From Prasinococcaceae sp. CCMP 1430 (taxonomy: Eukaryota > Prasinodermophyta > Palmophyllophyceae > Prasinococcales > Prasinococcaceae), in assembly GCA_013416795.1 (NCBI GenBank), contig RQSC01000018.1, positions 144,593-208,592 on the forward strand: 64,000 nucleotides of DNA, in the 5' to 3' direction. The position numbers were made by a program, and so were the translations under genes. Of this stretch, positions 1 to 64,000 are shown piece after piece; position 1 is the first letter of the stretch; each line of letters begins with the position of its first letter. The notes under the pieces were generated by a model that searched no databases, was not told the origin of the DNA, and saw only the letters and a program-made list of their open reading frames with translations.

Positions 1-450
1 TTCGCACGCGGCGCGTTCAGGCACCAGCAGGCACCCCATTCGGTCGGCCGGGCTGATGGACGACGCAGCCAGGCCAGGCCGCTCGCACACGACGCCATCA
101 AAACGCTTTACAACGCTCCCGTGGTTACATCTGAAGTAGACCTGCACCATATGGTGTGAGGGTCGTGACCTGACTTGCGTCACGGAAAGCGAAAGCGGGG
201 TAGGCAGACGCAGACATACGGCACCAAGCAGGCGTCCCGCCGGGCGAAACGGCGGGAGTCTGATGGCCAAATTCGTGGCGGGAAATGGGCGCGCGGGGGA
301 AATCCGCCCTGCCTGGGCCGCGATCGGCGATGAGGTGCTCAGCGCGCTGCTGCCGCTGCCAGCGGCGAGGGGGGAGGGCGACGGCGCCCGCCGTCGGCGC
401 CACTCGCTGCGCGCCGCGCAGCACGGGGGAGCGCGGGGTGGTGGGCGACG
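1..450. other. 5' flank with no recognised gene
   Basis: I see no conserved coding sequence here. The stretch lies upstream of the GCK-domain gene and probably holds its promoter. A match to the E2F consensus on the minus strand (GGCGGGAAAT on plus) sits near 277-286, but chance matches are expected at this base composition. Confidence 0.4.
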
Positions 451-1321
451 ATGCCGTACCCGTTCGAATACTTCAAGGCGGAGAAGGTGCGCGCGCGCGC
501 GCGCGCGGCGCGCACCGGTGCAGAGGTGGCGCGGTGAGGAGGGGGGGGGGGCTGCTGCGCGCCAGCGTGAGAGAGGACGTGTGGCATGGGGGGGAACAGG
601 GGAGAGTGCCTCGCGCAGAGCGCGTGCGCGAACGCGCTGGACATGCGCTGACGCCAACAACGTTTGCGCACTCATGCTCGGTGGCGTGGCGTCCACACGA
701 CGATGTGCGCCGGCGCTCGGCCCGCTCTCCCCCGCGTGTGCCGCAGAAGACTGAAGATGCCGCTGCGACCAGGGAGGGCGAGGATGGCGAGAAGGGCGAG
801 GACGGGGAGAAGGCGGAGTGCGGCTTCTGCGTGTTCATGAAAGCCGGCCCTTGCGGGGAAGTTTTCGAGGCGTGGGAGAAGGTCAGTCGTGCCGCGTTCA
901 GAGCTGAGCAGCGCTACAGCGGTGGGATCTGCACATGCGCGATGCATGCCGCGGCACTGCGCAGCGCCGCGCTGCAGTTGCTGGTCGACGTCAGTGTCTG
1001 CAATCGTGTGCTATGCGCTCGTACTGACGCAGGTTTCGCCCCTCGGGTGCGCTGTGCCACTGCGTGAACGGACTGGCCCCGGTGTCGCAGTGCGTGGAGG
1101 ACGGCCGCACGAGCGGGGAGGACTTCGTCGAGAGCTGCCTAGAGCCCACCATGGCGCTCAAAAACTGCATGGAGAGCAACCCGGAGTACTATAGCCCGGT
1201 CCTCGAGGCCGAGAAAACGGCTGCCGCGGGCTCGGGCGTGGAGGGCGATGAATCTGGCAGCGACGCGGCCCATGGGTCTGAGGGCAAGGCGCCGGCGCCT
1301 GCGTCCAAGACGGAGAAGTGA
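451..1321 (+). CDS. GCK-domain (CHCH-like) small protein, 3 exons
   Basis: Three exons: 451-486, 747-881 and 1091-1321, with introns 487-746 and 882-1090, both phase 0 with GT..AG ends. The start is the ATG of MPYPFEYFKAEK, chosen because it splices in frame into the acidic linker (KTEDAAATREGEDGEK). The core reads ECGFCVFMKAGPC, then EAWEK, then CVEDG across intron 2, and ends with ALKNCMESNPEYYSPVL. This is the GCK domain pattern: a CxxC-type start, a Trp-Glu helix and paired cysteines ending in an N/HP-x-Y-Y motif. GCK proteins are small and often mitochondrial; their biochemical role is poorly defined. The tail is low-complexity and acidic. About 133 residues in total. The joins are well supported because the domain is only complete after splicing. 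Function beyond the domain name is not known. Confidence 0.8.
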
Positions 1322-2062
1322 GCCTAATTTGACTACCTGCGCAAGCGGGCCGGTCCCCCGCGTAATTTTTTCCCCCTCACGCACGGATGCTGCGCCGCGC
1401 CGCCGCGCGGCGTCGCCACCGCGCTGCGCACGCCGCTGCGTGCATGCGGCCCGCGCGTGCGCTCGTGTGCTCGCGCGAGCGAGAGGGCGAGGGGGAGGGG
1501 GGCGGACAGGCTCGCAGGCAGGGCAGCCTTCCAGCCTCGTGTGCTCGGACGCAAACTGTTGAGGCGTTCCATCCCCGCTGCAGCAGAAATCGCATCGCTT
1601 GCCAGGAGGTGTGTCACAAACGAGCGATGGTACTGATACCAGTCCTTTTTTTTTTAACAAAAACGATCTCCATGGGGTGTCGCAACAATCCATTTTGATG
1701 TGTGTGTGTTTTTTTTTGGTGTCGCCGCACGACATGTGCGCGCAGCGGCCTGGCGCCGCCGCCAGCGGCAGCGGTGCGTTCGGCGCGGCGGCGGCAGCTC
1801 AGCACGCCACGCCTGCCGAGAGGCGTGAGGGGGGGGGGGGGCGAGGGGGAGAGGACCGAGAGACAGGCCCCTGGCGCCGCGGTGCCACGCGCATAGCCGG
1901 CGCCTGCAGCGGGCCAGCGCAGGCAGTGCATGCGCGCCGTCGGCAGTCGAAAGCTGCGCCGCTTTTTTTTTTTTAACTTGAAGTGCGCCCGCTCCAGTAG
2001 CGAGTAGGTTCCCCGGCCGACGCACCACAGGGTGCGCGGCGGCGCAGGGGGGGGGGGGCGCG
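1322..2062. other. Intergenic region, homopolymer-rich
   Basis: Lies between two plus-strand genes. It holds several poly-T runs (near 1647, 1709 and 1963) and poly-G runs (near 1831 and 2049). No gene is visible. It presumably combines the 3' UTR of the GCK gene with the promoter of the desaturase gene. Confidence 0.4.
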
Positions 2063-3292
2063 ATGGGACGCGGCGGCGATGCGGGCATGCGGGGTGCGGC
2101 CGAGGTGCGGGCAGCGGCAGCTCCCGCGGTAAAGGCGCCACCGCCGCTCCTCGAACGGCGCGCGCCGCACGGCGCGCCGCCGGTGACGTTCGCACAGCTG
2201 AAGGCGGCGGTGCCGGCGCACTGCTTCGAGCGCAGCGCGCTGCGCTCGCTCGCACACCTCGCGGCCGACCTCGCGTGCGTCGGCGCGTGTCTCGGCTTCG
2301 CGCTGTGGCTCGACGCGTCGCCGATGGTGGCCGCATGGCCGGCAGCTGTGCGCTACGCTGCGTGGGGGGCGTACGCGTTGGCGTGCGGGTGCTTCGGCAC
2401 GGGCCTGTGGGTGCTCGCCCACGAGTGCGGCCACGGCGCCTTCTCCGCCAGCCCGCTGCTAAACGACCTCGTGGGCTTCGTGGTGCATAGCTTCCTAGGC
2501 GTACCCTACTTCAGCTGGAAGTATTCGCACGCGCGCCACCACGGCGGCACGAACTCGATGGAGCGCGACGAGGTGTTCGTGCCCATGCGCGAGGCGGAGG
2601 CGCCGTTGATGAACTTCTCGTGGGGCTACTCGCTGCCCGTGCGCCTCTTTTACATGGTCGTCACCTTCACCGCCGGCTGGCCGCTCTACCTCGCCGTGAA
2701 TGCGGCGTCGCGCAAGCACGATGGCCGCGCGCTCGTGTCGCATTTCGATCCGACCGCGCCAATCTTCAACAAGCGCGAGCGCGCCTACGTGTTGCTGAGC
2801 GACGCGGGACTCATCGGCGCGGGCTACGGCCTGTGGAGGGTCGCGCAGGCCTTCGGCTACGACGCTCTCGCCAGGTACTATGTGGCACCCCTCATGGTCG
2901 TCAACTTCTGGCTGGTGATGATCACGTGGCTGCAGCACACGCACCCGTCGGTGCCCCACTACAGCGGCGAGCAGTGGACGTGGCTCAAGGGCGCGCTGAG
3001 CACCGTCGACCGTTCCTACGGCTACGTGCTCGATCGCGTCTTTCACCGCATCGCCGACTTGCACGTGGCGCACCACCTCTTCTCGTACATCCCCTTTTAC
3101 CACGCCGAGGAGGTCACCAAGATCATCAAGCCAATGCTCGGCGAATACTACCTCGAGGACACGAGGCCCATCTTCAAGGCGCTGTGGGAGGACTGGGCGG
3201 CGTGCCGCTACGTCGCACCCGAGGACGAGTCAGGCCCTGACGTGCTCTGGTGGCAGGTCGCCTCCAGACCTGCGAAGAGCAAGAGCACGTAG
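2063..3292 (+). CDS. FAD2: Delta-12 (omega-6) fatty acid desaturase, FAD2 type
   Basis: Intronless, 409 residues. It is a membrane di-iron desaturase that introduces a double bond into oleoyl lipid to give linoleoyl lipid. The three histidine boxes are complete: HECGH at 120-124, HARHH at 156-160 and HVAHH at 334-338. The stretch after box 2 (GGTNSMERDEVFVP) and the one before box 3 (YGYVLDRVFHRIADLHVAHH) are typical of the FAD2/FAD6/omega-3 group. Hydrophobic spans lie between boxes 1 and 2 and between boxes 2 and 3. The N-terminus is Ala/Pro-rich and basic but does not look like a clear plastid transit peptide, so an ER (FAD2-like) location is favoured. Delta-12 rather than omega-3 specificity is inferred from overall resemblance and is not certain. 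The ATG at 2063 is the first in frame. Confidence 0.85.
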   Translation: MGRGGDAGMRGAAEVRAAAAPAVKAPPPLLERRAPHGAPPVTFAQLKAAVPAHCFERSALRSLAHLAADLACVGACLGFALWLDASPMVAAWPAAVRYAAWGAYALACGCFGTGLWVLAHECGHGAFSASPLLNDLVGFVVHSFLGVPYFSWKYSHARHHGGTNSMERDEVFVPMREAEAPLMNFSWGYSLPVRLFYMVVTFTAGWPLYLAVNAASRKHDGRALVSHFDPTAPIFNKRERAYVLLSDAGLIGAGYGLWRVAQAFGYDALARYYVAPLMVVNFWLVMITWLQHTHPSVPHYSGEQWTWLKGALSTVDRSYGYVLDRVFHRIADLHVAHHLFSYIPFYHAEEVTKIIKPMLGEYYLEDTRPIFKALWEDWAACRYVAPEDESGPDVLWWQVASRPAKSKST

Positions 3293-3478
3293 CCAGCCGC
3301 GGCCTTGTCATAATAACCAAACGCCTAACTGTTTCTTTTTTGTTTTAGTCCAGCTCGGTACACGCGCGCACTGTGTGTTTGCTGTGCGTCGCCGGCCCCA
3401 GCGTACCTGTGGTACAGTATTAGGACAATTTCTTATGTATATGTACGGTAGGTCACATGTGTAAGTGTGCGCTTGCCC

Positions 3479-5187
3479 TTAGATGGCCTTGCTCAGCTGC
3501 GCGTGGGCGAGCGTGGGCGAGTCATCGGCATTGGCGGCGTGGTGGGTGTAGAGCGAGAGCGCAGTAAACGCGGCTGAAACGCAGAACACCTTGTCGAACA
3601 GCCTGTGGAAGTGCTCGAAGGGCACGTCGCCGCCCATGGCCTCCTCGATGGCGAGCCTGTGGTCGTCACGCAAGTTAACGCGGATGAGCAGCACGCTCGA
3701 CAGGAAATACAAGCCCATGATCTCAGTGACGAAGAGCAGAAGCGACGTCGTGCCCGCCACCCCACGCACCGCGGCCGTGCCACCGGCCAGTCGCGCCACC
3801 CTCATTGAGGTCACGGCGAAGCGCCGCAGCGAAAGGACCGTCAGTATGCCGATGAGCGCCAGGCTGCACCATTGCGCGATGGCCTTGGCCTGCTCCTTGG
3901 ATAATTGCAGCCCGCCGAGGGATCCAACTGCCGCCAGTGAGCGCGTGAGCGTGATCACGGGATCCGATATCTGGCCAGAGTCGCCGAAGAGCACGTTCTT
4001 CATGCTCAGCAGCACTCGGCCCGCGCAACACAGCGCTCCGATGCCGAGCAGCGCGGTCCACACCTGGGAGGGCGTCGCGTGTCGCGGCGCGCCGGTCAGT
4101 GATGCGGCACGTTTTGAGGGGTGCGCGCGCGCTCTGTGGGCAGTCGCATGTGAGGGTGTGTTCACACAGGCGCACGCACCATTCCCAGGGCCGAACGAGC
4201 CTGCTGCGTCCGCTCGTGCGCCTCGTGGAGCTCGGCAAGCTCGAGAAAAGCCGTGCGGCTTACGTCCTCGAGCATCACAGCCTCACGCTCGAGCTGCTCC
4301 GCGCTCGCTCGCTCTCGGGCGGCCGCGCTGCGGGCCCCACCGCGAACGAGCTTCGTCACGCGCCTGAGCGAGCCGAAGATGCCCCCCTTGGACAGTCTCC
4401 CGTCCGCGCCGCCCGAGTCGCCGTTGCCCCCATTAAGCCTGCTTGCCTGCGCGAGCGCGCCAACGCGGCGCTCCTCGCGTCGCGCGAGCGCTGCCCGCCT
4501 CCTCTTGGCGGCGACGCTCTCCATGCAGTTGCGCACGCGCGCTGTCGCAGCAGCCACTTCGATCTCGCTGACGCGCTGCTTGAGTCGATACAGGTACTGC
4601 ACGGGCAGGTTGACCGCTCCGAAGCCCGAGAGCACAGCCAGCAGCAGCACGCCCACGACGCTCAGGCGTGACACAGCCTGCGCCGTTGAAATCAGCGGGC
4701 CGTCGGGCGTTGGGAAGTACCAGCCGACGGCGAGCAACGACGCGAGGCATCCCAGCGTCGCAATCGCGGCACCCGCGAGCGCGCGCGTCGTCCGCACCCC
4801 TTCGAGGCGCAGCGCGAGAAACGCGTGCGCCGCCGGCAGCGCGCCGGCGAGGAGGACGAGCAGGAGCGACACGTGCAGGCGCCACGCGACCGCGCGTGCG
4901 TGCGGAGGCAGCGTTCCAGTCACCTCGTAGAGGACGAGGGTGAGAAGGTCCGTCGCGCATGCGAAGGTCGCGACGAAGGCTGCACGCGCCGCCGCCGTCG
5001 CCGGCTTGCCGGAGGCAGCCTCGAGCGCCGGCGACAGTTTCTCCCGCAGGAAGAGCGCTCCGACACAAGCGAGCGCAGCGGGCGGCCCGACCGTCTGCGC
5101 CGCGCATAGCAGGCCCGGCAGCGCGCCGCCATCGCCGCCGCCGCCAGATTGCGCGGACATCTCCTTCACCCCCAGCGCGGAGTCCAT
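3479..5187 (-). CDS. GPHR: Golgi pH regulator / GTG-type multi-pass membrane protein
   Basis: Two exons on the minus strand: 5187-4180 and 4063-3479, with the intron 4179-4064 (GTGCGT..CAG, phase 0). The product is about 530 residues. The family (GPHR in animals, GTG1/2 in plants) forms an anion-conducting channel that controls Golgi acidity. Exon 1 carries the signature SVVGVLLLAVLSGFGAVN followed by PVQYLYRL. Exon 2 carries MGLYFLSSVLLIRVNL and FEHFHRLFDKVFCVSA near the C-terminus; both match the family ends closely. A charged, coiled-coil-like segment lies between them (about residues 195-335), as in homologues. The ATG at 5187 (MDSALGVKEM) is used because the longer frame opens only at GTG. 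The region is convergent with the desaturase gene, with about 186 bp between stop codons. Confidence 0.85.
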
Positions 5188-6223
5188 TGTGCCAGCCGTG
5201 GACGTACGCTGCCCCCGCACCACGCTCGCCCCCCCGGCCCCTCTCCTCGCCCCTTGTCACGCCGCAGCGCTCCCGACCTCGTGTCGTGGCGCGCACCTCG
5301 CCCACTCCGCACCGCGCGCGCGCGAAGAGCGCGCGCAGTGTGGCATGCTGCAGCATCGCCCCCCCACCCCCCCACCCTGCCTCGCCCCCTGGTCGGGCCC
5401 GCCTGCAGCGCAGCAGCGGCGCAGCGCATCCGGTGCTGTTCGGGTTCGGAACCCGCCACAAACAAGCACAATTTCAGTTTGGGTTGCAGCGCGCACTCGT
5501 GAATTTTGGGCCACGTTTTGGTCATGCGATTCGATGGTGTACCATCACGATGGCAGGCTGCAGGAGTGGAAGTTTGCGAGACTGGCCCAAATCGCCTTCA
5601 TTTTGTACTGCAAGACAGACGCGAACCGATCCTGATCCTCATTAGGCGGTGGGGGAAAAAAAAACTTTTTTTCCCGCCACGGGGCGAAGGCGGTGAGGGG
5701 ATGGCGGCGGCGGCGAGCGGCGGCGCCTCCCCCTCTTTCCCCCTCCCCCTCGCCCCCTTCCTCCCCCCCGCTCCCGACCAGGATGGCGAGCGACGGGTAG
5801 AGTGGGGGCGGTAGCGAGGGCAGGGGTGGCGGCGGCGCGCCGGGCGCGCGTCGTTGCGCTGCGAGAGCGCCGCGGCCGCCGCCGGGGGAGGGGGGGGCGG
5901 GGCCGTACGTGGCTCAGCGCACCCCGCGCGTTTTTCGCGTGAGCATTTTTCGAACTGCTGGTGGCGATGCGTGCGCGGTGCAGGGCGGGGCGGAGTTGCG
6001 TGCCACACCTGCGCGGGCGCGCGCGGGCGCCGGAGAGGGCGGGGGATGGCGATGGCGTGGACGCCCCGGCGTCCGCGCTTGCGTACTTGTTGCCGGTGGT
6101 GGTGATGAAGATGTCGCCGGTCTCGCCGCACGCGGCTGCCGCGCGGACGGGTGCGCGTGCACGGGCAGGGGAGCGCGCCGTTCGAAAAGCGCCGAGCGCA
6201 TCGCGGCAGCGGCGGCGGGCGCG
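5188..6223. other. Divergent promoter region, GPHR / HIRA
   Basis: About 1 kb between two divergent genes with no conserved coding sequence. It contains an inverted repeat of A and T tracts flanked by G and C runs at about 5646-5678, poly-C runs near 5360 and 5765, and a run of G near 5885. It likely carries both promoters. Confidence 0.5.
5646..5678. promoter_or_regulatory. A-tract/T-tract inverted repeat with an E2F-like site
   Basis: A GGCGG-flanked run of A meets a run of T ending in TTTCCCGCC (5670-5678), which matches the E2F/DP consensus. It sits about 550 bp upstream of the HIRA start in a divergent promoter. The inverted repeat could also be a nucleosome-excluding tract. The functional reading is inference. 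Confidence 0.3.
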
Positions 6224-9145
6224 ATGCACGTCTTCAAGCCGGCGTGGGTGGCGCATGAGGGGACGCCGATCTTCTCGGTGGATCTGTCGTCCGATGGCGC
6301 GCGGTGTGCGACCGCGGGCAGCGACCAGAAGATCAAGGTGTGGGCGATGGCACCGATCCGCGACGCGCGCGCCGAGGCCGATCCGCAGGGCACGCCCAAG
6401 CTCCTCGCGGTGCTCGACTCACACATGGGCAGCGTGAACGTGGTGCGCTGGTCGCACTCGGGGCGCTTCTTGGCCAGCGGCGCCGACGACAAGTGCTGCC
6501 TTGTATACGCACTCCGCCCGGGTGGTGCTGCTGCGCGCTTCGGCGCGGCCGAGGGCGAGGGCGGCATAGAGAACTGGAGGGTCGTGCGTACTCTGCGCGG
6601 CCACGCTGCCGACGTGACCGACCTGGCCTGGGCGCCTGACGACGCGCTGCTGGCGACGTGCTCGGTCGACAACACGGTGCGCGTGTGGGATGGCGAGGGC
6701 GCGCTTGTGGCGACGCTGCAGGGGCACGCCAGCCTGGTGAAGGGCGTGTGCTGGGACCCGATCGGAACGTACCTCGCGACGCAGAGCGATGACAAGAGCG
6801 TGATCGTGTGGAAGACGGAAGATTGGACGCCGGCCAAGAGCATCCGGGGCCGATTCGAGAAGAGCGCCGGCTCGAGCTTCTTCCGGCGGCTGCACTGGTC
6901 GCCTGACGGGGATGCGCTCGTGTGCCCGCACGCCTACCAGCAGCCGTCGCACACAGCGACCGTGCTCGATCGCTCCGACTTCGAGTCGAAGTTCGACCTG
7001 GTCGGGCACAAGCAGCCGGTCGTGGCGGTGCGATTTTCGCCGTCGATTTATACGCGCAAGGGTGCGGAGAGCGCAGGGCAGCACTTCACGGTCATCGCCG
7101 TCGGCTCGAAGGATAACAAGATGACCATCTGGACCACTGGCAAGACCAAGCCGCTGGCCATCGTGCGCGACTGCTTTGAGCAGAGCATCGTCGACATCAG
7201 CTGGGGGCGCAAGGGCGACAGACTCATGGCCGCAAGCCTAGATGGAACCGTCACTTACATCGAGTTCGGCAAGGAGGAACTCGGAACGCCGCTCGCGGCG
7301 GATAAACACGAGGAGTACCTCGCTGAGAAGTATGGCGTCCGCAAGAAGGGGCTGTCCTTCACAGCGTCGCCCGCGCTGGTCGCGCTTGAGGCAGAGGCCG
7401 CCCAAGTCGCGCCCGTGAAGGTCGAAGGCAAGCCCAAGACCAAGCCGAATGCGTCCGCGGGAGAGCAGAAGAAGGCGCCCAGGCGCATCACGCCGATGGC
7501 GGTGGGGAACGGCGCAGCCAACGGCGCGGCCAACGGCGCGGCCAACGGCCCGGCCAACGGCGCGGCCAATGGCGAGGCCAACGGCGAGGCCCATGGCGCC
7601 GCAAATGGCGCTGGCCTCCCCAATGCCACGGCCACACCCGCCAACGGCTCGTCACCCAAGCCAGCTCCGGCCGCCAAGCCTGCGCAGCGCGCGCCAAGTG
7701 CGGCGGCCATCAGCGCGGCGCTTCGCAGGCAACAGCAGGAGTACCGAGCTCCTGATGGCAAGCGGCGCATCGTGCCTATCCCCACCGACGGCGGCTCGCA
7801 GCCCGGTGTGCCGTTTGACGCGCCGGGGACCGACGCGGGCGGCGGCGGCGCGATGGCTCAACACCAGGCAGCGCGGCAGGTTATACCGTCACCGAGCCAG
7901 ACCATGTCTGGAGGCCACATTCACGAGACGCCCGCGGCCAAACGCGTGAAGTACGGCCACGCCGCCGCGCCTGTGCTATTGGCACCTCCGGTCGCCGATG
8001 GTGAGGCCCCCATGGTGCCCTTCCACGTCCCAGAGACTTTGACGGCCGAGTTGAAGGCGATGGCGGAGGCACAGGGGGGGGTCCCCGGGGAGGCCGCGCT
8101 GGTGCTGCACGTCGCGAATCAGCGTGCTGCGCAGAGCGGCCGTTCCGGCAGCTGCGAGGTGCGAGTCACTCGAGGCGCCGAGGTCCTGTGGAAGGACTCG
8201 GTGTCGTCGACGGCCATCTCGGTTGCCGGAAACGCTCGGGTTGCGGCGATCGCGTGCCAGGATGGATCGCTGCACTGCTACACTGCTGCTGGTGGAAGGA
8301 GGCTCACCTGCCCGCTCATGCTTGGGGCTCCCGTCACGATGCTTCGTTTCGCGCGCAAGGGCAACGAGCTCACATTGCTCACGCTTACCTCGGCCGGCCG
8401 CCTGCGAGTGATTGACCTCAAGGCGATGAGGACGACAGCGGACGTGGAGGTGAGCTCGCTCCTCGGGGAGGAGGGCGTCGGTGTCATCGACGCCTCACTG
8501 TCGCGCACGGGCGTGCCCACTATCACGCTTTCCTCCAGGCGCGTATACGCACTGCACGCGGGCGTGGGCTGCTGGCAGCGCGTGGTAGACGCGCAGGCAT
8601 TCGAGCATTCCTCGTTTGCGTCTGTTCTGGCGCCCGCGGCGGATGCTGAGGGTGCCGATGCGCGCGAGGTGGGGGCACTGGAGGCGGGCGCGCGTGGAGG
8701 CAAGTCGCCGCAGCTGCGCAGGGCGCTGCTCGGCACCAGCGCAAAGAAGCACCAGGAGGAGACGACCCGCCACCTCGAGACGCTCATGGCGGCTGCTCTG
8801 TCGATGGACTCGCCCGCCGAGTACAAGGACTGGCTGCGCGCGTACGCCTCGAATCTGGCTGCGGCAGCAGAGGGGGACCGGTTGAAGGAATTCTGCCAAG
8901 AGCTGCTGGGGCCGCCGCATGTTGGCAACGAAGGCGACTCTGACTGGTCGCCGTGGGTGCTGGGCATGCATTCCCGTCACCTCGTGCGCTTCGTGGTGCT
9001 GCCGGCGATGGCGAAGAGCCATGAGATGCAGCGGCTCGTGCTCGAGATAAAGGACGAGGTCGACGAGCTCTACAAGCGGCACGGCACGCCGCCCGCGGGG
9101 AGGGACCCAGGCGCCGGCGTCACGGCAAGACCGGTGGGGAGCTGA
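6224..9145 (+). CDS. HIRA: HIRA histone H3.3 chaperone
   Basis: Intronless, 973 residues from the ATG at 6224 (MHVFKPAWVAHEG), which matches the conserved HIRA N-terminus; the upstream open frame is not conserved. HIRA deposits H3.3-H4 independently of replication with its partner ASF1 and the UBN and CABIN subunits. The N-terminal WD40 propeller covers about residues 1-390, with repeats such as GHAADVTDLAWAPDDALLATC. The B domain has two candidate ASF1-binding motifs: RRITP at 420-424 and KRRIVP at 513-518. Between them is an Ala-Asn-Gly repeat (about 430-461). The C-terminal Hira domain starts near residue 642 (EVLWKDSVSS) and runs to about 870. Length is close to the human protein (about 1017). 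The link to chromatin fits the neighbouring AlkB-CXXC-SRA gene, but no operon-like coupling is implied. Confidence 0.93.
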   Translation: MHVFKPAWVAHEGTPIFSVDLSSDGARCATAGSDQKIKVWAMAPIRDARAEADPQGTPKLLAVLDSHMGSVNVVRWSHSGRFLASGADDKCCLVYALRPGGAAARFGAAEGEGGIENWRVVRTLRGHAADVTDLAWAPDDALLATCSVDNTVRVWDGEGALVATLQGHASLVKGVCWDPIGTYLATQSDDKSVIVWKTEDWTPAKSIRGRFEKSAGSSFFRRLHWSPDGDALVCPHAYQQPSHTATVLDRSDFESKFDLVGHKQPVVAVRFSPSIYTRKGAESAGQHFTVIAVGSKDNKMTIWTTGKTKPLAIVRDCFEQSIVDISWGRKGDRLMAASLDGTVTYIEFGKEELGTPLAADKHEEYLAEKYGVRKKGLSFTASPALVALEAEAAQVAPVKVEGKPKTKPNASAGEQKKAPRRITPMAVGNGAANGAANGAANGPANGAANGEANGEAHGAANGAGLPNATATPANGSSPKPAPAAKPAQRAPSAAAISAALRRQQQEYRAPDGKRRIVPIPTDGGSQPGVPFDAPGTDAGGGGAMAQHQAARQVIPSPSQTMSGGHIHETPAAKRVKYGHAAAPVLLAPPVADGEAPMVPFHVPETLTAELKAMAEAQGGVPGEAALVLHVANQRAAQSGRSGSCEVRVTRGAEVLWKDSVSSTAISVAGNARVAAIACQDGSLHCYTAAGGRRLTCPLMLGAPVTMLRFARKGNELTLLTLTSAGRLRVIDLKAMRTTADVEVSSLLGEEGVGVIDASLSRTGVPTITLSSRRVYALHAGVGCWQRVVDAQAFEHSSFASVLAPAADAEGADAREVGALEAGARGGKSPQLRRALLGTSAKKHQEETTRHLETLMAAALSMDSPAEYKDWLRAYASNLAAAAEGDRLKEFCQELLGPPHVGNEGDSDWSPWVLGMHSRHLVRFVVLPAMAKSHEMQRLVLEIKDEVDELYKRHGTPPAGRDPGAGVTARPVGS
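7511..7606 (+). repeat. 12-bp tandem repeat inside HIRA (Ala-Ala-Asn-Gly units)
   Basis: About eight imperfect copies of GGCGCGGCCAAC encode Asn-Gly-Ala-Ala repeats in the B-domain linker. Single-base changes give Pro, Glu and His variants. It keeps frame and is likely variable in copy number between strains. Confidence 0.85.
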
Positions 9146-9760
9146 CCCGAGCTTGACCTCGTAAGAGCTCTGTATTCTACTGCGCAAGGTCTCAGACCCG
9201 CGCGACCGGGGACGCTCGCACTTGCCTGCGCGCTCACCACGGGGCGGAGGATAAAAAGGTGCCAGCGCGCTCCATTCCCCAAAACACGGAACCAACCGTC
9301 GACCGCGGCACAAAAGCGCCTTGCATCCGAATGCACACGGACGGGCGCGACGCCGCGAAAGCGAAAGCGGATCTGCGAGCCCCGCACAAACCGACAAGAT
9401 CGCGGAGATCTTTCCCGAGGATATTTCGTGTAGGCGCGGACGGGAAAGGACGCACTGTCGAAACGACATACGTATCGGTTTTCTTTGGTTGGTTCTGACT
9501 TATGGCACCTGCGGCGGGCGGGGGTTCTGGGCTGCCCGCAACAACCGTCCTCGCTGGCGCGCGCGACGCTTTCCCCCCGACCCCAACCCCCCCACACAGC
9601 ACGCGTGCGCGCCGCAGCGGGGCGGGGCAGGGAGGGGCCGAGGTGGCGCCGCGGGACGGGGAGGTGGGGCGAGTGGGCGTGGGACGGTGCGGCCCTGCGC
9701 GCGGCCCGGGGTTTGGGTGGGTGGGGGCTCCCGCCGCGGGCGCTTCGGCCGCACGGCGCG
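9146..9760. other. Intergenic region upstream of the AlkB fusion gene
   Basis: Holds the 3' end of HIRA and the presumed promoter of the AlkB fusion gene. It contains a TATA-like ATAAAAAG at 9251-9258, one of the few AT-rich elements in the window. The frame of the downstream gene is open back to 9485 but starts there with no conserved sequence. No other gene is visible. Confidence 0.4.
9251..9258 (+). promoter_or_regulatory. TATA-like element ATAAAAAG
   Basis: A good TATA-like match in very GC-rich surroundings, about 500 bp before the AlkB fusion ATG. If used, the 5' UTR would be long, or the transcript could start with a non-coding exon. No transcript evidence is available. Confidence 0.3.
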
Positions 9761-12700
9761 ATGGCGCCCGGGGCCGCGGCTGTAACCGCCGCGAAAGCGA
9801 TGAGCTGGGAGCTGGTGACGGACGTGCCGGCGCCTGCGGCCGGCGGGGGCGGTTGCGGCGGCGAGTCGGTGGTCGCGACGATCCCATCGGAGGAAGTGGC
9901 GGCCGCCGCAGCCCTCGCGATGTCGGCGTTGGAGAGGGCAGGGCCCCGAGACGGCGAGAGAGACGAGCCTGGCGAGGGCGGCGCGCCCTCGCCGCCATGC
10001 AAGAGGCCGCGCGCGAGAGGCTACTACCGTTCGCCCGCGCTCGGAAGGCTGATGGCCATCGAGTGCGACGCAGAGGCGGTGCTGGTGGCCGAACGTCGAG
10101 AGCGCGACCGCGGGAGGCGTACTGTTTTCGCAGCCGCGCGTCCAGACGGGACAGCATTCGAAGACGTCGACGAGCCAACCGTTGAGGCCCCCGCGGCCTC
10201 GAGCGCACTGAAGCGGAGGGACGCGCGTGACATTGCTAGGCGCCTCGCCGTCGCCGCCCGCAGCCTGCGGCACGCGCAACCACCTGCAGACCCACTTAGT
10301 AGTGCCGTAGGCGCGGTGCTGCTCACCTCCCCACGCGTCGCGAGGCTCTGCGGTGCCATCGTGCACGTTCCAGGATGGATCTCGGCGGCGGACGGCGCCA
10401 CGTTGCTGTGCGCGATCGAGTGCGAGATCAACGCCCACGACGGGTGGCGGCAGGACATGCTCAACATACACGGGCAGAGGTGGCCTGAGCCGCGCCTAAA
10501 GGCATTCTTCGGCTGCAGGAGCTACGTGTACCACGGCGTGACCATGGAGGCGCGCACAATGCCGCCCGTCCTTGCCGCCGTCACACGCGCGGTGAACACG
10601 ACCTGCGGCACGAGGCACAACAGCGTGATGGCCACACTCTACCGCAATGGCTCGGATGCCATCAGCTTACACGCGGATGACGAGCCCTGCCTGGGAGACA
10701 AGACCGAGTCCTCTGTGACCAGCCTCAGCCTGGGAGACTCGCGCGTCTTCGCCATGAGCTCCCACGCGCTCGGCAGCGGCGCGCCCTGCGTGCGCGTCGA
10801 GCTCGCTGGCGGCGATCTGCTGCACATGGGCAAGGGCGTGCAGCACCACTGGAGGCACCGAGTCGACAAGACTGGCTGCAGGGTCGGTCGGCGGATCTCG
10901 CTCACATTTCGCACGATCGTCCACGGTGACATTGGCGTTGGCGGCTCCGGCGAAAGTGATGGCGTGGCAAGGGAAGACAAGGATGACATCGGCGGCGGTG
11001 GTACGTCGGAGGGGGCATGCCGCAGCGACCAGGACTGCCCTGACGTCAGTGCCGATGGGGCTGATAACGACGCGGGTAATGAAGATGGGGGGCAGATGGC
11101 GGAGGTCAGCTCGGCACCCGTGCCACTCCACCTGATGGTGCCGCTGCTGAGCCTGATCTCGCGATGTCAAAGCACAACGCGTCCGGCGCCCCACCTGCAA
11201 AGGGACGCGAGGGAGCACATCGCTGCTGACCCGCACCTGGCAGAGCTCGTGCCACCCTCTGTGCACGCGAGGCTCGGGCTTCCCCTGCGCCTGCCATCCA
11301 CGGCACCCTTTGTGCCCCAGACACCGGAGCCCGGCCATTTCGCCTCACCTGCAGCGAGCGGCGCGTCGCCCCCGTCCGCGTCACCTTCGCAGTCACTGCT
11401 CGCAAGCCCCCGTGCAGGTGCCGGAGCTGCAGCTGCATTTCGCGTGGATGCGGCGGGCGCGAGCGCTTTGACTACCAAGCCGAGGTGCGCGAGCGTTCCT
11501 TTGGTTCTGATGGGCGTTCGAAGGCCTACCTATCGCGCGGGGCGCGCGCGCACGAATGTGTACCCGCGTGTGCCCAAGTGTGGCGAGTGCGCGCACTGCC
11601 TGAAGCCCTCGCTCAAGAAGGCGTGTCTCACCAATCGCGAGCTCCTGCGCCAATCGCTGCTGGCGTGTGGCATTAGCCTCGACGCGGCACCTGGGGAGGC
11701 AGTGGGCGCCGCGGAAAAGATCGTGAACGCGTACAACGCCACTAAGTTCGCAATTGCCGATCCGTCGCAGGTGGTTGAGCTGCGTAGCTTCCCGCAGAAG
11801 AGCGTGCAGGCGCTCTGCAAGGCCGCCGAGGTGCCGGACAAGCCGGCAATTGCAGGTGGCGGGGGCTCGCTGGTGGGGGGCGCGGGGAGTGGGTACGCCG
11901 CAGTTAGTACCATGGCCGGCTGCGTGGATGACCGTGCGGGTGTAGGAGGGGTTGCGCACGGGCCTGGTCTTCACGCTGCTGATGGCGCAACAGAAGACGT
12001 CAACGAGCACGGAACTTCTGTGCGTGCGCCTGAGCGCCGGCGGCAGTTCTACGCGCCTCCCGACGCTTACTATGGCGACCCACCACCGAAGACGGGCGTG
12101 CGGGCGGGCGATGTTGTGGCTCTTGCAGACGCGTGGGGTCTCGGTCTGCATCGCTCGATGCGCCGCGGGATGACCGCGCGTCGATGGGGCCATCCCTCGC
12201 AGCCGTGGCCGTGCGAGAGCGTGAAGCTCTGCAGCGGGCAGAAGGACGCATTCAATGTGCGCACGGAGGACGCCAGCGTGGGCACAGCTGGTGGCGCATC
12301 TGGCACGGCTGCGTTGTCGCCAGCAGCGGCTCAGGGTGCGCTTCGCCACTACGTGGGCGACGGCTTCTACCAACGTAGGCCCAAGGGCATGGATGACGGT
12401 TGCCTCACATTTAGTGACGCATCCCTGCTGGCATCGGAGTGCTACGACGTGCCCGTTAGAATGGTGCACCTGCCGAACGGGGGCACGGGCGGCTGCATCT
12501 ACGGCGGCCTGTACTGGGTGCGCTGCCATTACTGCCTTTTCGATGGCATGGCCAAAGAGCTGCGCTTCCGACTGACCTTCGTCTTACAACGTGTGACAGC
12601 GGGCAAGGATGCGAGCGTGGCGGCTGCGCGTTGCGAGGCGATCAACGCGAGGCTTCGACCTGTCCAGGAGCTGGAGAGGCGGACCGGCCGGCTGGTGCCC

Positions 12701-12862
12701 GTCGGTGAGGGCATGCGAGAGATACTTGCGAGCGCACGCAGCGAGCGGAGCGCTCCGCCACCGGTTGCTGCGCTCACGCGCGACATCGCGGTCAAATTTG
12801 CGATCGAGAGCGTCGTAGCGAGGACCTTGCTGGCGGTTGGCGAGCTTGCGGGCGAGCAGTGA
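9761..12862 (+). CDS. AlkB-family dioxygenase fused to CXXC-like zinc motif and SRA/YDG-like domain
   Basis: Intronless, 1033 residues from the ATG at 9761 (a second ATG lies at 9800). Residues about 190-385 form an ALKBH2/3-like 2-oxoglutarate, Fe(II) dioxygenase: the iron ligands are His304 and Asp306 (ISLHADDEP) and His366 (HHWRHRV), and the 2OG-binding arginines lie in RRISLTFR. Such enzymes oxidise N-methyl groups on DNA or RNA bases. At 607-622 is a compact cysteine cluster, CGECAHCLKPSLKKAC, resembling half of a CXXC finger, the CpG reader of MLL, DNMT1 and TET. Residues about 770-950 resemble an SRA/YDG domain: GVRAGDVVALADAWGLGLHRS, then PVRMVH, GGLYWVRCHY and FRLTFVLQ. SRA domains read modified cytosine. 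Linkers are acidic or low-complexity. The AlkB call is firm; the SRA and CXXC calls rest on motif resemblance. A role in base demethylation or repair on chromatin is inferred. Confidence 0.75.
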   Translation: MAPGAAAVTAAKAMSWELVTDVPAPAAGGGGCGGESVVATIPSEEVAAAAALAMSALERAGPRDGERDEPGEGGAPSPPCKRPRARGYYRSPALGRLMAIECDAEAVLVAERRERDRGRRTVFAAARPDGTAFEDVDEPTVEAPAASSALKRRDARDIARRLAVAARSLRHAQPPADPLSSAVGAVLLTSPRVARLCGAIVHVPGWISAADGATLLCAIECEINAHDGWRQDMLNIHGQRWPEPRLKAFFGCRSYVYHGVTMEARTMPPVLAAVTRAVNTTCGTRHNSVMATLYRNGSDAISLHADDEPCLGDKTESSVTSLSLGDSRVFAMSSHALGSGAPCVRVELAGGDLLHMGKGVQHHWRHRVDKTGCRVGRRISLTFRTIVHGDIGVGGSGESDGVAREDKDDIGGGGTSEGACRSDQDCPDVSADGADNDAGNEDGGQMAEVSSAPVPLHLMVPLLSLISRCQSTTRPAPHLQRDAREHIAADPHLAELVPPSVHARLGLPLRLPSTAPFVPQTPEPGHFASPAASGASPPSASPSQSLLASPRAGAGAAAAFRVDAAGASALTTKPRCASVPLVLMGVRRPTYRAGRARTNVYPRVPKCGECAHCLKPSLKKACLTNRELLRQSLLACGISLDAAPGEAVGAAEKIVNAYNATKFAIADPSQVVELRSFPQKSVQALCKAAEVPDKPAIAGGGGSLVGGAGSGYAAVSTMAGCVDDRAGVGGVAHGPGLHAADGATEDVNEHGTSVRAPERRRQFYAPPDAYYGDPPPKTGVRAGDVVALADAWGLGLHRSMRRGMTARRWGHPSQPWPCESVKLCSGQKDAFNVRTEDASVGTAGGASGTAALSPAAAQGALRHYVGDGFYQRRPKGMDDGCLTFSDASLLASECYDVPVRMVHLPNGGTGGCIYGGLYWVRCHYCLFDGMAKELRFRLTFVLQRVTAGKDASVAAARCEAINARLRPVQELERRTGRLVPVGEGMREILASARSERSAPPPVAALTRDIAVKFAIESVVARTLLAVGELAGEQ

Positions 12863-12959
12863 TGATGGCTCGGGGCCTGGTTGTAACATCAGACGTAGAT
12901 ATACTTTAGGCTACAGTGGTATGGTATAGTTTAGCAGGCAGCAACATCGCTCAGAGAAC

Positions 12960-13739
12960 TTAGAGCTCCTCTTTCTTGTGGTCGCCATCGCTGGCGCCGG
13001 ACGCGCCGCCCGCCCACGCGAGCTTGAGCGTCGCCTCCATCGCGTCCGCGATCTGACCCACGTGCGTATAGTAGTACGGATAGTTCTTGTTGCCGTCTGT
13101 GTTGGTGAGCTCGGGGTGTGGCGTGCCGTCCGCAGACAAGAAGATGACGCGCGGCACGTAATCCGCGCCGCCCGGCTGCAGTCGTTTGTCCTCGTGCGGC
13201 ACTCTCGCACTGGCCGGAATTTTGAACAGCACCTGGCTGCGAGTCTTTGCCCGCCCGCCAGCGTCAGCATCGGAGACTGACACCATTGTGAAGCTCCGGC
13301 TGAGCGCTGCGAAACGCGCATACTCGGCCTCGTCCTTCTCGAACGTGGCCTTGAGGCTTTTGCACGCGCCGCAGTAGCCACGGTGCACGAGCGCCAGAAT
13401 TGGCTTCTCGCCCACCTCGCTCGTTGCATTCGCGAACGACATCCATTCCACCCCATCACCAGGCACGTTGGACACCCACTCGTCTCCGCTGTCCTCCGCC
13501 GCCACCCCAGCCGCGGCGAGCGCGACGAGCGTCCGGCGCCCCGTTTGGCGCGCCCCTTCGCGCGCGCTCGCGCAGAGCGCCCGCGGCCGCGCCCACGCGC
13601 TGCCATCCACGTCATCCACGCCATCGCTGCTGCGACGCCGCGGTCGGACGCCGACGCTTCCCGCCCACCCGCGCGTGCCACCCGCAGTGCGTGCAGTGTG
13701 GCGTCGCCGCGCTCCCGCCGCCCGCGATGACCATGTCAA
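12960..13739 (-). CDS. TXNDC12: TXNDC12/ERp18-like ER thioredoxin with KEEL retention signal
   Basis: The conserved part reads GYCGACKSL (active site CGAC), then YVPRVIFLSADG with the cis-proline, then PELTNTDGNKNYPYYY, ending in HKKEEL. This is the TXNDC12/AGR family of ER oxidoreductases, and KEEL is a variant of the KDEL retrieval signal. A hydrophobic stretch (RRTLVALAAAGVAA) just before the mature region looks like a signal-peptide core. The N-terminus is not resolved: the open frame begins at TTG (13739) and the first in-frame ATG lies inside the domain, so either an upstream exon or a base error is missing. There is an extra loop of about 25 residues after the active-site helix compared with animal proteins. 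The gene is convergent with the AlkB fusion, with under 100 bp between stop codons. Confidence 0.75.
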   Translation of the reverse strand: MTWSSRAAGARRRHTARTAGGTRGWAGSVGVRPRRRSSDGVDDVDGSAWARPRALCASAREGARQTGRRTLVALAAAGVAAEDSGDEWVSNVPGDGVEWMSFANATSEVGEKPILALVHRGYCGACKSLKATFEKDEAEYARFAALSRSFTMVSVSDADAGGRAKTRSQVLFKIPASARVPHEDKRLQPGGADYVPRVIFLSADGTPHPELTNTDGNKNYPYYYTHVGQIADAMEATLKLAWAGGASGASDGDHKKEEL

Positions 13740-14113
13740 CAGCCAGACCAGAGTTCAACAGACTGACCTGAACAGCCAAGAGGCACGAGCCACCAGGCAA
13801 ACACCCAATGTCGAGTCGCGTGCAGAAGGTGCATCCTCATTGACATCATATGTAGCCACGGGCGATTACAAGGGGTCTATGTGTCACACACATTGCCAGC
13901 TGGCATATGGCGAATGTGCGCGCTCATGCGCGTGCGCCATGTGGCCAGTGCGCCCGAGAGGACGCGCTGCGTGGGTGCGCTCCACGCTCGCGACCACGAG
14001 CAGCAGCGCTCGCATGAACACCCAACTCAACTGCACCAAAGCGTTCTGTTACGAGCGTAGCTGCCCACCTCGAGGCCTTGTATGTATACAGCAGAGTACA
14101 ACACGTGGGCCGC
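13740..14113. other. Short intergenic region between two minus-strand genes
   Basis: About 370 bp, less GC-rich than its flanks, with no conserved coding sequence. It contains the start region of the TXNDC12-like gene and the 3' end of the ATG18 gene. Confidence 0.4.
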
Positions 14114-15479
14114 CTATTCGACAGACACGAATCCCCCCGAACCGGCCACGCGCGCCTTGTCTCGGACCAGGTCGTGGTGCCAGACGAGCGGCGGCGTCTC
14201 GCTCGCCGTGTCGGACAGCTTGACGCTTACGCTGTCCACCGGCACGTGGACCTCATACTCATAGGCATTGCCGTCGGCAGCCATCACCACAAGCCGCACG
14301 GCAGCGGCCTTGCGCTCGCTTTGGGCGTGCCACTCGGGCACGCCGAAGGAGCCGTCGGGCCACGTCAGGGCGCACAGCTTCGGAACGCGCCCGGACGGCA
14401 GCCGCACGATGACTGCCGCTGCAGGGGGCTCCACAGCGTCCACCAGCCGCTCGGGCACCACACCTGCCGAAGCGGCTGCGGTGAGAGCACCGCGTGCCCA
14501 TCTCCGCAGCTTCGCAGCTGCGGCACCGGCAGCGGCCGCTGGGCCGTCGCCACCATCGTCCTGAATACGACTGGCGCTCACACCACCCTCCGCTCTTCTG
14601 GCCTCGCCAGCTCCGGGGTCCATGCGAAATACGTGCACTGAGCCTGAGTCAGAGGTCGCAGCCAACAGCCGCGTACCGCCCGCCTCCGGAGCGGGCGAGA
14701 AGGCGAGTGCGCACACCATGGCTGGCTGTCGTCCACGCCGGAAGGAGGCGACGCGCTGAGCCGTGCGAACGTCAAAGACGCGCACGATGGTGCCCTTCGA
14801 ACTCGCCGTCGCCAGCAGCGCAGCCGACGCGTCTGGTGCGAACGCGAGCGCCGACACCCGCGACTTGTGCGCGTGCACCTCGCCGAGCACCTCGAGCCGT
14901 TCAGTGTCATAGAGCAGCACGGCCCCAGGTCGTGCGTCGGCAGCCGGTAGCGCGAGCACGCCGGTGTCGCTAATCGCGCAGAGTCCATCCGCGTCGCACG
15001 CACACGGCACGCGCGCGAGCTCCGCCTGGGTCTCGAGCGAGTACACGCGCGCCTCGCCAGGAGTGAGCGCGACCACTGCGGTGCGTGTCAGCCTTACGGC
15101 GGTCACCCTTGCTCCCACGCGCATGGCCACCACGCCCTCGGGGTCACTTTCGGCCGCTGCAGCGTCGCGAAGCACGAGTGTGCGCGGCGAAGGTCCCTCG
15201 ACGCCCTCGGCGTCGCGCCCTCCGGCCCCTACATGCGCGAGAAGGTTTGTGGGCGGCAGGCACTCAGCGACGCTCACTGCTCCGCCCTCGAACACGAAGC
15301 GCGGCCGCGGCGGGGCCGCGGCGCTACGCCCGCGGAGCAGCGCGCGGCGCGCGTGCACCGCGAACCGCGAAGCCGCGCGCGCCGCGCGCAATGAGCAGCG
15401 ACGCGTCGGGCGCCAGGGCCAGCGCCGCGGGCGAGTCCACGCCACCGCCCAGCGCGCCTCCGCCCGCCCCCCGGCCCAT
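14114..15479 (-). CDS. ATG18: ATG18/WIPI PROPPIN, autophagy phosphoinositide-binding beta-propeller (frame break)
   Basis: A seven-blade PROPPIN that binds PtdIns3P and PtdIns(3,5)P2 at autophagic and endosomal membranes. Signature features: FEGGAVSVAECL with LLAHVGAGG, VHAHKSRVSALAFAPD, TIVRVFDVRTAQRVASFRRG with the lipid-binding FRRG motif, and the end PLVWHHDLVRDKARV. The first blade (SPAALALAPDASLLIARGARGF) is read from the ATG at 15479 in one frame, while everything from FVFEGG on is in the next frame. The switch must occur near 15375-15350 and needs one extra base, or one missed short intron; no good GT..AG pair was found. This looks like an assembly indel in very GC-rich sequence, but a true frameshift cannot be excluded. 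The loop before the C-terminal blade is long and Ala-rich. About 450 residues. Confidence 0.75.
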
Positions 15480-15929
15480 GCTTCCAGGCGCCGCGCGCGC
15501 TCTGCCACGCGTGCGAATTCTGTCTTTTCGTACATCTGCTCGCGCGCGCGCATCCAAAAAAGCGCACTGCCGCGCTCGCACGCGCCAGAGCGTGTGGGAG
15601 CATCGGGCTCTTCATGGCGGCGCTCACATCCCGAGAGGAGAGCAATGAGGCAGTTGAGAACACCGTTCTCGCCAGCAACAGCGACGGGGACAGCGCTGCT
15701 GAGTGCGACGCCCTCAGCAGCGACGTGGAGTCCCACGACGGCGAGGAAGAGCTCGCCGGGGATGGCGACGCCGGACCGCTCAATTGCCATCTGCAAGTGG
15801 GCGAGCAGCGCATGGTGCGTGGGCGCAGGCACGCGCGCTCGCGCTGAGGGACACTGCGTGTAATACAAAGAAGGTGTAAATAGTGCCGCAGGTGCATCAC
15901 ACGCGCGCGGTGAGCTCGCGCGCTCTGAT
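15480..15929. other. Intergenic region between ATG18 and SLP phosphatase
   Basis: About 450 bp between two minus-strand genes. Both strands are open in one frame for much of it, but neither translation is recognisable (see the rejected 77-residue plus-strand frame). Probably the ATG18 promoter and the phosphatase 3' UTR. Confidence 0.35.
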
Positions 15930-17009
15930 TCACCAGTTGTCGTCCGACGGCTTCCCGTCGAGCTGGGGCTTGGCGGCGAGGACCTGCACTTTGCCGCCAG
16001 CGGCGATCTCGAGTACCTGCGGCGTGCCACTGAAGATGCCCCTACTCATGCCCACGTCGATGCGCCACACGCGCCCGTCACACGAAGCATTTGCGCCGCC
16101 TTCCTGCGGCGTGTGCCCCACCACCATTCGCTTCGCCCCGGTCGCCTCGAGCACGCTGCTCAGGTCGTTGCAGACGGACTCGTTGCTGGCACGGCCGTAC
16201 ACGCGCGTCCAGTACACGCCACCGTCGCCGTTGATGACCTGGCCCGGGAGCTTCCCGACGCCGCTCATCCACGCCGCCATGTCATAGTTTACTTTTTCGA
16301 GTCCGTACGCCACGTGCTGCGGGAGGACGCCCGCGTGCGCGAAGAGCGTGTCGTCGATCTGTAGCACCGTCGGGTTGGTCGCGAGCGCCATCGCGAGCGG
16401 ACCGCCCGGCGCGAACAGGGCGAAGCGCGCCTCGGCTGCGGCGGTGAGCGTCCAGGGATCGCCCTCGGGGCGCGGACCCTGCGTCTCCTCGATGTACATT
16501 GCCGTCTCGCGGAACCCTCCCAGCGTCACATAGCGGAAGTCCCCCATTACGTTCATCGCCTCGTGGTTGCCGTGCAGCATGAACACGTCGCCGCCAGCTT
16601 CCTGCGCCTCCTCGCGCAGCGACGCGAACAGGCCGAGGAGGCGCAGCTCATCATCGCCACGGTCAAGAATGTCGCCGACCTGAACGAGGAGCGTGTCACC
16701 GCCCGTCCACTTTGGCATCTCGGTCATCACGACGCCAGTCCCCTGTTCGGCGCCCGCGCTCGCCACAGCTGCGTCCGCGTCCTCCTGAGAGACCACGCCC
16801 GCCAGCGCTAGCGCGCGCAGCGCCTGCGCCCAGTCGCCGTGCATATCTCCGATGGCGACGGCGCGGCGGCCTCGCGACTCGACGTGCAGAGGAGGCGTCG
16901 CGACGGGCAGCGGAGTCGGCTCTGGCGGCGCCTTCGCCGCCGCCGCAGGGTCAACGTCCTGGAACGCCGCCGCCGCGCACGCCAGCAGGCCGCCGCGGCG
17001 AGTCGCCAT
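15930..17009 (-). CDS. Shewanella-like protein phosphatase (PPP family)
   Basis: Intronless, 359 residues from the ATG at 17009. It is a metallophosphoesterase of the PPP superfamily. Metal and catalytic motifs are in order: GDMHGDW (about 50), VGDILDRGDDE (about 113), LHGNHEAMN (about 145), FAHAGV (about 220) and VVGHTPQEGG (about 300). The DRGDDE form and the HTPQ motif fit the bacterial-like SLP group found in plants, algae and apicomplexans, not PP1 or PP2A. The N-terminal 45 residues are Ala/Pro-rich and could be a plastid or secretory leader; plant SLP1 is plastidial. The 218-N assembly gap lies only 57 bp upstream, so an additional 5' exon cannot be excluded. Substrates are unknown. 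Confidence 0.85.
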   Translation of the reverse strand: MATRRGGLLACAAAAFQDVDPAAAAKAPPEPTPLPVATPPLHVESRGRRAVAIGDMHGDWAQALRALALAGVVSQEDADAAVASAGAEQGTGVVMTEMPKWTGGDTLLVQVGDILDRGDDELRLLGLFASLREEAQEAGGDVFMLHGNHEAMNVMGDFRYVTLGGFRETAMYIEETQGPRPEGDPWTLTAAAEARFALFAPGGPLAMALATNPTVLQIDDTLFAHAGVLPQHVAYGLEKVNYDMAAWMSGVGKLPGQVINGDGGVYWTRVYGRASNESVCNDLSSVLEATGAKRMVVGHTPQEGGANASCDGRVWRIDVGMSRGIFSGTPQVLEIAAGGKVQVLAAKPQLDGKPSDDNW

Positions 17010-17918
17010 CGGCGCCGCGCCGCCACCCCTGACGCCGCAGCGCCGCCCGTGCGCGAGCTGCGCCTGNNNNNNNNNNNNNNNNNNNNNNNNNNNNNNNNNN
17101 NNNNNNNNNNNNNNNNNNNNNNNNNNNNNNNNNNNNNNNNNNNNNNNNNNNNNNNNNNNNNNNNNNNNNNNNNNNNNNNNNNNNNNNNNNNNNNNNNNNN
17201 NNNNNNNNNNNNNNNNNNNNNNNNNNNNNNNNNNNNNNNNNNNNNNNNNNNNNNNNNNNNNNNNNNNNNNNNNNNNNNNNNNNNCGCGCGCGCGGCCACA
17301 CGCGCCGCCGCCGCCCCCCCGCCCGGCCGCCGATCCACATCACACACCAACCAATTCCACACTGACGAGATTCCGTAAGTACCAAACAGGATATGTGCAG
17401 AATGTAGTCTATCGTGCGGAGAGTACCATCCGATGGCACGTACTCGCTATTTAGAGAGAGACGGCACAGACACGGTCCGCACGGCTGCCACCGGCGGGGA
17501 GTGTGTGGCGAATCGGAATCGAATGCGGAACGCGGCGGTGCGCAGACTCTAGAATCGAATTGATGCCTGGTATCGCGAGCGTCGACCGGACGCGCGCGCG
17601 GGGCCGGCCCCGTTCGCGCGCGCGACGCGCGCGCGCGGCTTTTGATGGCGTTTCGGAGAGGCGGGGGGCCGTACGGCCCGGCGGCGGGCGCAAGCGAGGG
17701 GGGGGGGAGGGGGGGCGCTGAGATGGTCCCATCACACGAGGTAGTACCACCATGGCGCAGCTCTGCAGGCGACCATCGACGGCGGCGGGCTGGGCGCGTG
17801 CAGCTCGGCGGCGCGGCATCTCGTGGGACGCGCACGCCGCCCGAGGTGGTGGCCTGCTCGTGGCGGACTCATCTTGCTATTTGCTAGTACTACGTCTGGT
17901 CTAACGTGCGTCCACGCC
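17010..17918. other. Intergenic region containing an assembly gap
   Basis: Lies between the SLP phosphatase start and the ADAT2 3' end, both on the minus strand. Apart from the gap, the sequence from about 17340 to 17560 is relatively AT-rich and shows no conserved coding sequence. A poly-G run is near 17699-17713. Confidence 0.4.
17067..17284. other. Assembly gap of 218 N
   Basis: A run of undetermined bases. The true size is unknown. It may hide the promoter or a 5' exon of the SLP phosphatase. Confidence 1.
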
Positions 17919-18676
17919 TCACTCGTCGCCAGCGGGGGCGCCTGTGGCAGCCACGACTGCTGGCGCCTTCGGTCGGTGCGGCCGCGGCGCGCGTGGATTG
18001 CCCATGACGTAGAAGTCGCGCAGAAGGTCAACCGCCTCCTCGGCGAAAAAACCGCCGTGCGCCTCGTACGTGCCCGCACGCCAGCCTCCGGCGCTGGCGC
18101 CGGCGGGCGGCTCGCCAGCACACGGGCCCACGCCTGCAAGCGCGCGAGCGCGACAGAGAGGGTGCGGAGCGGCACGTCCGTGCTGCAGTCGTCAGCTGGC
18201 GGCAAGCACTCTCGACGCTCGAAAAGGGGGGGCGGCGGCTGGCGCGCATGTCGCTCGCACGCACCCTCCTCGTGCACGCGCAGGATCGATCCACACCCGC
18301 CAAACTTGTCGTTCGGGCACCCGTAGAAGACACGCTTGAGGCCTAGCGCAGAGAGTGCAGCGGCGCACATGATACACGGCTCGACGCTGACGAAGAGCTC
18401 GACGTCAGCGAGCAGCTGTGCGGCAGCCGGGCCGCCTGCGGCGGCCGCGGCGGCCCGTTCGGCATCGGCGGCGAGCAGCGCATCGACTGCCTCCAGCTCC
18501 GCGTGGCGTGTCCCATCCTTGCTTGCGTTCGTGCGGTTTGCGCCCACGGCCAGCACACCATCCCCATCCCCGTCCCTAGCCCCGCCCTTCCCCCCATCCT
18601 CCAGCGCGAGCACGCAGCCGACAGGCGCTCGCCGCGCGTGAGCTGCTTGGTGGCGCCAAAGTCGATCAGTCACCAT
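17919..18676 (-). CDS. ADAT2: tRNA-specific adenosine-34 deaminase catalytic subunit (ADAT2/TAD2)
   Basis: Two exons: 18676-18265 and 18133-17919, with the intron 18264-18134 (GTGCGT..CAG, phase 1). About 208 residues. ADAT2 with ADAT3 converts A34 to inosine in tRNA anticodons. The zinc site and proton donor are present: HAELEA and [11 protein letters not shown]. The following [15 protein letters not shown] matches ADAT2 closely. The C-terminal helix motif [20 protein letters not shown] comes from exon 2 and joins in frame after VHEEG, confirming the intron. The ATG at 18676 is used; the longer frame opens only at GTG. The N-terminal helix is poorly conserved and an insertion rich in Gly and Asp (about residues 28-40) precedes the HAE motif, so the exact N-terminus is uncertain. 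Confidence 0.88.
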
Positions 18677-19079
18677 CGCCGCCGCGCCCTCGCGCCCTCG
18701 CGTTGCCGCGCCCTCGCGTGGCCGCGCCGCTCGCACCGCGCGCCGGGCGAGATGTGGCGAGGGCTCGCTGGCGCTGGTACGACCGGATATTTGGAGGGCG
18801 GCGTTCTTCTCACTAGGTCATGTGCGAGAACGCTCACGCTGCTGAAGCCGACAGCGGGCACGCCACTCGGCGCGCGGCGTTCCCGACACCCGACGTGCAC
18901 CCTCTTTGCACACCGCCCCCTCGCAGGCCTTCCCGCCGCCGGCACGAGCACCCACATCACTGCACGCTCCCGCCTTGCGACCGCTGCCGCCGCCTGCGCA
19001 GCAGCTTCGAGCAGGCGCCGTGCTTCCAGGGCGGGCGCACGGGGGGGGCGCCCGCTCTGGACGCGGTCGGGACGCAGAC
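18677..19079. other. Divergent promoter region
   Basis: About 400 bp between the divergent ADAT2 gene and the small mitochondrial membrane protein gene. No coding sequence recognised. Confidence 0.4.
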
Positions 19080-19846
19080 ATGCTGCGGCGCGCGGCGTCT
19101 AGGCTCGCAGCAGCCGCGCGCGGTGGCCAGGGCGCGCGGCGATACGCCAAGGATGGCGGTGCCGCGGGGAAACAGCAGCCCGCCGCTGGCGGCAACGCCA
19201 ACGCCAACGCAGGCAACGCGGGCGAGGGCCCGCTCGCGCCCGGCAGCGCTGGCAACGACCAGGGGAACCCGCTGAGCGCATACATGTTCCCGTGGGAGCG
19301 CTCCGTGCTCGACCACGGCGGCGAGGCGGGCAAGATCGACTCATGGACCAAGGCGTATTGGGCAGTTTTCGCCACTGCGATGATCGGCTACGTGGCGTAC
19401 GACCTCTCCACGGCGACAGCGCGCCCGAAGAAGGCCGAGAAGACGGCAGAAGAAGAGGTGAGCGGGGCGGTCATGCGCCGCGGCGCTCCGGGATGCGCAC
19501 GCTGCGGTGGCCGAGCGTCGGCCGGTGACGTCGCGCATTTCTTGCCTCGCACATGCGCGAACGCGCATCGTGTATCGTGCATCCTGCTGACCTATCGCGT
19601 GCCGCGCAGGAGTGGGAGCGTAAAGAGATCACGCGCATCGAAGAAGAGCGCGTGCGGCAGGCGCTCGCCGGCGAGGCGAAGCTGGGCGCGGCAGATGAGG
19701 ATGTCTTCGAGGGTATGGAGCCCGCGCACATCGAGCTCTGGATGGCGCACGAGCGCACCAAACGCGGGAAGGCTTCTCTCCACGACGTCGACCCTTACGA
19801 GGGGCTGAGCCCAGAGGAAATTCAGGCCCTGGTGGACGGCAAGTAG
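19080..19846 (+). CDS. Small, probably mitochondrial, single-span membrane protein
   Basis: Two exons: 19080-19457 and 19610-19846, with the intron 19458-19609 (GTGAGC..CAG, phase 0). About 204 residues. The N-terminus (MLRRAASRLAAAARGGQGARRYA) is rich in Arg, Ala and Ser with no acids, a typical mitochondrial presequence. One transmembrane span follows (YWAVFATAMIGYVAYDL, about residues 98-114), then a Lys/Glu-rich stretch and a soluble C-terminal half made by exon 2 (EWERKEITRIEEERVRQAL, then GLSPEEIQALV). The layout resembles small accessory subunits of the respiratory chain, such as the NDUFB11/ESSS type, but I do not recognise the sequence with confidence. A lineage-specific inner-membrane subunit is a reasonable alternative. 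Confidence 0.6.
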
Positions 19847-20111
19847 GCCTCGGGACGTGCTGTCGAGACCTGGCTGCAACGTGACCAGCGTGGTCGTCGC
19901 ACGCTGCGGGTGCGCGTGCAGCGTCTACGAGCCAGTCTTTGCGTCAGTGCTGCGGGGCGCAGGCTGTTGTGTGCGCACATGCCGCGCGCGCCCCAGTACT
20001 TGCCGCGTGAGCGAGCTAGCCAGCACGCGCGTGTTACGAACGATTTTGAGCTCTTGAGCCGCGCGCGCCTGCTGAAAGGCGCTCGGCGCGCCGCTACCAT
20101 CGGGCGCGCTA

Positions 20112-21092
20112 CTATTTCTTGTAGAACTCTCGCTCAAGGTCATCGAACGACTGCGGCACGTCCAGTGCGCCGCCGCTGGGGTTTCTCGCCTGCGCCTTGA
20201 GCTCGGCCGCGTTGGCCGCGCCGCCCTCGATAATGCGCTCGAGCGACGCTGCGCGCGCTGCCAGTGAGTCGACCGCAGCGCTTGCACGTTCGACCCTCCT
20301 GATGGCCTCCTCCAACGCCTTCTCGTCGTCGTCGAGATCCTGCTGCCGACGCTTGCGTTCCACAAGCAGGCGCCGCGCCTGGTCCTCATCCCCATCCCCC
20401 TACGCGCGTGCGCGGGCGCACGCCGAGCAAGGTGTCAGCAGGGGCGAGCGACGCACGAAGCAGGGCGCGCGGAGTGGGACCGGGCGCTATGCTACGGGAC
20501 CGCGCGCTACACATGCACGCGCAGCATGCTGTGAGTGCCAGGTTGCGAGCGGAAGCAGGGCGTTGCTTGCGCGCTTGGATGCCCGCGCGATTGAGAGCGC
20601 TCCCGCACCATTGCCGCTTCAGCCTCAGCATAAAGATCTTGGGTGAGCTGCCTGCCGCGGTCCACGCGCTCGCGCTCGCGATCCTCAGCCTCGCGCAGCA
20701 CGTTCAGGCTTCCTTCGGCCTCGCTCAGGTCCTCGGCGAGCTCCTGGAACTCCTGCAAGAGTTCGGGCGTGAGCCCCACTTTCGCGAGCTCGTCGCGCTG
20801 CTCCCTCTCTAGCTGTGCGCCGGCGCCGAGCGAGGAGCCGATCTGCGCGCCCCAAATCGCACCGAAGGGCCCCGCGATCAGGCCGCCGAGCACGGCACCC
20901 GACACGGCGCCGCCGACAGGGCTCTTGGCTGCGTCGCCCAGCCCGCCGCCGTCGCCACCGCGCCCACCGCGCGCTTGCGGCTGCACGCGCCGCTCCGCGC
21001 GCTCCGCGCGCGCGCCCTCGTCGTCGCTGCGGTCGACAGCACCGCGCGGACGTCGCCCGCGGCGCGGCCGCCGCCGCCGCTGTCGCAGCCAT
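20112..21092 (-). CDS. Glycine-zipper membrane protein with coiled coil, probably organelle-targeted (N-terminus unresolved)
   Basis: Two exons are clear: from about 20986 to 20609, and 20378-20112; the intron is 20608-20379 (GTGCGG..CAG, phase 0). Exon 1 encodes a glycine-zipper hairpin, GGAVSGAVLGGLIAGPFGAIWG, then a Glu-rich helix. Exon 2 is a coiled coil ending FDDLEREFYKK. The conserved frame has no ATG: it can be opened only at GTG (20986). An ATG at 21092 begins MAATAAAAAAPRATSARC, which looks like a plastid or mitochondrial leader, but it is in the neighbouring frame and needs one extra base to join. I do not recognise the family. Glycine-zipper hairpins occur in bacterial outer-membrane lipoproteins and in some plastid envelope proteins. 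Gene reality is likely; the N-terminus and location are not settled. Confidence 0.55.
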
Positions 21093-21558
21093 AACTGTGC
21101 GCGCGCGCAATGCCACTTCCCCCCACCACCACCTCTCGCGCGCGCGCACGCGACCAGCCACCACCGCCCCCCCTCCCCCGCGCACGCTGTGACACCTGCA
21201 GCTCAGCCCAAGCAGCACGCTCTCGGCCACACACCACCGCGTGCACCATTGCCGCTTCATTGAAAGCAACCAGTCATCGACCCCTCGCTCCGAGTTTAGG
21301 TTGCGTGTCGGGGCTCCCTGACCTCGGTTCGCGTCGGTGTTGAGGGTTTGGTTTGTGGCTCCGAAACGAAGGGTGTTGTGGCCTGGGAAGTGGGAAAGTG
21401 TCCGGCGGAGGTGCTATTTTTTGCACGCGCGTCCGATGGTGCTCGCCTCCTTGCCATGTTCGAATGTCTAGCGCGTTGGCACGGGCGTGTGTTCGCCACA
21501 CTGCACGAAAGGGGCGGCGCCGCCAGCGCCTGGTGGCCGTGCGGCCCGGGGCCCCGCC
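21093..21558. other. Divergent intergenic region
   Basis: About 470 bp between the glycine-zipper gene and the HTTM gene. No conserved coding sequence; presumed promoters. Confidence 0.35.
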
Positions 21559-24500
21559 ATGCCGCAGGATGGGACCCTGCGGCACGCAGCAAGCACGCGC
21601 TCGCCTGGTGCACCGCAGCGGCCGCTGCCCGAAGGACCCAACGGGCGCGCTCGCAGGCTGCCGGTGCGACGCCTGGGCCGGGCGCTGCGCGCCGTTGCGG
21701 TCGCCATGGCGGACCACGTCGTCCTCTGGTGGCTGCTTGCGGCGTCGCCTGAGTGGCACGAGGACGTGGGCGCCGACGCGAGGTGCCGGTCAGCAGCAGG
21801 AGCGCTCGTCACTGCGCACGCGGCGGCCGCCGCGGCCAGGGCCACCTTCACGGCTGACGATTTGGGCGCGCGCCACAACGCGTGGCCAGTGGCTGTTGCT
21901 ACGGCCTCCAGCGTCCACGCGTTCTTTGCAACGGTGTTGGCGTGGCCTACTGGGCTGGGGTTGGCGCTCGCAGGCGTGGGGGCGACGGCGCTGCTCGCGG
22001 GCACGCGATGCTGCCTCGAGCGCTTCCTCGAGTCCCTCGTCAAGCGCGTCAATCGGCGCGCCCGTACGGACTCGCCCTTAGGCCTGTCACTCGCAAGGCC
22101 GCGCTTACTGCGGGTGCTGGCCATTGTGCTGGCGTCCGCCACGGCGTCCGCGATGCTCGCATTATCCGCGATGCTGTTCGCCCCCGTCCCAAGCGAGGGC
22201 GAGCCAGCGCTGCCGTTGTTGTTCCTGCCGCTCATGCTGCTTGTAGGCGCTCTGTGCCTGGCCGTGCGCCCCATCTCGTGGCTACTCGTGGCCCTGTTCG
22301 ACGCGCAGGCGCCGCCGCACCACCTTGCGATAGCACGCATTGTGATTTTCGGATGCTGGTGGTGGGATATGGTACGTGCGCCACGGCGCCCTTCGGCCCT
22401 CGCCGCCCCCGTACCGGCAACTAGCACGGCGCGCGAGAGAGCGATCTTGTTCTGCAAGGCCCTAAGGGCGCGCATAGTGAAAGCGCGTGGTGCGACGGGC
22501 GCGCGACGATACACTGACGCTGTCGTGGTGCTCTCTGCTGGGGCGTGCAATACCGTGCATCTGATTGACTCGACGCGCGCTGACCGACTCGCGCTGAATG
22601 CGGGGGGGCGTAACAATCGTGACAGGCCGTCAGCCCGATGGAGCTCGCGATGGCCCTTCATCATCCTTGTCACAGCTCTGCGTGCGATGCCGTTGTCCAT
22701 TTGGACCCCTGGCCGCACATGTGGAGCACCCAGGGACTGCCGCGCGAGCTGCTCGACTTCGCAGGCGGTGCCACGATTGGAGGCAACCTGAGCTGGGTCT
22801 CTTCCACGAACTTCATTCTGGCGCCTCGCCTAGACTCGGGCGAGCCCTCGACGGGCGCAATAGGGGCCGCTGCCACGAGGCTGGCGATTGTTAGTGCCAT
22901 GGCGTCGGCCGGCGCGCTCTGCTGGTTGAGCCTCCCGCTCGCGGCGGTGCTGGCATTGCATTTCATTACACTGATCAATGCCGCCAGCCTCCATCTCTCT
23001 CACGGACCAAACGCTCCCTTGGTGGCTTCGTTTGTGCTCGCGCTCGCTGGCGCGCGTGCCGGGGATGCGTGGAGCATTGACGCGCTGGTTAGACGTCACT
23101 GGCCATCGCGGGCCTCGTGGCGCCGGGAGCGCATCTTCAGCGCCGGAATTCCCTACAAGGCCGCCGCTGGGAGAGACCACGGGCTCGGAGGCGATCCTTC
23201 GACGAGGCCTTCGTCGGAGCCTGCATGGTACCGGCCGTTCATTTGGCGCGCAGCACCAGCGCTTGCGTTGCTCGCCGTCGGCTTTCAGTACACCAACGGC
23301 GGGTACCCCAAGCTCGGCTCGTCGCCGCTGCTTCCGCACGGCGGCTGGACTACCGACAGAAACCTCGTGCACTCCGGGTTAGTCATTTGGTACCGCGAGA
23401 CCATTCTGCATCTAGATACGGGCTACCCACTGAATTATTTGACCCCGCGCTTGCCCGTCCTTCACGACATGCTGCAAGAGTACACCACGTTGGCAGCGGC
23501 GCCGTCGCTGCTCGCCGAGCACTTTGCGCCTGTACTCTTCGTTGGGCCAGGCAAGCTGCGCGTCTTTACGGGCATGTTCTTTGCATGCTTCCACTCTTCC
23601 ATCGAAATGCTGATGTATATCAGGCACTTTCGAACAACCATGTGCATCGTGCTGGCGCTGGGACTGCCTGCCTGGTGGCTTCGAACGCCGGCGAGCGACC
23701 GAGGGTACGCCCGCACCGGCAACGCGATCGACGAGGAGAGCGGACAGGAGGGGCGTGGCAATAACTCTACTGGGGTCGAAGACGAACACTTGGTGAGGAA
23801 CTGCAACTGCTGTGGTCGCCGTCGTGCAATCACTGCGTGGCTACACGCGACACTCTTGGTCGTCGGGGCGGCCGTGCTATGCGCCAGCAGCGCCCGCACG
23901 GCGGTGTGCTCGTCACGTCGGCGCCTGCGGGAGTTACCAATATGTAGGGGCCCGCTAAACGCTGGCGCCGTCATGTTTTCGGCGGGGCCCAAGTTCGCGC
24001 GTTCGTGGTATCCTGGCGAGAAGCCTCTCACCGTTGGTCGCAAAAGTGTTAGCGCCTTTCTGAAAGAGGCACCCGCTACCGCTGTCGTGGTGCTCGTTTC
24101 GCCCTCTGAGGAGAATGCGGACACGGCGTCGTTTAGCCACAGCGCGTCGGTGGTGGAGATCGACGCGCTCGCAGCCGCGGGCGCGCCGCCGGCTGGGCGC
24201 GTGCGCTCGACGCCTCTGCGCTGCTCCGCCGCGGCGCCGTTGCGGCCATTGTCAGACCTCGCAGGACCCGGTAGTTGCTCTGATGAGCCACTCGTTGCTG
24301 CTGCGCTCAGCCAGTGGTGTGCCTCGTCGGTGTGCTTCCGTGCCATGGTGCCTGATGCGGAGGCCGAGCAGAGGCTGTGTGCCGAACTTTTGGAGCTCGC
24401 GCCCGCAGCAGCGTCCGCGTCCTTGTCTCGAACCGGCGGTGCAAATGTCAGCGTGACTGCTGCACAGGTTGCTTCCGTTCGAGTGGTGGCGTCCCGCGTC

Positions 24501-24983
24501 TCCAGATTCTACAGGCCGCAGATGGGACTTGAGCGCCTTGAGAGGAGCCTCCCACGCATTGGAATGGACAATGCGACATCCCTCCTCGCCCGCACCTTCG
24601 ATTCCGCATCGTTGCTGGACCGGCACCCGCTCTTCAAATCACATCACCCAAAGGCCCTGCGCTTGGCGGAGCAGGCCGTAAAGAACAGGGACAGGCACCC
24701 GGTCTTGCTGGAATGCTTCCGAGGCGACGGTGTGCCCCCCACGCACTACGAGGCAATGCCGGTGAGAGATCTCCGAGCACTCGCAACGAAAACAAAAAAA
24801 TCCAAAACCAAACCACGCTATTTGTCGAAGGTGCGTCAGTGCATCGGACTCGGCTGCGTGCACCCTGCCGATCGTCTCCTCGTTGAACACAAGCGTGCTG
24901 TCGTCGAGAGCACGTGGCGGCATGGCGTCGGGGGCGCGCACGGGAGTGATTGGCTCGGCAGGAGTGGCCCTGATAGCGCGTAG
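21559..24983 (+). CDS. Large multi-pass membrane protein with HTTM/VKGC-like domain
   Basis: Two exons: 21559-22371 and 22626-24983, with the intron 22372-22625 (GTACGT..CAG, phase 0). About 1056 residues. Exon 1 ends in RIVIFGCWWWDM and exon 2 resumes with HLDPWPHMWSTQGLP; together these resemble the start of the HTTM domain shared with vitamin K-dependent gamma-carboxylase. Further on are several hydrophobic spans and AVGFQYTNGGYPKLG, similar to the HTTM segment that precedes the lumenal part. The C-terminal 350 residues are soluble, Ser/Ala-rich and unrecognised. The N-terminus adds two or three more spans before the domain. HTTM proteins are scattered in bacteria and algae and mostly uncharacterised; gamma-carboxylase activity should not be assumed. 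The start could also be the ATG at 21706. A cryptic donor (GTGCGT at 24831) near the 3' end might add an unseen exon. Confidence 0.6.
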
Positions 24984-25010
24984 CTCGCTGCTTGGACGTA
25001 CTTTTGAGTA

Positions 25011-26952
25011 TTATTGTTCAGAAGAGGCAGCGGCCGCCGGGTCCTCGCACGCCCGCGCGCGCATGGTAACGGCGGGCGGCGGTGAGCGGTGCGGCCGAGG
25101 CGGCAAGGTGGACGGCCAGGAGTTTAAGCGCTGGCGGCGGCGTTTGCGCTCTCCGCGGCGGCAGAGGATGGCCTCTGAATTAAGGACCGTCCCCTCCTCT
25201 GTGGCCGTCTCCACCTTCCCGTGCCACGCCGAGCGGAGCTCGAGAGGGTGGTTTTGCGACGCGTCCGCTTCTAGCGCACGCGCGAAGGGGGAGGCGAGCG
25301 GCGACTCAGCTGTGCCGAAAGATGGCCGGCCAAGCACAACGTCGTCAACTGTCGACGGCCGCTTGGCGTGTGTCGGCTGTGCACTGGCGGCGAGGGCGTA
25401 CACGTCGGTCGAAACGCCCGCGAGCGCTGATGCGACGAAGTCCAACTTGGCCTCAAGGCTCGAGAGTGAACCGCGACGCTTGTTGTTTGGTATGGCCGCC
25501 GCCGCCTTCTCGGCAGACACTGGCTTGCTGCCGCCCCCCTCGCCTGGCGCGCCGAGTGGCGGCGTGAGGATCTCTGCATGCGAAGTGGCGGAGATCCGCG
25601 CAGCGGTGACCGCGTTGGCGGTGCCCTGCCACGAGCAGTAACAACAATTCCCCGAGAAAGCACGAGAGCGTTGAGGAACGGCGTTGGTGGGACGCCGGGA
25701 GCGTCAGCGAGTGTCGGGGGGGGGGGGGCGGGGGGGCATGGGCGAGTCCAGCAGAGTGCGAGCGACGCCCACGCGGCGCAGAAGCGAGGGTGGCCCGCAC
25801 CTGTACAGATCTCTCCAAAAAGGAACTCGAAATGGACGCGATGAGCATGATATACAAGCTTGCACCAACAATCATAGAGCCGATCGTGATCCCCAGCTCG
25901 ACGCTGGTCGCCGGTGAGTAACACGGAGGTCCGTAGCCGATGCAGAGCATGTGACTTGTGGCTATGAAGAGGGCGTATGTGTACTGGTGGATCTTGGAAG
26001 CATCCTCCAGGCCCTCGCAGCTCACCCATCCAGTCTCGGGAAAGTCTTGCAAAGCCTGCAGGAAAAAGAGCACGCACGCGTCCAGGTGTGGAAAGAGAAT
26101 GATGCCAGAGGCGATCTTGATGGCGTGCAGCACCTGCGTGGCGCGCTCGCTGCCCGTGTACAGGATCCAGCGCCGCGCGTAGCGGAAGAGGCGCGGCAAG
26201 CGTAAGAGGCGCAGGAGGCGTGGCAGACGGAGAGTCATTCGCGTACGCGTGTCGCCACCCACATCAAGAAGCAGCGGCAGGTCGGCGGGCACGCTCGAAA
26301 CAAGGTCCACCACGAACATCTGTCGCAGGTAGCGCCGCCGTGCTACGCGCAGCCGTCGCTCGGGAGGGCCGCCGCCGTCCGGTATGAAGCCGGTGTTCAT
26401 GTTGAGCCAGATGTCCACGAGGAACATAACGTCTATCAGGCAGTCAAGTATCGATAGCGGTCCGAACGTGTCGTCACCAAAGCCGAGCCGGAAGGGGAGC
26501 ACCACTGCATTGTATAGCACGCAGCACACTATGAAGAGATCCCAGCGGCAGCGCGGCGCGGACACCGGATCGAGCGCAATGCGCTCACCCGGCGGCACGA
26601 TGGGCTCCAGGGGCGCATCGTGGGCGTCTGCCGCATCCTCGCTCTGTAGTGGCGCCAACACTGACTCGTGCGCCGAGGAAGAGACGGACGCCTGGAAGCT
26701 GCCTCGATGCCCCATGAGCTTGGCTAGGATGCTGCGCTGGCCGGCATTTTTCTTGGAGGGAGACGAGGGGACCACGGAGGGCGCATCGGATGCCGCATCT
26801 GGGATGGAGAAGATCTGTGGCGCGGCGAAGGCGCTTGCGGCGCTCCGCGGCGAGCTCGCAAGCGGTGTGCCAGGACCGCCCAAACTGCCGCGGCGGCGGC
26901 AGCCGTGCGTGAGGGCCAGAGGCAGGCTCAACCGCCGGCCGGCGCGCGACAT
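25011..26952 (-). CDS. HCN/CNG-like voltage-gated cation channel without a visible cyclic-nucleotide domain
   Basis: Two exons: 26952-25801 and 25625-25011, with the intron 25800-25626 (GTGCGG..CAG, phase 0). About 588 residues. The membrane core is complete: S1 (WDLFIVCCVLYNAVVLPF), S2/S3 (DCLIDVMFLVDIWLNMNTG), an arginine-rich S4 (LRLPRLLRLLRLPRLFRYARR), S5, the pore helix and the filter MLCIGYG (about residue 336), then S6 (MIVGASLYIMLIASI). CIGYG is the HCN-type filter, which passes both K+ and Na+. After S6 the protein continues for about 225 residues that are Ser/Ala-rich with no C-linker or cyclic-nucleotide-binding fold that I can see. The ATG at 26952 is used because the longer frame opens at GTG. 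The N-terminal cytoplasmic region (about 130 residues) is low-complexity. The stop codon is 27 bp from the stop codon of the convergent HTTM gene. Confidence 0.82.
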
Positions 26953-27472
26953 CCCGCGTGCGCCCACGCTCGCGCCCGTCGATGCTTCGAGCTGCTCCTG
27001 CGCACCCGCACCCTCCGCGTCCCTTGCGCCCACCCCCCCTCACCGCCGCCGCCCCCCTTCCACCGGCGCGCGCGCCTTGGCGGCGGCGCGACCGCCTTGT
27101 GGCGCAGTGGGCGCGTCCGCGCGCCCCCCCCACCCGTACCCCTGACTGGGCGCGCCGTGCCCCTTCGTAACCCCGCGGCTTTTCGTCCGAGCCGGCGGCG
27201 GCGGGGGAAACAGCGGCAGCCGCGCAGTTACGGTCAAGGCTTAGGGTAGACCAAGGCACATGCCCACTACTGTACCATCTGATTGCACATCATATTCAAT
27301 ATAGGGTCTGAAACCTTCCAGAGGCGCGTGCGTTTTGACGTGCGTTTCAAACGCTCGCGATCGTGGCGGTGCGGCGGCGGCGTGTCGACCCTCGCATTCG
27401 CGGGGGGGTGCGCCCCACACCGCGCTCGCGCGTCGCGCTGCCTCACCTCACCGGCACGGGCGACGGGGCGGG
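26953..27472. other. Divergent promoter region, HCN-like channel / DSS1
   Basis: About 520 bp with no conserved coding sequence, partly AT-rich around 27250-27310. Presumed to carry both promoters. Confidence 0.4.
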
Positions 27473-27981
27473 ATGGCGGGCACGGAGGGTGCGGCGCAGG
27501 AGCAGCCCGCGGCCAAGGTGGCGCTGGACAGCGTTGAGGATGACGACGAGTTCGAGGAGTTCGAGTGCGAGGGTGCGTGCCCGCGGCGCTGACGCGCGCT
27601 GGTAGGCTCGGACGCGAGCGCGCGCGCGGTGTAGATCTAAGGAGCGAGCGCGGGGCGGCGCGGCGCGGGGCGCGCACGGGGGGCGCACGGGGGGTGGGCC
27701 CCGGGGTGCTGCAGCGAGCGCGTTGTGACTCGCGATCGGCACAAGCTCGTAACCACGCCGCGCTCCGTAGATGCGCGTCAAGGCGTGTGCTGACGTCTAC
27801 CCGTGCTCGTGTTGGTACGTCGTGTGGCTGCCTCCTGTGCGGCTTCGCATGCACAGACTGGGGCAAGGCTGATGAGGCCAAGGGGGAAACGAAGATGTGG
27901 GAAGACGATTGGGACGACGCGGGCACCAAGGACGACTTCTCACAGCAGCTGCGTGCCGCTTTGAAGGCTGGCACTAAGTGA
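27473..27981 (+). CDS. SEM1: DSS1/SEM1, 26S proteasome lid and BRCA2-binding acidic protein
   Basis: Two exons: 27473-27572 and 27857-27981, with the intron 27573-27856 (GTGCGT..CAG, phase 1, the split codon being Asp). The product is about 74 residues: an acidic segment EDDDEFEEFE, then DWGKADE, then the aromatic-acidic core MWEDDWDDAGTKDDFS, and a C-terminal helix QLRAALKAG. This order matches DSS1 across eukaryotes. DSS1 is an intrinsically disordered subunit of the proteasome lid, of the TREX-2 mRNA export complex and a partner of BRCA2. Conservation is only complete after splicing, which supports the intron. The ATG at 27473 begins MAGTEGAAQ. Confidence 0.93.
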
Positions 27982-28202
27982 GAGCGCACTGTGCCGCCGC
28001 GCGGTTCGGCGCGCGCGCATGCGTACGCGCCTTGTGAAATAGGCAAGTTCGGAATAAGGGCCGCTCCAACCACAGCGCCGAGTGCGACTGGCGCGACACG
28101 CACCTGCGCGTCTGGTCGCCGGCGAGCCGACACAGCGAGCGCACGAGAATGCAAAGCGGGAATTTACCAAGTGCCAACCTAGCCATAGCCACGCAGCCAT
28201 GC

Positions 28203-29483
28203 TCAGTAGACGGGCGTCTTCTTGAGCGAGTTTTGCAGGAGCGTGTGCTGAGCGACGCCAATCCGCACCTCCATGCCCTTTAGCTCGTCCGTGAGGCGCG
28301 CGATGGCGTTCTTGATCTTCACCAAGGGGCTCGTGTCGGAAATGTTTCCGCTGCGCTCGTCCAGATTGCCCTTCACCTGCTCCAGCTCCTCGGAGATGCG
28401 CGCGAACTCGTTTGTAAGTTCGGCCACGCGCTCGGTCTGCTTGTTGTAGCGCTCCTGGACGACCGACAGCGCGTCCCGCGCTTGGCGGTAGTCGGCGCAC
28501 GCGGCATCGAACTGGGAGTTGATGTATTTCTCACGCTGCGACACCTTCTCCACCGCATCGCGCGCCGCCGCCTCGACCCCTCGCAACATCGACATGCTCG
28601 AGGGCACGATCTTCTTGATGGACTCGTGGTGCTGTTTGGCCTGCTCGAGGTGTGACCGCCAGTCCTTGCTGTCCTGCACCACCGTCACCCGAAGCTGCGG
28701 CGCCACGCGCTCCACCTCCATGCGCCACTCGGCCGCAGGCACGCGTGACTCGATCGCCGCGCGGTCCTCCGCGTCCTGGTCCATGTTGGACGAGTACAGC
28801 CCATCGGCGCCGCCGCCGGCAACATCCTCGCCCTCCCCCTGCGTGTCTGCCCCTAGCAGCGCCTCCTCCTCCTCCTCGTCGTCGACAACGAAGTCGTCTG
28901 GACCGCCCTGCTGGTCTGGTCCCTCGTTCTCGTACTCTGACTCCTCCACCGCCGCGTCCACCCCCAGCTTCTGCGCGGCCCACCTGAAGCCCGTTCGCTC
29001 GAGCGCGAAGTCGCACAGGTTGTCCAGCACACCGCACACAGCCTCCCCGTGCCCCTGCTTGAGCTTCGTGGGAGGAAATGGGGGCGGGGCGAAACCCGCG
29101 TTCCTGAGCTCCGCCAGGATAGAAGCGCACGTCGCATTAGGGTCGTCGAACTGCCCCGGCGCTGGGAAGGCGCGCCCACCCTTGCCAAGGAGCCACGACA
29201 CCAGCGACGTGAAGTAGAAGAACTGCTCGTTGGGGTTGGCTGCCGGCGCCGCGAAGTAGGCACGCCCAACGGGCGTCAAGGCAGGGCGTTGCTTTTTGCA
29301 GAAGTCGGCCTCGTATTGCAGCAGCTTGAGCTTGTCCGCGACAGCCTCCATGACGACATCGGCCGGCGCTGCGCTGTCGAGTGCCCGTCCAGCAGTGCCA
29401 CTCTGCCACTCCGCGGCGCTCTGCCAGAGCGCCGTGTGTGGGGGAAGGCATCGCGGCGCGAAAGCACACAGCAGTTGCAGCAT
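28203..29483 (-). CDS. IFT57: IFT57 intraflagellar transport protein (IFT-B complex)
   Basis: Intronless, 426 residues from the ATG at 29483 (a later in-frame ATG at 29351 would give 382). The N-terminal domain (calponin-homology-like) matches IFT57: EAVADKLKLLQYEADF, then NPNEQFFYFTSLVSWLL, FDDPNATCASILAELRNAGF and PPTKLKQGHGEAVCGVLDNL. A Glu/Asp-rich linker follows (about residues 190-230), then a long coiled coil that binds other IFT-B2 subunits, ending in SLKKTPVY. IFT57 (also called Hippi) connects kinesin-II and the IFT-B complex during cilium assembly. Its presence implies that the organism has a flagellated stage. Length is close to the human protein (429). Confidence 0.92.
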   Translation of the reverse strand: MLQLLCAFAPRCLPPHTALWQSAAEWQSGTAGRALDSAAPADVVMEAVADKLKLLQYEADFCKKQRPALTPVGRAYFAAPAANPNEQFFYFTSLVSWLLGKGGRAFPAPGQFDDPNATCASILAELRNAGFAPPPFPPTKLKQGHGEAVCGVLDNLCDFALERTGFRWAAQKLGVDAAVEESEYENEGPDQQGGPDDFVVDDEEEEEALLGADTQGEGEDVAGGGADGLYSSNMDQDAEDRAAIESRVPAAEWRMEVERVAPQLRVTVVQDSKDWRSHLEQAKQHHESIKKIVPSSMSMLRGVEAAARDAVEKVSQREKYINSQFDAACADYRQARDALSVVQERYNKQTERVAELTNEFARISEELEQVKGNLDERSGNISDTSPLVKIKNAIARLTDELKGMEVRIGVAQHTLLQNSLKKTPVY

Positions 29484-30501
29484 GGCCGCAGCAGGCAGAT
29501 TGGCCCATCGAAGCTTGCGGGTCAGAGCAGCACAGGCGCGGGCCACTCCGCGCGCATCGCCAGTCGATCGCGGGCGCACGCAGAGGGCGTGGCGCGGCAA
29601 GCGCGCGCCGCGCCGAGATGCCGGTCAAACGCGCGATCCACGGGGCGGCACGCGCACGGATGGGAGGGGGGGCGCCCCGTCTCTGGGGCAGCACTTGGCT
29701 TCGCAAATACGCCGCGCCGCCCTATTCGACCCGCCCTCTTCACCCGTGCGCCCCGCGGGCCATCCCGTTCCGTCCCCTCGCCTGCGTCGCCGCCGGTCAA
29801 CAGCGCCGACGACTCGCGCGCGCGCGCCGAAACCGTGCCGGCGCGAAATCAAACGCGCGCTCGTGCAGCCGTGCTCGCGGCGCTGTGCGCCACAGTTGGG
29901 CTGAGCATGCGCACGTTTTCGCTGTCCTCCCTCCCCCCTTGCGCAGCGCGCGCTGTGTGGCGAGTGCCCCCCTTGTCGCCCGCCCCCCTCCGCGCCCCGT
30001 GCATGCGCCCGCCCTCACTAACAGCCACTTCCTCATCCTGAGCAGAGAGCGTGCTCGAGGGGCGAATGTTGCACCGTAAGTTAGGGGTTCGAATTGGGGT
30101 AATCTAAAGGGTTAATACTGTGTGCCTCGCGAGCTCGGCCCACGCGGGTGAGGCCTCGAGGCCTCGATTGCAGCCTCGCTGAAGGCCTCGCCACAGCGCG
30201 CGCGGCGAGCGCGGGTGAAGGCGGGCAGGCGGGCGGGGAGGGAGAAGGGGGGGGCGGTGGGTGTTTGAGCTGGGGCACGAAACGGGCGGGGGTGTGTGGG
30301 GGGGGGTGAAGGGGACAAGGGCTGCTGGGTGCGCGCCCGCGCGCTTGCGCGGGGCTGCGTGTCGGGCGGCGAGCGAACGAGCGACCTGCAGCGTCACAGC
30401 GCAGGCGCAGGTTGGAGAGCCCCGGCGGCCGCTGGCAGGGCCGCGGAGCGTGTGGACGCGGGTAACAGTCGCAGGCGGTGCTGTTGCTGTTGCTGCGAGA
30501 G
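29484..30501. other. Divergent intergenic region, about 1 kb
   Basis: Between the divergent IFT57 and small acidic protein genes. No conserved coding sequence seen. Two frames that are open here are compositional. A short tRNA-like T-loop at about 30085 does not fold into a tRNA. G-rich runs lie near 30248 and 30298. Confidence 0.4.
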
Positions 30502-30837
30502 ATGGAGGGAGGGATGTCTCCCGCAGGCTACGCTCGCACCGACGACTCCCCGCCACAGCCCGTGAGCACGTCGAGCGCTCAGAACGCTGGAGGGGACCAG
30601 CCCCAGGCGCTCACCCCGCGCGCGAAGGAGAGGCACGAACGGGGTAGCGGCGCTGGCATGAGCTCAGGGGTTCCGATCTCTCACACCGAGCGCGCACGCA
30701 ACGCGGAGATGCTCGGTTACGACATGCTTGCGTACGGATCGTTCGACGCCGACGACCAGCCGATGGGTGTGATGCCTCAGGACACGAAGCTGCTCCACGC
30801 CGATTTCTGGAATCCACCAGACGACCTGGCGGAGTAG
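30502..30837 (+). CDS. Small acidic-ended protein, possible CSN9/CSNAP-like COP9 signalosome subunit
   Basis: Intronless, 111 residues from the ATG at 30502 (or 30514). The first 60 residues are low-complexity and rich in Ser, Pro and Gly. The C-terminal half is better structured: NAEMLGYDMLAYGSFDADDQ, then PQDTKLLHADFWNPPDDLAE. The HADFWN stretch is close to the HADFFN core of the CSN9 (CSNAP, MYEOV2) C-terminus, which binds CSN3, CSN5 and CSN6. The family normally ends in a longer run of Asp and Phe, which is shortened here, and is about 57 residues long. The gene is probably real because the motif is near the stop codon and the codon use is normal; the family call is tentative. Confidence 0.45.
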   Translation: MEGGMSPAGYARTDDSPPQPVSTSSAQNAGGDQPQALTPRAKERHERGSGAGMSSGVPISHTERARNAEMLGYDMLAYGSFDADDQPMGVMPQDTKLLHADFWNPPDDLAE

Positions 30838-31171
30838 GATCGCAGGTGGGGGAGGGGGGGGAGGGTATAGAGTAGAGATCGATGGCGTAACGAGGCGGCC
30901 GAGGGGCGGCGGACTCCTACAGCCAATCGCGAGAGGCAGCTCTTCATCCCAACGCCCATGTAGGGCGGCATTTCAGATGGCTGCAAAGGATTTGTTACCG
31001 CAGGACATGAAGCTGTCGTATCTGTGAATTTTTCGCGTACATAGGACTACCAATCGGTACATTCGGTGAGAGCCGGTGAGGATCAGAAGCTCGGATTGCA
31101 CGGTGGGTCATTCGCTTGCACACCTTGTGAGTAGTGAGTCGCAGAGGCCTCAGCGAGATCGCGCCTGGCGA
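30838..31171. other. Convergent intergenic region
   Basis: About 330 bp between two convergent genes; it should contain both 3' UTRs. Poly-G rich near 30849-30864. No gene seen. Confidence 0.4.
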
Positions 31172-32134
31172 TCACATGTCTCCTCCAGCGGCGAGCTCGA
31201 TATCGATGCGCACGGCGTTGAGGAGCTTGCGCCGAATGAAAGTTGGACGTGTGGAGCGCGTCTCGTATCCGAATACACGCTTGTGCTCCCTGCGCAGCGC
31301 AGCCTCGCTCATCGCTCCGAGCGCCGCCGCCGCTGCCTCAAGTGAGCCTGCAGGTGTGTCCGCCGAGCGTGATCCGGCCGCTGCCCCAGCCCCTGCATGA
31401 TGAGCTGCCGCTACGTCGTTGCAAGGAGTGCTGCCGCCGGTGCGCTTTGCTGCGCCCATCCGTTTCTTTGGGGGCAGGTTGGCAGCGTTGCGCGAGGGTG
31501 CGAGCGGCTTCTTTTTCGGCGGCTGGACGTTCGCAGCGACGGCTGTCGGTGGAATCGAAGATGCCGTCGGTGCAGACTCGATCAAAGAGGTCAACGCCGC
31601 ATGCTCGTCAAGCCGCCGCACACTGTTGTAGTGCTCGTGGGTCCAGCAGTGGTACGCCAGACGCACGGGGGCGACGGGGCTCTTCGGCGTAGCTCCCTCG
31701 GCGTCGTCGCTGCTACTTTCGCCACTCGTCACGACGGTGGGTGAGCTCTCTCCAAGCGTGTGGATCTCAATCGGACGCCCGTAGGCGTGGGCAGCTGCGG
31801 CCAGCTCCAGGTGGCCGCCCCACGTGCCATCTCTACCGACGAGATTGCAGTAGCGCTGGTACGCCGGTCGAGTACCTGGCGCGAGAAAGTCGCGGAACTC
31901 GTGCTCGTGGTCGGCGAGGAACTGGCTGACGGTCGTCCGCACGGCAAAGTGCCCCGAACCGCCGTCGCCGCCAGGAGCCTCCGACAGCTGATCGGACAGC
32001 GCACGAAAAAGGCATTTGCCGTCGCTACCGACCTCGGTCAGGCGCAGGCCGCGAGCCGCGAGCTGCTCATTGAAGTCCGCAAGCTCCGCCTGCTGGCCTT
32101 GGCGCGTTGCACGCCCCGTGCGACGCGAGCGCAT
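31172..32134 (-). CDS. OTU-domain deubiquitinase (OTUD3-like)
   Basis: Intronless, 320 residues from the ATG at 32134. The OTU cysteine-protease core covers about residues 20-180: GLRLTEVGSDGKCLFRALS gives the catalytic Asp38 and Cys41, and HEHYNSVRRL gives the catalytic His168. GHFAVRTTVSQFLADHEHEF and GTWGGHLELAAAAHAYGRPI are typical of the OTUD3/OTUD6 branch. The segment between is short, as in OTUD3. After a Lys/Pro-rich linker, the C-terminus has LRREHKRVFGYETRSTRPTF then IRRKLLNAVR, a small motif resembling the bacterial and algal domain of the type E-x3-VFG-x-PTRSTN-x-L-IRRI; its function is unknown. The frame remains open upstream of the ATG without conservation. Substrate ubiquitin-chain type cannot be told. 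Confidence 0.88.
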   Translation of the reverse strand: MRSRRTGRATRQGQQAELADFNEQLAARGLRLTEVGSDGKCLFRALSDQLSEAPGGDGGSGHFAVRTTVSQFLADHEHEFRDFLAPGTRPAYQRYCNLVGRDGTWGGHLELAAAAHAYGRPIEIHTLGESSPTVVTSGESSSDDAEGATPKSPVAPVRLAYHCWTHEHYNSVRRLDEHAALTSLIESAPTASSIPPTAVAANVQPPKKKPLAPSRNAANLPPKKRMGAAKRTGGSTPCNDVAAAHHAGAGAAAGSRSADTPAGSLEAAAAALGAMSEAALRREHKRVFGYETRSTRPTFIRRKLLNAVRIDIELAAGGDM

Positions 32135-32771
32135 GGCCGCGCGACGTCGTCCGTGCACTGCCTGATTTGTGATTTCCCTGCTCCGTTGGTCGGCTGCGCG
32201 CCGCGGACGAGAAAAAAGAACGCAGCGAGCTGTGCGCCGCCAGCTTGGCGCGAAAGAAAACACGCGCAGCCGCAGGGGCGCCGGGGCGCGCCCTCCGCCC
32301 CCGGGGGACCCTCTCCGCCCGCCCCGCCGCGGCCAGGAACGCGCACCCGCCCACCCCCTGTGCCCGGCAGGCTGCTCGCCGCAGCGCCCCGTGCGCACCG
32401 CGTGCCCCGCGCGCACCAACTGCCGCGGCAGCGAGCGCGGCGCCACCGGCGCGCACCAGCGCGCACCAGCGCCCTGCTGGCAACAGTCTGCCTGCAGCGC
32501 GCGCTTGCCGCGTGCCGCATGGCAAACAGGAATATCTGATTCCTTCGTCATTTTGAATGCTCAAGTGCGCGTCGAGGTCGAGAACTCTCCCGTGATTGCG
32601 ACGCACGCAATTCGGCCTCTGCCCTCTTCGCGCGTTTTCCCACCACCGAGGCTGAAGCTTCTCAGTTCTCACCGCGCTCGCTCGCGAAGAGGCAGCGCGC
32701 GGTCCGCGCTGCGTGCGCGCGGCGCTGCCACCGCCACACGGCGCGCGCGCGCACGGCGCCTGCGCGCAGCC
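32135..32771. other. Divergent promoter region, OTU deubiquitinase / PhyH protein
   Basis: About 640 bp with no conserved coding sequence on either strand. Contains short CpG-rich repeats and presumably both promoters. Confidence 0.35.
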
Positions 32772-35188
32772 ATGGCCGGAGCAGACGGCGACGAGGTGCG
32801 TCGCTGCCGCGGAGGGGAGTTGGCGAGCGATGGGCGGGCCGAAGGAGCGGCTGTGAGGCCCTCTGCGCATGCGCCCACGCCCGGCAGTGGCGCGGCGGCA
32901 GCGGCGCCTGAGCGGTCGTCTCATTTTTCTGGGAGCATGCGCCATGCAAACACGTGCACGCGCGACGCCAGTGCGGGCGTCACCTTGCGGGACCGGTATC
33001 GCTAACAGCGCTTACTGCTGCGTTCGCCTCGACATCTCTGCCTCCTTGCCTTCCCTGCGAATAGTGCGATGCATTCGATGCGCCTTGGAAGGGAGGCGGC
33101 CCTTGGCAGTATCTCGTGCCTGCAGGCGCGGCGAGCGGCACCTCCGACACCTCTTGCAGCGGTTGGGCATATGGCCCGCTGCGCATCCGTGAGGTAGGCG
33201 CTGTGACCAATTCGCCCCGTCACGCAGGTGGAACAGAAGTAGTTATCGAATGTGAGGCGACTGCATCAAATCTTCGCCCAGCGCCTCACCTGCCGTGGAG
33301 CGCAGAGGAGGACGTCGTGGACCCACTCAAGCGCGCGAACTCGGCTGCCATCACCGAGGACAGCGCGCCCGTGCTGAATGTGAACGCACATGGCGCCCTC
33401 GGCAAGCTGGCACGATGGCGTATGGTTCCACACTGGGATGATGCGCAGGCCGCGGTGTCTTTTGTGAATACGATGCATCGCACCGCATCTTCCGCCGGAG
33501 CTGAGAACGTTGAGGAAGTCGCGTCGTATGTCCTCGTGGCCGCATGGGAAAAGGAGTCGCCCGAGATGGCGAGGCTCTTCGCGGTGAACGAGCGCAACCT
33601 GGAGGCTATCGACGAGCACGTCGTTGGATCGTCGGGTGTTCACATTGGCGACGAGCACGCGCACAGCAATGAGAACGGCGCTAGTGGCGCCACTGGCATC
33701 CAGGACGTGCTCGCCCGTTGCGCCCGCAGCTTCGACCCCCTCCGCGAGGGTGCGGCCGCTGGAGAGACAGACGGCGCCTGTGTAACGCGCTGGTTCGAGC
33801 TCGTCGAGACCCCCCCGAAGGGTGCTGCCATCGTGGACGCTCCTCGTCCCAAGATGCAGCGAAAGGCCGCAGCGAAGGCCCGTGCCAGCAAGGAGGCGGC
33901 CAGTCGATTCGAGTATGACGCGAAATGGCACGAGTACGCCATGCCTTTGACCGACGAGCAGGTGCGCCAGTTCGCAGAGGAAGGCTACCTGCACATTCGA
34001 GGCGCTGTCCCCCAGAGACGCGTGCACAGGACGCTACGTCTTATCAATTCGCAGATGACAGTCCAGCTGCGTGGCCAGCACGAGTCCGCCGGGACCAACA
34101 ACTCTGCGGGGACGCTTCGCAAGGCCGAGCTCGAGCTGCGCCCTCTCCTGCTCGAAAGCCCCGTGCTGGCGTACGCCGAGCAACTGCTTGGCAAAGGTCG
34201 CGTAGAATCGCACCTCTCCAAGGCGTTCGACGAACACAATTATGACGGTCAGGTACGCAACAGCGCGGGCGCGGCACATGCAGCGTGCGGGCGCATCAGG
34301 CAGCTGACGGTGCATGTGCGCGCTCAGCTCGCGACAACCTATCCGAGGATCGACTCTGAGCAAGGGGCCAACTTTCCAAAAGACGTGGACGATGGTGCGT
34401 ATCGAAAGCGCGTGTATGGCAATCATGCGGACGCGTGCGCGCGCTGACATGGCCGCGCCCCCGCGCGCGCGCCCGCATTGATGGGAACACGCACACGCAC
34501 ACGCACACCAGACTCCTATCTCCACTCGATGTGGGAAAACCAGAAGTGGCACATAGGTGAGAGCATGGACGCGTGCGCTTGCGCGTGTCGCTTGACACTC
34601 CCAGGAATTTTCACTGCGTTGGCGCTGAGCTTGTCCGGTGCTGAAGCGTTGCTGACATCGTGGCGCCTCTCTCCAGACGGCTGGAATAGGCAGAAGCGGG
34701 GACTGAGCGTCCCCAACAAGATGCCCTTCTCAGTGCTTTGCGGCATAGCCCTTACCAGCCAAAGCGCTCCGGCCAACGGCGGTCTCGTGGTGTATCCTGG
34801 CTCTCACCATGTTATCGGAGCACATATCGCGCGAATGATTGCCGAGCCCCAGCTGGCGGATCTCGACGGAGATGAGCTGGCCGCGGCCCTCGATGGCAAG
34901 CTTCCTGACTTGAAGTCAGTGGCTCCAGTCAAGGTGCCGATGGAGCCGGGCGATATCGTGTTGGTCCACCCTCGGGTGGCCCACCGGAGTGCACCTAACG
35001 CCGGGTGCAATGTGCGTATGACCGCCTATTTTCGGCTCAAGACGGCGGAGTGTGGTGCGGTGAACGAATGCAACAGGAGCTTGCTCGCCGACCCTTGGAA
35101 GGACTTTCAGGGGGACGGCGTCGCCAGCGCGGGCCGCGCTGCCGCTGCGGCGGTGGAGGCCGCAAGTGATGGATGGGAGGCAGTCTGA
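32772..35188 (+). CDS. Phytanoyl-CoA dioxygenase (PhyH) family protein, multi-exon
   Basis: Non-haem Fe(II)/2OG dioxygenase. The 3' part splices cleanly: an exon ending at 34252 (after EHNYDGQ), 34328-34394, 34512-34556 and 34677-35188, with introns 34253-34327, 34395-34511 and 34557-34676 (phases 0, 1, 1). After splicing the iron ligands appear as WHIDGWN: the codon of Asp is split between the last two exons. The distal His is in VHPRVAHRSAPNAG, followed by a 2OG-binding Arg in VRMTAYFR. Also typical are GGLVVYPGSHHVIG and DIVLVHP. The first large exon (open from 33116) has about 250 residues with no recognised fold before the helix LTDEQVRQFAEEGYLHI. Its 5' end is not settled: the open frame has no ATG, and a short exon at 32772-32795 (MAGADGDE, donor GTGCGT) could join at an acceptor near 33266. 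The substrate is unknown. Confidence 0.75.
34486..34511 (+). repeat. CACACG microsatellite at a splice acceptor
   Basis: About four copies of CGCACA/ACACGC directly before the CAG acceptor of the PhyH micro-exon. A pyrimidine-poor repeat in place of a polypyrimidine tract. Confidence 0.7.
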
Positions 35189-35424
35189 AGGAACGCGAGG
35201 ATACTCTGTACACCTGCTGTGACGAAGAGGGGCGCGGCCAAGCGACGATGCCCGCCCGCGCTCCATACCGCACCCCAATGCGGGCTAAGCCGCGAGAGAC
35301 CAGACGAGCACGGCCTCGTCTTCGTACGCTCGAGTCGAGCAGCGACATGTTCGTCATTGCGCGAACTGCTCATTAAAAGAATGTACTGTACACAGAGAAG
35401 CATTGTCGCCAAGGCCCGCGCTTC

Positions 35425-36918
35425 TCAAAGCCACAGCTGGCCATTGCAGCCTTGGCCGCGCCCTCGCCAATGAGGAGCGCGTCTCCCTTTGGCGACTTCG
35501 GTGAGGCGGCCGGCGCGCGCCCTCCTAGCCCTCGCTGCAGTTGGAGTTCGCGCTCCTCCTGCGTCCTCAATGCGCTCCTCTGCGTCCAGCATCAGCGCCT
35601 GCACCTCGATGGCGTCGAGCCGCAGCATTTCCAGCGTGGCCTCGGAGCCCGCGCTGGTCGCGCTCGCATGCCAGCTGTCCGTGTACGAGTCGAAGTCGAG
35701 CTCCTTGGACCAGGTGACCAGGCTCTCAAGCTCATCGTCGTCCGAGGGCATTTCCGGCTCAGCCAAAGTTTCGTGTGTCGCCTTGGCCGCATCTGAGTCC
35801 CGGCCCAAGTCGTCGCCGCTTGCCAACGCGCTTCTCATGCCCTGGCGGTACAATGACATCATCCACTCGCGCCGGCGCCGCCTCTGGCGTGCCTCCTTGT
35901 CCGCGAGACGTTCCGCGCGCAGCACCGGCCAGTACGCTTGGCGCCGCTGGCGTGCGCCGAGCTCACCCGAGGCGGCCTGGCCAGCCAGACGCTCGGACAA
36001 CGGGCGCCAGCCGTTATTCTCCACGCGGCGGTACCATTCGGACATCTCGAGCTCCCACGCAGGCGGCACACGGGTGTTGCGCGCTTGCCGTGGCTCGGGC
36101 GAATCCATGTGGTAGCGCGCCGGTGCGCGCTGGCAATCCGTCCCGTCTCTCGTCAGCTCCCGCAGCGTGGAGGCGGGCAACCGCTCCGGCATCGTGGCCC
36201 CCATCCAATCGCGCCCGCTGCTGCCGGTCGTATTCACGCCCCCAACGAGCAGGCCGCTCGCGCCCGCCGTCGCACGGAGTGCGTCCTTGGTTCCGCGCCA
36301 CTCGCTGCGCTCTTGGCGCTTGCGCACAGCCTCGCGCACGTAGTCCCTGGGAGCGAAGGTGCCTACGTCCGCCACCGGCCGGTGCGTGTATATCTTGAAG
36401 TAGATCATTGGCGGAAACCTCCCGCCGCCGAGCCGGAAGCGCACGTGCACTCCTGCGGCCGCGTCCATCATCTGTGCCTCCTGAGGGAAGGTTGCCTTGA
36501 GCAGCTGACGCGGATCGCCCCGGCGCTCCACTGCGGCGATCATGGAGCGGTAGTACTTGTACACGCGCCGGCTGGAGTGCGAGCGCCACGCTTTTTGTAT
36601 CGTCTTCGCCGCCTCGCTGGGCGTGACGCGTCGCCGCACGCGGTCGGCGTAGTCGCGCCACGCGCGCTGGCAGCGAATGATGCAGCGGCGCGTGTAGAGG
36701 TACCTCAGGCGGCACTTGCGCCCGCGAAACCACGCCTGGACGCGCGTGGCTGTCCAGTTGTAGAGCAGCGACGTCGCGACGTCGGGTACCGTCCCATCCG
36801 CCATCGCAGACCTCCGCCGCGCGCTGTGCTGGGCGAACTCGGCGTCGGCCGCTGCACGCGCGAACGCCGCTGCGGCCGTATCAACCGCGTCCCTGCCGAC
36901 CATTCCCGCGCTCAGCAT
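35425..36918 (-). CDS. IQ-motif protein of the CXorf58/C11orf65 type
   Basis: Intronless, about 497 residues from the ATG at 36918 (others in frame at 36903 and 36804). The N-terminal third has calmodulin-binding IQ-like repeats: TATRVQAWFRGRKCRLRYLY, then IIRCQRAWRDYADRVRRR and AAKTIQKAWRSHSSRRVYKY. Then a conserved block, RQLLKATFPQEAQMMDAAAG, HVRFRLGGGRFPPMIYFKIY and PRDYVREAV, which matches the uncharacterised animal CXorf58/C11orf65 group, a family found mostly in ciliated organisms. The C-terminal half is basic, then acidic, without recognised domains. The frame is open for a further 247 codons upstream without conservation. The gene is convergent with the PhyH gene. A ciliary or cytoskeletal role is inferred from the IQ motifs and phyletic distribution, not shown. 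Confidence 0.75.
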   Translation of the reverse strand: MLSAGMVGRDAVDTAAAAFARAAADAEFAQHSARRRSAMADGTVPDVATSLLYNWTATRVQAWFRGRKCRLRYLYTRRCIIRCQRAWRDYADRVRRRVTPSEAAKTIQKAWRSHSSRRVYKYYRSMIAAVERRGDPRQLLKATFPQEAQMMDAAAGVHVRFRLGGGRFPPMIYFKIYTHRPVADVGTFAPRDYVREAVRKRQERSEWRGTKDALRATAGASGLLVGGVNTTGSSGRDWMGATMPERLPASTLRELTRDGTDCQRAPARYHMDSPEPRQARNTRVPPAWELEMSEWYRRVENNGWRPLSERLAGQAASGELGARQRRQAYWPVLRAERLADKEARQRRRRREWMMSLYRQGMRSALASGDDLGRDSDAAKATHETLAEPEMPSDDDELESLVTWSKELDFDSYTDSWHASATSAGSEATLEMLRLDAIEVQALMLDAEERIEDAGGARTPTAARARRARAGRLTEVAKGRRAPHWRGRGQGCNGQLWL

Positions 36919-37681
36919 GACTTTCACGCGGCGGCGATTGGCACGCCGCGCGTGGGCGCGCGCGCGCTCTGCCTCCTTTCCCCCCCCCCTCACCCCTGCA
37001 TGCTGCCTGCGCCCGCCGCGACGCAACCAGCGTCGCCGGAAGCGGCGGGTACGTCGTCCGGCGGGCATTGCTTCGTACCGCCGCGGTGTCCTGCCGCCCG
37101 CATTCGTTTCGACCTCCGACCGACAGAGTCGCCCGTGGCTAATTATGTCTGTTTCGGTTTGGAGTGTCGCACACGCACCCAATCCAAGTCTGGATACAGC
37201 CGCTGCGGATCTCGCTCGGGACTCGGAGACGTTCGCGCGCGGTGTGGAGCTCGGATTGGCGTTTCGGGCGCGCGCGCTTTTTTGCGCTTTTCGAGGTCTG
37301 TTACCTTTTGCTTTTGCCCCCGCCCGCGGGCGTTCACAGCGCTGGCGGGCGCGCGCGCGCGGGGGGCGGCGGCCGAGTGGGAGGCAGGGCGCGCGGCGGC
37401 CAGGCGGGCGCCGGCAGAGCGCGCGAGAGAGGGGGCGCAGGCGCGAGAGGGGGCGCGAGAGCGAGCCTACCTCTCCGTGCGGCTCGTGCTCTCCTGCGCG
37501 CGCGAGAGAGAGAGTGTGGGTGGGTGCGCGCGGGTGCGTGCCAGTGCGCGCGCCCGCACGCTCGGGTGGTGGTGGGGAAGGGTGTTCGCTGCCCGCCTGC
37601 ACTGGCGACGGCAGCTCAAGTGCGGCCCACGGACACTGCCGCAAACGCACACGCGTCATCGACGGCGCCCGAGCTCACCTG
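36919..37681. other. Divergent promoter region, IQ protein / TLC protein
   Basis: About 760 bp with no conserved coding sequence. Long open frames exist but are compositional. Includes a less GC-rich block near 37130-37300 that probably contains the promoters. Confidence 0.35.
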
Positions 37682-39174
37682 ATGGCAGCGCAGGTTCCCT
37701 CGCGCTCACCGTCGGTGGCGACGGCACAGGGCCGGTCGAAGGACTCCACGCCGAGGCTGCGGCGCCCTTGCCCGCGCAGCTGCCACCGCCATCCAGCGGT
37801 GGCGCATGGAGGCACCGACGGCGCGCGCTCCGACGGGGCCGGGGGTGATCAGATGGACGGTGTGCTTGCGGGCACCGCGGGAGAGGTAGCCGACGCCAAC
37901 AGCGTGAGCTTGGATGATGAGAGGGTCTCTCGCGGCCCCGGGCCCATTCAGCGTGTGAGGGAGCTGCTGATGCGCGAGCGCGAGTTCTTCCGCGGCGGTG
38001 GTGGCGCCATGCCGCTCGACAACGGCAGCGGTGGTAGCTGGTTCGGGGGCGGCGGCAGCGGCGATGCCGGGCGTCGCTTTCTCGGCGGCGGCGGCGGTGG
38101 GCGTGAGGACAATGACAGCGAGGATGAGTGGCGCGCGAGGCTCCCCGGTGAGCGCCGCCTCCTACTCGGGGGATGGGTGCCGCCTGTCCTCCTCTACTAC
38201 AACAAGCTGCTCGTGAGCTGGTTTCTTGACCCTGAGGACTACCACACGCTTGCCATCCTCGCAGACTTCGGGTTCCTGACCTTCCTGGGTGCTATGAGTC
38301 TCGTGACGCTCATCTCACGCACTTACGCCGTCGCGCCCTTCATTATTGGTACGTACGAAGTATCACGGGCAGTCGCTGCCCCTCAACGCCGCGCGCAGTG
38401 CGACGAACGCGCGTGCAGCTGCGCACTCTCACGCACAGCGAAAGCACGCGCTAACAGTCTTGCCACGCGTTCACATCGTTTCACTTGGGACGATCCTCAG
38501 AGTGCGGAATGGTGCACATGGCGATGGAGATCTTCTTCGATGGCTTCGTCGGCCGACACGGCGCCGAGGGGCGCAATTTGATGACGCCCGACATTTTTAT
38601 GCACCACTTCGCTGCCATAGTGGGCTTTATGGCGTGCGTCGCGGCGGACAGCCCGCGTCTCTATCTTGGGTGCACAAAACTGGTGCTCACAGAGGTCACG
38701 GTTGCGCTCCCGGTGGCGTTCCACCAAGGGCGCAAGCGTAAGAACGTGCACGGCGCGCGGGCGGCGGTCATCGGCGTCCTGATGCCACTCGCCTTTGCGG
38801 CGCGGACCGTATGGGTCTTCGACACGGTTGCTCGGGAGTTCTACAGGCGCCCTGAACTACTCCTCAAGAGCCCCGTCCTCATGGCGGGCTCGGTGGCCGG
38901 CACAACGCTCTGGGTGCTCAATGCGCTATGGACGGCGAAGTGCACCCAGGGGGCGTTTAAGGTCTTCAGCAAGACGGTGGATGGTAGGACCAGGACTGCC
39001 GCGCCGGCGCGGCAGCCCGTGAGCGACAACAGCTCGCGAGCGCCGGTCGCACCTGCGACGGCAGAGGGGCTGGCGCAGGCGCCATCCGAGACCAAGGTGC
39101 GCGACACGATTGCGCAAGCAGGAAAAATGCTCCTAGGCATGCGCGGGCCCGATCTCGGGCGGGCCGGCCCGTAG
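37682..39174 (+). CDS. TLC-domain membrane protein
   Basis: Two exons: 37682-38348 and 38501-39174, with the intron 38349-38500 (GTACGT..CAG, phase 1, split codon Glu). About 446 residues. The N-terminal 160 residues are disordered and rich in Gly and Arg. Then follow five to seven transmembrane spans in the TRAM-LAG1-CLN8 arrangement: VLLYYNKLLVSWFL, HTLAILADFGFLTFLGAMSL, then after the join HMAMEIFFDGFVGR, the double-His motif MHHFAAIVGFMAC, LVLTEVTVALPVAFH, and a last pair of spans. The closest types are TMEM56/TLCD and related algal proteins rather than ceramide synthase, because the Lag1 motif is not recognisable. The likely location is ER or plasma membrane; lipid handling is inferred from the domain. 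The ATG at 37682 is the first of several in frame. Confidence 0.7.
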
Positions 39175-39377
39175 CAAGACGTGCATGGCTGAGACTGCAA
39201 GGAACCGCACCAAGAGGAAAGAATGGCACCATTTGTGCTCGTGCTAGATGGCGCATGCATGAGCGTCGCGTATAAGCAGAGCACCATACAATGCAAATTT
39301 GGACACGCTTCTCGTAAGCGGGCTCGCGGTGCGCCACGTGGTATTGTTGTTAGACCGCCCGCAAGCAACGCGGCGCG

Positions 39378-40536
39378 TCACGTGTGCGCGGCAAACGCGG
39401 CATCCGGGTCTTTCGCGTCGATATCTTTGTTCCACGGGAAGTCGTACGGCGCGTCGTCATGAGTGAGGTTGTACCAGAGCAACGGTGCCCCCTCAGAGAG
39501 CGCCGCCGCGAGCGCATTGTACACGGTCTTGTTTCCCGCTGCTGTAAAGTGCAGGCCGTCGTCGAACAAGGCCGAGAACTCCTCGCCCTTCTTTGCGAGG
39601 AACGCGGCGTGGGTGTCGACGAACACGCACGCGTGCTTCTCTGCGACACGTTTGCAGGCCTCTGCGTACACAGCAGCATGCTCAGTTGTGCGTTCGTTCA
39701 TGCCGGTGCATGAGTCTGGGTACTGCTCCTTTTGGTAAATGAGACGTGCGGGTTCATCGACCGGTGGAGGCGAAATGAGAGCGACTGTTGTTCTCTCCCT
39801 GGCGCACCACGGTTGCACAGCCCGCAAGCCAAGTCGCAAGCGTCCGCATCAGCGTCAGCACAATGCACCGACAAGACGCGAATGCGTGCGCTGCAGACGC
39901 ACGAGCGTGTGCAACTCCAACAGCCGCGGGCTGGGTCGCCTTCCCCGCACCTGTTTGCTTTCTGCGCACGCTGTACGAAGGCCGAGAGCCTCTCCTCGTA
40001 CTCGGCGACAGGCACATGCTGGCGGCTGGCATCACCTGGCAGGCCCGGCAACACGGCGTCGTTCGCACCGAAGAAGATCGTCACGAGATCGGCTGCTGTG
40101 GAGGGGGGCGCAGCTGTTGGGAACACACTTTCGACGACGCACGCCGCCCAGCGCGTGTTGTAACTGTTGATTCGCGTGCAAGTGCAACGGTGCGCAGCGG
40201 CCGTCCCAGCGCGCGGAGCACGGGCGGAGCGCGCGAGGCGCGGGTGTACGTGTGAGCACACGTGGGTGTGATGGCAGCACATCGTAAGGGCAGCGCGTCG
40301 CGCAGCGTGAACGTGCATTCTTCGCCCGAGTGCGAGCGCCCAGGCCGATTCCAGCGCAGCTGCGCGGTCGAGCGCTCCCGTCGCGCGCAGTCGCACCCGC
40401 TGTAGCCGCGATTGATGACGTCTGCGCGCCGAACACTCGCGTCGGCGACGCGTGCGCCCCAGCCGCCAGGTGCAAACGAGCGCTGTGTGAGACTGTCGCC
40501 GAAGAGCACTACGCGTAGCCGCCTGACGCCGTCCAT
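39378..40536 (-). CDS. IAH1: IAH1-type SGNH/GDSL ester hydrolase
   Basis: Three exons: 40536-40397, 40163-39951 and 39798-39378; introns 40396-40164 and 39950-39799 (GTGCGA..CAG and GTGCGG..CAG), both phase 2. About 257 residues. Order of motifs: VVLFGDSLTQRSF (block I with the nucleophile Ser), GGWGARVAD, DVINRGYSG then YNTRWA across intron 1, VTIFFGANDAVLPG (block III), HVPVAEYEERL, TVALISPPPVDE, and DGLHFTAAGN (block V with catalytic Asp and His). This is the isoamyl acetate-hydrolysing esterase family (yeast IAH1, plant CPRD49), which cleaves short-chain acyl esters. All three exons are needed to restore the family pattern, so the introns are well supported. The C-terminal 35 residues (WYNLTHDDAPYDFPWNKDID) extend beyond the yeast enzyme. 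Confidence 0.88.
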
Positions 40537-40853
40537 CGCAGGCTCTGGCAGCGCCCGCGCCTGCCGCAGCGACACGCGCGCACATGCAGCGCAATGGCGC
40601 CGCGAGCGGCGACGCTGGCACGTGACTGTGTAGGACCGCAGCGCGTCCGCGCCCTCACCCCCTCGAAACAAGTCTTGCGCCGGCGCCATCCACACGCTCG
40701 CAACGAAAGCTCGTACCATCAGCTGCTAAATGGGCGGCCTACTGTGCAGCTGCAGTCACACTGGTGGAGTCTGCGATATTGCTACAGTAGCTAGTCTAGC
40801 GTGCGCCAGCAGCTGCGCGGCGCGCTGCTGAGACTGCGGGCGCGACTGGGTAT
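40537..40853. other. Intergenic region between IAH1 and Toc64
   Basis: About 320 bp between two minus-strand genes. Frames here are open but not conserved; it should contain the IAH1 promoter and Toc64 3' UTR. Confidence 0.35.
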
Positions 40854-43061
40854 TTACTGGTACGTGCCCGCGCTCTGCTCGAGCTTGAGAACCTGCGCAG
40901 CGGCCTCCTTGTTAGCCGGCTCCACCTCAAGTGCCGCGCGGTAGTCCTCGAGTGCGCCCTCCAAGTTCCCCTGGTTGGAACGCGCCGAGCCGCGGCGCAG
41001 GAGGGATTTGACACCCTGCGGCTCAATAGCGAGCGCCGCCGTGCAATCCTCCTCCGCCAACGCATACTCGCCCAGCTTGATGCGTGCCATCGCGCGGTTG
41101 GACCACAGCACTGCGTGCATCTTGTCGGTCTCGATGGCCTTGGTGTACGCGTCCACAGCCCCAGCGTAGTCCTTCTTGCGAAATGCTGCATTGCCCTCGT
41201 TTTTGTGCTGCTTCCACACCGCAGCGGCGGCCTCCGCGGCCTCGGCGGCGGCCGCGGCCTCCGCGGCGGCTGCCTCCGCCTCCGCTGCTTGCTCCTCGTC
41301 GAACGCCAGCGTGGGCACCGGGCCGGCGCTCACCTGCGCAATCGCATCGGGCAGTGCGGCGTCGAATTCGAGCGCGCACATGAGCAGTGACAGATCGGTG
41401 CCGGCGGCCGAGCTGAGCGAAATGGCAGGTACGCCACCCTCCACGAGCTCGATGGGCAGCACCACCTGTGGCACACCCGCGGCGCTCGCAAGGCACGAGC
41501 ACGCCTGCGAGGGCGCCCAGTCGCCGGGCTTCACGCCATCCGCCAGGGGCGGCGGCGCGCCGAAGAGCGCGGGAAGCACGAGCACCGCGCCGTTCGCGAG
41601 CAAGCGGTCAACGTACGCCGCGGCCTCGGAGGTCACCTCGGTCGCCTTGTCGGCGGCATCTTTGGGGATGCGGCTGGAGGCGACAACACGCTCCATGACG
41701 CCGCGCGGAATGGCCCCCTGGTTGGCACGCAGCCACTCGTTGTGTGCCTCGAAAAACTCGAAGGCCTGGCGAGCGGCAGTCGCGCGTTGCACGCCAGCCA
41801 TCGCACCATCGTCGCGCGACCACGGGGCGTGCGAAGGGACTTCTGCGGCCATCTCCTTCGCGAGGTTGATCTCAATCACCTCGGGCGACGTGACCACGTT
41901 GGCGGCAGCCGCGCGCACCGCCATGACGGTCGCGGCCGCCTTGGCCTTGGAGAACTGGTCGACGGCCACGATGATGCGCGAGGGGCTGACCTGCGGGCCA
42001 CCGCGCGGCAGCGCTGCCTCGGCTGCCTTGGCGAGCTTCTTGACGTCATTCGAGAGGAAGGCGATCGCGTCAAGAGAGGGTGCCATCGGGACAACACCGG
42101 CAGTTGGGAGCGCGCCGGTCGTCACGCGCATGCAGCAGGCGCCGACTGACGCCGCAGCGATGCGCGCCGCGCCCGTCGTGTCGAGCGCGACTGCAAAGTC
42201 GACTAAGCCAGCGGCGGCCGCCACAGCCGGGCCATTCGCGGCCGGGCCAGAGAGCATGCCAGGGAAGCGCGGATTGGGCAGCTTGTGCCCCTGGCTGCTG
42301 CCAAGACCCAGTTCGCTCGTCACTGCGAGGCCCGTGCAGTGCGCCCCCGCCTGGCGGATCTTCTCTAAGACGCTGGCCGTTTCCGCCGCAGGCGTGTGCG
42401 AGAGCGCCCACGCGCGGTTTCCGAAGCCCGTCACCTCGCCCGCCACTGCTATCTGCTCGGACACCCAGTACCTCAGCCCGTGCAGCGGCCCAGGGGCGAG
42501 TGGAGGAGCCGGGGTGGGTGGCGGTGCGAGGTCGATCGCCTTCACAAGGCACGCACCCTCAACATCGTCTGACGCGCCAGCGCCATCTCCATCCGCAGCA
42601 GCCGCGCCATTGCTCGGCGGCTGCGCTGGCGCCTCCGGCGCATCGGCGTCCCCCTCCGCGCGCGCGACGGCGGCCTTCTGCGTCTTCTTCCCGCCCTTCG
42701 CCTTGCCCTTGCCCTTGCCCTTGCGTGCAAACGTCCACACGAGCGCGAGCACACCGGCGGCTGCGGCGGCGATCGCGCCTATGACCGCAGGTTGTAGCCC
42801 TTCGTCGCCGGTGCCGGCAATCTCCGCTGCATCCCCCACCTCCTCGTCGGTACCGCCCTTCTCCGCCTCGGAGGCATCGAGAGCTTCCTCGGCAGGCGCA
42901 GCCTCAAGCTCCTCGTCGTCCGAAGCCTCGTCAACGTGCTCCGGGGCATCCTCGGCCAGCACGCTGTCTGCCGCTGGCGCCCCGCCATCGATCGGCTGCG
43001 CAGCCGGCGGGGCGGCCGCCGCCGCTACCGCCGCGCCTTCGGCGCCATCGGCGGCGCACAT
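40854..43061 (-). CDS. TOC64: Toc64/OM64-like import receptor: TM anchor, amidase-like domain, TPR
   Basis: Intronless, 735 residues from the ATG at 43061. Domain order is that of Toc64/OM64 receptors: an acidic N-terminus, one hydrophobic span (VIGAIAAAAAGVLALVWTFA, about 92-112) followed by Lys/Gly repeats, an amidase-signature fold (about 170-590) and a C-terminal three-repeat TPR domain (about 615-725). The TPR has the residues of a dicarboxylate clamp for the EEVD ends of Hsp70/Hsp90 (KNEGNAAF, WSNRAMARIKLGEY, KSLLRRGSA). The amidase is probably inactive: the region equivalent to the nucleophile motif DTGGS-x-R reads DTTGAAR, replacing Ser by Ala. Toc64 docks chaperone-bound preproteins at the plastid surface; OM64 does this at mitochondria. 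Which membrane it serves cannot be told. A poly-Ala/Glu helix precedes the TPR. Confidence 0.85.
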   Translation of the reverse strand: MCAADGAEGAAVAAAAAPPAAQPIDGGAPAADSVLAEDAPEHVDEASDDEELEAAPAEEALDASEAEKGGTDEEVGDAAEIAGTGDEGLQPAVIGAIAAAAAGVLALVWTFARKGKGKGKAKGGKKTQKAAVARAEGDADAPEAPAQPPSNGAAAADGDGAGASDDVEGACLVKAIDLAPPPTPAPPLAPGPLHGLRYWVSEQIAVAGEVTGFGNRAWALSHTPAAETASVLEKIRQAGAHCTGLAVTSELGLGSSQGHKLPNPRFPGMLSGPAANGPAVAAAAGLVDFAVALDTTGAARIAAASVGACCMRVTTGALPTAGVVPMAPSLDAIAFLSNDVKKLAKAAEAALPRGGPQVSPSRIIVAVDQFSKAKAAATVMAVRAAAANVVTSPEVIEINLAKEMAAEVPSHAPWSRDDGAMAGVQRATAARQAFEFFEAHNEWLRANQGAIPRGVMERVVASSRIPKDAADKATEVTSEAAAYVDRLLANGAVLVLPALFGAPPPLADGVKPGDWAPSQACSCLASAAGVPQVVLPIELVEGGVPAISLSSAAGTDLSLLMCALEFDAALPDAIAQVSAGPVPTLAFDEEQAAEAEAAAAEAAAAAEAAEAAAAVWKQHKNEGNAAFRKKDYAGAVDAYTKAIETDKMHAVLWSNRAMARIKLGEYALAEEDCTAALAIEPQGVKSLLRRGSARSNQGNLEGALEDYRAALEVEPANKEAAAQVLKLEQSAGTYQ

Positions 43062-43673
43062 CGCGCGCGTTTGTGCGCTGCGCCCGGGCGTACCGAGCCG
43101 CGCGTCTGAGCGCAACCCTGCGCGACGCGGACGGGCGACTGCGTTGGCGGAAAAAAGGACGGCAGGGGCGTCCGGACCGGGAGGGAGGGGGCGCGCCCGC
43201 CGCGCGCAGTGTGGCACCAGGGCGCGCTGCGTGCCGCGCCAGCTGCAGCTGCGCGCAGAAAAAAAGCCCTAATGCAAACGCCATCAATGTGCACGCGATC
43301 GCCTCTTCATCGAGGCTCCATACCATTCGGCAAATTGTTGGGCCATTTAACGCGACGAGAGATCAAATGTGTGAAATGAAATGACTCGCAGGAAGCGCCA
43401 CACAGCGCGCGGCGGGTCAGGCGGGCGCGCCTGTTGACGCGCGTGCGGCGGCGTAGGGGGGAGGGGTAGCGGCGGGATCCCGCTGCCCTGGCTGCGGCGG
43501 CGTGGCCGCGACTCGCGCGCGGTTCCGAGTGGACCTCGCGCCTGCACCCGTGGCGGGCGAAGAGCCAGAGACAGCTTTTTTTTTTTTTTTTGCTCGGGCC
43601 GGACCTCAGCGAACGGGGGTGAGGCAGGGCCTAGAGGCCGAGCCTCGTCACCCTTCGTGGCAGCACCTGGGCA
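43062..43673. other. Divergent promoter region, Toc64 / bHLH factor
   Basis: About 610 bp with no conserved coding sequence. It has a poly-T run near 43577-43592 and a more AT-rich block near 43270-43390. Confidence 0.4.
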
Positions 43674-45865
43674 ATGCAGGCGCCCGCGTCTAGCAAAGGC
43701 TTGCCCGAAGTGTCCGAAGAGGAGCTGATGACGATGGCGCCAGAAGATTTTTTTGACCAGCTGCTGTCCGACACGCCGGGCGCCCTGCTCGCGCAACCTA
43801 CCCCCTTGACTTCTGAGCGTGCGCGGCCTGCAGCTGTGCCACGGAGTGACGACCTGCAGGCTGCCCAGGGGCGGTCGGCGACTCACCCGCTCCGACACGG
43901 TTCCGGCCAGCTGGGCGAGCCCGCCGCAGTGGCAAGGGTTGGATCGCGTGAAGAGGAGTTCGCTGCCAGCGGAAGCGCTACTCGCTTCCACGGCAGTGTC
44001 AGCGGTGAGCTTCAACTTGAGGCGCAAAGACTGGCGCGCGACGCTGGCATGTACGGAGCGTGGTCCGGGGACGGTGCGCATCCGTCCGCAGTGCCTAGAC
44101 GGGAGGTCCGTATGGCCATACCCGTCGCACAGCCCATCAAAGTAGCCGCAGACAACGACCCTTCCTCGCGCTCTCCAGCGAGTACCGCTCAACAGGCGCA
44201 CGAAGAGCAGGGCACGCCTGCGGAGCTTCTGTCGTCGTATAACGAGGTTCGGGCAGCGCTCAAGCACACCCTTCACATCGGCGGCGCGAGCAGTGGCTCG
44301 CTTGGAGGTGGCTCGCAGTTCATGTCAGATGGCTCGCCCGTGCCATCTGGTTCGGGCGCCCGACAGCAGTCGACCGAGTCAGGTCGCGCAGCGGCTGCAG
44401 CTGCCATGGCTGCTGCCACCGCCGCCGCTCGTGAGCAACTTCTGCCGAGGCGGCCTTCGCGCAACTCCCCGTCCATACCAGCAGCGGCCGCAGTGTCGCA
44501 TTCCGCGCAAAAGCCGCGGTCATCTGCTGCGCAGTACGAGAAAATGCGGCGGGATCAGATGAAGGAGCGCTTCGAGGCGCTCCGTGCAATGCTCGGCGAA
44601 GAGGCCCTTCAGAAAGACAAGATCTCGCTCCTCGACATGGCTAGGGAGCACATCACCTCGCTGGAGGCACAACTGGGCTCGCTGACGGCGCGGATGTCCA
44701 CAGCCTCCGACGAGCAGGCGCGCCTTTCTCACCAGATCAACGAACTGACAGACCAGCTGCGTCAGGCACAGCTATCCGGCATCACAGGGACGGGCGAAGT
44801 AGACACGCCTGACGCCACCGGAAGCAAGGCTCGCAAGGCTCGCACGATGGCCGAGGTAGACAAGCTCGTCGATGACGCCCTTCACGGGGATGCCAATGGA
44901 CGTGGCGTGGCTCGAGACGTAGCCACGAACAGTGCCGCTGCAGCAGACAGCGTCGCCTCGCTGAAGGCGTCTGGTGGCGGCCTGAGCGGCGCCCATGCGC
45001 GCGTGTTCAAGCGCTCAGGCAAAAGCATTGATGAAGACGCCGCGAAAGCCGCAGCGCGCGCCGGAGTGTTCAAGCGCTCGGACAGCTATCTTTGCTACAG
45101 AGAGGACGCTGCCGTGATCGAGATAGAAGAGGTGTCGGACGAAGAGCTCTTTTTCAAGGTGCAGGCCATCGACCGCCTCGGCGGCTTGCTACACGAGCTC
45201 ACGAAGGTGCGACGGCGCTTTTCCCGGTCGATGAGGCTAGCGTCGTTATTTTGTAGACGCCCAGCGAGGTCGACGCGATGCTGCGCGAGTGATAGTCGAT
45301 GCGCGCTCTGGCGTGCGCTGACTGACGCTCAAATCAGGTCGTGAAGGCCCTGCCGCTTCGGATCGTGTCTGCCGCGTACGTGTCTTCGGAGTTCCGCGGC
45401 ACGCAACCTCCCCCCGCGCGAGGAGACACAACGGAGAACCCTTCTCCTGCAGAAAAGCCAACAGCACGCCCTGCCGGTGCCAGCAGAGCAATGAGCACCG
45501 ACATCCAGGAGGAAGACGAAGCAGGCGCTAGCGGCGCTAAGAAGGACCTGCCTGGGATCCATGACGATGAATCTGGGCCTGTGGCATCTGCTGCTAAGGT
45601 GGTGCTGCGACTCAAGCGCGAAAGCGCGAGCTTTTCCAAGGCCCAGATGATGCAGCACCTGCAGTGTGTGCTCAACAGCGGAAATACCGCCGCAGAGGCC
45701 GACGCCGCCCTGGTGGGAAAGCGTGCACGCTGCACGCGCGTGGACACACTCGACGGCCAGAAGATGGCACTTTCGCCGTCTACCTCCACCAGGTCAGCCT
45801 CGACGGACGAGACCGACCCCATTATGAGCGACACCACGCGGACGACCAGTGACGACAAACGGTAG
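43674..45865 (+). CDS. bHLH transcription factor with C-terminal ACT-like domain
   Basis: Two exons: 43674-45206 and 45338-45865, with the intron 45207-45337 (GTGCGA..CAG, phase 0). About 686 residues. The bHLH lies at about residues 286-340: QYEKMRRDQMKERFEALRAM (basic region and helix 1), loop, then KDKISLLDMAREHITSLEAQ (helix 2), running into a leucine-zipper-like coil to about 380. The basic region keeps Glu and the Arg-Arg pair needed for E-box contact but has Ala where many factors have His. Near residue 480 an ACT-like fold starts (AAVIEIEEVSDEELFFKVQA) and continues across the intron (LGGLLHELTKVVKALPLRIV), the arrangement seen in many plant bHLHs. The N-terminal half is low-complexity with an acidic patch (EELMTMAPEDFFDQLL) that may be an activation segment. 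Targets are unknown. Confidence 0.85.
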
Positions 45866-46714
45866 TAGTAGCTCTAGTCGTTCTGCGACATTCCAAATTT
45901 GGCGTCCGCTGGCGAGGACATCCGCACCCCGTGGCAAGGCTTTAGCTTTTATCTCGCGCACCCCACCCCGCCCCCGCCCACCTAGTAGCCTTCCACCTCA
46001 GCCTTTCACCGCTGCCTATTGGTCCCCCCCTTCGACCCCGGCCCCTTAGCTTCATAAGTTTCCCCACCTCTCGACGCACATGCAAGCGCGCGCGCGCCGT
46101 CCGCCCGCACGTGCCTCGCATCCCTGGCCCGACCAAGCACGCGACGCGCCTGCTGCGCGTGACGTCCAGCGGCCCGGCACCCTGCGCGCGCCCCTGCTCC
46201 TCTAGCGGCGAGCTCCCGCTGCAGCGCCGTGCGCCCCACACCGGACTTCGATCGGCACTCCACCGCGTCAGTCCTTTCTTGTGGCCATTTCCGCATTTCG
46301 ACATTCGGCAACCCGGCCGTCGGATGATGCTGCCGTCGCATGCATGGGATCCCGCTCGTCAATGTCATCTCCCGTGGCTAAGTTTGATCTACTAGGAGTA
46401 GAAGTATCACGTACGACAAGTCCGACCACCCGCCCGACTTTTATTTCATTTTGACCTTCCGCCTTCTCAAGCGCGGGCCCATGCCTTGGATTGTTTTTTT
46501 TCTCCGCCTCTGCCTGCGCGCGCGCGTGCGCGCCACGCGCCGGTGGCAGTGCGCGTGGCGCAATGGTGTCAGAGTGCGCGCGGGGTGCGGCGGCGCGCGT
46601 GCCTGCGCCGGGGGGGCGCGGGCGTGCGGGCACGGCGCGATCTCGCGCGTGTGCGGGGTCGGGGTCGGGCTGGAGGCAGTGCGAGGGCGGTGGGGATTGC
46701 CGCGTCGGGAGCGA
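45866..46714. other. Intergenic region between bHLH and PPP4R2 genes
   Basis: About 850 bp between two plus-strand genes. No conserved coding sequence on either strand. Open minus-strand frames are compositional. Confidence 0.4.
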
Positions 46715-48058
46715 ATGAGCACCGCCGAGGCGATGGAGGCGGTCGGGGCTGCTGCGGCGCCCGGCAGCGCCCCCGCAGGTGCCGCGGACCCGCCCGAGTG
46801 CGCGCTCGCCGCTCTGGCGGGCGTCGCCCGTGGCGGCAGTGGCGAGCAGTGCGACCCCGGGCAGCCGCATCAACGGCCGCCAACACAGCAGTCAACTCTG
46901 CACGCAGATCAGCAGCAGCGGTCGCAGCAGCAGGAGCACCTCGAGCCGGGACAACGGTGGCAACAGCACCAGCATGACGAGGCCAGCGAAGGCGGGCAGG
47001 AGCCAGGCGGCGCCGCGTGCGGCGACAGCGGCGGTGCGCACGCGGGCGGCCACGCCAGCGCGGACGCTCGGGTGGACGTCACTGCGAACGAAAATGGCGC
47101 ACCCGCTGGTGGGATCAACGTCACTTCGGGGGCGCAGCCCGGGGCGGATGTGCCGGCGGCCGACGCCCACGTGCCCTCCGCGAGTCCAGCCGACGACGGC
47201 ACGGCCGCCGTGCGGACCAGCTCCTGGGGCGCCAGCGCCGCGCCCGCTCCAAAGCGCATCCGCAGCGCCGACTCGCAGGGCTCGCCTGCGGTTGGGCCGC
47301 ATGAGAGGGCCTCGCCTGCGAGCACCGCGAGGGTTGGAGGCGACGGCAAGGCCGCCGCCGCGTCCGCGCGCGCGGAAGGTCACACGAACGCCGTGTCAGA
47401 GGACACGGGTACTGTGGGGCCGCCCGGAGGCGCGTCGGCCGGCGGCGGCGCGCTCAGCGCGCACGCGCGCGCGCTCAAGGCGCCCTTCGACGGGCACAGC
47501 ATGCTCGTCGATACGGCAGCCGACGGGGTGGTGCGCGTTGCGTGGACGGAGATGCACGCAGCGCTCGAGGAGCGCTTGTGCCGCGTGCTCGACCTCTACC
47601 ACGCGCGCGCGTCATCGTCCGCCAACCTGTGCGAGGGTCCACAGCTGCCCGTCCTGCCCGACGGGGAGCGCTTCGAGGAGATGCGCGATCGTATGGTTGG
47701 CGCACTGCGCGCCTTCCAGCAGGGGCCGCCGTTCTCCATCCAGCGCCTTTGCGAGATCATGCTCGTGCCCACGCTGCACTACTCTACGCTCTCAAAGCTT
47801 GTACTCGCGCTCGAGAAGTGCCTGCTGGTGACGACCATGATCAAGGTGGACGTGGGCGCGCCGCGGCCCCCACCAACGCTGGCCACGCGCGCGGGGGCCG
47901 GCGCCGCGCGGCCCGCGCCTGCGCCATCGCAACTTTGTCAGGCAGACTCACCGGCGCGCGAGGATGGCAACGCGTCTGACACGGACGGAAGCGACGGCGC
48001 GCGCAGCGATGCTGCGACTGTCCCTTCGATCTTGGACGCGAGTGCCGAAGTGCGGTGA
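46715..48058 (+). CDS. PPP4R2: Protein phosphatase 4 regulatory subunit 2
   Basis: Intronless, 447 residues from the ATG at 46715 (MSTAEAMEAVG). The first 250 residues are disordered and rich in Gln, Ala, Gly and Ser. The recognisable family segment follows: PPFSIQRLCEIMLVPTLHYS then TLSKLVLALEKCLLVTTMIK (about residues 345-390), typical of PPP4R2/Psy4 (SIQRLCEL..P..HY..L.K..RALEK). The C-terminus is acidic and Ser-rich. PPP4R2 binds the PP4 catalytic subunit and directs it in DNA-damage recovery and in snRNP maturation. The overall similarity outside the core is low, but the core motif is distinctive. The long N-terminal extension compared with yeast or human proteins is unusual. Confidence 0.8.
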   Translation: MSTAEAMEAVGAAAAPGSAPAGAADPPECALAALAGVARGGSGEQCDPGQPHQRPPTQQSTLHADQQQRSQQQEHLEPGQRWQQHQHDEASEGGQEPGGAACGDSGGAHAGGHASADARVDVTANENGAPAGGINVTSGAQPGADVPAADAHVPSASPADDGTAAVRTSSWGASAAPAPKRIRSADSQGSPAVGPHERASPASTARVGGDGKAAAASARAEGHTNAVSEDTGTVGPPGGASAGGGALSAHARALKAPFDGHSMLVDTAADGVVRVAWTEMHAALEERLCRVLDLYHARASSSANLCEGPQLPVLPDGERFEEMRDRMVGALRAFQQGPPFSIQRLCEIMLVPTLHYSTLSKLVLALEKCLLVTTMIKVDVGAPRPPPTLATRAGAGAARPAPAPSQLCQADSPAREDGNASDTDGSDGARSDAATVPSILDASAEVR

Positions 48059-48312
48059 CGGACTCGGGCCCACGTGAGCTGCCTCTATTCGACGCGGCGC
48101 ACTCATGCGCTGGCGGCGCCTCGTTGGACGCTCGACAGGCTGCCGCAAGACGCGCGCGCACGATAATACGATGTCTGGGAGACCACGAGCAGCCCGTGTG
48201 CCGCGCCGCCACAGCGCGGACCCTGAGATGCGCGCGCGCCGGGCAGCGCGGCCCTCTGCGCGGCGCGCCGATGCGCACCGATGGCGACGTGGGAAACGGT
48301 AGAGCCTCGCTA

Positions 48313-50226
48313 CTACCTGTTGACGTTATCGCTGGCGGTCAGTTGGATTGCTCCGACACCACCGTGTGCAGCACTCGCGTGCTGCGTATGGCTGGGCTTG
48401 CGGCTTAGCAACGGCCGCGCCCCGGGCACCTCCCGGATTACCACCACGCTGACGTTGTCGCGCGAGCGCATGGCGCGGGCGTGGCCCATGAGATTGGCGG
48501 CGCCGACAGCCGCGCTGACACCCACATCAGCGTCCTGCGCGGCCGCCGCGTCGTTCGCCTCGCTTTGCACGGTCGCTGACGACGCGCTGGCGCCCGCGAG
48601 CTTCCAGGGTAGCGTCGCGATGGACACAGCCTGTTCGGGCGTGGTCACGTCCCACAGGCCATCGGAAGCGACCACCAGTACGTCGCCGGGCCCAACGAGC
48701 GCGGTCGGATCCGACACGCTCGGTTCTGCTGACAGCCCCACGTCCTCGCTCTTGAGGTACCCGTCCCCGAGGACGCGGCTCACCGCCAGACCATATAGCC
48801 GCCGCTCGCCATCGCGCAAAGAAACGCCCGCCTCGGCGAGCCGCTGCCGCTCACCCTCCGCCAAGAGGGTGTGGTCGGACGTCAGGATCACACAAGCGCA
48901 GTTTGCGCTCGCGGCTCCGTCGGCGCTCGCTCGTGCGCCGCCCTCGATGCCGCCGCCAGCACTGCCGTTTGCCGTCGCGGACAAAGCCTCCCCAGCACCG
49001 ACGGACCCAAGGACCGCGGCACTGTCTCCCACGTTTGCGATTTGTACGACGGCGCGCTGTTGTTTGCGCCTAGTGTCGCGCCACGTGAGCACGACAGTAG
49101 CGGTGCATCCCTCGTGATCGCACTTGTGCTCGTGCAGGACGGCCCTCTCCGCCTCTGCAAACGCTTCTCGCAGCAGCCCTGCCGCATCGCAGTCGCGCAG
49201 CACCTGCCGCCTCCGCGCCGGCGCCTGCAGCATGCGCGAGAGCACCTCCGGGAACGCGGCGGCGGCGCGCGTCGCCGCGAGCACGCCGCAGTGCCCGTCG
49301 AAGACGCCAAAGAGGCCGAACTCCGGGCAGCCGCGCAGCGGGGACTCGGAGACGACAACGTCCTCCATCGCGCGCTGGTTGCCTCCGGAACCCCCATCGC
49401 CCGAACCCCTGCGCCGCGCATCGCCCGGGAGTACGCTGGCGGCCTGCCGCACCGACGCGTGCAGTCGCGGCGCGTGGGCCGCAGCGCCGTCGCCTAATAT
49501 CCTGACGAGCACCCGCACGCGCGCGCAGAGCGTGAGCACGTCGCCGTGCGCGAGCGCCACCGACGCCCCTGCGCTGCGATTCTCCGGCGCCGACACGCCC
49601 GCGCCGTTGAGCAGCGTGCCGTTGAGGCTGCCGCGGTCGCGCACCATCCAGGCCCCTGCGGCCTCATGCCACTGCACCTCGAGGTGTCGGCTCGAAACGC
49701 CATGGTCCTCGATCCCCAGCCAGCCGCACTGCGTGACGTCCTCGGCCTCCGTCCCCGCGCGTCCCACGACGACCAAGCCCGCACTACCTCTGCCAGCCGA
49801 CGAACGCGAGCCCGCGCCGCACACCACGCTCGGCGCGCCCGCGTCGCCGCCGGCCTTGTCGTCCGCGCCCAGCACCTCAAGCCGCAGCTCGCTCCACCCC
49901 TTGCGCGCCGGCGCGTTGGCCGGCGCCCCGCCGGCAGACCCCCTGCGCGCGCGAGCTAGCGCCCTCGCCGCCGCCGCCGCGGCGNTCCGCCCGGCCGGCC
50001 GGCGCCGCCCCGCACCCCCTCTTTCGCGCCGGGGAGAAACGGGCGCGCCCGCGCGCGCTCCGCCCGTTCTGTGAAAAAAATAGACCCCCCAAAACATCCC
50101 AGAGGAAGGGCCCGCGCCCGCCCGCCACGCCGCGCGCGGCCGAGGCGCCTTTCCGTCCGCGGTTCCGCAGCCATCAGTCATTTGCTCGGTCAATCGCATG
50201 CGCTCTCCGTCCCTCACTCCACCCAT
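48313..50226 (-). CDS. FHA-PP2C phosphatase (KAPP-like)
   Basis: Intronless as drawn, up to 637 residues from the ATG at 50226; later in-frame ATGs (50181, 50097 region) are alternatives, and the N-terminus is low-complexity and unresolved. It carries one undetermined base (N at 49985). Residues about 110-250 form an FHA domain: VVVGRAG, GIEDHGVSSRHLEVQW, then MVRDRGSLNGTLLNGAGV, the phosphothreonine-binding Arg, Ser and Asn being present. After it a PP2C catalytic domain follows: FGLFGVFDGHCG, CTATVVLTW, VQIANVGDSAAVLG, GLAVSRVLGDGYLK, DVLVVASDGLWDVT and RDNVSVVVI, which keep the metal-binding Asp residues. The order FHA then PP2C matches plant KAPP, which docks on phosphorylated receptor kinases. 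No clear transmembrane anchor is visible. Partner is unknown. Confidence 0.82.
   Translation of the reverse strand: MGGVRDGERMRLTEQMTDGCGTADGKAPRPRAAWRAGAGPSSGMFWGVYFFHRTGGARAGAPVSPRRERGGAGRRRPAGRXAAAAAARALARARRGSAGGAPANAPARKGWSELRLEVLGADDKAGGDAGAPSVVCGAGSRSSAGRGSAGLVVVGRAGTEAEDVTQCGWLGIEDHGVSSRHLEVQWHEAAGAWMVRDRGSLNGTLLNGAGVSAPENRSAGASVALAHGDVLTLCARVRVLVRILGDGAAAHAPRLHASVRQAASVLPGDARRRGSGDGGSGGNQRAMEDVVVSESPLRGCPEFGLFGVFDGHCGVLAATRAAAAFPEVLSRMLQAPARRRQVLRDCDAAGLLREAFAEAERAVLHEHKCDHEGCTATVVLTWRDTRRKQQRAVVQIANVGDSAAVLGSVGAGEALSATANGSAGGGIEGGARASADGAASANCACVILTSDHTLLAEGERQRLAEAGVSLRDGERRLYGLAVSRVLGDGYLKSEDVGLSAEPSVSDPTALVGPGDVLVVASDGLWDVTTPEQAVSIATLPWKLAGASASSATVQSEANDAAAAQDADVGVSAAVGAANLMGHARAMRSRDNVSVVVIREVPGARPLLSRKPSHTQHASAAHGGVGAIQLTASDNVNR
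49985..49985. other. Single undetermined base
   Basis: One N within a GC-rich stretch that encodes the N-terminal linker of the FHA-PP2C protein. Frame across it is only presumed. Confidence 1.
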
Positions 50227-50887
50227 CAACAATCGGTCGGTCGGTCGGTAGGTAGGTCGGCTGACGCGATGCGCTGCTGGACGCAGGAGGAGGGCAAAAT
50301 CAACGCAACCGAACCAACAACGGACGGACATGCAGGCTTTTTTGGTTTCCCCCGCTTTTTTTTTTTTGCTGGTGCGTGCGATTGTAGCAACGGGCAAATA
50401 TGTGACTGCCCGCGTGCACAGGCACGTGTATCGGATATGAATATACTGTACAGTATGTGCGATCAGTACAAAACAGGGTGAACCCTATACCTCACCCGAA
50501 ACTGAAACCTAAACCTCCGGCGGGGCCGCGCGCGGGGTTTCGCCGGGGCCGTCTGTCCGCGCGGCGGCTCGCGGAGACGATCAGAGCGAATGTGGTTCTG
50601 GATTGCACACGGGCGAGCTCGGATGCGCCTTTCGAATTCGATGCGTTCTGATGGTTCATCACTAGTACTACAGTACTCTTTCGACCCCTGGAGCTTCGGG
50701 CGTTTGACGCGGCAGGTGGCCGTTGGGGCTCGGTCGAATGCGCTTTGACCTGCGCGCGCCGTCGCCCCCCTCGGCGCGCGAAAACGCGCGCGCGCGGAGG
50801 GGGGCGCGGCGGCGCCAGGCTTGCGGACGAGCGGCGCGGCGCCGCGCCGCTCGGTGGCGGGTCGGCTCGCGCGGGGCCGCGCGCGAC
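50227..50887. other. Divergent promoter region, FHA-PP2C / J-domain protein
   Basis: About 660 bp. It contains a tetranucleotide repeat (TCGG/TAGG units, 50236-50260), poly-T (50356-50369), a palindromic stretch ATACTGTACAGTAT near 50443-50456 and a telomere-like AAACCTAAACC near 50504-50515. The frame of the J-domain gene is open upstream of its ATG without conservation. An E2F-like GCGCGAAA lies at 50776-50783. Confidence 0.4.
50236..50260 (+). repeat. TCGG/TAGG tetranucleotide repeat
   Basis: About six units of TCGG grading into TAGG and back, in a divergent promoter. Short microsatellite. Confidence 0.75.
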
Positions 50888-53779
50888 ATGGTGGCGCCCT
50901 TAGCCGAGGAGAAAGAGAACGTGGCAAACGCCGAGGGTGGCGGGGCGGCGACTGCACAGCAGCACGCGTACGCCAAGGACCTGCGCGAGAGCATGAAGCG
51001 CTTCGCCGGCCGCGGCGACGAGCGCGACGCGAACGGGGGGCACCGCGTACTCAAAGAGGCGCCGGCGGCGCCGCAGAAGCGCAGTGGGAGGGAGGACAGC
51101 ATGCGCCGGCGCGCCATGCGCGGCGTTGCGGCCTCGCCCACGCCGCAAAAGGCGCCGCGCACGCCGCGCCGCGGAAGCAGTGCTAAAGACGCGCGCTTCG
51201 ATGGCGACACCACGCCAAGGCGGCACACCGAGGGCGGCGCCACGCCGAGCGCCGCGGCCAAGGAGGGCGCCGAGCTGTCCGAGCGCGCGCGCAAGCTGTG
51301 GAAGGAGCTTCAGGATCGCGAGGCGGACACAGGTGGCGCGAATGCGGCAGCGAAGCCCAGCCGGGTGCACCCGAAGGGCGCGCGCAGCGGCGCGTCCGAC
51401 GTCGCGCACGACAAGAGCATGGCCACGCCCGGCAAATCGTCACGCATGCGGCCACGAGACGACGACGTGGACATGCAGGACGCGCCGGTGGCCCCCAGCC
51501 CGCGGCGATCCAAGCAGCGCGCCGACCGCGCGCAGCAGGCCGCGCGCCCAGCGTGGGCGAGCGTGCTCGACGAGGACAAGGCCATCGCCGCAGCTGCGCC
51601 CGACGCGGAGCGCGCGCCGCGTCTGCGTTCGGCGCTCAAGGCGGCGGTTGCCGACCACGGCAAGGCCGTGTCTCGCGCGTCCGCGCTGGAGGAGGAGTGC
51701 CACATCCAGCAGACGCTGCTGCGGTCGGCGCTCAAACGCCAAGCTGACCTGACGGCGCAGCTGCAGCGAGCACGGCGCGAACAGTCGGCGGCCGCTGCTG
51801 ATGCGACGAGCAGCCGCGCGGCCGCTACCGAGGCAGAGAAGGCCTGTCGGTCCGCGCGCCATGCGCTCTCTGAGTGCGCCGCGCAGAACGCCAAGCTAGT
51901 GGCAGCCTATGCGGAGAAGAAGAAGGAGGTGCGTGAGCTCTCGAGTGAGGTGGAGCGCCGCGACGCCAGCAAGGCAAGCGAGACCCAGAGCACCCAGGAC
52001 GAGTTGGCCGTTCTGCGTGCCGAGCTTGAGGCCTCGAAAGCTGAGGCCGAAGGGCTGCGCGAGCGCGCTATACGCGCTGAGGTACGACTGGAAAAAGCAG
52101 AGGTGGCAGCCGCCACGGCAGCGACGCAGCGCCCCACGCCCGTGCCTGCAGCGCCTGAGCCCGTGAGGCCCGCGCCGGAAGCCCCCTCGGCGTCGACCGC
52201 CGAGTCGGGGAGCGAGGCGCAGCACACCGCCCCGATGGCCGAGCCAACCGTCTCCGATCACGGCTCGGCGGGCGCGAGCCCTTCAATCAGCAGTGGCAGC
52301 AACAGGAACTCATCGTCGAGCGAAGAGGAGGCGCACTGGGCCGAGGAAAAGGCACGATGGGCAGCCGAGAAAGAGCGCTGGGCAGCTGAGAAGCAGCGCT
52401 GGATGAACGAGCTCGAGAGCACGCGTCAGACCATCCGCGGGGGTGCGCCTGCCCCCGGCACATCAGGCTCGCAGGCCCCTGGCGCGGGCGCGCCGCCGGC
52501 TGAGGGCAAGCATGCGAGGCGTCAGTCGCTCAGTAGCGGTGGCTCAAGCTGCGCGAGCACTGACATAGAAGGTGCTGAGTCGCAGCCGGCTCGTGGCATG
52601 GCCGACGGTGCGCGTGCGCACCAGGCCCACTTGGATCGCGAGGACGCCAGCGCTCCACCACCAGTCGTGCACTCAACGAGCGCACCGGCTGTCGCGCAGG
52701 CGGCCGACCGGTCAGGCTCCGCTGTGCCTAGGGCCAGCGCAAACACCCCATCCGCTGCAGCGCACAGGACGCCGGGGAAGGCAACGCCGCAGTGTCCGTC
52801 GACTGCGCCGTCGCACAAGCCCAAGCAGCAGGTGAAGCCGAGTCCTGGACATCGATCGCGGGAGGCCTTTGTGGCCGAGAAGGTGCGCGAGGTGGAGCAG
52901 GAGCGAAAGCAAGAGGCGGAAAAGCAGGCGCAGGCACAGGCGCAGAGGGCAGCAGCAGCTACCGCCGCTGCCGAGACTGCAAAGAAAGAAAATGAGTTCA
53001 ATCAGGCGAGCACCGCCTCGAACACGCAGAAGGCGCAGCAGTATAAGGCGTCGGGCAACGCCTCGTACCAGAAGGGCAAGTACAAGGAAGCGTATGACGA
53101 GTACACCAAGGGCATCAACATGAAGTGTGGTGACAAGTCCTTCGAGGCCATCCTACACTGCAACCGCGCGGCGGCACTCATGGCCCAGAAACAGTATGTG
53201 CATGCCGCGGCGGACTGCGATGCCGCGCTGGCACTCGACCCGTGCTACTCGCGTGCATTGCAGCGCCGCGTGGACGTGTGGACCGCCATGGGCGACTACC
53301 AGCAGGCCGTGCGCGACTTGCAGGCGCTCATCGGGCCGCCGCATCGCCTAGGCGCCGAGGCGACCACCAAGCTCGCCGATGCTCAGCGCCGCGCGCGAAC
53401 GTCCAAGGGTGCCGATCCCTACGTGGTGCTCAATGTGGAAACCACCGCCAAGGACAGCGAGGTGAAGAGCGCCTATCGCAAGCTCGCGCTGCGGTTCCAC
53501 CCCGACAAGTGTCGCGACGAGGCGCTGCGGCCGCAGGCGGAGGTGCTCTTCAAGTTGGTCAGCGGCGCGTACAACACGCTCTCGGACCCAGCCTCGCGCC
53601 GCAAGCACGACCAGCAGGCCTTCGCCAACATGGCGCGCGAGGCTCGAAACAACTACGCTGCAGCTACAGGGCACGCCAGGTCCACCTATGGTGGCTACGG
53701 CCGCGCGGGCGCGTCGGCGTACAGCCACTTTGGCGGTGCCACCTACGCGCGCGCGCGGTCGTCCTCCTTTGCTGTTTGA
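50888..53779 (+). CDS. KEN-box, coiled-coil, TPR and J-domain protein (DNAJC7-like C-terminus)
   Basis: Intronless, 963 residues from the ATG at 50888. C-terminus: TPR repeats from about 716 to 834 (KASGNASYQKGKYKEAYDEY, then LHCNRAAALMAQKQYVHAAA), followed by a J domain (about 843-912; DPYVVLNVETTAKDSEVKSA then YRKLALRFHPDKC with His-Pro-Asp at 871-873) and a Gly/Tyr/Ala tail. TPR plus J is the DNAJC7 layout: it links Hsp90 and Hsp70. The N-terminal 700 residues are unlike DNAJC7. They begin with a KEN box (residues 9-11), then CDK-like sites TPQK (85), TPRR (92), TPRR (109), TPGK (about 179) and SPRR (about 203), a coiled coil (about 280-430) and WAxEKxRW repeats (about 482-505). This suggests a cell-cycle-regulated co-chaperone. 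That reading is inference; the TPR-J assignment is firm. Confidence 0.85.
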   Translation: MVAPLAEEKENVANAEGGGAATAQQHAYAKDLRESMKRFAGRGDERDANGGHRVLKEAPAAPQKRSGREDSMRRRAMRGVAASPTPQKAPRTPRRGSSAKDARFDGDTTPRRHTEGGATPSAAAKEGAELSERARKLWKELQDREADTGGANAAAKPSRVHPKGARSGASDVAHDKSMATPGKSSRMRPRDDDVDMQDAPVAPSPRRSKQRADRAQQAARPAWASVLDEDKAIAAAAPDAERAPRLRSALKAAVADHGKAVSRASALEEECHIQQTLLRSALKRQADLTAQLQRARREQSAAAADATSSRAAATEAEKACRSARHALSECAAQNAKLVAAYAEKKKEVRELSSEVERRDASKASETQSTQDELAVLRAELEASKAEAEGLRERAIRAEVRLEKAEVAAATAATQRPTPVPAAPEPVRPAPEAPSASTAESGSEAQHTAPMAEPTVSDHGSAGASPSISSGSNRNSSSSEEEAHWAEEKARWAAEKERWAAEKQRWMNELESTRQTIRGGAPAPGTSGSQAPGAGAPPAEGKHARRQSLSSGGSSCASTDIEGAESQPARGMADGARAHQAHLDREDASAPPPVVHSTSAPAVAQAADRSGSAVPRASANTPSAAAHRTPGKATPQCPSTAPSHKPKQQVKPSPGHRSREAFVAEKVREVEQERKQEAEKQAQAQAQRAAAATAAAETAKKENEFNQASTASNTQKAQQYKASGNASYQKGKYKEAYDEYTKGINMKCGDKSFEAILHCNRAAALMAQKQYVHAAADCDAALALDPCYSRALQRRVDVWTAMGDYQQAVRDLQALIGPPHRLGAEATTKLADAQRRARTSKGADPYVVLNVETTAKDSEVKSAYRKLALRFHPDKCRDEALRPQAEVLFKLVSGAYNTLSDPASRRKHDQQAFANMAREARNNYAAATGHARSTYGGYGRAGASAYSHFGGATYARARSSSFAV

Positions 53780-53829
53780 GCGTGTGCTGCGGGAGCACCG
53801 GCGCGGGCTGCGCGGGCATTCATACTTTC

Positions 53830-53933
53830 TTCGTCGCGAGTAATCACCAACAGCTTGAAGCTCTCTTGTCCGCGTCTCGAGTCCAAGAGCCGAGTCAACT
53901 TCTCCGCCAGTACGTGCGCGTGAAGCTCCGCGG
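53830..53933 (-). pseudogene. Diverged partial copy of the RAD50 C-terminal coding segment
   Basis: Read on the minus strand it encodes LAEKLTRLLDSRRGQESFKL then LVITRDE, matching the RAD50 segment [20 protein letters not shown] then LVITHDE at 54280-54384 in 21 of 27 positions. The H-loop His is replaced by Arg. It lies just past the RAD50 stop codon (54000), on the same strand. No Walker A or signature motif is present, so it is a fragment. The reading frame is still open from 54003 to 53743. It could be an old tandem duplication within the 3' UTR or a remnant terminal exon. Confidence 0.7.
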
Positions 53934-53999
53934 GAAAAGTCACGCCCAGAGCAGTGCATCTCGAGCACCCCAACCCAAAGTCCCCCCAGCCGCATGTCC

Positions 54000-56900
54000 T
54001 CATCCCTCAAAGATGTCCTGCCGGTGGATCGTGCTCTTCTGATTCTTGTCTTTCGAAATACGCCCTGGTGTGCGTGCGCGCGCGCGCGCGCGTGTGCGTG
54101 TGCGCGTGCGCGTGCGCGCGCGTGTCAGATCTCGATATGCGGACAAACTGAGACCACACGTCTCAAAGCCACAGCCCGCACGAGGGTACTTCGAGCGCGT
54201 CAAACAGGCGCATGCGCAAGCGAACGCGCACGCACAATACCGCTCAGCATGCTCTCGAAGGCCGATTGAGCGCGCGAACTTCTCGTCGTGAGTAATCACC
54301 AGCAGTTGGAAGTTCTCCTGTCCGCGTCTCGCGTCCATGAGTCGAGTGAGCGCCTCAGCCAGAGCCTGCGCGTTGGGCTCATCGAGGTTGGTGGTCGGCT
54401 CGTCAAGCGCCAGGATGCCGCATGTGACGCAAAAGCTCTCCGCAAGCGCCAGTCGGATGATGAGGCTCGCCAGCACGCGCTGTCCCGCCGAGCAGCGACC
54501 GCGCATGTCCAGCTCCGCGCCAGACGAGCTCGTCATGACCTGCCGGGCACGCCGGCGCGAGGACACGAGCGCGCGGACCGGAATGCCGAGCTGCTGGGTC
54601 AGCACACATGCATGCACAAGGGGGGTGCGCTCGTCGAGCTCGGGGCGACGAGACCCACACCGCGCGACAGCGCTGGCGCGCACGCACCACGCGGTAGTTG
54701 TGCGACCGGCCCCGTGCATTGGTGCCCTCATCCACGTCCGACCTGATCTCCAACTTGTCGATGTCCTGGTTGCGGTACACGCTTTGCCACAGCTCCTTGA
54801 TCGTCGAATTGATCTCAGCCATCTTCTGCTGGTGAAAAGAGGTCAGCGCCCTGTCCAGTGCCTTCATGTACTTGTCCAGGTCGGCACACGCCAGCTCGGC
54901 GCTCGTGAGCTGCACCAGCATGTCCCGATACTTGTCATCGACGTCGACGTACTGGCGGTCAGCCAGTTCTGCAGCAGACTCCTGCCGGCCGGCCTGGATG
55001 GCCTCCATGGCGCCGCGCTGCTGCTCTCGAGCCTGGCGGGCGGCGACAGCCTCCTTGTTGGCATTCTTGAGCATCACGCCAAGCTTGCGCGCGCGCTCTG
55101 GCGAGGCTCGCACGCGTGCGGCCGCGGTCTTCTCACGAAGTGCATCGAGCTCTCCGCGAAGTTGGCGCAGTTTCAGGTTGTCTTCGAGGTTCCGACGCGT
55201 CTGCGCCATCTCCGCCAGCGACTGCACTGCGCTGTCTACCTTGGCCTGGGCGTCGGCGCGCCGCCGTGCGGCCTCGGCCTCCTGCGCATTGAGTTTTTCG
55301 AGCCTCTCGCGCTCGCGTTCAACCCCGGTCGTGCGACCCGCGGCCTCGTCTGCAGCGACCGCCTTCGCGAGCGAGGAGATCTTGTTTTGCGAGCTCTCAG
55401 CCTCCGTCAGAAGCTCCACGATGCGCCGCTCCTCGGCTTGCGAATCGGCGGCAGCGGCGTCCCGCGCGTTCGCCGCATCGGTCCTCTCCCGCGCATAGCG
55501 CGCCGCCGCCTCGTCAGCCTGCGCCGCCTCAAGTTTGAGCGTTGCCGCATTGTTTGCCGCCTCTTCGGCACCCCTCGCCGCGTTCATGCGCTCCGCAGCC
55601 TTGTGCTTCTCATCGCTGACCCGCTGCCGCGCGCTCGCGTGCTCCCGCTCAAGCTGCGAGAGCTCGTCCTTCTTCGACGATAATTGCTGCATCTTGAAGT
55701 CGCGCTTTCGCTGCGCGCCATCGCGTTTCTCCTCAGCGTCATGAATCTCCTCAGCGACAACAGACACGTCCCGTCCGGGGCGTCCGATGCCCGATCCGAG
55801 CTCGCGGCGCAGGGTGGCCAAGTCGGCTGCTGCATGCCTGGCCTCGAGAGCGGCGCGCTCAGCTCCCTCGGCCAAAGGAAGCACGTCGCGCAGCTTCTCT
55901 TCGTCGTCCGTGACCTTGCGCGCCGTCGTCTCGGCGGCATCCGCCGCTTCCTGCGCGGCCGCCTGAGCCTGCTCAGCATCGTCGAGCGCCTGCCGCGCCT
56001 CCGGGATCTGCATTTCGAGCTCTTCGACGCGACGCAAGAGCGGCTCCACCTTTTCGAGGATTTCGACCTGCCCTTTGGCGGCCGCTGCCAACTTCTCACG
56101 TTCCATGACCTTCGCTGGCAGGCTACGCAGATTGCGGTCCAGGTCTGCGGCCGTCTTCTCTCGTTCGGCAACGTCAGCGAAGGCACGGGCGCAGCATGGG
56201 CACCTATTGTCCTCCTTGATCTTCTTTGTGAAGTTCGCAAACACGCTCTTCGTGGCCTTGGCGTACTCGAGCTCTGTTGTCGCCGCCTGAAAGCGCTGGC
56301 GCGCGTCGTGCAATGCCTCGGGGGAGGCCTCACTGATGGAAGCAGCCCCAGTCTGGAGTGTCACCTCCTCACGCGCCGACGTACACTCCTCCTTTCGAGA
56401 CGACAGCACGCGCCGCGCATCCTCCACTCGCCCTGCGGCGCTTTCAGCTGCGCGGCGGGCGGTCGAGGCGTCCGCATCAACCGTCTTGCGCTGCTCCTTC
56501 AATCGCGCGATCTCAGCTCGAACACGCCTCAAGAGAGCATCGGCCGTATCGCCAGCGTCTGCTTCAACGCCTGCGCTGCTCGCAGCATCGCAAGCCTTCT
56601 GCAGACTGCTCGCAGCCGCCGAATCGAGGCGGTCCTTCTGCTGCTCTGTGAGGTGTAGGCGGGCATTTGCCTGCTGCGCCGTCATCAGATTCTGCTGCTC
56701 CTTCTGAAGGGCGGAGATTTCGGCCGACGCATCGCGAATAATCTTCTCGATCTCGGCGATCTGCGTGTCGTAGTCGCCGGAGCTGAGCTGATTCCGCTTG
56801 GCCTCGACCTGCTGGCTGAGATTCTCAGCCTCGTTTTCTAGCCTTTCGACCGCGCGTACTGCGTTCTCTCCCTCGCGCATCTCGGTGCGAAGCTGTGCCT

Positions 56901-58275
56901 CCCTGGCAAGTTCGGCCTCCGCCGCCTCCTTTTTCATGCGCGCGGTCTCCGTCGCGCCCGCCAGGGTCTCTGCGGCGGCATCGACCTTCGCGCTCATTGC
57001 GGCGGCCTCGTTCGCCGCCTTGGCGCGGTGGTCCCGCAGCCTCTCGCGCTGAGAGCTGACCTCCGCCGCGAGCTGCGCGACACCCGCTTCAACAGAGGCT
57101 TTTGGTAGGGGCAACGTGCCGAGCGTCGGCAGCCCGAGCTGGCGGCAGGCGGCTGCGAGCGAGGCGTCCAGCTCGGCCTGGCGCCCGCGAGCGGCCTCGG
57201 CATCTGCCTGAGCCTTTCCAAGTGCCCTTGATTGCTTGGCGTGCTGGCCCTTGAAGCTTTCGAGGTCGATGCTGCACGTGCTCAAGTCGCGCTTGTTTCT
57301 CTCCTGCTCGCTCTCGAGATCTCTCACCCTCTTGACGAACTCGCGCGACGCCTTCTGGAGCTGCTCGGTCGTCATGTCGTCCGCCACCTCCGCGCATGTC
57401 TCGGTGGCGTCCTGGAGAGCGCGCTCCTTGTCATGCACCTTGGACTCGTAGATGCTCACATCGCGCTCGGCCTTCCGAAGCTCCTCCAGCTCATCCTGAT
57501 GCGCGCTCAGCTCCCCGTCGGCTTTCTCGATGGTCGCCTCAGCCTTCTCGATCTCGCCGGCGAGCTGCTGGATCTTGGCGTCCGCTTGCGAGATGGCGGC
57601 GCGCAGCTTGTTGGCGTTGTCCCTGTCGCGCGAAATGGTCTGTAGGCGCAGCTTACTCTCCTTGAGCGCATCCGCCTGCTCCTTGCGCGTCTTTTTGAGC
57701 GCATCCAGCGCCGCTGTGAACTTGGTCGCCTCGAAGATGTCATCGAACTTCTTCTTCAGCACTGCAGGCTCAGCCAGTGGCCAGTTGGAGTCGTCCTGGT
57801 GCACGAAGATGACGTTCTCCAGCACGGCCTTCGACACGCCCATCATCTTGGCTACCTCCATGTCCATGTCGGCGTTGCGGAAGCTCACGCGCTCCGTGTC
57901 GCCGCTGACGCCGTTCACCCTTTGCAGCGCGTTGTCGAGCGTCTTGTACTGCAGCTTTTTGCCCTTCTTTGACACCTGCATCGAACGTATCGCCGTTGCG
58001 CTCTGCCCGTCGACGGTATCGAATCGTAGCTTGATCTGCGCCTTGGTCTCGGTGTCGTTGGAGATCTTGGGATCGTGCACGAAGGACTCGCCCTTGTTCG
58101 TGTTTGGCGGCACCTCGCCCGTCGTCGCCATTTTCAAGGACTCGATAATGGTCGTCTTGCCGCTGCCGTTGGCGCCGACGATGAGCGTGAGCGGCTTGAA
58201 GAACTCGATGACGTCCTTGTTGTCCGGGTCGAAGGAGCGAATGCCCTTGATGAGCATCTTGTTGATCGTGCACAT
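54000..58275 (-). CDS. RAD50: RAD50 double-strand-break repair ATPase
   Basis: Three exons: 58275-54688, 54539-54236 and 54064-54000, with introns 54687-54540 (phase 0) and 54235-54065 (phase 1), both GTGCGT..CAG. About 1318 residues, near the human length (1312). RAD50 with MRE11 and NBS1 tethers and processes DNA ends. Motifs in order: Walker [10 protein letters not shown] (34-42), Q-loop region [14 protein letters not shown], two long coiled-coil arms, the zinc hook NRCPCC (Cys 692 and 695), then ABC signature [16 protein letters not shown], Walker [14 protein letters not shown], and H-loop VITHDE. The last exon completes the conserved ending [20 protein letters not shown]. The intron joins are supported because the family pattern is continuous only after splicing. 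Intron 2 contains a GC/GT-rich simple repeat. It is head to head with FANCE. Confidence 0.95.
54070..54126. repeat. GCGCGTGTGC simple repeat in RAD50 intron 2
   Basis: Alternating purine-pyrimidine (GCGCGTGTGCGTGTGCG type) tract inside the 171-bp intron. Could adopt Z-DNA and is likely to vary in length. Confidence 0.8.
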
Positions 58276-58991
58276 GATTGCCGGCTAGAGAGCGGCGGCT
58301 CCTCCTCCGCCGCGCCCTCGGCCCGCACACCTCGCCGGCGCCCCACCTGCCGCCGCCGCGCCTGTGCGAATTGCCGCGCGCGCTTCCTGTCTGGCCTCTC
58401 TGACGCCGCCGCGCAGCCCGCCGTTCCAGGCGGCACGGCATACACCTCCCCCACCTCTTCCCACCCCACCCCGCGCCCGCCTGCTCCCCGGCTCGCCCGC
58501 TCGCCCGCCCGCCAGCCGCGCGATCTGTGGCTGCGCCAATGCACCCGCGCCTGCACCGCCACCGCCTCTGCGCGCGTTCTCGCGCGCCTCTGCCGCTTTT
58601 GTGCCCTCTGCTCTCCGCGCGGCATTCGCATTCGCGTTTGTGTGCCATTCGCGCTTTGCATTCGTTTCGATGGGCGTTCGAACGCGACGTGCGGCGGCGC
58701 GCCCGACGGCGGGCGGGGCGAGCGGGGGAGGGGGGAGCCAGACCGACAGCGGCGAGCGGCGAGCGGGGTGCGGCGAGGGGAGCGGAGCGGGCGGGTGGCG
58801 TGCGGCGTGCGGAACGCGCCGACGCCAGCGCCGCCTCGCCCGCGGCGCCACGAGACTCCGCGAGGCGAGGCGAGGCGAGCCCTCCCCCGGACCCCCCTCT
58901 GCCTCCACGGGCTTCTTTCCGTCCGTCGCCCGGGGCGACGCCCTCACCTCTGGGCCTCCGGCCGCATCAGCCGCGCTCGTGCGCCTGTGCG
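58276..58991. promoter_or_regulatory. Bidirectional promoter region of RAD50 and FANCE
   Basis: About 720 bp between the divergent start codons of RAD50 and FANCE. It is C-rich near both genes and contains a less GC-rich block near 58610-58680 with repeated GCATTCG/CATTCGCG motifs. Sharing of a promoter by two DNA-repair genes is inferred from spacing only. Confidence 0.5.
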
Positions 58992-60428
58992 ATGCTGGCG
59001 CGCGACGATGGCGAGGTTCCACTGTGGGAATTACCAGCGCCGGACGTCGGCGCAGCGCAGGTGGATGCAGGCGCGCAGTCCTTGGAGCACGTGCAGCGCC
59101 GGCGTCGCAAGCGGCGGGCATGCAGCGGACCAGGCTTAGGAGGGGCGCGCGATGGAGTACTGGTAGACGCGCTGACGCGACTGGCGGCGTGCTCGTCCGG
59201 CCACGATACTGTCGCCGCGCTGCGAGCACTGCAACGCGCTGCGGCCGATCCGTCCACCAGTGACGCAGCGCGGTGCGCGGCAGCTGTCGCAGTGCGTGCC
59301 GTTCTGGAACGCCCGCCACCACTGCATGTCAGCGCTCGCACCGCAGCGCAGAGCATGCTGTGTGGAGGTGGTGGGGGCGGCAGCAACGACCGAGAGTCGG
59401 ACTTGTCTCTGCCTTCAGATGTGCTCGAAGCGCTCATGAGCTCGGCGCAGCCGCCCCCATCATGGCTAACGCCGTGTGCAACCGCCGAGGGTGGCATGCC
59501 CGCGACGCAAGCAGGGAGCGCTGATCGCGAAGAGATGGCTCGGCATAAGGCTGAGGCAGCGATGGTCGACAATGGCGGGCGTTGCCCTGACTCTGGTGTG
59601 ATGGATACCGAAGAGGCTGGCTCGGCCACCGACGTAGGCCTGGGCGAGGAATTGTGCAGCTGGGCGGAGATTTCTGACGCATTGCCAGGGGAGAGAGTCG
59701 CCGCGGCTGCACGCGCGCTCGCCGAGCTTCTTTGCACCCACGCCGAGGCCGTCTTCTCCGAGGCGCTGCAGCTAGCGTGGCGGTCCTTGCGCGATGACAG
59801 CGTGCGAGTGTTGCTCCAGGAAGTCCTTGGTGATCATGGCCCGGACGCGGCCGTTCCTGTGGTACGCTACTCGTTGAGCCATGCAGCGCGCGTGGCACTC
59901 TTGCGAGCTATGCTGCTCCCGCGCCTGCTGTCGCTGAGTGCACCTGCAGCCCGTGAGCTGCAAGCCGCGGCGCTTGTGGCCGCCAGCGCTTGCCCCGCAG
60001 CCGCTGCAGACGTGCTCGTGATCAGACTGCTCTTCGCGGAGGGGTCGGGGCCCATGCAGGGCGACGTCGCGGCGCGAGTCACTGCAGCCTTGCCAGCCGA
60101 CGTTCGCCCTGAGCTCTTGCAAACGCTTTGCGCGCACTCCGCGGCGTGGTCGGAGCAGACGTGCACCGTGGCCTTGGCATCGCTCTCGCCGCCGCGTGCA
60201 GGAGTTTCCTCATCACACATCAGGGACATCGCCGCGGCGCTGCGAGCGTCTGTCGCAGCCCGGCCGCAACTTGCGCGAACGCAGAAATTTGGCAAGTTGC
60301 TGCACGAAATCGCGACCAAGCTTGATGCAGGCCTTATTTGCGACCACAAGGGCGAGCTGATGGAGCTCGCGTCGGCCGGAAAGGGCATGCTAGCTAAGGC
60401 AGCTCTCAGCAGGCTCAAGAAGCTCTGA
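58992..60428 (+). CDS. FANCE: FANCE-like Fanconi anaemia core-complex subunit
   Basis: Intronless, 478 residues from the ATG at 58992. The C-terminal half is built of short helices and ends like FANCE: AALPADVRPELLQTLC, WSEQTCTVALASL, ARTQKFGKLLHEIATKLDAG, ELMELASAGKGMLAKAALSR and the terminal LKKL. In human FANCE this domain binds FANCC and FANCD2, and links the E3 core complex (with FANCL) to its substrate. The N-terminal half (basic RRRRKRRA, then a Ser/Gly-rich acidic linker) is not recognisable. Sequence identity within this family is low even between animals and plants, so the call relies on the pattern of the C-terminal helices and on the length. Its head-to-head partner RAD50 is consistent with a repair role. 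Confidence is moderate to good. Confidence 0.7.
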   Translation: MLARDDGEVPLWELPAPDVGAAQVDAGAQSLEHVQRRRRKRRACSGPGLGGARDGVLVDALTRLAACSSGHDTVAALRALQRAAADPSTSDAARCAAAVAVRAVLERPPPLHVSARTAAQSMLCGGGGGGSNDRESDLSLPSDVLEALMSSAQPPPSWLTPCATAEGGMPATQAGSADREEMARHKAEAAMVDNGGRCPDSGVMDTEEAGSATDVGLGEELCSWAEISDALPGERVAAAARALAELLCTHAEAVFSEALQLAWRSLRDDSVRVLLQEVLGDHGPDAAVPVVRYSLSHAARVALLRAMLLPRLLSLSAPAARELQAAALVAASACPAAAADVLVIRLLFAEGSGPMQGDVAARVTAALPADVRPELLQTLCAHSAAWSEQTCTVALASLSPPRAGVSSSHIRDIAAALRASVAARPQLARTQKFGKLLHEIATKLDAGLICDHKGELMELASAGKGMLAKAALSRLKKL

Positions 60429-60550
60429 GCGCCATTGTCAGACTAAAGTGGGTTCGCACAGCAGCGCCGGGCCCTGGTCATCGACTGCTTATGAAAGAAT
60501 CGTTAATAGCAAAAATGGTAGTGTATATGTACAACACGCCACGGCCGTGC

Positions 60551-63500
60551 CTAGGCGAGGCTGTCCAGGCTCGCCGTGCTCGTGCTCGAGACCATGCTCG
60601 CCAGGCTCACGGTTGAGTCTGAGTTGCCGAAGCGCGACTTCTTGACGCGCTTGCCCTCGTTGGGGTCGACAATCATCTTGACGGTGCCGTCCTCCACGCG
60701 CCACACCTCGTTGCAGACGCTGTCGATGAACGCCTGGTTGTGACTAATCACGACGACGCCACCCTTGAAGTCACGGAGCGCTTTCGTAAGAGCGGCGAGC
60801 GTGTCGTTGTCCAAGTAGTTAGTCGGCTCATCCAGGGCGATCAGGTGAGGCTTGCTCCACATGGCCGCCGCGAGAACCAGGCGCGAACGCTGGCCCGCCG
60901 AGAAGCGGCGGATCTTGGAGTCCGCCAGCAGCGGACCGATGCCGAAGTCGTTGAGGTGCTTACGCACCTCGTCCACAGTGATGGGGCGGATGGCCAGGCC
61001 GGACGCCTCCGCCTTCATCGTTTCGTCGTAGTTCTTGCACAGCTTGAGGACGTACGAGGCCTTGTACTTGAGGGACTGGAGGGGCTCCCAGAAGGTCTTG
61101 TCAGAGTGTCCATTCTTGGTGAGCTCGTAGAAGAGGTCCTTGCCGCGCTCCTGGCGACCCACAACAGCATTGATCTCGGCGGGCTTTTGCCGCATCTCCT
61201 CTTCCTCCTCGGTGAGCTTGAGGAAGTCCATCTTGGCCACCTCGCGGTCCTGGCCCATGAAGAAGCGCTGCTGGATGTACACGATGGGCGAAGTGTCCAG
61301 GTTGTCCTCAAGGTGATGCATCGAGTGCTGCGCCACGTAGGACATACGCAGGTTGTGGTGCTTCCACACCTCGCCCTTGAGCGGGTCCATCTCACCAAAG
61401 AGCAACTTCATAAGCGTCGTCTTGCCCGCGCCGTTGACGCCAGTGAGCGCCAGGCGCGCCGTCCGCGTGAGCTTCACGCTGACGTCATTCAGCAGGAGCT
61501 TCTCCGGCGTGTAGCCAAAGGTCATGCCCTCCGCCTTCATCACAGGCTTCGAGCGCGTGCGCAGGCCCTCGAGCACGCCGCCATCGGGAAAGACGATCGG
61601 CAGCGCCGAGGGACGGTTCGCCTCCTCGACGCGCTTGCGCTCCGCCTCCTTGGCGGCGGCGGCCTCTTCTGCCGTGGGCGCGGCCTCGCTCTTCGCACCG
61701 GTGCCAAGCTCAGCCTTGCGCGCCTCGAGGTCCTTCTCGGCCGCGGCGTCAGCCTTCTTGGCGGCGTTCTCCACGGTGGGTAGGCCGGCGACGATCTCTG
61801 GGTTGGCGGCCTGGAAGTCGTTGAAGCCACAGTCGTGGTAGGAGAGCATCTGGTCGTGGATGTGGATAATATTGGTGCACACGTCGTCGAGGAAGGTGTA
61901 CTCGTGGGACACCACCAGCACAGTCACGCCGGGCAACTTCACCTGCAGGTACTCTGTGAGCCACGCCACAGACTTGACGTCCAGGTGGTTCGTGGGCTCG
62001 TCGAGGATGAGAAGGTCGGGCTCGTGCAGCATGGAGCGCGCGATGGCGAGCTTCATGCGCCATCCTCCCGACAGCGCCGACACGGGGCCCTCGCGCATGG
62101 CGTCGCTGAAGCCCACATCCGTGAGCGACGACACCAGCGTCTCCTCGGAGGTGCCCTTAGGCACCATACCGCGCATGAAGTTGATGACCGTGTCGTCCTT
62201 CTCGCTCAGGATTTCGTGCGCCACGTAGTAGCACTTGACGTCCGCTGGGAACCCGTTGATGTCGCGTGCCGCCACGCGGGTGAGCAGCGTGGTCTTGCCC
62301 ACGCCGTTCTGGCCCACGATGCCGTAGCGGCGGCCGCGCTCGAGTAGCAGGCTGGTGCGGCGCAGCAGCACGCGGCCGGTGAAGGCCAAAATAATGCCCT
62401 CAAGCTGCACGAGGTAGTCGCGTTTGGGGTCCGGGTGCACGTTCGACTGTGGGGAGCCCTGCGCGTCGCGCACGATCTTCTCCATTGCCTTGGCGAGCTC
62501 AGCCACTCTGGCGCTCTCCACGCCGGCGGACTTGGCGATGGGCTTGAGCGCGGCCTGCAGTGCGGACGCCACGGGCGAGAGGCGAGGCGTGCCCTCATAC
62601 GCACCGCACAGCTTGGCGGCGTGCGCAGCGAGCTCGGGTGCCAGGCCCCACTCGGCGATGGCCTTGGTCGCCGCCTCCTCGATGGCGGCGACGGTCGCTT
62701 TGGCCTTGGTCTCGACCGCGTCGGCCTTGGTGTCGCCTAGGCCCTTCGTAAGCACGTCCATGGCCACCTCGGCGGCGGCGCGCACCTCGGGCTGGTCGTG
62801 GTTGAGCGCCTTGTTGATTTCGTACGCCAGGGGCGGCGCGAAGGGTGCGATTGACGCCGGGTCCATCACGAGGTTGAAGATGTTGCTCGCGGTCTGGCAC
62901 GCCTGCTTCATGATCTCGGGCTTGCGGTCGCGGAGCGAGCGCAGCATGACGGGCACCATCAACGCAAGCGAGGGTGAGTCGATGGAGTTGACGAACGTGA
63001 TGTCCATGAGGCGCTCCAGGCACGCGGCCGTCTCCTTGTCGGGGCGCGTGAGCGCGCCGACGAAGAGCTCCATGAGGGTCTGCGTCTCAGCGTTCTGCAC
63101 GACGCCGCACACGGTGGGCATGGCCGCGACGGCCGCCGCGTGGACCTTGTCGTGCGTGTCGGCGACGCTGTCCATCATGGCGGGCATGACTGCCGGCAGG
63201 CTCTGCTCCATCTGCGCGGGCGCCGCTTTGGCAATGTCCTTCACCAGCTTGAGGCACCCCTCCTTGGTGCGCCACTGCTTGTCGTGCATACCTACGAGCA
63301 GCATGGGGAAGGCAAGCTTCGCCGCGGGCGCCGAGCACTTGGAGAAGAACGTCTTGCCAGCCTTCAGCGCGGCCTTGCGCGCGTCCTTGTCGGAGTCGCC
63401 CTGAGCTGCCACGAGCAGCGGGAATAGCTCGAGCGCCGCGGGTTCGAAGGCCCAGCCGAGCCCGCGCACGAGCCCCTCGAACGTCGCGGCCGCCGCCTCT

Positions 63501-63838
63501 CGTGAGCCCGCGTCCTTGCGCTCGCCGAACATGCGGCGCAGCTCGCCCACCGCGCCAGCCGCGGCCAGCGCGTCCGCGCCTGCCGACTTGGCGGTGCCTC
63601 CTACGCTGAACGCCGCCGCGCGGCGCTCCTCGGAACTCCCCACGCTCAGCGTCGCCGCGAGCTGCGCCGCGAGAGCGTCGGCCGCTGCCGCCGCGTCGAG
63701 CTCTTTGGCGGCCGCCGCCGCAGCATCGAGCGCCACGAGCGCTGCATCCCTCTCCTTCTTGCCGCCCTTGGCATCCATGGCGGCGGACGACCCCTCCTTC
63801 TGCTTGCTGTCGAAGCGGGTCCCTGTCTTAATCGCCAT
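60551..63838 (-). CDS. eEF3: Translation elongation factor 3 (eEF3), ABC-F ATPase
   Basis: Intronless, 1095 residues from the ATG at 63838. eEF3 releases deacyl-tRNA from the ribosomal E site using ATP. The N-terminal HEAT repeats cover about residues 20-350 (PAVMPAMMDSVADTHDKVHA and related), then a four-helix linker, then two ABC cassettes. ABC1: Walker A GIVGQNGVGKTTLL (about 505), signature ALSGGWRMKLAIARS, Walker B LLILDEPTNHLD. ABC2: Walker A LTGVNGAGKTTLMKLL (about 800), signature RRFSAGQRSRLVLAAA, Walker B LIALDEPTNYLD. Between Walker A and signature of ABC2 is the chromodomain-like insertion expected in eEF3 (about 880-950). The C-terminal tail after ABC2 is short and lacks the long Lys block of yeast. 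eEF3 is known in fungi and in some oomycetes and algae. It ends close to the convergent FANCE gene. Confidence 0.95.
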   Translation of the reverse strand: MAIKTGTRFDSKQKEGSSAAMDAKGGKKERDAALVALDAAAAAAKELDAAAAADALAAQLAATLSVGSSEERRAAAFSVGGTAKSAGADALAAAGAVGELRRMFGERKDAGSREAAAATFEGLVRGLGWAFEPAALELFPLLVAAQGDSDKDARKAALKAGKTFFSKCSAPAAKLAFPMLLVGMHDKQWRTKEGCLKLVKDIAKAAPAQMEQSLPAVMPAMMDSVADTHDKVHAAAVAAMPTVCGVVQNAETQTLMELFVGALTRPDKETAACLERLMDITFVNSIDSPSLALMVPVMLRSLRDRKPEIMKQACQTASNIFNLVMDPASIAPFAPPLAYEINKALNHDQPEVRAAAEVAMDVLTKGLGDTKADAVETKAKATVAAIEEAATKAIAEWGLAPELAAHAAKLCGAYEGTPRLSPVASALQAALKPIAKSAGVESARVAELAKAMEKIVRDAQGSPQSNVHPDPKRDYLVQLEGIILAFTGRVLLRRTSLLLERGRRYGIVGQNGVGKTTLLTRVAARDINGFPADVKCYYVAHEILSEKDDTVINFMRGMVPKGTSEETLVSSLTDVGFSDAMREGPVSALSGGWRMKLAIARSMLHEPDLLILDEPTNHLDVKSVAWLTEYLQVKLPGVTVLVVSHEYTFLDDVCTNIIHIHDQMLSYHDCGFNDFQAANPEIVAGLPTVENAAKKADAAAEKDLEARKAELGTGAKSEAAPTAEEAAAAKEAERKRVEEANRPSALPIVFPDGGVLEGLRTRSKPVMKAEGMTFGYTPEKLLLNDVSVKLTRTARLALTGVNGAGKTTLMKLLFGEMDPLKGEVWKHHNLRMSYVAQHSMHHLEDNLDTSPIVYIQQRFFMGQDREVAKMDFLKLTEEEEEMRQKPAEINAVVGRQERGKDLFYELTKNGHSDKTFWEPLQSLKYKASYVLKLCKNYDETMKAEASGLAIRPITVDEVRKHLNDFGIGPLLADSKIRRFSAGQRSRLVLAAAMWSKPHLIALDEPTNYLDNDTLAALTKALRDFKGGVVVISHNQAFIDSVCNEVWRVEDGTVKMIVDPNEGKRVKKSRFGNSDSTVSLASMVSSTSTASLDSLA

Positions 63839-63973
63839 CGCCGCCGGAGGCGGAGGGGGGGGGGCGCGAGTGCGCGCGCGTCGCCCCCAGCACGCGGTGT
63901 GGCGCGCCGCGCCGCGCGAGCCCCACCCGCGCGCCCCCCGCGCCGCGGCGGCCGCGCCCGTGGCTCGCGAGGC

Positions 63974-63991
63974 GAGGGTTTGGGGTTTGGG
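63974..63991 (-). promoter_or_regulatory. Telomere-repeat-like element upstream of eEF3
   Basis: On the minus strand CCCAAACCCCAAACCCTC lies about 140 bp before the eEF3 start codon. It resembles the plant telo-box (AAACCCTAA) found in promoters of translation genes. It is not exact and one occurrence is weak evidence. A related motif lies near 50504. Confidence 0.3.
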
Positions 63992-64000
63992 TCCAAAGAA

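Follow-up and report, generated by a model that had tools for sequence, protein, structure and literature searches.

An AlkB-type dioxygenase, a four-cysteine finger and a divergent SRA domain joined in one conserved algal protein

3-Methylcytosine (3mC) is a substrate removed by AlkB enzymes, and in two human DNA dealkylases of this class, ALKBH2 and ALKBH3, an HxDDE motif has a role in substrate choice. SRA domains are joined to SET, RING or nuclease partners in SUVH4/5/6, UHRF1 and TagI-type proteins. In the UHRF1 SRA, Tyr466 and Tyr478 sandwich 5-methylcytosine (5mC), Asp469 bonds 5mC and Thr479 aids cytosine recognition (PMC5995235); the same roles fall to Tyr416, Tyr428 and Asp418 of SUVH5 (PMC4740795). 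Eight cysteines and two zinc ions define the ZF-CxxC domain, and KQ or RQ is the CpG-reading motif of its type-1 members (PMC3685328). A search of an open-access library, passages of PMC11065753 and PMC11244446 included, turned up no description of an AlkB enzyme fused to a CXXC-like finger and an SRA domain.

We describe one conserved protein in which the catalytic residues of AlkB are combined with a four-cysteine finger and with an SRA domain whose pocket is altered. Every part belongs to a known class, and the order AlkB, half-CXXC finger, SRA was found, among the proteins scored, only in the four sequences P0001–P0004. The gene lies in a 64,000-nucleotide stretch of contig RQSC01000018.1 of Prasinococcaceae sp. 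CCMP 1430 (the window), where a frame on the forward strand (P0001) runs from ATG to stop without interruption, as the original prediction stated. The catalytic residues and the cysteine cluster CGECAHC...KKAC that it named all lie at the positions listed below, as do its SRA landmarks GVRAGD (residues 779–784), GLH (795–797), PVRMVH (898–903) and GGLYWV (915–920). The features of the locus are as follows; identities are to the relative P0004.

9761..12862, +: single open reading frame of the AlkB / half-CXXC finger / SRA fusion (P0001, PRCOL_00000148 locus), 1033 aa
9995..10036, +: basic, NLS-like stretch with CKRPRARGYYR, residues 79–92; 6/14 identical; putative NLS by composition
10361..10912, +: AlkB-type 2OG-Fe(II) dioxygenase, residues 201–384; PF13532 at 6.2e-18; best solved relatives ALKBH3 and ALKBH2
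10670..10684, +: HADDE, residues 304–308, with the iron ligands His304 and Asp306 and the DDE common to ALKBH2/3
10856..10858, +: His366, third iron ligand
10889..10912, +: RRISLTFR, residues 377–384, 2-oxoglutarate-binding arginine region
11138..11392, +: linker stretch, residues 460–544, absent from PRCOL_00000148-RA; 255 nt, GT...AG, in frame; candidate intron
11486..11524, +: residues 576–588, likewise absent from PRCOL_00000148-RA; 39 nt, in frame; candidate intron
11537..11650, +: conserved four-cysteine module, residues 593–630; 24/36 aligned residues identical
11579..11626, +: C-x2-C-x2-C-x8-C, residues 607–622, CGECAHCLKPSLKKAC; one predicted zinc site, corresponding to half of a ZF-CxxC
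12092..12595, +: divergent SRA domain, residues 778–945, by profile comparison
12233..12250, +: changed base pocket, SGQKDA for GGYEDD, residues 825–830, by alignment
12599..12859, +: C-terminal tail, residues 947–1033, without a Pfam domain; 33/85 aligned residues identical

The window has a GC content of 67%, at which long open frames are frequent, and several of those it contains cannot be genes; upstream of the ATG, the frame of P0001 itself stays open as far as a TTG at 9485. The P0001 frame is more than a chance opening because it has a relative (P0004) and a copy (P0002), and because an independent gene model (P0003) treats it as one gene. The last of these, the EukProt model PRCOL_00000148-RA, matches P0001 at 100% wherever both have residues and holds AlkB, finger and SRA within one gene. 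The two stretches that it skips lie in the linker before the finger, outside every domain, so that the fusion is untouched whether they are introns or coding. P0002, from ENA contigs, is a 98% identical copy with 17 differences, three of which fall within the three blocks. The same domain order was sought beyond the window and was found in P0004, which comes from assembled contigs (source 'lgn'; 12 member sequences, 3 contigs) that we take to be of metagenomic origin. The best local alignment of P0004 with P0001 covers 51% of the query at 45% identity; the full alignment gives 52%. As P0002, P0003 and P0004 all carry the blocks, the fusion is independent of any single assembly or gene caller; given the block order kept in P0004 and the single gene model, we reject a chance frame and see no sign of two genes in place of the one that had been predicted. 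A whole-protein search of the genome (24.5 Mb, 145 contigs) returned P0001 itself only, a result that excludes just a close copy, as the search also missed AlkB genes that Pfam detects.

Between P0001 and P0004, 136/200 aligned residues are identical in AlkB (68%), 67% in the four-cysteine module and 115/166 (69%) in the SRA, whereas the seven remaining segments show 23–43% identity. With this nearly equal conservation, the three blocks evolve as one unit.

A gene for a HIRA/HIR1-like histone chaperone lies on the same strand, about 600 bases upstream of P0001 (5909–9145, +; Beta-prop_CAF1B_HIR1 5.4e-59, Hira 1.2e-29). Also present in the window are the N-terminal domain of a Golgi pH regulator (4162–5223, −), a thioredoxin-like match below cut-off (12960–13739, −), a PROPPIN-like WD40 protein (14114–16030, −), a calcineurin-like phosphoesterase (15930–17009, −) and a deaminase-type zinc domain, perhaps of a tRNA adenosine deaminase (17732–18736, −; PF14437 2.6e-12, PF00383 4.4e-12). 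A run of masked bases spans about 17067–17286, and the whole window contains 219 N.

The dioxygenase was predicted to be of the ALKBH2/3 type with its catalytic residues in place, and both Pfam and the PDB bear this out. The PF13532 match spans the whole domain and scores 66.2 bits in P0001 and 47.3 bits in P0004 (cut-off 31.2), and H304, D306, H366, R378 and R384 are unchanged in 4/4 sequences, a count that includes one gene twice. A PDB search with P0001 matched 16 solved chains, every one of them ALKBH2 or ALKBH3, with a preference for ALKBH3 (70 vs 52 bits) that becomes a near tie in P0004 (58.0 for ALKBH3, 58.8 for ALKBH2). P0001 shares with the two human enzymes the dioxygenase domain, the iron and 2-oxoglutarate ligands and HxDDE (32–35% identity over 151 residues), and differs from them in that their solved constructs of 202–250 residues consist of AlkB alone, to which P0001 adds finger, SRA and tail. 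In an 11-sequence tree, P0001 and P0004 form their own branch (support 99); the other supports are 38–85, and ALKBH2 is not separated from ALKBH3. ALKBH2/3-type N-demethylation is the chemistry most safely expected of such a domain.

The genome contains 13 PF13532 matches including P0001, 10 of them above cut-off, and some are exons of one gene. L009 matches ALKBH2 more closely than ALKBH3 (54 vs 27 bits, over 87 residues), as does L010 (51 vs 38 bits). L009 thus seems to be an ALKBH2 already present in the genome, in which case an extra repair enzyme is not strictly needed, and the fusion appears to be a specialised addition. One AlkB exon occurs at two places with equal score (L008 on C68, L009 on C73), which may represent duplicated contigs or a recent duplication.

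The SRA-like region noticed originally is best supported by the P0001–P0004 pair, which matches a profile of 31 SRAs at a probability of 94%, against 8.5% for the best of 200 shuffles. P0001 alone reaches 17% against the same set, and the pair reaches 19.8% against only the three other SRAs of its own genome, which is not convincing without the larger set. Against Pfam SRA, the excised P0001 piece scores 15.8 bits, below the cut-off of 30.7, and the domain is not listed at E ≤ 1 in a scan of the whole protein; the P0004 SRA is above the cut-off. The profile of 31 SRAs retrieves P0004 at 6.4e-9 and P0001 at 0.0035, E-values that apply to a search of four sequences only. A structure model of the SRA has a mean pLDDT of 66 and a pTM of 0.67, with the fold being partly input, as the alignment held 51 bacterial SRAs; for that reason, the shuffle-controlled profile comparison is the independent evidence. 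A prediction of the C-terminal half (458 residues, four sequences) was not usable (mean pLDDT 34.5). By these comparisons, the region is a divergent but genuine SRA homologue predicted to share the SRA fold, a call that relies on P0004. It has the fold and the invariant core residues in common with SUVH4/5/6, UHRF1 and TagI-type bacterial nucleases, and is set apart from them by six extra residues at 809–814 and by AlkB as its partner.

The base pocket is where this SRA departs most from its relatives. Alignment, together with the 12-residue spacing, places Gln827 at the position of UHRF1 Tyr466 and Tyr864 at that of Tyr478, so that one of the two sandwich aromatics is gone. Between and beyond them, Lys828 is followed by Asp829, which retains the position of SUVH5 Asp418, by Ala830 in place of UHRF1 Asp469 and, after Tyr864, by Val865 in place of Thr479. 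The loss of Asp469 weighs less because this Asp is absent from SUVH5 (Val) and SUVH6 (His) too, and because UHRF1 D469G binds hemimethylated DNA as the wild type does, according to one paper (PMC5012860). The firm deviation is the lost aromatic: Tyr occupies this position in 6/6 solved SRAs (SUVH4, 5, 6, 9, UHRF1 and TagI), UHRF2 has Phe instead (PMC4740795), and the genome's three other SRAs retain both this sandwich tyrosine and an Asp aligned with Asp469. Bacterial SRAs show SG.YE.D in 51/51 cases, partly by construction, as one of the patterns used to collect them demands it. Since the pocket letters are identical in P0001 and P0004, we read the pocket as conserved and non-canonical and not as a product of random decay.

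The original prediction held that the SRA finds modified cytosine, and this claim fares worst. With one 5mC sandwich tyrosine gone, targeting to methylated cytosine is doubtful; furthermore, CpG is not depleted (observed/expected 1.19 in the window, 1.13 in the gene), so heavy CpG methylation of the window is not indicated. Reading of 5mC by the SRA would be the weakest step of the mechanism proposed below. The genome at large has three frames with a canonical SRA, of which one (L004) also has SET and one Agenet, and a profile search found 10 matches to cytosine-5 methyltransferases, nine above cut-off at seven places; the tenth (L026, 19.8 bits) is below cut-off and appears by eye to be a different enzyme. 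L019 and L024 are related, chromomethylase-like DNA-methyltransferase frames, the former with a Pfam chromodomain and the latter alike by eye. MT-A70 gave no match in the genome and none in the control genomes either, and this is not evidence of absence; a corresponding search for Tet_JBP gave no match in this genome and none in the control genomes.

The finger had been called CXXC-like, of which the four cysteines, enough for one zinc, stand and the family assignment does not. They are the counterpart of the second zinc site of ZF-CxxC only: CGxCxxC is followed by a basic pair and a cysteine (KQAC in P0004), as in TET1/3, DNMT1, KDM2 and MLL1, but the P0001 finger differs from these in having four cysteines instead of eight, in lacking the KFGG linker and in carrying KK where they carry KQ. 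The finger piece matches no Pfam family, zf-CXXC included, at E ≤ 10 (HMMER filters on), and the sole zf-CXXC match in the genome is below cut-off and away from the window's finger. The cysteine count and the absent Pfam match rule out a full ZF-CxxC. The best PDB matches of a four-finger profile are alcohol-dehydrogenase zinc lobes (E 0.024), which we take to reflect shared C-x2-C-x2-C spacing and not homology; the profile gives CXXC no preference, with KMT2B appearing only at E 7.5.

A genome search found two further such fingers. One is at residue 1436 of a 1752-residue frame (L111:3580-8835, −) that combines two stretches of chromodomain with an SNF2 ATPase and, close to its start, passes through masked N positions; the other is in a 626-residue frame with no domain above cut-off. 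The position of the KQ/RQ motif holds KK in P0001, KQ in P0004, KK in L029 and RQ in L030. CpG reading is therefore plausible for some members of the group.

Combining these findings, we propose, at an even chance, that the protein acts in the nucleus as an N-demethylase of the ALKBH2/3 type and brings its own arm for DNA targeting. Its AlkB domain would use Fe(II), 2-oxoglutarate and oxygen to take methyl groups off ring nitrogens of DNA bases (1-methyladenine, 3mC), while the half-CXXC finger and the divergent SRA would keep the enzyme on particular DNA or chromatin. The C-terminal arm is read as a targeting device because of its domain class, its conservation and the finger's second home in the chromodomain-SNF2 frame. 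Amid several cytosine-5 methyltransferases, a plausible task would be the clearing of 3mC, a reported by-product of such enzymes; this link would depend on the cited finding that DNA methyltransferase activity is a source of 3mC (Rosic 2018, as cited in PMC8610418).

The altered pocket admits other readings. The SRA may have been adapted to a flipped base that is not 5mC and that could be the substrate or product of AlkB, so that reader and eraser act on one lesion. The SRA core and the sandwich tyrosine Tyr864 are kept, and Gln827, Lys828, Asp829 and Ala830 are the same in two proteins only 45–52% identical overall, but pocket conservation is silent on the ligand, the retained Asp829 and Tyr864 could still support weak 5mC binding, and we know of no SRA that reads ring-N-methylated bases; we consider this unlikely. 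A specific form of it, in which the SRA flips an N-alkylated base (or the base opposite), AlkB dealkylates it in cis and the finger parks on CpG-rich chromatin, is a long shot. The same altered pocket, with a finger that lacks half of CXXC and, in P0001, the KQ motif as well, would also suit an arm that does not bind DNA and serves as protein-protein or folding parts of an ordinary repair enzyme. Such an arm would not readily explain why finger and SRA are conserved as much as the catalytic domain, nor the similar finger in a chromodomain-SNF2 frame, and we regard it, too, as unlikely.

Two further readings concern the substrate. Erasure of an epigenetic N-methyl mark, N6-methyladenine (6mA) or N4-methylcytosine (4mC), was the second option of the original prediction and would draw on the joining of chromatin-type modules to AlkB and on the proposal of the AlkB relatives ALKBH1 and ALKBH4 as 6mA demethylases (PMC11065753). 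Removal of either base is possible, but is rated below that of 1-methyladenine and 3mC because ALKBH2 and ALKBH3, which make up all 16 matched chains, are the nearest relatives of solved structure and have HxDDE as well; as the main function it is distinctly improbable. A TET-like enzyme that oxidises the methyl group of 5mC would share the CXXC plus dioxygenase layout of TET1 and TET3 (PMC11065753) and would draw on the lack of a Tet_JBP match in this genome, although the control genomes gave none either. The catalytic domain, however, is AlkB and not TET/JBP, and the SRA lacks an intact 5mC pocket, which makes this reading scarcely credible.

The proposed N-demethylase with a targeting arm would physically link a DNA dealkylase with a class of domain that elsewhere serves as a reader of DNA methylation, and repair or erasure of methyl groups may thus be directed to selected genomic sites. 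To our knowledge, there is no earlier example of a eukaryotic SRA that reads anything other than a 5-position cytosine mark; the altered yet conserved pocket is a lead to a new base-reading specificity, and a lesion reader-eraser, if true, would be such an SRA. The host is a tiny marine green alga. Its lineage split off before Chlorophyta and Streptophyta (PMC7455551), and in this free-living organism, the natural fusion would allow a direct molecular test of the link between methyltransferases, 3mC and AlkB.
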